A stretch of DNA of 32,812 nt, taken from the NCBI GenBank assembly GCA_018064985.1, contig JAGHUE010000166.1:1-32812 (forward strand), read 5' to 3'. The notes below the pieces were generated by a model. That model was not told the origin of the DNA and ran no database searches. It saw nothing but the letters and a program-made list of their open reading frames with translations. Below, piece after piece: positions 1-32,812 of this stretch; the first letter of the stretch is position 1; the number at the start of each line of letters is the position of its first letter. A program made the translations under genes and the position numbers. Source of the stretch: Candidatus Colicola faecequi (GTDB lineage: Bacteria; Bacteroidota; Bacteroidia; Bacteroidales; Paludibacteraceae).

Positions 1-987
1 GAAGTGGGCAAAAACCGCATTGATATCGACAAAATGTCGGCAGCCGACAATTCGGGCGAAGCGCTCACAGGCGGCTACATGTGGGAGATTGACGATTACG
101 CCCAGAAAGAGGCTGTGTGGTTTACCTCCAACCGAGGGACAAAAGTAACCATTCACTATCCGAAAGACGACTCCATCACTTCGGCTCAACGCGATTATGC
201 GAAGCAGTATTTCAACCAGATGGAGGCAGCCGTTTTCGCGTCCAATTATTCGGACGCAACCAACGGTTGGCGGAAATTCATGGATGAGACAACTTTCCTC
301 AAGCATTTCCTTGTAGGCGAGATGTCGGGCAACACGGACACCTATTGGAGCGTCTACCAGTACAAACTGCGAAACGATCCGAAGGTTTATACCGGTCCGT
401 GCTGGGATTTCGATCTGGCTTTCGACAACGACAACCGCACCTATCACGTTTGCAGCAAGAGCGACTACGTGTACAGAAGCGGAGGCAGCTGCACAGGAGC
501 GATGAGATCGTTCGTAGACCGCGTCATTGTATCAGACACAAACACCAAACCGGCACTCGTGAGGATTTGGGATGACGCCCGCCACAACGGTTTGACAGAA
601 GAGCATCTGCTCGCATATACCGACAGTCTGGCTGCCGCATTGGAGGAGTCACAACGACTGAACTTCATGCGCTGGCCAATGCTCACCCAGTGGGTGCACA
701 TGAATCCGCAAGTGGCGGGTTCGTATGCCGGCGAAGTGCGCGTTGTGAAGAACTATATATCCGATCGCATCAAGTGGATGGACCGAAAGCTCGGCTACAC
801 CTACGTAGAACGTCCGGAGGATTACAGTTCGCTGGATGAGACGCAAGCAACAGACGGACCGATGCGCATATACAACCTGCAAGGTTGGCTCATCTTCGAG
901 GGCAACGACCTTCCCCTCCTGCCGCAAGGATTCTACATCATCCGCAGAGGACAAACAACTGTGAAACAATACATTTCACACTACTGA
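1..987 (+). CDS. CotH kinase family protein, 3' part (5' end outside window)
   Basis: ORF open at the window edge; TDTYWSVYQYKLRNDPKVYTGPCWDFDLAFDNDNR resembles CotH spore-coat kinase motifs; C-terminal IYNLQGWLIFEGNDLPLLPQGFYIIRRG resembles a T9SS/secreted-protein tail. Confidence 0.8.
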   Translation, partial: EVGKNRIDIDKMSAADNSGEALTGGYMWEIDDYAQKEAVWFTSNRGTKVTIHYPKDDSITSAQRDYAKQYFNQMEAAVFASNYSDATNGWRKFMDETTFLKHFLVGEMSGNTDTYWSVYQYKLRNDPKVYTGPCWDFDLAFDNDNRTYHVCSKSDYVYRSGGSCTGAMRSFVDRVIVSDTNTKPALVRIWDDARHNGLTEEHLLAYTDSLAAALEESQRLNFMRWPMLTQWVHMNPQVAGSYAGEVRVVKNYISDRIKWMDRKLGYTYVERPEDYSSLDETQATDGPMRIYNLQGWLIFEGNDLPLLPQGFYIIRRGQTTVKQYISHY

Positions 988-1106
988 GACACTTCCACGG
1001 TCACATTACAGAGAGACAACAAAGTCCCCTTTACATATAAGGCCATCTTGTTCTCCTTCAGAAAAAAACAACACATCTTATAATAATTAAATCGTTTCCG
1101 ATCCGT

Positions 1107-1868
1107 ATGCTTAGCAGCAATCCTCTCTACCATTCTTCCACCCGGAACACTATCGGCACCGTCTTATGGCTTTTCATCTTCATCAGTGCTGCCATCTCCA
1201 TGTTCCTGCTCATTTGCCATTGTATCGGCAGAGAACTCATTGACGATCAAATAGAGCTGTTAGGCCCGATGCTTACCATCTGCGGTGGCGCCCTCATCAT
1301 CCTGGAGCTGATCAAGAAAAGTTCGGTTTCCGAAGGGGAGTTTCTCGCCAACCTGAATCAGATGTTTGTCAGCAACGAAGACTACAAAAAGGCATACCGC
1401 TTGCTTCAGGCATACGCGGAAGCCGACGAGGCGAACGACAAATCAAAAAAGGAGAAAGTAATGAAGATGCTGAAAGAAGATATGGAAGTGGCCGAGATTT
1501 CCAACTACTTGACATTCTTCGAAGTTTTTCAGTTGCTGCGCGACAAGAACACGCTTAAAATAGATATGTTCGACGACCTCTTCGCCTATCGGTTCTTTCT
1601 GGCCGTACACAATCCCTATATTCAGGAAAAGAAACTGCTGAAAGTGCCGGAGAACTTCCGGAATATCTATGTATTGGAGCACGATTGGATTGAATATCGT
1701 CAGGAAAAGGGACGGAAAACGCACGGAATGGAATACTGCCTTGAGGAAAAATATAAGGAGAAATTCACCCAGAGCAGATACCTGAAAGAATACACCGAAA
1801 ATGGATATTCCCGGGAAGAAGCCATAAAGGCTATAGAAGAAAAATACAACCAACTTATTCGAAAATAA
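1107..1868 (+). CDS. Hypothetical membrane-anchored protein (possibly DUF4760-like)
   Basis: 253-aa ORF with two N-terminal hydrophobic segments and a charged helical cytoplasmic region; stop is 3 nt before the next ATG. Confidence 0.55.
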   Translation: MLSSNPLYHSSTRNTIGTVLWLFIFISAAISMFLLICHCIGRELIDDQIELLGPMLTICGGALIILELIKKSSVSEGEFLANLNQMFVSNEDYKKAYRLLQAYAEADEANDKSKKEKVMKMLKEDMEVAEISNYLTFFEVFQLLRDKNTLKIDMFDDLFAYRFFLAVHNPYIQEKKLLKVPENFRNIYVLEHDWIEYRQEKGRKTHGMEYCLEEKYKEKFTQSRYLKEYTENGYSREEAIKAIEEKYNQLIRK

Positions 1869-1871
1869 AGC

Positions 1872-2447
1872 ATGCAAAAGCAATATACCATCCGAAAAAT
1901 AGGGCCGGAAGCGCTTGACGAGCTGATGCTCATTCAGGAGGAAGCGCTCCGTCAGCTCCCCTCCCCTGCCTGGCTTCGGGAGAACAGCAAAGAGGCGCTT
2001 GCTGAGTGTCTCTTGCCTCCCCACTCGGCTATTGCTGCGTTTGATTTGGACAACCGTATGGCCGGTTTCGCCATACTCTATGTGCCGGATCAAGGCAGCG
2101 AGAACATTGCCCTCTCAGCCGGTTATGCGGAAGAGGATGCTGCGGAAACGGCCAATCTCAAGCTGGTGATTGTCCGTCCGGCTCATCAGGGCCACGGGCT
2201 ACAACGTAAGATGATGAACATCCTCGAAGAGCAGGCGCGCGAACGGGGATTCCGCAGCTTATGGGCCACTGTTTCGCCGCACAACACCTTCAGCCGAAGA
2301 AACATTATCGCCTGCGGCTATGATTTTGTAGCTCAGCAGGAAAAATACGGAGGTCTCCTCCGCGACTTGTTCACCAAGACTCTATGCTCACCCACCCCAA
2401 TGGGCAGCAATACAATAAAACAGAATAATAAAAATACGAATATTGAT
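1872..2447 (+). CDS. GNAT-family N-acetyltransferase, in frame with downstream gltX (no stop between them)
   Basis: [57 protein letters not shown] matches the GNAT acetyl-CoA-binding and C-terminal pattern; reading frame continues into GltX. Confidence 0.75.
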
Positions 2448-4055
2448 ATGGAAAGAAAAGTAAGGGTGCGTTTTGCACCATCTCCTACGGGAGCACTTCA
2501 CATCGGCGGCGTAAGAACCGCCCTCTACAACTACCTCTTCGCCCGTCAGCACGGGGGCGACATGCTTCTCCGCATTGAGGACACCGACTCTACCCGCTTC
2601 GTGCCGGGTGCAGAAGAATACATCATCGAGGCACTCCAGTGGCTCGGCATCGGCATTGACGAAGGTATCGGCGTGAAGCCGGCAGCCGGCAGCACCCGCG
2701 CATGGGAGCAGCCGAAGGAAGGTCTGCCTTGCCAGGCAGGCGAGAACGGCCCTTACCGTCAGTCTGAAAGACGCGAGATTTACCACGAATACGTGGATCA
2801 GCTCCTGAAGAGCGGCCATGCATATATCGCATTCGACACTCCGGCAGAGCTGGAGGCAAAGCGCAACGAGATCCAGAATTTCCAGTATGACGCCCGCACT
2901 CGCGAGCAGATGGTCAACTCGCTGACACTCAGCAAGGAAGAAGTGGAGAAGCGCATCGCCAATGGCGATCAGTATGTCGTTCGCTTCAAGGTAGAGCCCA
3001 ACGAGGATGTACACGTACATGACTTGATCCGCGGCGAGGTTGTGATCAACTCGAATATATTGGACGACAAGGTGCTTTACAAGTCGGCCGACGACCTGCC
3101 AACTTATCACCTGGCAAACATAGTGGACGACCATCTGATGGCCGTTTCGCACGTTATCCGCGGCGAGGAATGGTTGCCTTCCGCCCCACTCCACGTATTG
3201 CTTTACAGAGCATTCGGTTGGGAAGACACGATGCCGGAATTCGCTCACCTTCCGCTTCTTCTGAAGCCGGACGGCAACGGCAAACTGTCGAAGCGCGATG
3301 GCGACAGACTCGGTTTCCCGGTATTCCCGCTGGAGTTCCACAACCAGAAGGACGGAAGCGTCAGCTCGGGTTACCGCGAAAGCGGCTATATGCCGGAGGC
3401 TGTGATCAATTTCCTCGCACTTCTCGGTTGGCACGCAACGGGCGACCAGGAGATGTTCACAATGGAAGAACTGATCGAGCAGTTCTCGCTTGACAGAGTA
3501 AGCAAAGCAGGTGCGAAGTTCGACTACGAGAAGGGCAAATGGTTCAACCACCAGTATCTTCAGCAGAAATCGGGCGAGGAGCTCTACGAGGCATTCGTAG
3601 CTTCCGTTCCGGCAGAGCATAAAGCAGCTGTTGAGGCCAAGGGCAAGGAGGTAGTGGCTCACGTGATTGACATGATGAAAGAGCGCGTGAACTTCATCAA
3701 CGAGCTCTGGGAGCAGGCAGCATTCTTCTTCGTTGCCCCGGAGGAATATGACGAGAAATCACTCAAGAAGCGCTGGAAGGAAGAGTCGCCCGAGCATATG
3801 CGCGAATTGTATAAGGTGCTTGAGGGCATCGAGACTTGGGAGACCGAGACGGAAGACGCCAATGAGAGCACCATCAACAAGACCGTGATGGGTTGGATTG
3901 CAGAGAAGGAACTGGGCGTTGGCCTCGTGATGAATGCATTCCGCATTACGCTTGTGGGTGCAGCTCGCGGTCCGCATATCTGGGACATCACCAATGTGCT
4001 CGGCAAGGAAGAGACGCTCCGCCGCCTCCAGACTGCTATCGAGAAACTCGGTTGA
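2448..4055 (+). CDS. gltX: Glutamate--tRNA ligase
   Basis: [34 protein letters not shown] (HIGH motif), [21 protein letters not shown] (KMSKS region). Confidence 0.95.
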
Positions 4056-4063
4056 TAATTATC

Positions 4064-4122
4064 AAAACATCAACATGGGATTATAAAACATCAACATGGG
4101 ATTATAAAAACATCAACATAGG
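4064..4122. repeat. 21-22-bp tandem repeat, about 2.8 copies (aaaacatcaacatgggattat)
   Basis: Exact copies at 4064-4084 and 4085-4105, partial copy 4106-4122. Confidence 0.9.
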
Positions 4123-4144
4123 CGAGCGCCAACTATGCGCTCGC
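4122..4144 (+). terminator. Intrinsic-terminator-like hairpin downstream of gltX
   Basis: GCGAGCGC-caactat-GCGCTCGC perfect 8-bp stem followed by ttatgtttt. Confidence 0.7.
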
Positions 4145-4174
4145 TTATGTTTTCCCCCTATAAACTTCCCCTAT

Positions 4175-5050
4175 ATGACACTCACTGAATCCATAAAAAC
4201 ATGCCTCACAACGAAGTACGCTGATTTCAAAGGACGGGCCAGCCGCTCGGAATTCTGGTGGTTCTATTTGTTCGTCTGCGTGGTGCTGTTTATCTTCGCA
4301 TTAGTAACCATACTGCTAATGCTACTTGAGACAGACATCATGAGCGATGTAAGTTATGCTCTGCTCATGCTCGTGATGCTGGCACTGATGCTGCCTGTAT
4401 TGTCGGCAATGGTAAGACGACTGCACGATACCGGAAAATCGGGCTGGTGGCTGCTCATCAGTTTCATTCCGTGGATTGGCAACCTTATCCTGCTGGTTTT
4501 GCTGCTGATGCCGAGCATAGCGCAAGAGGCAGAAATGCCGATAAAAACGGAAGAAAAGGAGGCTGAGAAGCAGCCTCTGGCAGCAGAGGAAAAAGTAACG
4601 GACGGTCTTTTGACGGCAGAGGCTAATGCGAAGGAAGAGGATAATGCGACGGCAGAGGCTAATGCGAAGGAAGAGAAGCCCTTGCAGGAAGAAGAGCGGA
4701 AGAACCTTGCGCCCTTCACCCTTCCGCTGACGCTGGGATTTGCGATGGCGTTCGCACCATTCAATTTCTGGGTGATGCGACTGCCGGAAGACATGATAAG
4801 CGGACAGGGAGCGGTGGCGCTGGTGCTGCTGATGGCGGGTATCGGAGTGGCTATCTGGAAGAAACTGAGATGGCCGAAGGACAAGTGGCTGTGGATTGCC
4901 ACAGGCTTCGTGGCTGCCTTGCTGCTGACGGCTGTTGTCTGCCGGCTGTTCTTCCACAACAACGTGTATCTGACGTTGAGCCTTTTCCTGTTTTATCCGT
5001 TGTGGCTGGTGTATTTCGGTATCCGCTTCTGGCAAGCCAACAAAGAGTAA
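4175..5050 (+). CDS. DUF805 family membrane protein with charged repetitive linker
   Basis: FKGRASRSEFWWFYLFVCVVLF...VRRLHDTGKSGWWLLISFIPWIGNLILLVLLLMPS is the DUF805 signature; ATG at 4175 is in frame with the ORF track call at 3893. Confidence 0.85.
   Translation: MTLTESIKTCLTTKYADFKGRASRSEFWWFYLFVCVVLFIFALVTILLMLLETDIMSDVSYALLMLVMLALMLPVLSAMVRRLHDTGKSGWWLLISFIPWIGNLILLVLLLMPSIAQEAEMPIKTEEKEAEKQPLAAEEKVTDGLLTAEANAKEEDNATAEANAKEEKPLQEEERKNLAPFTLPLTLGFAMAFAPFNFWVMRLPEDMISGQGAVALVLLMAGIGVAIWKKLRWPKDKWLWIATGFVAALLLTAVVCRLFFHNNVYLTLSLFLFYPLWLVYFGIRFWQANKE
4612..4675 (+). repeat. 36-bp in-frame tandem repeat encoding TAEANAKEE(D/K)
   Basis: gacggcagaggctaatgcgaaggaagag at 4612 and again at 4648. 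Confidence 0.85.
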
Positions 5051-5084
5051 GGGAAGAACGGAAAAACTGCATAATATGCAAAAA

Positions 5085-5114
5085 GAGAGAGCCTCGAAAG
5101 CGGCTCTTTCTTCT
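5085..5114 (+). terminator. Intrinsic-terminator-like hairpin
   Basis: GAGAGAGCC-tcgaaagc-GGCTCTTTC then ttctt. Confidence 0.6.
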
Positions 5115-5131
5115 TACGAACGTTCGAGAAT

Positions 5132-5203
5132 GCTACGCTAATCCTACGCTAATCCTACGCTAATTCTACGCTATTCATATGCTGTAAGTCTTATGCAAGT
5201 CGC
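5132..5203. repeat. 11-bp tandem array A (cctacgctaat) abutting an AGTCGC anchor
   Basis: gctacgctaat|cctacgctaat|cctacgctaat|tctacgctatt|catatgctgta|agtcttatgca|agtcgc, continuous 11-bp register. Confidence 0.9.
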
Positions 5204-5220
5204 TGCATAAAAAAAAGGAA

Positions 5221-5265
5221 GCCCCTTTCCCCCAGCCCCTTTCCCCTAAAAGGGCAAGGGGAGAA
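5221..5265. repeat. C-rich/G-rich imperfect palindromic repeat, intergenic copy
   Basis: gcccctttcccccagcccctttcccctaaaagggcaaggggag; near-copy within recQ at 6707. Confidence 0.75.
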
Positions 5266-5396
5266 CAGCTAGCGCCCCACATAAGCAACCCCAAAAACAA
5301 ACAACAACGGACAGAATACACCAATATTGTATCAACCTATACTAAAAACTACCAGGAATTCATATACATAAACAAAATATAATAAAAAGAGAAACT

Positions 5397-5834
5397 ATGG
5401 AAGTAACACCCAATCCGTTAATCAAACAGATGTCCGGCAAAGTGTTCGGACACAAAGAAAAAATCAGCATGCGCATGCATTATGGCAAGCAGCGCTCGTA
5501 TACGTATCAGAATAAACCGGAGGAATGGTCGGAAGCACAGACGCAGATGCGTCAACTCTTCGGGGCAGCCGCTTACATGGGGCGACTGGTGCTGAAGATC
5601 GAGGAAGCAAAGACGCATTTCGAACAAATAAGACGGAAAGAGAAGTTTGCGCGAATGGACAACTATGTTGCGAAGCAGGTGAAGGCCGTTTGCGAAGCGG
5701 ATACTGAACTGCGGGGGCAAGTGATTGCAGCCAACGAGGCGCACAAGAAAGTGAAAGGACAAAAGGCAAGAGAGGAAGCGCTGCAGACGGAACAGATGGC
5801 GCTGGCCGAGCAGCTTTGGGCGAGAATGCGATAA
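5397..5834 (+). CDS. Hypothetical protein, helical and charged
   Basis: 145-aa ORF preceded by an A-rich leader; no recognised domain. Confidence 0.6.
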   Translation: MEVTPNPLIKQMSGKVFGHKEKISMRMHYGKQRSYTYQNKPEEWSEAQTQMRQLFGAAAYMGRLVLKIEEAKTHFEQIRRKEKFARMDNYVAKQVKAVCEADTELRGQVIAANEAHKKVKGQKAREEALQTEQMALAEQLWARMR

Positions 5835-5888
5835 GGATAGAGTTGCGAATGCAATTTGGGCAAAAACCGATGCAAGAGTGTACAACAC

Positions 5889-5919
5889 TTGCATATATAG
5901 AAAAAAAGTGCTATCTTTG
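5889..5919 (+). promoter_or_regulatory. Bacteroidetes sigma-ABfr-type promoter
   Basis: TTG-N20-TATCTTTG. Confidence 0.8.
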
Positions 5920-5967
5920 CAACGGATTCTCAAACGCAAATTGCAAGCGTCAAAACATCTTATCTGT

Positions 5968-6429
5968 ATGAAAAAAACGCGCACATTACTCAACAGTTTT
6001 CTCTGCTCACTGCTGGCTTTGCTGGGATTCAGCGGCTGCCAGGAGCGTGTCCCCATGTACGGAGTACCACAACTTGTTGCTGATTTCAGCGGCTCCGTTG
6101 CCGATAAAGAAGGCAACCCGATCGAGGGTATAGAAGTAAAACTTCTTGACGGGCGTCAGGATATAGCATATGCCACCAAGACGCGCTCCAATGAGAATGG
6201 CCAATTCAGCATTCGGACGGATTTGTTCTACTCCGACATCCAATACGGAGACTCGATCTTGATTACAGCCGCCGACGTTGACGGCGAAGAAAACGGCTCC
6301 TATCAGGCTGATACTCTGCGCGTTCCATACCCAGAGATGAAGGACGTTGACGGTTGGCTATCGGAAGGCAAGACAGAAGGCATCAACTTCCGCCTGGAGG
6401 AGAAGCCAAACCATTCGTCGGAAGAATAA
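5968..6429 (+). CDS. Putative lipoprotein of the rSAM/lipoprotein system type (carboxypeptidase-regulatory-like fold)
   Basis: Lipobox LLGFSGC; YGVPQLVADFSGSVADKEGNPIEGIEVKL...NENGQF...ADVDGEENGSYQADTLRV. Confidence 0.65.
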   Translation: MKKTRTLLNSFLCSLLALLGFSGCQERVPMYGVPQLVADFSGSVADKEGNPIEGIEVKLLDGRQDIAYATKTRSNENGQFSIRTDLFYSDIQYGDSILITAADVDGEENGSYQADTLRVPYPEMKDVDGWLSEGKTEGINFRLEEKPNHSSEE

Positions 6430-6448
6430 AAGCATACGACTTACATCA

Positions 6449-6476
6449 TAAAAGCTGCCTTTGGGGCGACTTTTAT
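6449..6476 (+). terminator. Intrinsic-terminator-like hairpin
   Basis: aaaagctgcc-tttg-gggcgactttt, one mismatch and one wobble, followed by attgctt. Confidence 0.5.
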
Positions 6477-6485
6477 TGCTTCTAC

Positions 6486-6516
6486 TTGCACATTTCGAAA
6501 AAAAGTGCTATCATTG
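6486..6516 (+). promoter_or_regulatory. Bacteroidetes-type promoter for recQ
   Basis: TTG-N20-TATCATTG; 3' half nearly identical to the promoter at 5889. Confidence 0.75.
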
Positions 6517-6539
6517 CATAGGTTTTAGTAATTACTGTT

Positions 6540-8369
6540 TTGGCAGATTATCTCGACATATTAAAGCATTACTGGGGCTATGAGGCGTTCCGGCCGATGC
6601 AGGAGGATATTATCCGCAGCGTGGGCAGCGGACGGGATACGCTTGCACTTCTCCCTACGGGAGGCGGCAAGAGCATCTGCTTTCAAGTGCCGGCAATGGC
6701 GATGGAGCCCCTTTCCCCCACCCCTTCCCCCGATCGGGGCAAGGGAGATGAGGGAGGAGGCGAGAGCCCGAAACTAAGAGCCAAGAGCCAAGAGGCTGGA
6801 TGCATGGGAGAAGTGCCGGACGGACTGTGCCTGGTGATCACTCCGCTGGTGGCGCTGATGAAAGACCAGGTGATGCATCTGCGGGCGAAAGGCATCAAGG
6901 CGTTTGCGCTCTATGCAGGGCAGACGAACAAGCAGGTGCAGGAGACGCTGGATAATTGCCAGTTCGGCCATACGAAATTCCTGTACGTGAGCCCGGAACG
7001 ACTGGAGAGCGAGCGCTTCCGTCAACGGCTGAAATTCCTGCCGATAGCGATGCTGGCAGTGGACGAAGCACATTGCATCTCGCAATGGGGTTACGATTTC
7101 CGTCCGTCTTACCTGAAGATAGCCGAGATACGGAGTTTCTTCCCCGAGGCTCCCGTGCTTGCGCTGACGGCCACGGCCACACAGGAGGTGGTGGACGACA
7201 TTCAGGAGAAACTGCTTTTCAAGGAGAAAAACGTGTTCCGCAAGTCGTTTGTAAGGGAGAACCTGAGCTACGTGGTAAGACAAGCGGACGACAAGCCGGA
7301 GATGCTGGTGCATATCCTGAAAAGCGTGGCGGGCAGCAGCGTGGTGTACGTAAGGAACAGACAGAAAACCAGAGAGATAGCCGAATATTTGAGAAGCCAG
7401 AATATCAGCGCGGAGTTTTTCCACGCAGGGCTTATCAATGCAGAAAAAGACGCCCGACAACAGGCTTGGATGAAGGGCGAATGCCGGGTGATGGTAGCAA
7501 CCAACGCCTTCGGCATGGGCATTGACAAAGCGGACGTGAGGACGGTAGTGCATATGGACCTGCCGGACACAATAGAGGCGTATTTTCAGGAAGCAGGACG
7601 AGCCGGACGAGACGGCGAACGGGCTTATGCCGTGCTGCTGTACAACAGGACGGACCGGACGAAAGTGCAGAAACGCATCACGGACAATTTCCCGGAGAGG
7701 GATTTTCTGAAGCGCGTGTATGAGGCTGTGGGCGACTATTATGAGGTGGCGATCGGCTTCGGAGCAGAGCGCTCGTTCGCATTCCATCTGGAGGAGTTTT
7801 GCCAGCAGAAGCACCTGGCTATTCTGCCCACGCATGCAGCAATCAGTCTGCTTGCACAAGCGGGCTACTGGCTTTATACGGACGAGCAGGAAACGCCGCC
7901 GCGGGTGATGATCCGCATGTCGCGCGAACAGCTTTATAAAGAGCAACTTACAGAGCAGGAAGAGCAGGTGGTGAACTGGCTGATGCGGCAGTATACGGGT
8001 ATTTTTACCGACCCTGCAATCATCCGCGAGGAAGACCTCTGCAAGGCGCTGCAACTGAAACCGCGGGAAGCAACGAGCCTCCTGATCGGGCTCTCGAGGA
8101 ACGGCATTATCCGATATATTCCGCGAGCAAAAACACCATATATCACCTATATCCTTGACCGCCAGCCGCTTGAGCGCGTAAGCCTGACCGAGGAACAGTA
8201 TGAGCAAAAGCAGGTACGCTATCAGAAGCGGCTGATGGCGATGCTGGAGTATGCCGAACAGACGCAATTCTGCCGGCAGCAGTTGCTCGTGGGTTATTTC
8301 GGCGAAACGACGGAAGATGCCTGCGGCACGTGCGACATATGCATTGAAGCGAAAAAACAGGCACAATGA
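6540..8369 (+). CDS. recQ: ATP-dependent DNA helicase RecQ (TTG start; carries in-frame repeat insertion)
   Basis: LLPTGGGKSICFQVPA (Walker A), LAVDEAHCISQWGYDFRPSY (DEAH), TNAFGMGIDKADVRTVVHMDLPDTIEAYFQEAGRAGRDG. Confidence 0.93.
   Translation: MADYLDILKHYWGYEAFRPMQEDIIRSVGSGRDTLALLPTGGGKSICFQVPAMAMEPLSPTPSPDRGKGDEGGGESPKLRAKSQEAGCMGEVPDGLCLVITPLVALMKDQVMHLRAKGIKAFALYAGQTNKQVQETLDNCQFGHTKFLYVSPERLESERFRQRLKFLPIAMLAVDEAHCISQWGYDFRPSYLKIAEIRSFFPEAPVLALTATATQEVVDDIQEKLLFKEKNVFRKSFVRENLSYVVRQADDKPEMLVHILKSVAGSSVVYVRNRQKTREIAEYLRSQNISAEFFHAGLINAEKDARQQAWMKGECRVMVATNAFGMGIDKADVRTVVHMDLPDTIEAYFQEAGRAGRDGERAYAVLLYNRTDRTKVQKRITDNFPERDFLKRVYEAVGDYYEVAIGFGAERSFAFHLEEFCQQKHLAILPTHAAISLLAQAGYWLYTDEQETPPRVMIRMSREQLYKEQLTEQEEQVVNWLMRQYTGIFTDPAIIREEDLCKALQLKPREATSLLIGLSRNGIIRYIPRAKTPYITYILDRQPLERVSLTEEQYEQKQVRYQKRLMAMLEYAEQTQFCRQQLLVGYFGETTEDACGTCDICIEAKKQAQ
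6707..6756. repeat. Palindromic repeat copy inserted in frame in recQ
   Basis: gcccctttcccccaccccttcccccgatcggggcaagggagatg; compare 5221-5265. Confidence 0.75.
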
Positions 8370-8389
8370 CGCTTTTTTCGCAGAAAAAT

Positions 8390-8420
8390 TTGCCGTATCC
8401 GAATTTTTTTCGTATCTTTG
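8390..8420 (+). promoter_or_regulatory. Bacteroidetes-type promoter for the rho operon
   Basis: TTG-N20-TATCTTTG. Confidence 0.8.
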
Positions 8421-8429
8421 TACGCTCTT

Positions 8430-8560
8430 ATCAGAAGAGCCTCTTTTGATTACCCATTTCCCCTATTATTTTTATTACAAGCAATAGCCCCGAAGAAGAG
8501 GCTGCATCGGTGAATCCGCCGGCCTGTGCTATTGCCCCCTAATGTCAATATTGTATCCCT
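8430..8560 (+). ncRNA. Candidate structured rho 5' leader
   Basis: Complementary segments 8438-8445/8496-8503 (AGCCTCTT/AAGAGGCT) and 8481-8488/8528-8535 (GCAATAGC/GCTATTGC) cross each other. Confidence 0.45.
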
Positions 8561-10528
8561 ATGATAAAGAAAAAATCAGAATTGGAAAAACTGAGCCTCG
8601 ACGAACTGCAGGCAATGGCCGCTGAAGTAGGCGTGCAGATGAAGAAAAACCAGACGCGCGACGAGCTCGTGCTGGCGATCATCGACAAGCAGGCCGACAT
8701 TCACGCAGAGGGCGTTCAGGCGAAAGTGGACCAGCAGGAAAAGAAGAAGCGCACCCGCATCAGCGTGAAGCAGACCGCAGCCGAGAAAGTGTCGCTCCGC
8801 CATATGAAAGGCGGTCCGCAGGCCATCGGTCAGGTGAGCGAAGTGGAGCAGCTGGAGGCGCAGAAAAAACAGCGCGAAGAGGAGAAGCAGATTCTCAAAG
8901 AACGCAAGGAACGCAAGAAGCAGAAAGCAACCGTGACCAACCGTCCGGAAGGGCTTTTCGACGAACAGGCGCTCAATACCGCTGCACAGGAGATGATGCA
9001 GCCCACCTATTCGGCACAGACTTATGTGGCACCTCAATACGATGAACCGCAGTATGCAGAGGAGCAGCCGATGGCAGCGCCCGAGTACATAGGCGAACCC
9101 TACCCCGGCGAAGAGGTTTACTACGGCGAGCCGCAAGAAGATGGCTATTATGAGGACGGCCCGATGGAGCAATATCCGGAACAGGAAGAGCCCGAGATGA
9201 GCGAAGAGATGCGCCGGGAAGAGGCACGCAAAGCCGCTCGCGAGGCTGCTTTGCTGGCTTTCGAAGACGATTGGTCGTGGAAGAAAAAACGCGACAAGAA
9301 AAAGAACCGTCAGCAGGAACAGCCGGCTCCTCAGCCCCAGGCACAAGTGCAGCAGGAAGAGGAGATCATGCCGGAAGAACCGGCAGCCGCCCAAATGCCT
9401 GATTACGACTTCGGCGATTACGTTTGCGGAAACGGAACGCTGGAAATGACGCCGGAAGGCTTCGGTTTCCTCCGCTCGGCCGACTACAACTACATCACAT
9501 CGCCCGACGATATTTACGTTTCAGCGCAACAGATCAAGCAATGGGGTCTGCGTCCGGGTGACACGGTAGAGTGCACTATCCGTCCGCCGAAAGAGGGAGA
9601 GAAATTTTTCCCGATGAACAGAGTGCTCAGCATCAACGGCCTCACCCCGGAACAAGCGCGCGACCGAGTAGCGTTCGAGCACTTGACTCCACTCTTTCCC
9701 GATAAGAAATTCCGCCTTTGCACGGGCCATAACGACCCACTCAGCTGCCGAGTAATCGACCTTTTTGCACCTATCGGCAAAGGTCAGCGCGGCTTGATCG
9801 TAGCACAGCCCAAAACCGGCAAGACCGTGCTGCTCAAAGAGATAGCCAATGCCATCTCGGCAAATCATCCGGAAGTTTATATGATCGTACTGCTCATCGA
9901 CGAGCGTCCGGAGGAAGTGACCGACATGCAACGTTCCGTTCGCGCGGAGGTGATTGCATCAACGTTCGACGAACCGGCAGAGAACCACGTGAAGGTAGCC
10001 AATATCGTGCACGAAAAAGCCAAGCGACTGGTAGAATCCGGCCACGACGTAGTAATCTTGCTCGACTCTATCACCCGTCTGGCTCGCGCTTACAACACCG
10101 TTTCGCCCGCATCGGGCAAGGTGCTCTCCGGCGGTGTGGAAGCCTCGGCTCTCCACAAACCCAAGCGCTTCTTCGGTGCAGCCCGCAACATTGAAGACGG
10201 AGGTTCGCTCACCATCATCGCAACGGCTCTTACAGAAACCGGCAGCAAGATGGACGACGTGATTTTCGAGGAATTCAAGGGCACGGGCAACATGGAACTC
10301 CAGCTCGACCGTCGCCTTTCGAACAAGCGCGTATTCCCGGCCGTAGACATTATGGCCAGCTCCACTCGCCGCGACGACCTTCTTCTGGCTCCGGAGATTC
10401 TGCAACGCATGTGGATTCTACGCAGACACCTCTCGGACATGAACTCCATCGAGGCAATGGAATTCCTCAAGGAGCGCATGGAGCGTACCCGCGACAATGA
10501 CGAGTTTCTGGCAAGCATGAACAGCTGA
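8561..10528 (+). CDS. rho: Transcription termination factor Rho with large N-terminal disordered insertion
   Basis: [75 protein letters not shown]. Confidence 0.95.
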
Positions 10529-10530
10529 TT

Positions 10531-10950
10531 ATGAAAATCCTCATTATAAACGGGCCCAACCTGAATCTGCTCGGCAGAAGAGAGCCGGAAATATACGGCA
10601 ACCGCTCTTTTGAGGACTACCTCGAGGAGCTCCGGAACGCACTACCGGAGGCAGAATTGCTCTATGAGCAAACGAACCACGAAGGCGTGATAATAGACCT
10701 GCTGCAGGAATACGGATTCGGGGAAGCAGACGGCATTGTGCTGAACGCCGGTGGATATACGCATACCAGTGTAGCCATCCGCGATGCTGTAAGCGCGATT
10801 GAAGTGCCGGTAGTGGAAGTGCATATCTCTGACACGTCGAAAAGAGAACCCTTCCGGCAGTTTTCCTTCTTGCGCGACGTATGCGCAACCTGCATTCAAG
10901 GCCATGGGCTCAAGGGCTACAAAATGGCAATAGAATATCTTTTACATTAA
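10531..10950 (+). CDS. aroQ: 3-dehydroquinate dehydratase, type II
   Basis: [23 protein letters not shown]...[15 protein letters not shown]...VEVHISD. Confidence 0.95.
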
Positions 10951-10959
10951 ATAAAAGCT

Positions 10960-11703
10960 ATGAACAAGAAACTTCTCATACTCTGCTTTGCGCTCCTTTC
11001 CGCCTTCTCGGCAAGCGCACAGAAAGCAATGAACCGCCCTTACGTTGACGACAAACTGTTCCATTTCGGTTTTTCGCTCGGTGTAAACTTCATGGACTAC
11101 TCGATTCACACGGTAGACGAGCCGCTAACAGGCACGCTGCAAGGTGAGAATCTGGGCGAAGCCGCCAATCTGGAAAACACCATGATATATGCCCGATGCA
11201 AATATATGATACCGGGCTTTTCTGTAGGTTTCATCGGTGATCTGCGCCTTTGCGAGTATCTCAACCTGCGCCTTATTCCACAGCTGCATTTTGCCGAGCG
11301 TGACATCACGTACAAATGGGAGACGACCGATGAGGCAGGCAACGAAGAAGAGCACCTGCGCAAGACTTCGCTTCTGTCAATCCCCATCGCCATCCCTCTC
11401 GAGCTCAAATGGTCGGCTCAGCGTTGCGGCAACTACCGCCCTTACGTAACGGTTGGCGGCGGCGTAAGCTACAACTGCTTCGAGAACAAAGAAAAACCGA
11501 TTATCCCGAAGAGACTCGACTATTTCACGGAAATAGGTGCCGGCTGCGATGTATATTTCAGTTGGTTCAAATTCTGCCCGCAGCTCAAGTATCAGTTGGG
11601 ATTCAACGACTTGAGTCCGGAAACACACACCGAATTTCTCAACAGCCAGGCTGTGAAGCGCATGCGTTCTCATATGATCAGCCTCGTATTCAACTTCGAG
11701 TAA
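10960..11703 (+). CDS. porT: PorT-like outer-membrane beta-barrel protein (T9SS-associated)
   Basis: Signal peptide; DDKLFHFGFSLGVNFMDY, beta-barrel pattern, C-terminal ISLVFNFE. Confidence 0.7.
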   Translation: MNKKLLILCFALLSAFSASAQKAMNRPYVDDKLFHFGFSLGVNFMDYSIHTVDEPLTGTLQGENLGEAANLENTMIYARCKYMIPGFSVGFIGDLRLCEYLNLRLIPQLHFAERDITYKWETTDEAGNEEEHLRKTSLLSIPIAIPLELKWSAQRCGNYRPYVTVGGGVSYNCFENKEKPIIPKRLDYFTEIGAGCDVYFSWFKFCPQLKYQLGFNDLSPETHTEFLNSQAVKRMRSHMISLVFNFE

Positions 11704-11707
11704 TCAC

Positions 11708-13117
11708 TTGAAACTGCCCAAAGCCGCCATATTACTTCTGCTCCCGATGCTGATTGCCTGCGAGAACAGGTTGACCGACGATCCGTCGGCCCGCCTCACG
11801 TTTTCGCTCGACACGCTGCGTTTTGACACCGTGTTTACCAATGCCGGCAGCTCTACCCGCACGATAATCATCCGCAATGAGAACAAGCGTGCCCTACAGA
11901 TAAGCAGGGTAAGGATGCAAAGCGGGGAGTCGTTCCGCATCAACCTCGACGGCGAGCAAAAGCCGGACATGCTGCGTGACATCGTGATAGGAGGCGGCGA
12001 TAGTCTGTTCCTTTTCGTAAGAGCTACGATTGACCCCGCTGACAGGGACAAACCCGCATTCATAGAAGACAGAGTAATATTCGAGCTGGGCGAGCAGAAA
12101 CAGGAACTCGTATTGGAAGCTTACGGATGGGACGTGGAGCTCATTGACAGCCTGTACATCGGGCGTGACACTACCCTACTTGGCAGGAAACCATACCTGG
12201 TAAGAAACGGCATCTACATAGACAAAGGCGCCCTGCTGAGCATTGCTCCCGGTTGCCGATTCTACATGCACGACACGGCGAAAGTGGTTTGCCTGGGAGG
12301 CATCAGCGCATGCGGTACGCTAGAAGAGCCGGTTTGGTTCGGCAGCGACCGTCTGGATGATATATACGAGGGCATCCGCTATATATACGTAGGCGGCAAA
12401 TGGAACGGCATTTATCTCTCTGAGCCGGACAGCGTAAGACTGGATTACACGGAGATAGTTTCCGGGCAGATTGCGCTTTACGTATACGGCAGCGGGAAAG
12501 AGCACCTGAGCCTCAGCAACTGCCGCATACACAATCACTCAGTTTACGGCCTGGCTCTGCTGGACGTAGATGCCAACGTAGTCAATACGGAGATTTCCAA
12601 CTGCGCAGAGTATTGCGTTTATGCCTCGGGAGGCAAGCACAATTTCGTGCATACCACTATTGCGTCGTTCTTCAACTACACACAATACGTCATCCAGACA
12701 ACCCACCGAAATGACAATGTTTCACCGTTCTTCATCAACAACATCTCGAAGAACCGCAGGAAAACAGAGGTGAGGATGTACAACTCCATCATCGCAGGCG
12801 TGAAGCAGAACAGCCTGATGCTGGCTACGCCACTCGGCGACTATTACTCGGGCGAATTCGCTTACTCTTACCTGCAGACCGACACACTCGGACAACGCTT
12901 CGCTCACGACAACGTTTATGCTCAGAAACGCGACACGACGCTTTTCGTTTGCGACCTATATAAGGACAAGGAGCAGTATTACGACTTCCGCCTTGATTCA
13001 CTCTCTCCTGCACGGGACATAGCGGACTCGCTCATTGCGACGCGCTACCCGCTCGATCGCCTTGGCAAGAACCGCCTGGAAGACGGGAAGCCAGATGCAG
13101 GATGCTACGAGTATTAA
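11708..13117 (+). CDS. Lipoprotein with predicted right-handed beta-helix domain (TTG start)
   Basis: Lipobox MLIAC; WNGIYLSEPDSVRLDYTEIVSGQIALYVYGSGKEHLSLSNCRIHNHSVYGL parallel beta-helix pattern; ends LGKNRLEDGKPDAGCYEY. Confidence 0.7.
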   Translation: MKLPKAAILLLLPMLIACENRLTDDPSARLTFSLDTLRFDTVFTNAGSSTRTIIIRNENKRALQISRVRMQSGESFRINLDGEQKPDMLRDIVIGGGDSLFLFVRATIDPADRDKPAFIEDRVIFELGEQKQELVLEAYGWDVELIDSLYIGRDTTLLGRKPYLVRNGIYIDKGALLSIAPGCRFYMHDTAKVVCLGGISACGTLEEPVWFGSDRLDDIYEGIRYIYVGGKWNGIYLSEPDSVRLDYTEIVSGQIALYVYGSGKEHLSLSNCRIHNHSVYGLALLDVDANVVNTEISNCAEYCVYASGGKHNFVHTTIASFFNYTQYVIQTTHRNDNVSPFFINNISKNRRKTEVRMYNSIIAGVKQNSLMLATPLGDYYSGEFAYSYLQTDTLGQRFAHDNVYAQKRDTTLFVCDLYKDKEQYYDFRLDSLSPARDIADSLIATRYPLDRLGKNRLEDGKPDAGCYEY

Positions 13118-13180
13118 CAAAAACGGACACCTTAGGAAGACAGTCCGAGCGATTACAATAGTTACAATTACAAATAGCAA

Positions 13181-13210
13181 AAAAACGCCCCGAGCAATCG
13201 GAGCGTTTTT
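13181..13210. terminator. Bidirectional intrinsic terminator between convergent genes
   Basis: AAAAACGCcCCGA-gcaa-TCGGaGCGTTTTT. Confidence 0.85.
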
Positions 13211-13252
13211 TTGTTTTTACCGGGCAGAGCCGGAAATATCTGAACGGAAGAA

Positions 13253-14677
13253 TCAGAGCAGCTGATAAACCGGACGAGCCACGCGGTCGAAGGTATTCTT
13301 CACGTTGTTCTCGTTGAATTCCATCAGCATGCTTGCGTCAGAGCGAGCGGGAGCCTGTGCTCTCTCATAATGTACATTACCAGTGAATGAAGCGGTAACG
13401 GTGCTGCCGTTGAGCGTACGAGCATTGATAGAGAAACCGCCATCCGTTACAGTAACAGTACCGGAAACGAGCAGCCACTGCGAATAGATATAGAGAGAAG
13501 TATTCTTCTGGTAAACGTAATAGAGCTGCGAACCGTCGATAGAGAATTCAGCATCGTTGCGCTCGCCAGCAAGCACATCACCCACCTGTGCAGAAGCAGA
13601 GGTCACGATGTTGTAGGTGCCAGCCGGGATAGAAGTGCTGCCAGTAGGAAGCGCTACATAGAACTGGACGTATGGGAACATCGAAGTATTCTGAACTGTA
13701 GCAACCGGTTGATCAAGGTTGTATGCAGAAACGAGCATCATCGTGTAACCATTCTGGGCAGCATATTGACCGGCAGCGAAAGTAAGAGTAAGGTCGGCAG
13801 CAGGTGCACCTTCTTCAGGATAGGTTTCAGCAACCGGAACAAGTTCCACACCACCATGCTTGGTATCTTCTCCACCCTTAGTGCCTTCTACAACGGGAAG
13901 CTTAGCCGCATTGAGGACAGGATAGTAGGTGTCAACAGCAGTAACCCAAGCTACGATTTCGCAGTTTTCAGCCACCCATTTGCTATCCATTTCGATGTCG
14001 TATTCAGCTACAGCAACACGCTTTTCAAACATAACCGCCTCGCCGAGTGCAGGAGTAGCATAGGTGCGGATGGTATGAGTATGGGTAAACTTTCTCCAAC
14101 CTTCCCAAGAGCCAGTATAATCCTCCTGACGGCCCTGCATACCGCTTTCGGTAACACCGAGAGTAAGGAATACGCCGTCAAGCGTCTCATCACCGGTCTT
14201 AACAGTAGCCTTAACATGGAGATTGCCGGTGGAGGCATCATAGGAGCGCTCCAAACTGATGCAGCAGTTGCTGGTAGTCTCCTGCTTCTTCATAACAGCA
14301 GCAGTATAATAAGGATGGTAAGCACGTGACTTAGTACCTTCAACGGTATAAGAATAACGGTTGATAGAGATATTAGGAGCACCCTGTACATTGAGCTTCT
14401 TACCGATTACAGAAGAACCGGAGATGGTGTAATCATCAGAACCGAAGCCATAGTGATTGCTGACCCAAACAATATTGTCGGGATCCTTGCTGTATTCAGC
14501 ATAAATCTGATCCATACCACCCGGGCAATAGCCACAATCAGCACCTGTAAAGTGCTCGATGAGCTGAACACGCGGATAAGTTGTTCCTACAGGATCGGGA
14601 GCATTGTTGCCACCGTCGCATGCCGTAAAAATCAAGCCGGCAGCAAAAGCGAGAAAGAAATAGAGATTTTTTTTCAT
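13253..14677 (-). CDS. Omp28-related lipoprotein, thioredoxin-like CxxC
   Basis: Lipobox LIFTAC; VQLIEHFTGADCGYCPGGMDQIYAEY. Confidence 0.75.
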   Translation of the reverse strand: MKKNLYFFLAFAAGLIFTACDGGNNAPDPVGTTYPRVQLIEHFTGADCGYCPGGMDQIYAEYSKDPDNIVWVSNHYGFGSDDYTISGSSVIGKKLNVQGAPNISINRYSYTVEGTKSRAYHPYYTAAVMKKQETTSNCCISLERSYDASTGNLHVKATVKTGDETLDGVFLTLGVTESGMQGRQEDYTGSWEGWRKFTHTHTIRTYATPALGEAVMFEKRVAVAEYDIEMDSKWVAENCEIVAWVTAVDTYYPVLNAAKLPVVEGTKGGEDTKHGGVELVPVAETYPEEGAPAADLTLTFAAGQYAAQNGYTMMLVSAYNLDQPVATVQNTSMFPYVQFYVALPTGSTSIPAGTYNIVTSASAQVGDVLAGERNDAEFSIDGSQLYYVYQKNTSLYIYSQWLLVSGTVTVTDGGFSINARTLNGSTVTASFTGNVHYERAQAPARSDASMLMEFNENNVKNTFDRVARPVYQLL

Positions 14678-14714
14678 ATAGATTTGTTTTTGAAGTTTTG
14701 CGGGGAAGAACCGA

Positions 14715-15215
14715 TTACTCAGCGTAACGGTAGATTACCTTGATATTGAGTTCGCGGTTGTAGTTCTGGAACTTGTAATTAACCGTATAATCACCAGCCT
14801 TAGCAGGGGTATAGTGCGTATACCAATCGGCTTTGTCAGCACCCATCATATTGTAATCAATATCCTGCGAAAGTTCGCCATCACCCGGCACACATTGCTG
14901 ACCGGCACAAAGTTCGTCTTTCTGACCAGCCTCGGAACGGGTAATGGTTACGCGGAATGCCTTGACACCCTGAATAGTACCACGTACACCCATCTGAACG
15001 GCACCGCTGAGCGAAGGCTCAGCCTCAGTAACGATAATGGTGGTATCCGATGCTACAGGAACATTCGCCAACGTTACAACCATGGAAGAAGTTTTGGATT
15101 TGTCGAGGAATTCGGGCGTTTCATCTTCCGGATTAGGAGTCGGTTCGTCCGGACCACAAGCTGCGAACGCAGCAAGCATTGCGCAGCTCAAAAATACATA
15201 GAAAAACTTTTTCAT
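14715..15215 (-). CDS. Small lipoprotein in the Omp28/TlpA operon
   Basis: MKKFFYVFLSCAMLAAFAAC lipobox; start placed at internal Met 25 of the track ORF. Confidence 0.65.
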   Translation of the reverse strand: MKKFFYVFLSCAMLAAFAACGPDEPTPNPEDETPEFLDKSKTSSMVVTLANVPVASDTTIIVTEAEPSLSGAVQMGVRGTIQGVKAFRVTITRSEAGQKDELCAGQQCVPGDGELSQDIDYNMMGADKADWYTHYTPAKAGDYTVNYKFQNYNRELNIKVIYRYAE

Positions 15216-15237
15216 ATTTTCAATTAAATTTTGATTA

Positions 15238-16074
15238 TCAGAAGAGTTTGAGCAGCTCCACATCGTGCACCTCACGGGTGGCTGCATCCATCAGGACACC
15301 GACGACAGAGCAATTCTGCATGTTGATTGCTTGACCATTGTTCATCTCAGGCACCTGGAAGGCTGTAACCTGCATACCGTTGGCGGGTTGATTGACAAGG
15401 AGAGACAAAGGAGCGCCCCAGACATCGTCGAAGAGGCTTGCACGAAGCACATGGTTGTGAGTGTAAGCCATGTTGGTAGAGCCATCGGGCATCATCTGCG
15501 GGCCAGCGATATCATCTTCCACCAGAAGAAGCATCAAACGAAGGTTGAGCTCCTTACCCGTACGGCTATCGTTTGAAGAAAGCGCCTCCGCGTGGTAGGC
15601 TACAGTGATACTGCGATCCTGCACAGAAGCGAGCGAGAGCTGCACACGGCCTTCCTTTTCCTTGAGGATGGAGGCAGACACCAAAGCCGGCCAGGAAGTG
15701 TAGTCCTGCAAACCGGAGTTGAGGTTGACAACACCCGTTGGGAAAGCCGTAGTGGAGGTACCCCCGAGCGCTTTGTAAATCGTGTCTGCAGCTGGGCAAG
15801 TGTAGTCGTACTCGGCAATAGTCGTCTGACAGAACGTATTGGATTTCGGGTGCATTTCTACCACAACGAAATTGTCGGGATACAAATTCAGAAGATCGTG
15901 CGCCATAACTGCCGCATTGGGGCAGTTGACACAGAGGAAGCCTGTAAATTCGGCAAGAAACGCACGGCTTTGGGGCTCAGAACTGCCCATAGGGATGAGC
16001 TGTTCATCGGACGGAATCACCTGGCAGCCAATAAGCAGCAAAGCTGCAGCAAAGAGAGAAATCAGTTTTTTCAT
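15238..16074 (-). CDS. Omp28-related lipoprotein, thioredoxin-like CxxC
   Basis: Lipobox LLLIGC; AFLAEFTGFLCVNCPNAAVMAHDLLNLYPDNFVVVEMHP. Confidence 0.7.
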   Translation of the reverse strand: MKKLISLFAAALLLIGCQVIPSDEQLIPMGSSEPQSRAFLAEFTGFLCVNCPNAAVMAHDLLNLYPDNFVVVEMHPKSNTFCQTTIAEYDYTCPAADTIYKALGGTSTTAFPTGVVNLNSGLQDYTSWPALVSASILKEKEGRVQLSLASVQDRSITVAYHAEALSSNDSRTGKELNLRLMLLLVEDDIAGPQMMPDGSTNMAYTHNHVLRASLFDDVWGAPLSLLVNQPANGMQVTAFQVPEMNNGQAINMQNCSVVGVLMDAATREVHDVELLKLF

Positions 16075-16084
16075 ATTGCAAGTA

Positions 16085-17800
16085 TTACCAGGTGAAATTA
16101 TACGTTAAATTGATGCCCTCCTGCTTTGGGACATATCGGCAAACGCCACCGGAGCAATTATAACCGGCTCGCGTCTTGGTATAGCCGAGCATCACACGAT
16201 GAGCATTTTTCTGATAGGTAGCCCCAATGGTGTAATAATGCTGATTGGTAGCCTCTTCGGTCGCACCGATATTGTACATCCATTGGGCAGAAAGCATGAG
16301 CTGTTTCCAAAGGCTGACCTCATAGAGCGCGAAGATCCATTGGCCCTCGTCCTGCTTGGTAAAGAGATATTGAAGTTCGCCGCGCATCTGAACGTTTTTG
16401 TTGAGCGCGTACTTAGCTTCCATGACCGCAATACCCGAACGGATGAGATCACCGTGGCCTTCCACAACAGCCTTATTATAAGTCTGATACATGAGCATTG
16501 CACCAATGTACCATTCTTTGTTGATCTTCTTATTGAGCTCAAGGTTGACGTCGGTATAATACGTCTCTTTGCCCGCGAGCCAGGTGTTGTCTTCCTGCAA
16601 ACCACGGACATGCGAAGCATTGAGCTTGAGGGTGGTTCCGTATTTGCCGCCCATCTTGGTACCGCGCTTCCAGGTGTAACGGATTTCGCCCTGGAAAGCC
16701 CATTCGCCAGCCATCTGCGTAGCATACGGATAGAGGGCCGCAAGCGCATAGGTGTGCTGATTGGCGAAAGCGGGAAGGTGGTTGAGGAATCCGGAAGTGC
16801 CACGAAGCTGACGGTCGGAACGGAAGAACATATTCTCCGAACGCTTGACCTGGCCGATGACGGACATACCTTTCTGCGAATAGCTGAGGGAGGCAAGGAG
16901 CGTCTGACCGGGCTTGAAGCTGTAGGCATTGTCAGCACATGGATCGTTGGCCTTGTAAGCATATTCAAGGAGCGCGTTCCACCCTTTCATCTGGAACTTC
17001 GCGCGCACGTCGCCCGCTCCAACCCATTCGGGCACATTGTACATGTAGTTGTGCCCGTCAATGATGGTCTGAATGGTATCAAACGCCTCGTATTTGCTTA
17101 CGTAACTGCCTCCGAGGGTAAGGTTAGCGCCTGCCTGCTGCATGCGTTCGGACCACTCGGAAACCTGAAGCTCGAGATTGGCTCCAAGTGCAGCATCTTG
17201 CGTATAATTCCAACCCCAAGCGTGATCATCGTAGCAATTCCAATAGCGACGCTGCTTACCGCCAAGGAGCTCGAAGCGGATGCCTTTGTAGGGCGAAAGC
17301 TCGATTTTGCCGCCACGAAGCGAATTGTCTATGCCGAGAGAGCGCTCTTCGTAGAGGCGGAGGATGAGTCCACTGCCAAACTGTCCGTAGACATCACCAA
17401 CAGTGATTTTGCCCCAACGGAACTGGCTGCTGACGTGAAGATGGCCGACGCCATAACCGCGGAAACCGGATTCATAACCCAGCATCGGCCATTCCATGAG
17501 TTCACCACGGAGGGCAGCTTCCAGCCCATTAAACCCGAGTTTGTTCTCCTTGCTGTGATCCCAACGGAGACCTAGATCAAGGTAGGTGTTGCTCAGATGG
17601 TCGATTTTTGCCCAATCGCCTCGGCGATGGGTGCGGTCGGCTTCCACAGATTTCGTAGGAAAGAGACTTTCATGCTGAAGACTACCCACTACATAAACAG
17701 TATCCCCTGCCCAAGAAAGCAGAGGAAACAGCAGCAATGCTCCAAGAAGAAGCCATTGCTTATGCGCGAAAATGTAAGATTTTGTCATAAAACAGTTCAA
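16085..17800 (-). CDS. Outer-membrane beta-barrel protein, DUF6029-like
   Basis: Signal peptide; GFRGYGVGHLHVSSQFRWGKITVGDVYGQFGSGLILRLYEERSLGIDNSLRGGKI; alternating beta-strands through LTYNFTW end. Confidence 0.65.
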   Translation of the reverse strand: MNCFMTKSYIFAHKQWLLLGALLLFPLLSWAGDTVYVVGSLQHESLFPTKSVEADRTHRRGDWAKIDHLSNTYLDLGLRWDHSKENKLGFNGLEAALRGELMEWPMLGYESGFRGYGVGHLHVSSQFRWGKITVGDVYGQFGSGLILRLYEERSLGIDNSLRGGKIELSPYKGIRFELLGGKQRRYWNCYDDHAWGWNYTQDAALGANLELQVSEWSERMQQAGANLTLGGSYVSKYEAFDTIQTIIDGHNYMYNVPEWVGAGDVRAKFQMKGWNALLEYAYKANDPCADNAYSFKPGQTLLASLSYSQKGMSVIGQVKRSENMFFRSDRQLRGTSGFLNHLPAFANQHTYALAALYPYATQMAGEWAFQGEIRYTWKRGTKMGGKYGTTLKLNASHVRGLQEDNTWLAGKETYYTDVNLELNKKINKEWYIGAMLMYQTYNKAVVEGHGDLIRSGIAVMEAKYALNKNVQMRGELQYLFTKQDEGQWIFALYEVSLWKQLMLSAQWMYNIGATEEATNQHYYTIGATYQKNAHRVMLGYTKTRAGYNCSGGVCRYVPKQEGINLTYNFTW

Positions 17801-17805
17801 GCAAA

Positions 17806-17860
17806 AGTCGCATGGAAGTCCACTCTAAGTCCACTGTACGTCCACTGTACGTCCACACGA
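17806..17860. repeat. 11-bp tandem array B (agtccactgta) with AGTCGC anchor
   Basis: agtcgcatgga|agtccactcta|agtccactgta|cgtccactgta|cgtccacacga. Confidence 0.9.
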
Positions 17861-17875
17861 CGAGATGCGCGAAAA

Positions 17876-18352
17876 TCACAGATTTTTGATCAGCTCATAG
17901 AGCTCATCTTCCGCACCGTCGGTGTATCCGGCATGGTTGTGAACCACGTTGCCATTACCATCGAGAACGAAGACATGGGGCACCATTTGAACGTTCATAG
18001 CGCGCTTGAAATCGCCATTCGGATCGAGAAGCACGTCGTATTCCCAGCCGAAACCGTCAACGAGCGGCTTCACCTTATTGGCATCCTGCGCCTGGTCGAT
18101 AGAGACAATGATGACCTTCACTCCAGTCTCATCCTGCCAGTCGGCATAGAGCTCGTGGATGGCTTTGAGTTCGCGCAAACAAGGTTTGCACCAGGTAGCC
18201 CAGAAGGAAATAATCATCGGCTTGCCGCCATTGGAAAGTTCAGCAGTGTTGACAGACTTACCATCGATGTCCTGAAGCGTAACGCTCGGAAGCTCGGCTT
18301 TTGCGGTAAGAACAGCCGCAATAGCCATCATTATCAAAAGAATCTTTTTCAT
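17876..18352 (-). CDS. TlpA-like periplasmic thioredoxin
   Basis: Signal peptide MKKILLIMMAIAAVLTAKA; ISFWATWCKPCLRELKAIHELYADW; VQMVPHVFVLDGNGNVV (cis-Pro). Confidence 0.9.
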   Translation of the reverse strand: MKKILLIMMAIAAVLTAKAELPSVTLQDIDGKSVNTAELSNGGKPMIISFWATWCKPCLRELKAIHELYADWQDETGVKVIIVSIDQAQDANKVKPLVDGFGWEYDVLLDPNGDFKRAMNVQMVPHVFVLDGNGNVVHNHAGYTDGAEDELYELIKNL

Positions 18353-18532
18353 TGTCTTGTTTTTTGAACAGATTTTCGTTTGACCGAAAATTCCAAATAT
18401 CATGCCAAACCGTCAAACATTAACGTTTTGCAACTATCTGCTACAAAATTACAACAAAAAAATCAGTCTCACAAGTTTTAGCATTGCAAAATATCACATA
18501 TGCGGCAGATTTGTTATTTTTCCACGAAAAAC

Positions 18533-18563
18533 TTGCATAAGTGAATAAAAATTAGTAATTTTG
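18533..18563 (+). promoter_or_regulatory. Bacteroidetes-type promoter
   Basis: TTG-N20-TAATTTTG. Confidence 0.8.
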
Positions 18564-18586
18564 CAACAAATTCAAATTGCGCAACT

Positions 18587-20026
18587 ATGCAAAGTCTCAG
18601 TCAACTGTTTTTCCAATATACCGGTGTGCAGCCCGCTCAAGTGGAGCAACTATCCGCATCGGGCAGCAACCGACGCTATTTCCGCCTGACGGCCGAGGGT
18701 CACAGCCTCATCGGAGTGCAGGGCACCTCTGCCGAGGAAAATGCCGCATTCCTTTACATGGCCGATCATTTTCACAAGAAATCGCTCAATGTACCAAAGG
18801 TAGTGGCACGTTCGGAAGACGGCATGCTCTATCTTCAGGAAGACCTCGGCAACACGCTGCTTTTCGATTTTATAGCAGAAGGACGCAAAACAGGCGTGTT
18901 CTGCGAACCGGAAAAAGAAATGCTCCGCAAGACCATGCGAGCATTGGCCCGTTTTCAGGTGGTGGCTGCAGAGGATTTCAACTATAACCACTGCTATCCG
19001 CAACCGGAATTCAACCTCCGCAGCATCAGTTGGGATCTCAACTATTTCAAATATTGCTTTTTGAAAGCAACCGGACTCGATTTTCAGGAAGACAGACTGG
19101 AAACCGACTTCGAGCGACTGGCATTCATCCTGCTCAAGCACAGAATGAACGCTTTTATGTACAGAGACTTTCAGTCGCGCAACGTAATGATAAAAGACGG
19201 AGAGCCGTATTTTATTGATTTTCAAGGAGGAAGACGCGGACCTATTTATTATGACGTAGCCTCATTCCTCTGGCAAGCCAAGGCCAATTTCCACCAGGAT
19301 CTCCGGAACGAACTTATCGAGATCTACCTCGATGAATTGCAGAAATACATGCAAATTGACCGCGAAGAGTTTTATGAGACTCTCCGCCACTTCGTGCTTT
19401 TCCGCACACTTCAGGTATTGGGAGCTTACGGTTTCCGCGGTTATTTTGAGAAGAAACCACATTTCCTGCAGTCGATTCCGTTCGCAATCGAGAACCTGCG
19501 TCAGTTGCTGAAGAGCTGCTCCGATGACTATCCATATCTGATCGAAGTGCTTCACAACATGACCGAAATGAAGCAATTCAAGGAAATTTCCGTAAGGAAA
19601 CCGCTCGTCGTGCGCGTTTATTCCTTCTCGTACAAGAAGGGTATTCCGGCTGATGAATCGGGCAACGGCGGAGGTTTCGTCTTCGACTGCCGCGCTGTGA
19701 ATAACCCGGGCAAATACGAACGCTACAAATACATAACCGGCTTGGAGGAGCCCGTCATCAAGTTCTTGGAAAACGACGGTGAGATTTTCCCATTCCTCGA
19801 TGCGGCCTATTCGCTGGTGGATGCGTCTGTAAAGCGCTACATCGACCGCGGATTCCGCAACCTGATGGTAAGCTTCGGCTGTACCGGCGGTCAGCATCGG
19901 TCGGTTTATTCCGCTGAAAAAATGGCGCATCACATCAACGACAAATACGGTGTGGAGGTTCAGCTGATCCATCGCGAACAAAATATCGAGACTACCCTTC
20001 CCGCTAAAGAGGTGGAGAACAAATAA
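18587..20026 (+). CDS. Aminoglycoside-phosphotransferase-like (AmgK-type) kinase fused to RapZ C-terminal domain
   Basis: N-term NAFMYRDFQSRNVMIKDGEPYFIDFQGGRRGPIYYDVAS (APH catalytic loop); C-term YIDRGFRNLMVSFGCTGGQHRSVYSAEKMAHHI (RapZ-C). Confidence 0.88.
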   Translation: MQSLSQLFFQYTGVQPAQVEQLSASGSNRRYFRLTAEGHSLIGVQGTSAEENAAFLYMADHFHKKSLNVPKVVARSEDGMLYLQEDLGNTLLFDFIAEGRKTGVFCEPEKEMLRKTMRALARFQVVAAEDFNYNHCYPQPEFNLRSISWDLNYFKYCFLKATGLDFQEDRLETDFERLAFILLKHRMNAFMYRDFQSRNVMIKDGEPYFIDFQGGRRGPIYYDVASFLWQAKANFHQDLRNELIEIYLDELQKYMQIDREEFYETLRHFVLFRTLQVLGAYGFRGYFEKKPHFLQSIPFAIENLRQLLKSCSDDYPYLIEVLHNMTEMKQFKEISVRKPLVVRVYSFSYKKGIPADESGNGGGFVFDCRAVNNPGKYERYKYITGLEEPVIKFLENDGEIFPFLDAAYSLVDASVKRYIDRGFRNLMVSFGCTGGQHRSVYSAEKMAHHINDKYGVEVQLIHREQNIETTLPAKEVENK

Positions 20027-20042
20027 CTAAAATTCCGACGCA

Positions 20043-20789
20043 TTGAAAGCGATGATTTTTGCGGCCGGTCTCGGTACGCGACTTAAGCCCATCACAGACA
20101 CCATTCCCAAGGCACTTCTACCCATCGGTGGAAAAACACTGCTCCAACATCAGCTGGAGCGCTTGCGTGATGCCGGTTTCCAAGAAATAGTCATCAATAT
20201 CCACCATTTTCCAGAGCAAATTATCCGGTTCTGCCACGAGCACGACAACTTCGGGCTGAACATCCTTTTTTCCGATGAAACCGAACTTTTGCTGGAGACC
20301 GGAGGCGGGCTGAAGAAGGCAAAAGAGCTGCTGCTTCCGACTGATGAACCGATATTGGTGTGCAACGTTGATATCCTATCAAACATAGATATCCCGAGCC
20401 TCGTAAGTGCGCACAAAGAAGACGCGCTAGCCACTATCGTAGTTTCCGAACGGCAAACACAACGATATTTTCTTTTCAACGAAAAGAACCATCTTTGCGG
20501 TTGGACCAACATCGCCACCGGTGAGGTCCGTCCGGCTTCTTTGGCCGCAGAGCCGGCAGAGAAAGTGCTCGCTTACAGGAAGCTGGCATTTTCGGGCATG
20601 CAGATTGTATCGCCACGCATTTTCAACGTAATGGCTTCATGGCCAGAGAAATTTTCAATAACAAACTTTTATCTCGACGTGCTTCCTAGCGAGCGCATCG
20701 ATGCATTCGTTCCGCAAAACTACCGCATGATGGACATCGGAAAAATAGACCATCTGCACGAAGCGGAACTGTTCGCAGAATCATTATAA
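20043..20789 (+). CDS. Sugar-1-phosphate nucleotidyltransferase, MurU-like
   Basis: MIFAAGLGTRLKPITDTIPKALLPIGGKTLLQHQLERL; 17 bp after the kinase gene; TTG at 20043 or ATG at 20052. Confidence 0.85.
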   Translation: MKAMIFAAGLGTRLKPITDTIPKALLPIGGKTLLQHQLERLRDAGFQEIVINIHHFPEQIIRFCHEHDNFGLNILFSDETELLLETGGGLKKAKELLLPTDEPILVCNVDILSNIDIPSLVSAHKEDALATIVVSERQTQRYFLFNEKNHLCGWTNIATGEVRPASLAAEPAEKVLAYRKLAFSGMQIVSPRIFNVMASWPEKFSITNFYLDVLPSERIDAFVPQNYRMMDIGKIDHLHEAELFAESL

Positions 20790-20798
20790 CTTTCAATC

Positions 20799-21758
20799 GT
20801 GGCATTTGCAGGGGAAATATTAGCGCTCAGCGTAGCCGTCCTGTGGACCATCTCATCCCTCGCATCGGAAGAGGCATCCCGGCACTACGGCTCTATTACG
20901 CTCAACATCGTAAGAATGGCGCAAGCCGTTCTCTTTATCGGACTTACTCTCTGGGTAACGACCGGCAATCCGATGCCGATCGGCACCACCACAGGGGTAT
21001 GGGGATGGTTGGCATTGTCAGCGCTGACCGGCTATATCATCGGCGATTACTTTTTTCTACGCTGCTTCATGCTCATAGGAGCAAGGTGGGGAGAATTGTT
21101 TATGACCATTGCTCCCGTAGCAGCAGCCCTCACGGGATGGATGCTACTGGGCGAACGAATGGGCGGACTGGCTATACTTGGCATGCTTATCACCACAGCC
21201 GGCATTGCCATGTCGGTACTTTCCAAGCCGGAAGGTGAGGGCAAGATAAAAATAAAACTGCCACTCAAGGGCGTCGTTTATGGCATAATAGCCGGTGTAG
21301 GGCAAGGTGTAGGGCTCGTTTTCAGTAAGCAAGGTATGCTGCTCTATCAAGACCAATTAGCAGAACAGGTACAGCACCTGACTGCATTCGACAGTTTCTA
21401 CATGTCATTTGCATCCACGATGATCCGCTGCCTTGTAGCACTCGCCGGCTTCATGATGATGTATGCTTACCAACGTTATCGCAATGAAAAAGGCTGCTTT
21501 GTTCTGAGCAATATTTTTAACAACAAACGCATTTTCTGGTTAGCTACCTTATCCACCATTACCGGACCATTTATCGGTGTAGCCTTATCATTGGCAGCCT
21601 CGCTCTATACCTCCACTGGCATCACCCAAACCATCATGTCGCTTGTACCGGTAATCATACTCTACCCCAGTCACCTGATATTCAAGACTCGGATCACATT
21701 CCTGGAGGTAATCGGTGCTATTATCAGTGTGTTCGGTGTTGCATTGTTTTTTCTGTAA
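20799..21758 (+). CDS. EamA/DMT-superfamily transporter
   Basis: Ten hydrophobic segments in two repeats; APVAAALTGWMLLGERMGGLAILGMLITTAGI. Confidence 0.85.
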   Translation: MAFAGEILALSVAVLWTISSLASEEASRHYGSITLNIVRMAQAVLFIGLTLWVTTGNPMPIGTTTGVWGWLALSALTGYIIGDYFFLRCFMLIGARWGELFMTIAPVAAALTGWMLLGERMGGLAILGMLITTAGIAMSVLSKPEGEGKIKIKLPLKGVVYGIIAGVGQGVGLVFSKQGMLLYQDQLAEQVQHLTAFDSFYMSFASTMIRCLVALAGFMMMYAYQRYRNEKGCFVLSNIFNNKRIFWLATLSTITGPFIGVALSLAASLYTSTGITQTIMSLVPVIILYPSHLIFKTRITFLEVIGAIISVFGVALFFL

Positions 21759-21782
21759 AGAAACTGACATATAGAAACAAAA

Positions 21783-21812
21783 AAAAGGAGCGGCCTTTCG
21801 GTCGCTCCTTTT
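21783..21812. terminator. Bidirectional intrinsic terminator
   Basis: AAAAGGAGCGgCC-tttc-GGtCGCTCCTTTT between convergent genes. Confidence 0.85.
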
Positions 21813-21821
21813 ATATCTCTA

Positions 21822-22775
21822 TCAGCAGATAATCTGCAGCGCATGAGGAAGGCACTCCACCACAAATGGTGTACATGCCTCCACCAATATACCATCCGCC
21901 TCAAACGGAAGCACGTTGAGTTTTTGCCCGCAATGCTTTGAAGAATCCACGTCCGGCACATCCATGACCACTTTCTCCGCCTCGTATTTATGTACGAAAT
22001 CAAGATCCATCAGCTTGCCGTCGAAGATATGCGGAACAGCCTGCAGAATCTGCTTGAGAGTAGGCGTCTTGATAAACATAGCATTGAAAAAACCATCACG
22101 GGGATCGGCCGTCGGATTCTGGCGAATGCCACCACCAGAAAACGGACCGTTGCCTATGTTCATCGTGAAGAGCTTATCGGCCACTTCCAATCCACGATCA
22201 GTAGAAAGACAGAGCATTTGTGACTTGTGACGGCAAACGGCAACTATCAACGCTATTACATAGAGCAAACGATGTGAACCGAAATAATATTTAAGCACAT
22301 GCGTAAGGGCAAGTGTCTTTGAATCAACCCCAAACCCAACCGAATTGATAAAATAGCGACGGCACTCATCACCATTGCGGTGATACGTAAGACAGCCTAC
22401 ATCAATCGGCTGCGGTTTGCCCGAAAAGAATCGATCAAGCGATTTACGATAATTCTTATCCAGATTCCAGAACCGTGCAAAGTCATTGCCGGTACCCCGC
22501 GGCATTATACCGAATCGGATATTCTCCCGATCATCTACCTCGGCCGTCATCAAACCATTGACAGCTTCGGATATCGTACCGTCGCCGCCAAGAATAAGAA
22601 AGTCCCGCACCCCCTGTTCGGCCAGTTCGCGAGCCAATTCGGTAGCATGTCCGGCATACTTAGTTACGCGATAGACATATTCTATCTGCTTCTGCTCAAG
22701 AAGTTCAAATAAATAATAACGCTGACGAAGAAAGGCTTTCTTCCCCGATTTGGGATTAATAATAATGCCTAACAT
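21822..22775 (-). CDS. Diacylglycerol/lipid kinase family protein (YegS/BmrU-like)
   Basis: MLGIIINPKSGKK, DFLILGGDGTISEAVNGL, GIMPRGTGNDFARF; track ORF N-terminus (MIHEGPSPINGEG) is translated terminator. Confidence 0.88.
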   Translation of the reverse strand: MLGIIINPKSGKKAFLRQRYYLFELLEQKQIEYVYRVTKYAGHATELARELAEQGVRDFLILGGDGTISEAVNGLMTAEVDDRENIRFGIMPRGTGNDFARFWNLDKNYRKSLDRFFSGKPQPIDVGCLTYHRNGDECRRYFINSVGFGVDSKTLALTHVLKYYFGSHRLLYVIALIVAVCRHKSQMLCLSTDRGLEVADKLFTMNIGNGPFSGGGIRQNPTADPRDGFFNAMFIKTPTLKQILQAVPHIFDGKLMDLDFVHKYEAEKVVMDVPDVDSSKHCGQKLNVLPFEADGILVEACTPFVVECLPHALQIIC

Positions 22776-22810
22776 GGTAGTTGATAAGAGAAAAATGCTT
22801 ATAAAAAAGT

Positions 22811-22844
22811 GAGGTCCCTCCCCGTTTATCGGAGAGGGACCCTC
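22811..22844 (-). terminator. Intrinsic terminator of the rpmB-rpmG-DUF4295 operon
   Basis: GGTCCCTCcCCgtttatcGGaGAGGGACC; minus strand continues into CACTTTTTT. Confidence 0.75.
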
Positions 22845-22863
22845 ATGTATCAAGCGCTCTTGA

Positions 22864-23019
22864 TTAGTGAGCGAAGAACTCTTTCACGTTGTCGTTAGCA
22901 ACGATTTCCTCCTGGAAGATGTAAGCACCGGTCTTCGGCGACTTAACCATCTTAATGCACTTGGAGTGGTTACGACCTGCGTTACCAGTCTGAAGGGTTG
23001 CGACCGCTTTTTTTGCCAT
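22864..23019 (-). CDS. DUF4295 small protein (51 aa, absent from the ORF track)
   Basis: MAKKAVATLQTGNAGRNHSKCIKMVKSPKTGAYIFQEEIVANDNVKEFFAH; next to rpmG. Confidence 0.85.
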   Translation of the reverse strand: MAKKAVATLQTGNAGRNHSKCIKMVKSPKTGAYIFQEEIVANDNVKEFFAH

Positions 23020-23055
23020 AGTCTATTGTCCTTTCTTTAAAATTAAGATGGGTTA

Positions 23056-23244
23056 TTACTTAATCTCCTTGTGAATAGTATAACGCTTGAGAATCGGGTT
23101 GTACTTCTTCAACTCAAGACGATCAGGAGTGTTCTTGCGGTTCTTGGTAGTCACGTAGCGAGAGGTACCTGGCAGACCGCTGGCCTTCATTTCGGTGCAT
23201 TCGAGGATAACCTGAACGCGAGCTTCTTTAGATTTCTTTGCCAT
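23056..23244 (-). CDS. rpmG: 50S ribosomal protein L33
   Basis: [19 protein letters not shown]...[35 protein letters not shown]. Confidence 0.96.
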
Positions 23245-23260
23245 TGTTAAGTCCTCCTAA

Positions 23261-23500
23261 TTATTCGTAAAGGTAACCCTTTTCTGCGGCCTGCTTGAGT
23301 GCTGCGTCCAGGCCCATCTTGTTAATAGTTTTCAGACCAGCTGCACTCACGTTTAAGCTGATCCAGCAATCCTGTTCTACCCAGTAGAACTTCTTGTGGA
23401 AGAGGTTCACATCGAACGTCCTCTTAGTGTGACGCTTCGAGTGAGACACATTGCATCCACCCATGGCTTTCTTGCCGGTAATTTGACAAATCTTTGACAT
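23261..23500 (-). CDS. rpmB: 50S ribosomal protein L28
   Basis: [39 protein letters not shown]. Confidence 0.96.
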
Positions 23501-23537
23501 TTTAGTATATATTTTTAATTTTTTAGTTCAAATGGAG

Positions 23538-23579
23538 GCGAACCTGGTTCGCAATCATAGTCGTATGAGAGATTCTCAT
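23538..23579 (-). promoter_or_regulatory. Two hairpins in the rpmB 5' leader
   Basis: GCGAACCaGGTTCGC (23538-23552) and ATGAGAatcTCTCAT (23565-23579). Confidence 0.45.
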
Positions 23580-23671
23580 CCCTCATCAACCAGCTCTAAA
23601 TCGCAGTACATCAATGCATTACACACAATACAGGCGCAAAAAGAGCATAATATTCCATGCCAAAAAGCTTG

Positions 23672-23702
23672 CAAAATTACTATTTTTTTCTGACATGACC
23701 AA
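23672..23702 (-). promoter_or_regulatory. Bacteroidetes-type promoter for rpmB operon
   Basis: Minus strand TTG-N20-TAATTTTG. Confidence 0.8.
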
Positions 23703-23790
23703 ATATTTCTGCATTTTTTTTCATTTTTTCTTTCTTTTTTTTCGGGACTGTTGACCGATTGCAAAATATTTCGTCAATATAACAGCAGAA

Positions 23791-23820
23791 AAGGCGTCCG
23801 AATATTAGTTCGGACGCCTT
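23791..23820 (-). terminator. groEL intrinsic terminator
   Basis: AAGGCGTCCGAA-tattag-TTCGGACGCCTT perfect 12-bp stem. Confidence 0.85.
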
Positions 23821-23838
23821 CTTAAAAACTCATGTCTG

Positions 23839-25476
<1,638 letters not shown>

Positions 25477-25489
25477 TTAGGGTTAATGA

Positions 25490-25765
25490 TTAGCAAATTA
25501 CTGCAAGAACGTCAGACTGACGCATGATCAGGTACTTCTCGCCATCAAGTTCGAGCTCTGTACCGGCATACTTGCCATAGAGTACCTTATCGCCAACTTT
25601 GAGCACCATCTCTTCATCTTTGGTGCCGCAACCGGCGGCCAAAACTTCACCGCGGAGCGGTTTTTCTTTAGCGGAATCAGGAATGATAATACCTGCAATC
25701 GTTTTTTCTTCAGCGGCTTCCGGTTTGATTACAACGCGGTCAGCCAATGGTTTGATGTTAAGCAT
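25490..25765 (-). CDS. groS: Co-chaperonin GroES
   Basis: MLNIKPLADRVVIKPEAAEEKTIAGIIIPDSAKEKPLRGEVLAAG. Confidence 0.97.
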   Translation of the reverse strand: MLNIKPLADRVVIKPEAAEEKTIAGIIIPDSAKEKPLRGEVLAAGCGTKDEEMVLKVGDKVLYGKYAGTELELDGEKYLIMRQSDVLAVIC

Positions 25766-25919
25766 ATCTTTGTGTTTTTAATATTTCTTCATTTATCAGA
25801 GCGGGCATTCGTTTTCGCGATTTTCAATCCGCTCGAATGTAAACTTCCAAACTTTGTGCCAAGTTTCATGTTTTGGACAAATAGACACTTTTCTGCCAAA
25901 ATGTCACAAACATCTTACT

Positions 25920-27146
25920 TCAATGCCGCTTCTGCTCGGCAACACGCTGTATAATGGTAGGCATAATCGTATTACCGGTAGCGTTGAGCAGCGTAGCCGG
26001 CATATCTACAATGGTAGAAATTACCATCAGAAGACCAACAACCGACATGTCGGCACCCAGTACCGAACAAGTGAACAGCTCGCCCGCACCTGCGCCAACC
26101 GGTACAGCACCGACAATAACAGAGGCTATTAAACCCACACCAATAATCAGCAATGCCGCCTGCGGTGTACAGATATCCTGCCCCATCAGAAGCATCACGA
26201 ATGCTGTTTTCATAATGCTGCATATGATCGACCCGAGTTTGAAAAGCTGCGTTCCAAGCGGAATGAGCGATTCAGCCATCTCCTGGGAGGCTCCTAAGTC
26301 CTGCGCACTTCGGATATTGGTAGGCATCGTAGCACTTGAAGATAGTGTTGAAATTGCCATCAGCGAAGGTGCAAGCAAGGCGCGAGGATAGCTCTTCATA
26401 CCTTTCCAGCCGATTGCCATGAATGTCAGCAACGGGTTGACAATAAAATACATCAGCGCACCAATCGCGAGATACAGCGCCATGAAGCGCCCGTAACCTT
26501 TCAGCAGTTCACCCGTTCCTCCGGCCATCATGCCAGCAAAATAGCAGCCCAAACCGATTGGCGCCAGTTTCATCAGGCAGTCCATCATTTTCATAACGAG
26601 CTCGCTGCCCTGCTGCAGCACATGTGCCACGCGATCGGTCGCCATTTGCGAGGCAGCATAGCCCATCAACAATGCTACGACCATCAGCGGAAGCACATGA
26701 CCGATTGAAAGAAGGTCCTGAAAATCAGTCACGGACAACGCCTTGACAATCAGCTCGCCCATCGGAATTTCTCCTTCCGCAGCTGGAGCAGAACTGCCAT
26801 TGAGCGCATCCGTCAACGGGGGATACAGGCACACACCAGCATACGTGATAGCAGAAACGAGCGCCATCACGAATACAACAACTATACCCGACGCAGCCAA
26901 CGTGCGGCCGAGAAGTTTGCGTTGTGACAGATTGCACACCGACGATGCTACAGAGAAAAGCACCATCGGAACAATCAGCACGAACAATGTGTTCATGAAA
27001 ATATCGCCTATCGGCTTCAGATAATCAGCCGATTCCGGCCACAAACCGCCTACCGTACCGCCTATTGCGATACTTACCAGCAGAATGATCGTACTCTTAT
27101 AGTTTTTCCAAATTTCATGCATACTCTTTAGTGTTATAAAGTCCAT
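25920..27146 (-). CDS. Dicarboxylate/amino acid:cation symporter (DAACS family, SstT-like)
   Basis: GDIFMNTLFVLIVPMVLFSVASSV; SLMAISTLSSSATMPTNI; multiple TM segments. Confidence 0.88.
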   Translation of the reverse strand: MDFITLKSMHEIWKNYKSTIILLVSIAIGGTVGGLWPESADYLKPIGDIFMNTLFVLIVPMVLFSVASSVCNLSQRKLLGRTLAASGIVVVFVMALVSAITYAGVCLYPPLTDALNGSSAPAAEGEIPMGELIVKALSVTDFQDLLSIGHVLPLMVVALLMGYAASQMATDRVAHVLQQGSELVMKMMDCLMKLAPIGLGCYFAGMMAGGTGELLKGYGRFMALYLAIGALMYFIVNPLLTFMAIGWKGMKSYPRALLAPSLMAISTLSSSATMPTNIRSAQDLGASQEMAESLIPLGTQLFKLGSIICSIMKTAFVMLLMGQDICTPQAALLIIGVGLIASVIVGAVPVGAGAGELFTCSVLGADMSVVGLLMVISTIVDMPATLLNATGNTIMPTIIQRVAEQKRH

Positions 27147-27174
27147 TAAGGACTTAAAACAAAATTTTGCGGTG

Positions 27175-27205
27175 CAAAATTAATGATTTTTTCCTGAATA
27201 TGCAA
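27175..27205 (-). promoter_or_regulatory. Bacteroidetes-type promoter for the symporter gene
   Basis: Minus strand TTG-N20-TAATTTTG. Confidence 0.8.
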
Positions 27206-27291
27206 ATTTGAACGGACTTTTCACAATTAATTGTCCACCGAAAGCAAGCCATCACCGGGAATCACCCGATGAACAGCCACGCAATATCAAT

Positions 27292-27385
27292 GCGACTTCC
27301 ATGAGACTTCCATGAGACTTCCATGAGACTTTCATGAGACTCCCATTGGTACTACATTAGTACTACATTGGTACTACTGGCGAAG
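27292..27385. repeat. 11-bp tandem array C, two unit families in one register, with GCGACT anchor
   Basis: gcgact|tccatgagact x3|ttcatgagact|cccattggtac|tacattagtac|tacattggtac|tactggcgaag. Confidence 0.95.
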
Positions 27386-27410
27386 TACATGCGTCCTTCG
27401 TCAAAACCGC

Positions 27411-28694
27411 TTACTGCTCCTCTCCCGAGCCGAGCTCCGAAATCATCCAGCCGATAATCGGACGGATGGCACGCGTATCCGGATCTTCATCGAAGCTGAA
27501 AAGGCCGGCATGAAGCGTCAGCTGACGCTCCCTTCCTCCCAGTTCCACATACTTAAGAGGCGCAAGGCTCCGCGAGCAAGCCAGCAGATTGATATCCGCA
27601 TCGGTAAATTCATTCCATTTCACCCGAGCCTCCTCGGGAACATCGCCATAATACGTGAAATATGGATAGAATGCCGTTATCCAGCCGTTGATCTTATCTT
27701 TAGCCGAGGGGAAACCGCAACCGGCAAAGAAATATTCCTCCATCATCTCATCTCGCTGCGCCTGCGTCATGGTGTCGAGATCCACCTCAAACAACTCAGC
27801 CACTTCTTCTATCGTAATAGCCGGCATTGTTTTGTACATCGACCGCCAAAAATCCGGGTCGACATTGCCTTCGGCCGATTCGGCAATCTTTTGAAGCACA
27901 GGTTCCAGCTCGTCTATCCACCAGTCCAGCCCGTAGCGGCGGAGGCGGTTGGCCTTCTCACATATGCGACGCCAATCGGCAGCCGTACCTTCCAGGTAGA
28001 TATCGGGAATACCGCAACCTTCTTCTATTACGTACGAGAAATAGCTCTGCAGGGCCGACATGATGCCTATCTGCGAAGCCACAAGTGCAGTATTACCGGT
28101 CGTACTGAAATCAGCAATGAGCGTCTGAGCAATACTGTCTTTGGTCCAGGCGGAAATGCTGTCAGTAAACTGCGGGAAATAAGGTTCCCAGGCATAGTAA
28201 GCAGAATCTATCAGCCCCGGTTCGCAAAAGATGCGGAGCTCTTTCTGCCCCTCATGTTCTACAAAGAGATGGCGCAGTTCCTCTGCATAATACTTCACGT
28301 GCAAAGCAAACCCCTGCTCTATCGTTAGCCATACCACATCCGGATTGATCACCATCGGATGATGGTTGGCATACGCATAGCGCACACCGTCGATCAGAGG
28401 ATGCTCGCTCCACGTAACACTGTCAGGAAGCGGGCTGTGGCATACTATCCGGCTTCTGCCGCTCATGGTCTGATAGAGGCTATATTCCGAATAGAGATAA
28501 TGCTCCAGCAAAGACTGTACCTCGTATCTGTCCAGCGTATCCACCGGTGCAGGCCTATCCATCAGATGAATCACCCGAACCTCAGAAACCTGCTCACTAT
28601 CGGCAGCGGTTTGCTGATTTGCCGACTGGTTAGCCTGCTTATGGCAAGAGCAGAACAAAAGCAACAATGTAGCGATGTACAGAAGTTTACGCAT
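27411..28694 (-). CDS. DUF4419-like lipoprotein
   Basis: Lipobox LLLFCSC; YANHHPMVINPDVVWLTIEQGFALHV; YGDVPEEARVKWNEFTDADINLLACSRSLAPL. Confidence 0.75.
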   Translation of the reverse strand: MRKLLYIATLLLLFCSCHKQANQSANQQTAADSEQVSEVRVIHLMDRPAPVDTLDRYEVQSLLEHYLYSEYSLYQTMSGRSRIVCHSPLPDSVTWSEHPLIDGVRYAYANHHPMVINPDVVWLTIEQGFALHVKYYAEELRHLFVEHEGQKELRIFCEPGLIDSAYYAWEPYFPQFTDSISAWTKDSIAQTLIADFSTTGNTALVASQIGIMSALQSYFSYVIEEGCGIPDIYLEGTAADWRRICEKANRLRRYGLDWWIDELEPVLQKIAESAEGNVDPDFWRSMYKTMPAITIEEVAELFEVDLDTMTQAQRDEMMEEYFFAGCGFPSAKDKINGWITAFYPYFTYYGDVPEEARVKWNEFTDADINLLACSRSLAPLKYVELGGRERQLTLHAGLFSFDEDPDTRAIRPIIGWMISELGSGEEQ

Positions 28695-28723
28695 AACTAG
28701 AGATATTTATTGGGAAATGTCTG

Positions 28724-28754
28724 CAAAGATACATTATTTTTCTGGAATATACAA
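28724..28754 (-). promoter_or_regulatory. Bacteroidetes-type promoter for the DUF4419 gene
   Basis: Minus strand TTG-N20-TATCTTTG. Confidence 0.8.
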
Positions 28755-28855
28755 CAATAATCACATTTTGAGCAAGAATGTTGTACCACGCCCTTCCTTT
28801 GTCCATCTGCCACATCGCGTCCCCCCACTTTATTTTCGCTATTTCTTGCATATAT

Positions 28856-28876
28856 CATTTTTTTATTGTACCTTTG
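28856..28876 (+). promoter_or_regulatory. Bacteroidetes-type promoter, rightward; implies ~370-nt leader before the surface protein
   Basis: TTG at 28856-28858 followed by TACCTTTG at 28869-28876; core matches the consensus but the stretch reads less cleanly than the other promoters here. Confidence 0.5.
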
Positions 28877-29010
28877 CAACGCAAAGGTCTCGCAACACCG
28901 GCGAATACCTTGCAGACATATTTTAAGGCGTTTACTGACGCTTGTGATTCGATGTTCTGAAACGTAGGAAATTTCAAAACAACTCTTCGAAAGCAAGTCA
29001 TTAGTAGATG

Positions 29011-29082
29011 CCCATGGGTGTATCATACACTCATGCGTACCCTTATTATAGGGTGCGCGTGCGTACGATATACACGCGTGGG
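29011..29082. other. Large imperfect inverted repeat (~72 nt, loop near 29046)
   Basis: cccatgggtgtatcatacactcatgcgtaccc / gggtgcgcgtgcgtacgatatacacgcgtggg. Confidence 0.65.
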
Positions 29083-29258
29083 TTTCTGCATGCTAATTCG
29101 AGAGTTATGGTTTCCTACGACCACAGAACACGGATTGCATTCAGCAACCCGCGTTTTTTTGGATTTTTTTCCCATGTATGCAAAATATAATCTACCACAG
29201 AATGGACGGGATTGCTCTATAGATTCGGATTAACAAAGTTTCATAAAATCGTGTGCAA

Positions 29259-31784
29259 ATGAGGAAATTTATTGCAAGTGTCTTTTATCTGTTTATTGGA
29301 GTGAACGTATGGGCACTTACTGGATCATGTGGTCCTAACTTGACATTCACATATGTCAATGGCGGAAATAAAATAACTATTCAAGGAACTGGACGAATGT
29401 ATGATTATTCGTCCCAACAAGCTGTTCCATGGGGTGCATATGCTGCGCGAATAACAAATATTATTTTGTCAGAAGGTATTACTCATATTGGTAATTATGC
29501 TTTTACGGGTAGCTCAATCACCTCAATTTCACTACCAGAAAGTGTTACATCTATTGGAAGTCATGCTTTTACATTTAGCCAGTATAGTTATTCATGGCAA
29601 CTTAACCTGCCTTCTGCATTGGATACAATAGGTGCGTATGCTTTTGTTAATTATGGATCCTATACAGCTATAGAGCTCGAACTCCCGACAACACTTAAAT
29701 ATATAGGTGATCATGCATTTACAGATGCGATATTTCAATATGTAAATATACCATCAAGTGTCGAATATATTGGCCAGAATCCATTTAAGCGTGTGAATTC
29801 ATTGGCGGTGGATTCTCAAAATCGTTATTACGATAGCAGAGAAGATTGCAATGCAATCATTCATACCGCTTCAAATACACTTATTAAAGCTTCAGCATTT
29901 TGCTCTTTCATACCACGTAGTGTAAAAGTGATAGGAGCAGAGGCAATAAGTGGCAGTAATCAACTGATTATCCCGGAAACAATTGATACTATTTCTTCCT
30001 CCGCATTGTGTGGGTCCGGAGTTTTAATTTTTGAAGGGACTACGCCTCCTGTCATATCAGAAGATGCTGTCAGCTATATGGGCTCATACACGAAATTTAT
30101 TGTCCCATGCGGCTCGTTGAATGCATATAGCAGTGTGTCTGCATTGAGTAATAGTCATTATACAGATGACAGGTATCAGCAACACAGCACAAGCATAGAG
30201 GAGATTTCCGCACAGGCAAGTGCGTCTTTTGATTTCACAGTAGATAATCCCATCCATGGCTATGTAGATGTGGACTCGGCCTTGTGCAATCTATACCTGC
30301 ATGCACAAGCTATTCCCGACACCTGCTATCAATTCTTATATTGGGAGAACAACACCTCAAACCAGCAAGAACTGGGTAACCCTATCTCTTTTGTACGGAT
30401 AAAGGACGGAGGAAATTACACTGCTCATTTCGAAAAAGTGCGCAGCCGAATCACGTCAGAAATCAATCACGGAACAGTTGAGGGAAGCGGAATCTACGAG
30501 ATTGGAGCAGAAGTTTCTTTGATGGCGACAGCTAGTCCTCATTATCATTTTACCCAATGGGCAGACGGAAATACGGACAACCCAAGGCGGATTGTAGTTT
30601 CGACTGCTGATGAGAACTTTGTTGCTATTGCAGAAATAGATCGTCATTCTGTTAGTGCTTCTGCTAATAATGGAGCTGTTTTCGGTGGAGGCGAGTATGC
30701 CTATGGCGAGACAATAAGTTTGTTAGTCACAGCTGATTACGGTTATCATTTTTATGGTTGGTCGGATGGGAATTCTGAAAATCCGAGAATGGTTAATGTT
30801 GTGCATGATACAGTATTCAACGCAGTTTGTACAAAGGAAGAGTACTCGATAGCTACGATGTCGTCCTCTGAAGGCGGATCAACGATAGGAGATACTATTG
30901 TGAAATATCAGGAGTCTGTTGAGATTGCAGCTCAGCCGATATATGGTTATCATTTCACCCAGTGGTCAGACGGTAATACCGACAACCCGCGAATAATTGA
31001 GGTTACTTGCGACTCCACATTCACCGCCCTGTTTGAGCGCAATAGCTATCAGATTACAACAGCAATTAATAACGAAGAGTGGGGCTCGGCCTACGGCGAT
31101 ACCCTTGTTCATTATCGCGAACAGATTGTTATTTCTGCAGTCCCAAGCACAGGCTATTATTTCACGCAATGGTCAGATGGCAACACAAATAATCCACGTG
31201 CAGTGGAAGTTACTTCAGATAGCGTATTTACGGCACAGTTTGCAAAGCTTCAATTCTTTATTACCGTTACATCTTCTGACACCAATATGGGCTCTGTAAC
31301 GGGTTCCGCGAAAATGGACTATATGTCCCCGGCAGTGATTCTGGCCGTACCAGCAGAGGGACATCATTTCGAACAATGGAATGATGGCATTACAGATAAC
31401 CCGAGAGCAATCATAGTTGTCCAGGATACTGCTTTCGAGGCTGAATTTGCAATCAACCAATATAAGCTAACTCTTTCTGTTAATGATGACGATATGGGTA
31501 TTGTATCCGGCGCCGGCATATACGACTACAGGTCTATGGTAGAATGCCAGGCTCTGCCTGTATCTGGTTATGAGTTCGTAAAATGGTCCGACGGCAGCAC
31601 CTTTAATCCATATTCCTTCATCATCAAAGGCGACACCTCGCTTACGGCCGAGTTCCGCAAGATCCAGTCAGCTCTTGATGATGTAGAAACCGAGTCTAAC
31701 GTTCAGAAGATCTTCCGCGACGGCCACTTCTACATCCAGACTTCTGATGGCCTCTTCACCATCGATGGCCGCAAGGTAGAATAA
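29259..31784 (+). CDS. BspA-like LRR (LRR_5) surface protein with seven divergent InlB-B-type repeats
   Basis: Signal peptide; SITSISLPESVTSIGSHAF LRR_5 units; repeated GYHFTQWSDGNTDNPR...V..D..F.A.F blocks of about 67 aa. Confidence 0.88.
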   Translation: MRKFIASVFYLFIGVNVWALTGSCGPNLTFTYVNGGNKITIQGTGRMYDYSSQQAVPWGAYAARITNIILSEGITHIGNYAFTGSSITSISLPESVTSIGSHAFTFSQYSYSWQLNLPSALDTIGAYAFVNYGSYTAIELELPTTLKYIGDHAFTDAIFQYVNIPSSVEYIGQNPFKRVNSLAVDSQNRYYDSREDCNAIIHTASNTLIKASAFCSFIPRSVKVIGAEAISGSNQLIIPETIDTISSSALCGSGVLIFEGTTPPVISEDAVSYMGSYTKFIVPCGSLNAYSSVSALSNSHYTDDRYQQHSTSIEEISAQASASFDFTVDNPIHGYVDVDSALCNLYLHAQAIPDTCYQFLYWENNTSNQQELGNPISFVRIKDGGNYTAHFEKVRSRITSEINHGTVEGSGIYEIGAEVSLMATASPHYHFTQWADGNTDNPRRIVVSTADENFVAIAEIDRHSVSASANNGAVFGGGEYAYGETISLLVTADYGYHFYGWSDGNSENPRMVNVVHDTVFNAVCTKEEYSIATMSSSEGGSTIGDTIVKYQESVEIAAQPIYGYHFTQWSDGNTDNPRIIEVTCDSTFTALFERNSYQITTAINNEEWGSAYGDTLVHYREQIVISAVPSTGYYFTQWSDGNTNNPRAVEVTSDSVFTAQFAKLQFFITVTSSDTNMGSVTGSAKMDYMSPAVILAVPAEGHHFEQWNDGITDNPRAIIVVQDTAFEAEFAINQYKLTLSVNDDDMGIVSGAGIYDYRSMVECQALPVSGYEFVKWSDGSTFNPYSFIIKGDTSLTAEFRKIQSALDDVETESNVQKIFRDGHFYIQTSDGLFTIDGRKVE

Positions 31785-31807
31785 CAACTGCACCAGCTGC
31801 ACAAAGT

Positions 31808-31841
31808 AAGGGCTGTAATTCCGCTTGGAGTTACAGCCCTT
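31808..31841 (+). terminator. Intrinsic terminator after the surface-protein gene
   Basis: AAGGGCTGTAA-ttccgcttggag-TTACAGCCCTT. Confidence 0.85.
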
Positions 31842-31905
31842 ATAGTTCTTTCCTTCGGACGATAGGCTTTTGCCGGCTCACTATGCTCGACGTGGTGATC
31901 ATCAT

Positions 31906-32126
31906 TTTCGTTCTCCTGCGGCCGCGTCCTCGAGGTCGTAAGCCCCGAGGCTTTTTTAGTTTCTCATCCCTTTCGTTCTCCTGAAAGCCCAGCGCCTTCT
32001 TTTGCGGGCCGTTATAGCGCCCGATGGTTATCTTTTTTCGTTCTCCATCGCTGTTGCCCCCAACAGCGGGAGGCGCAAGCCTCTCCCCTTATTGTTTTGT
32101 TTCTTTCTGCCGGATTGTATCCGGCA
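31906..32126 (+). repeat. Series of ~65-bp TTTCGTTCTCC-hairpin-T-tract cassettes
   Basis: tttcgttctcc at 31906, 31971 and 32037; hairpins including GCTGTTG/CAACAGC, GAGGC-gcaa-GCCTC, TGCCGGA-ttgta-TCCGGCA. Confidence 0.7.
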
Positions 32127-32198
32127 TTTTGTTATCGTCGCAAAAAGCCCCCCGCACAAATCCGTATTTATCCGTCCTATCCGTGGTTTAGAATAATA

Positions 32199-32224
32199 GC
32201 GAGCCCCGATGTTGGGGTGCTCGC
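32199..32224. terminator. Hairpin
   Basis: GCGAGCcCC...GGGGtGCTCGC. Confidence 0.45.
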
Positions 32225-32286
32225 AGAGTTGCTGTTAATTGTGTAATTCTCGTTGTCGTTGTGGTTGTAATTCTCGTTTGCGCAAT

Positions 32287-32336
32287 GCGACATGCATTGG
32301 GTTCTTATTGGGTTATTAATGGGTTGATATTGGGTT
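32287..32336. repeat. 11-bp tandem array D (NNNattgggtt) with GCGAC anchor
   Basis: gcgaca|tgcattgggtt|cttattgggtt|attaatgggtt|gatattgggtt. Confidence 0.9.
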
Positions 32337-32387
32337 ATTGCCGTATTTGCGTATGTTTCCTGTAGGACCTACTGCTTGTCCTTCGAT

Positions 32388-32471
32388 AAAGTGCCATGGC
32401 ATTTTGGCACTTTCCAACATTTCTCGGCCCTAGCGCTACGCGGCAAAGTGCCATAGTGCCATGGCACTTTG
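32388..32471. repeat. Two copies of the AAAGTGCCA...TGGCACTTT palindrome
   Basis: AAAGTGCCA-tggcattt-TGGCACTTT (32388-32413) and CAAAGTGCCA-tagtgcca-TGGCACTTTG (32444-32471). Confidence 0.85.
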
Positions 32472-32591
32472 TTCAACCAAAATAGCCGCCTATCCCACGA
32501 AAACATGCCCTTTGCCTTCTTGCCCGCTTGCCCTCTTGATCTAACCTGCTATCACTCAGAAGCATACACGTAAGAAGGCAGAAGGCAACTG

Positions 32592-32738
32592 GGCAAGATA
32601 ACGAAACGCGAGCTCCTTACTGTGGCTCCTGACCTCAGTGAGGCAATGGCGGAGATGGCACTTACCTCCAACCGTCTCAGCATCTTCTCGCTACAGACCA
32701 TGTCTTCCGACCGGTATGCCTGCTTCGTTTGGGAATAG
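32592..32738 (+). pseudogene. Short coherent reading frame, possible gene remnant or small ORF
   Basis: GKITKRELLTVAPDLSEAMAEMALTSNRLSIFSLQTMSSDRYACFVWE*; only internal ATG at 32646. Confidence 0.25.
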
Positions 32739-32812
32739 AATACTGAAAACGCCGAATCAGTCTATCCTCGAATATCCGTCAGAGACGCGCTCGTCTCCAA
32801 TCCCTAAAAAAC

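Follow-up and report, generated by a model that had tools for sequence, protein, structure and literature searches.

The window, by which we mean the whole 32,812-nt stretch analysed here, comes from the draft genome of Candidatus Colicola faecequi (G000, 89% complete) and carries, between two minus-strand genes, an array of short tandem repeats that we call array C (27286–27378). Upstream of it lies a DUF4419 gene (27411..28694; Pfam PF14388, E 4e-63) with its stop at 27411, and downstream a sodium:dicarboxylate symporter gene of the SDF family (25920..27122; PF00375) with its start at 27122. Sequence reading combined with a TAnnTTTG scan places a predicted Bacteroidetes-type promoter of the symporter gene, TTTG-N20-TAATTTTG, at 27206 to 27175 of the minus strand, the TAnnTTTG motif lying 52 bp from the start. 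Array C thus sits upstream of this predicted promoter, between it and the end of the DUF4419 gene, and the original prediction had this gene context right. The symporter gene is syntenic with groES–groEL in two congeners (G129 and G185), whereas none of the 17 congeners examined yielded the DUF4419 gene. A search with the symporter gave no relative, and one with GroEL brought up Bacteroidales MAGs, Paludibacter-like ones matching best.

Read on the minus strand, array C joins two families of 11-bp units without a phase slip. Block 2 (27341..27378), with TACYAATGTAG-type units of family D, comes first on this strand, and block 1 (27286..27340) follows in the same register with family C units, namely GTCTCATGAAA, three copies of GTCTCATGGAA and GTCGCATTGAT; the junction reads TACCAAT-GGGA-GTCTCAT. 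Tandem Repeats Finder reports the array as two adjoining rows of period 11, one at 27290–27346 (5.2 copies, 91% matches) and the other at 27344–27377 (3.1 copies). Lag-11 identity over 27290–27378 amounts to 64 of 78 positions, the maximum among 20,000 shuffles being 38; the other lags below 34 gave 9–25 matches, with the exception of the multiples 22 (51) and 33 (34). The sequence is therefore as originally described, two 11-mer families in perfect register with no slip where the unit changes, and only the extent needs correction: the array begins slightly earlier, a fifth, degenerate unit (27286–27296) lengthening block 1. Calling the units unrelated-looking was also fair, as the consensus units of the two blocks agree at 5 of 11 positions as they stand in the array and at 6 of 11 in the best other register, so that sequence identity does not show C and D units to descend from one ancestor.

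Used as a query against its own genome, array C matched 20 places. The main-family unit in this genome is composed of a 7-bp core and a 4-bp spacer, the length of the latter being fixed and its letters largely variable; most units consist of GTC, four further core letters and four spacer letters. The main core families are A (GTCYTAC), B (GTCYAC, usually with T next), C (GTCNCAT) and D (TACCAAT), with the minor families E and F occurring elsewhere in the genome. Arrays are made of blocks of different core families that share one register, and families mix within them. Cores of the same family follow one another at 11 bp in 117 cases, at 22 bp in 10 and at 8 bp in one, and never at 10 or 12 bp. 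Family switches within 33 bp keep the register in 30 of 35 cases, the five exceptions all being A–B junctions, and the junctions involving D, anchored at TAC, do so in 16 of 16. Since 30 of the 35 close switches and all D junctions are in register, the C/D switch in array C obeys a genome-wide rule that family changes preserve the register. Like other D junctions, it falls at the boundary between core and spacer; this, together with the independent occurrence of both families at many other loci, leaves the idea that one unit turned into the other at this locus unsupported.

Comparison of spacers shows how the units of an array relate to each other. At positions 8/9, adjacent units match in 39/29% (family A), 43/50% (B) and 57/38% (C) of cases, and units of other loci match in 28/25%, 52/40% and 54/46%, respectively. 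Core positions 5–7 match at 74–100% across loci, a figure that is partly a matter of construction because families were assigned by core letters, and positions 1–3 carry no weight, the chains having been picked by GTC. The informative part of this test is that neighbours in families A, B and C do not share spacers. Recent local duplication, which would leave neighbours with the same spacer letters, is therefore not favoured. D units are almost invariant within arrays, which may be recent expansions.

Intergenic arrays of period 11 are common in this genome. In 448 kb, a sample picked in part by its matches to array C, we counted 38 such arrays, with 12 of period 8, six of period 7 and none of period 10, 12 or 13; the 222 kb of the genome that were not picked in this way hold 10, eight and one arrays of period 11, 8 and 7, respectively. 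Intergenic location applies to 42 of 46 period-11 arrays, in a sample of which about 10% is intergenic. Three or more GTC in succession occur 50 times at 11-bp spacing and 0–8 times at other spacings, except for 22 bp (15). Across the whole genome, a pattern of three GTC at 11-bp steps, which also required A at unit position 10, found 171 matches, against one for the same pattern written backwards. Extrapolating from GTC chains in the sample not picked by matches, rather than from a count, we estimate array C to be one of roughly a hundred intergenic 11-bp arrays in the genome. Because several draft contigs end in or near D arrays (L013:5421-5504, L015:17443-17520 and L021:1-55), array lengths and numbers are probably underestimated.

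The window itself contains three sister arrays. Tandem Repeats Finder detected one of family F (CTACGCTAATC; 5121..5185, plus strand) and one of family E (ATTGGGTTATT; 32292..32339, no strand assigned), and a third array on the plus strand (17805..17865) has a single C unit, after which B units continue in the same register (GTCGCATGGAA GTCCACTCTAA GTCCACTGTAC ...). The last is bracketed by a 12-bp direct repeat, ATTTTCGCGCAT (17750–17880), with one copy inside the start of the DUF6029 gene; bracketing of this kind is not general among arrays.

G129 and G185 are the nearest congeners, 78–79% identical to G000 in groES–groEL DNA and syntenic over much of the window. Upstream of the symporter gene, both carry a different gene and no array, and their thioredoxin–DUF6029 junction, the site of the 17805–17865 array in the window, is a short gap with no array. 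About 190 bp at the asparaginase/response-regulator locus, which in G000 form the composite array, are missing from both. Both have 11-bp arrays of their own elsewhere, built of other units. Arrays thus turn over fast between species, with gain and loss at orthologous positions. From sequence comparison, some of them appear to fall on synteny breakpoints between relatives (L283/L289, L286/L290 and 27286–27411 of the window).

At the level of the genus, 60 stretches (987 kb) yielded intergenic arrays chiefly of period 7 (42), 11 (22), 9 (11) and 8 (9), those of period 10 (3), 12 (1) and 13 (1) being rare. Among other Bacteroidota, 80 loci yielded 12 arrays of period 7 and one of period 11. Period 11 thus characterises this genus and is most pronounced in some of its species. 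From one species to the next the unit letters are exchanged and the step is kept, so that the period outlives the sequence. A motif-driven search for GTC returned 995 matches across the genus versus 310 for the control. As a genus-wide rule, the GTC anchor was rejected, because only 3 of 22 unbiased period-11 arrays of congeners have it, below the shuffled expectation; it belongs to G000 and some relatives, and only the period is general. In one congener (G009), 88 matches to the reversed control pattern were found, and 11-bp arrays anchored by CTG are probably abundant in that genome.

The closest comparison is offered by G064 and G016, in which the flanks of orthologous arrays are 94.5–97.6% identical. 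Here, 7 of 10 unit differences, a small number, fall on positions 4 and 11, and in one pair of arrays the lengths are exactly 11 bp, or one unit, apart. These two genomes also share a stereotyped three-block composite, (CATCTCCCTGT)n - GTC[AG]CCCATAG x5-7 - GTCAAAGCAAC - (TCTCACAATCC)n, with all units of 11 bp, located mostly between divergent genes (L276-L283 and L285-L291). G185, in turn, has two copies of an array of three CATCTAGCTTA units followed by the inverted array of two (L203:5361-5452 and L234:19190-19277), an arrangement that could form a long hairpin.

Our analyses support the view that in this genome it is the 11-bp period, and not the unit sequence, that is held constant. Two alternatives had been put forward in the original prediction, that the period itself is selected or that one unit evolved into the other, and the former proves the better one, given an 11-bp step that is constant genome-wide and a period that alone is shared genus-wide. 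We tentatively propose, with a probability of about 0.45, that the arrays are putative helically phased protein-binding arrays of 7 + 4 bp in which families are exchanged in register. Their tandem sites would be occupied at every helical turn by one or more DNA-binding proteins, each in contact with the next, which would account for the retention of the core letters and of the 11-bp step and for the freedom of the spacer letters. A change of family along an array might arise when two arrays recombine, or one converts the other, across core letters that they share, or when a whole core is substituted, and out-of-step products would be lost because the contacts between neighbours are broken. The effect would probably be to regulate or insulate the adjacent promoter or 3′ end locally. 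This proposal draws on the likeness to tandem protein sites that lies in the combination of a kept core, a free spacer, an exact step and families interchangeable in register. An extended version, which we consider unlikely, is a modular cis-code: composite arrays would gather several DNA-binding proteins, or a single protein with several cores, in a fixed 11-bp register, the succession of core families at each locus would specify the assembly, and each species would use new core letters at the same step. Speaking against binding arrays are the lack of a strict strand or gene-orientation rule, the fast turnover of arrays between species and the fact that 19 of the 41 array–gene pairs have no recognisable promoter motif. 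All of this also fits a weakly constrained class of repeats.

Such a class is the chief rival to the protein-binding proposal, and we regard it as a real possibility, if short of a probable one. In this scenario, the arrays are neutral and satellite-like: replication slippage or another duplication step creates the 11-bp repeats, ectopic conversion spreads and homogenises them, and intergenic DNA is the only place where they are tolerated; the register at switches is preserved because units become aligned when arrays recombine. Intergenic short tandem repeats of 5–11 nt are indeed a known class, the rapid gain and loss of arrays is well accommodated, the near-invariance of D units within arrays is what recent expansion predicts, and both the one-unit length difference between G064 and G016 and the species-specific unit families agree with it. 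What this scenario does not readily explain is that core letters are kept and spacers are not, with adjacent spacers in families A, B and C resembling one another as distant ones do, or that periods of 10, 12 and 13 bp are nearly absent, as slippage has no cause to avoid them.

Other explanations account for less. Regular spacing of GTC puts a UC dinucleotide at every 11-nt step of a transcript, and arrays could accordingly act at the RNA level, for instance by offering Rho YC sites at even intervals or by serving as binding sites in 5′ untranslated regions; some indeed lie downstream of the promoter and ahead of the start codon (L279 and L287; 4 of 41 scanned pairs), and array C (27279–27390) folds as RNA better than shuffles on both strands (z −3.5 and −2.9). 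Nevertheless, we think this improbable, because the array strand is inconsistent relative to flanking genes (14 same, 7 opposite, with arrays in divergent and convergent regions too), the other arrays tested fold no better than shuffles, and an Rfam search gave no match up to E 1. Rho-utilisation sites were discarded for the inconsistent strand, and a stable RNA fold was dropped as a general feature, array C alone standing above its shuffles. Spread by mobile elements, as element ends or as REP/MITE-like copies, would explain why units recur at many loci and would suit the stereotyped composite of G064 and G016 and the duplicated array with its inverted counterpart in G185. Yet target-site duplications are not in excess, direct repeats of at least 8 bp flanking 2.4% of arrays and 2.4% of random positions alike; the copies in G000 have no flanks in common, the order and number of blocks vary, and a search of 2.9 million viral contigs with three unit patterns returned no match, so that we hold this origin to be highly unlikely. 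Intrinsically curved DNA, selected for phased bends, is the least credible explanation: although 11 bp is close to the helical repeat, the wedge-model bend of 21 GTC arrays lies on average at the 37th percentile of column-permuted controls (mean percentile 0.37), in a rough test, and the curvature suggested in the original prediction gained no support.

Seen against described repeats, the arrays are a variant within a known class of intergenic short tandem repeats. Repeats of this class have units of 5–11 nt, and polymerase slippage was proposed for the heptamers among them (Mrazek et al., as presented in PMC4679880). Examples include the STRR of cyanobacteria and the TAACTGA repeats of Beggiatoaceae, which are intergenic, dispersed heptamers of unsettled function (PMC4679880). 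As in these long simple sequence and heptamer repeats, our arrays have short tandem units, are intergenic, occupy many loci and are scattered between related species (PMC4679880). With their 11-bp units they fall within the 5–11 nt of long simple sequence repeats and, like these, exceed chance length, and congeners of G000 carry many 7-bp arrays, as in the heptamer class. Unlike the heptamer repeats, the arrays described here are mainly of period 11 rather than 7, with several families per genome in one register; unlike strict simple sequence repeats, their units are not identical copies, since cores are conserved, spacers vary and families mix. No excess of target-site duplications of the kind expected of a MITE or insertion element, no bend above expectation and no match to a curated Rfam family was found for the arrays.

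Closer parallels to the proposed protein-binding arrays come from bacterial operators. SARP regulators bind heptamers separated by 4-bp spacers, the ‘classical 11-bp’ sites, and cooperative binding has been shown for one of them, PimR (PMC5930380). The arrays similarly combine a 7-bp core with a 4-bp spacer in direct repeats at an 11-bp step; unlike SARP operators, they comprise hundreds of units and several core families and have no fixed place relative to promoters. A cognate BTAD (SARP) gene was not found, PF03704 having no match in G000 (89% complete) or in five congeners. In operators of the OmpR/PhoB family, such as the pho box, tandem direct repeats of about 11 bp are bound by winged-helix regulators, and a typical regulator of this kind has far fewer sites than there are arrays here. 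The arrays share with them the tandem direct repeats of about 11 bp, and one gene of this type stands beside the richest array of G000: the sole OmpR/PhoB-type gene detected there (RprY-like, below cut-off; L009:7306-8049) adjoins the richest composite array (L009:7014-7219). The other response-regulator loci that we examined in the genus mostly have no array. The recognition-helix region of the regulator, GRSLSVY(V/I)NHLRH(L/M)L, is nearly identical in G000, G129 and G185. As this helix region has hardly changed in relatives whose units differ, in departure from what OmpR/PhoB operators would lead one to expect, the RprY-like regulator is a weak lead as the binder.

The role of intergenic short tandem repeats in bacteria is not settled, and the arrays described here make the question of slippage versus selection testable. 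They unite several families per register, a core and a spacer that evolve differently, and sister species with new letters at the same step; by virtue of these three features, a selected period becomes separable from a period that is a by-product of slippage.

Besides the 11-bp arrays, G000 contains a second class of repeats, namely near-palindromic TGCA arrays of 8-bp period (for example, TATGCAGTTTTGCAGATTTGCAGAACTGCATA), which occur at several loci (L022:9089-9120, L179:1285-1320, L024:6541-6576, L014:2286-2316 and L182:2036-2069).
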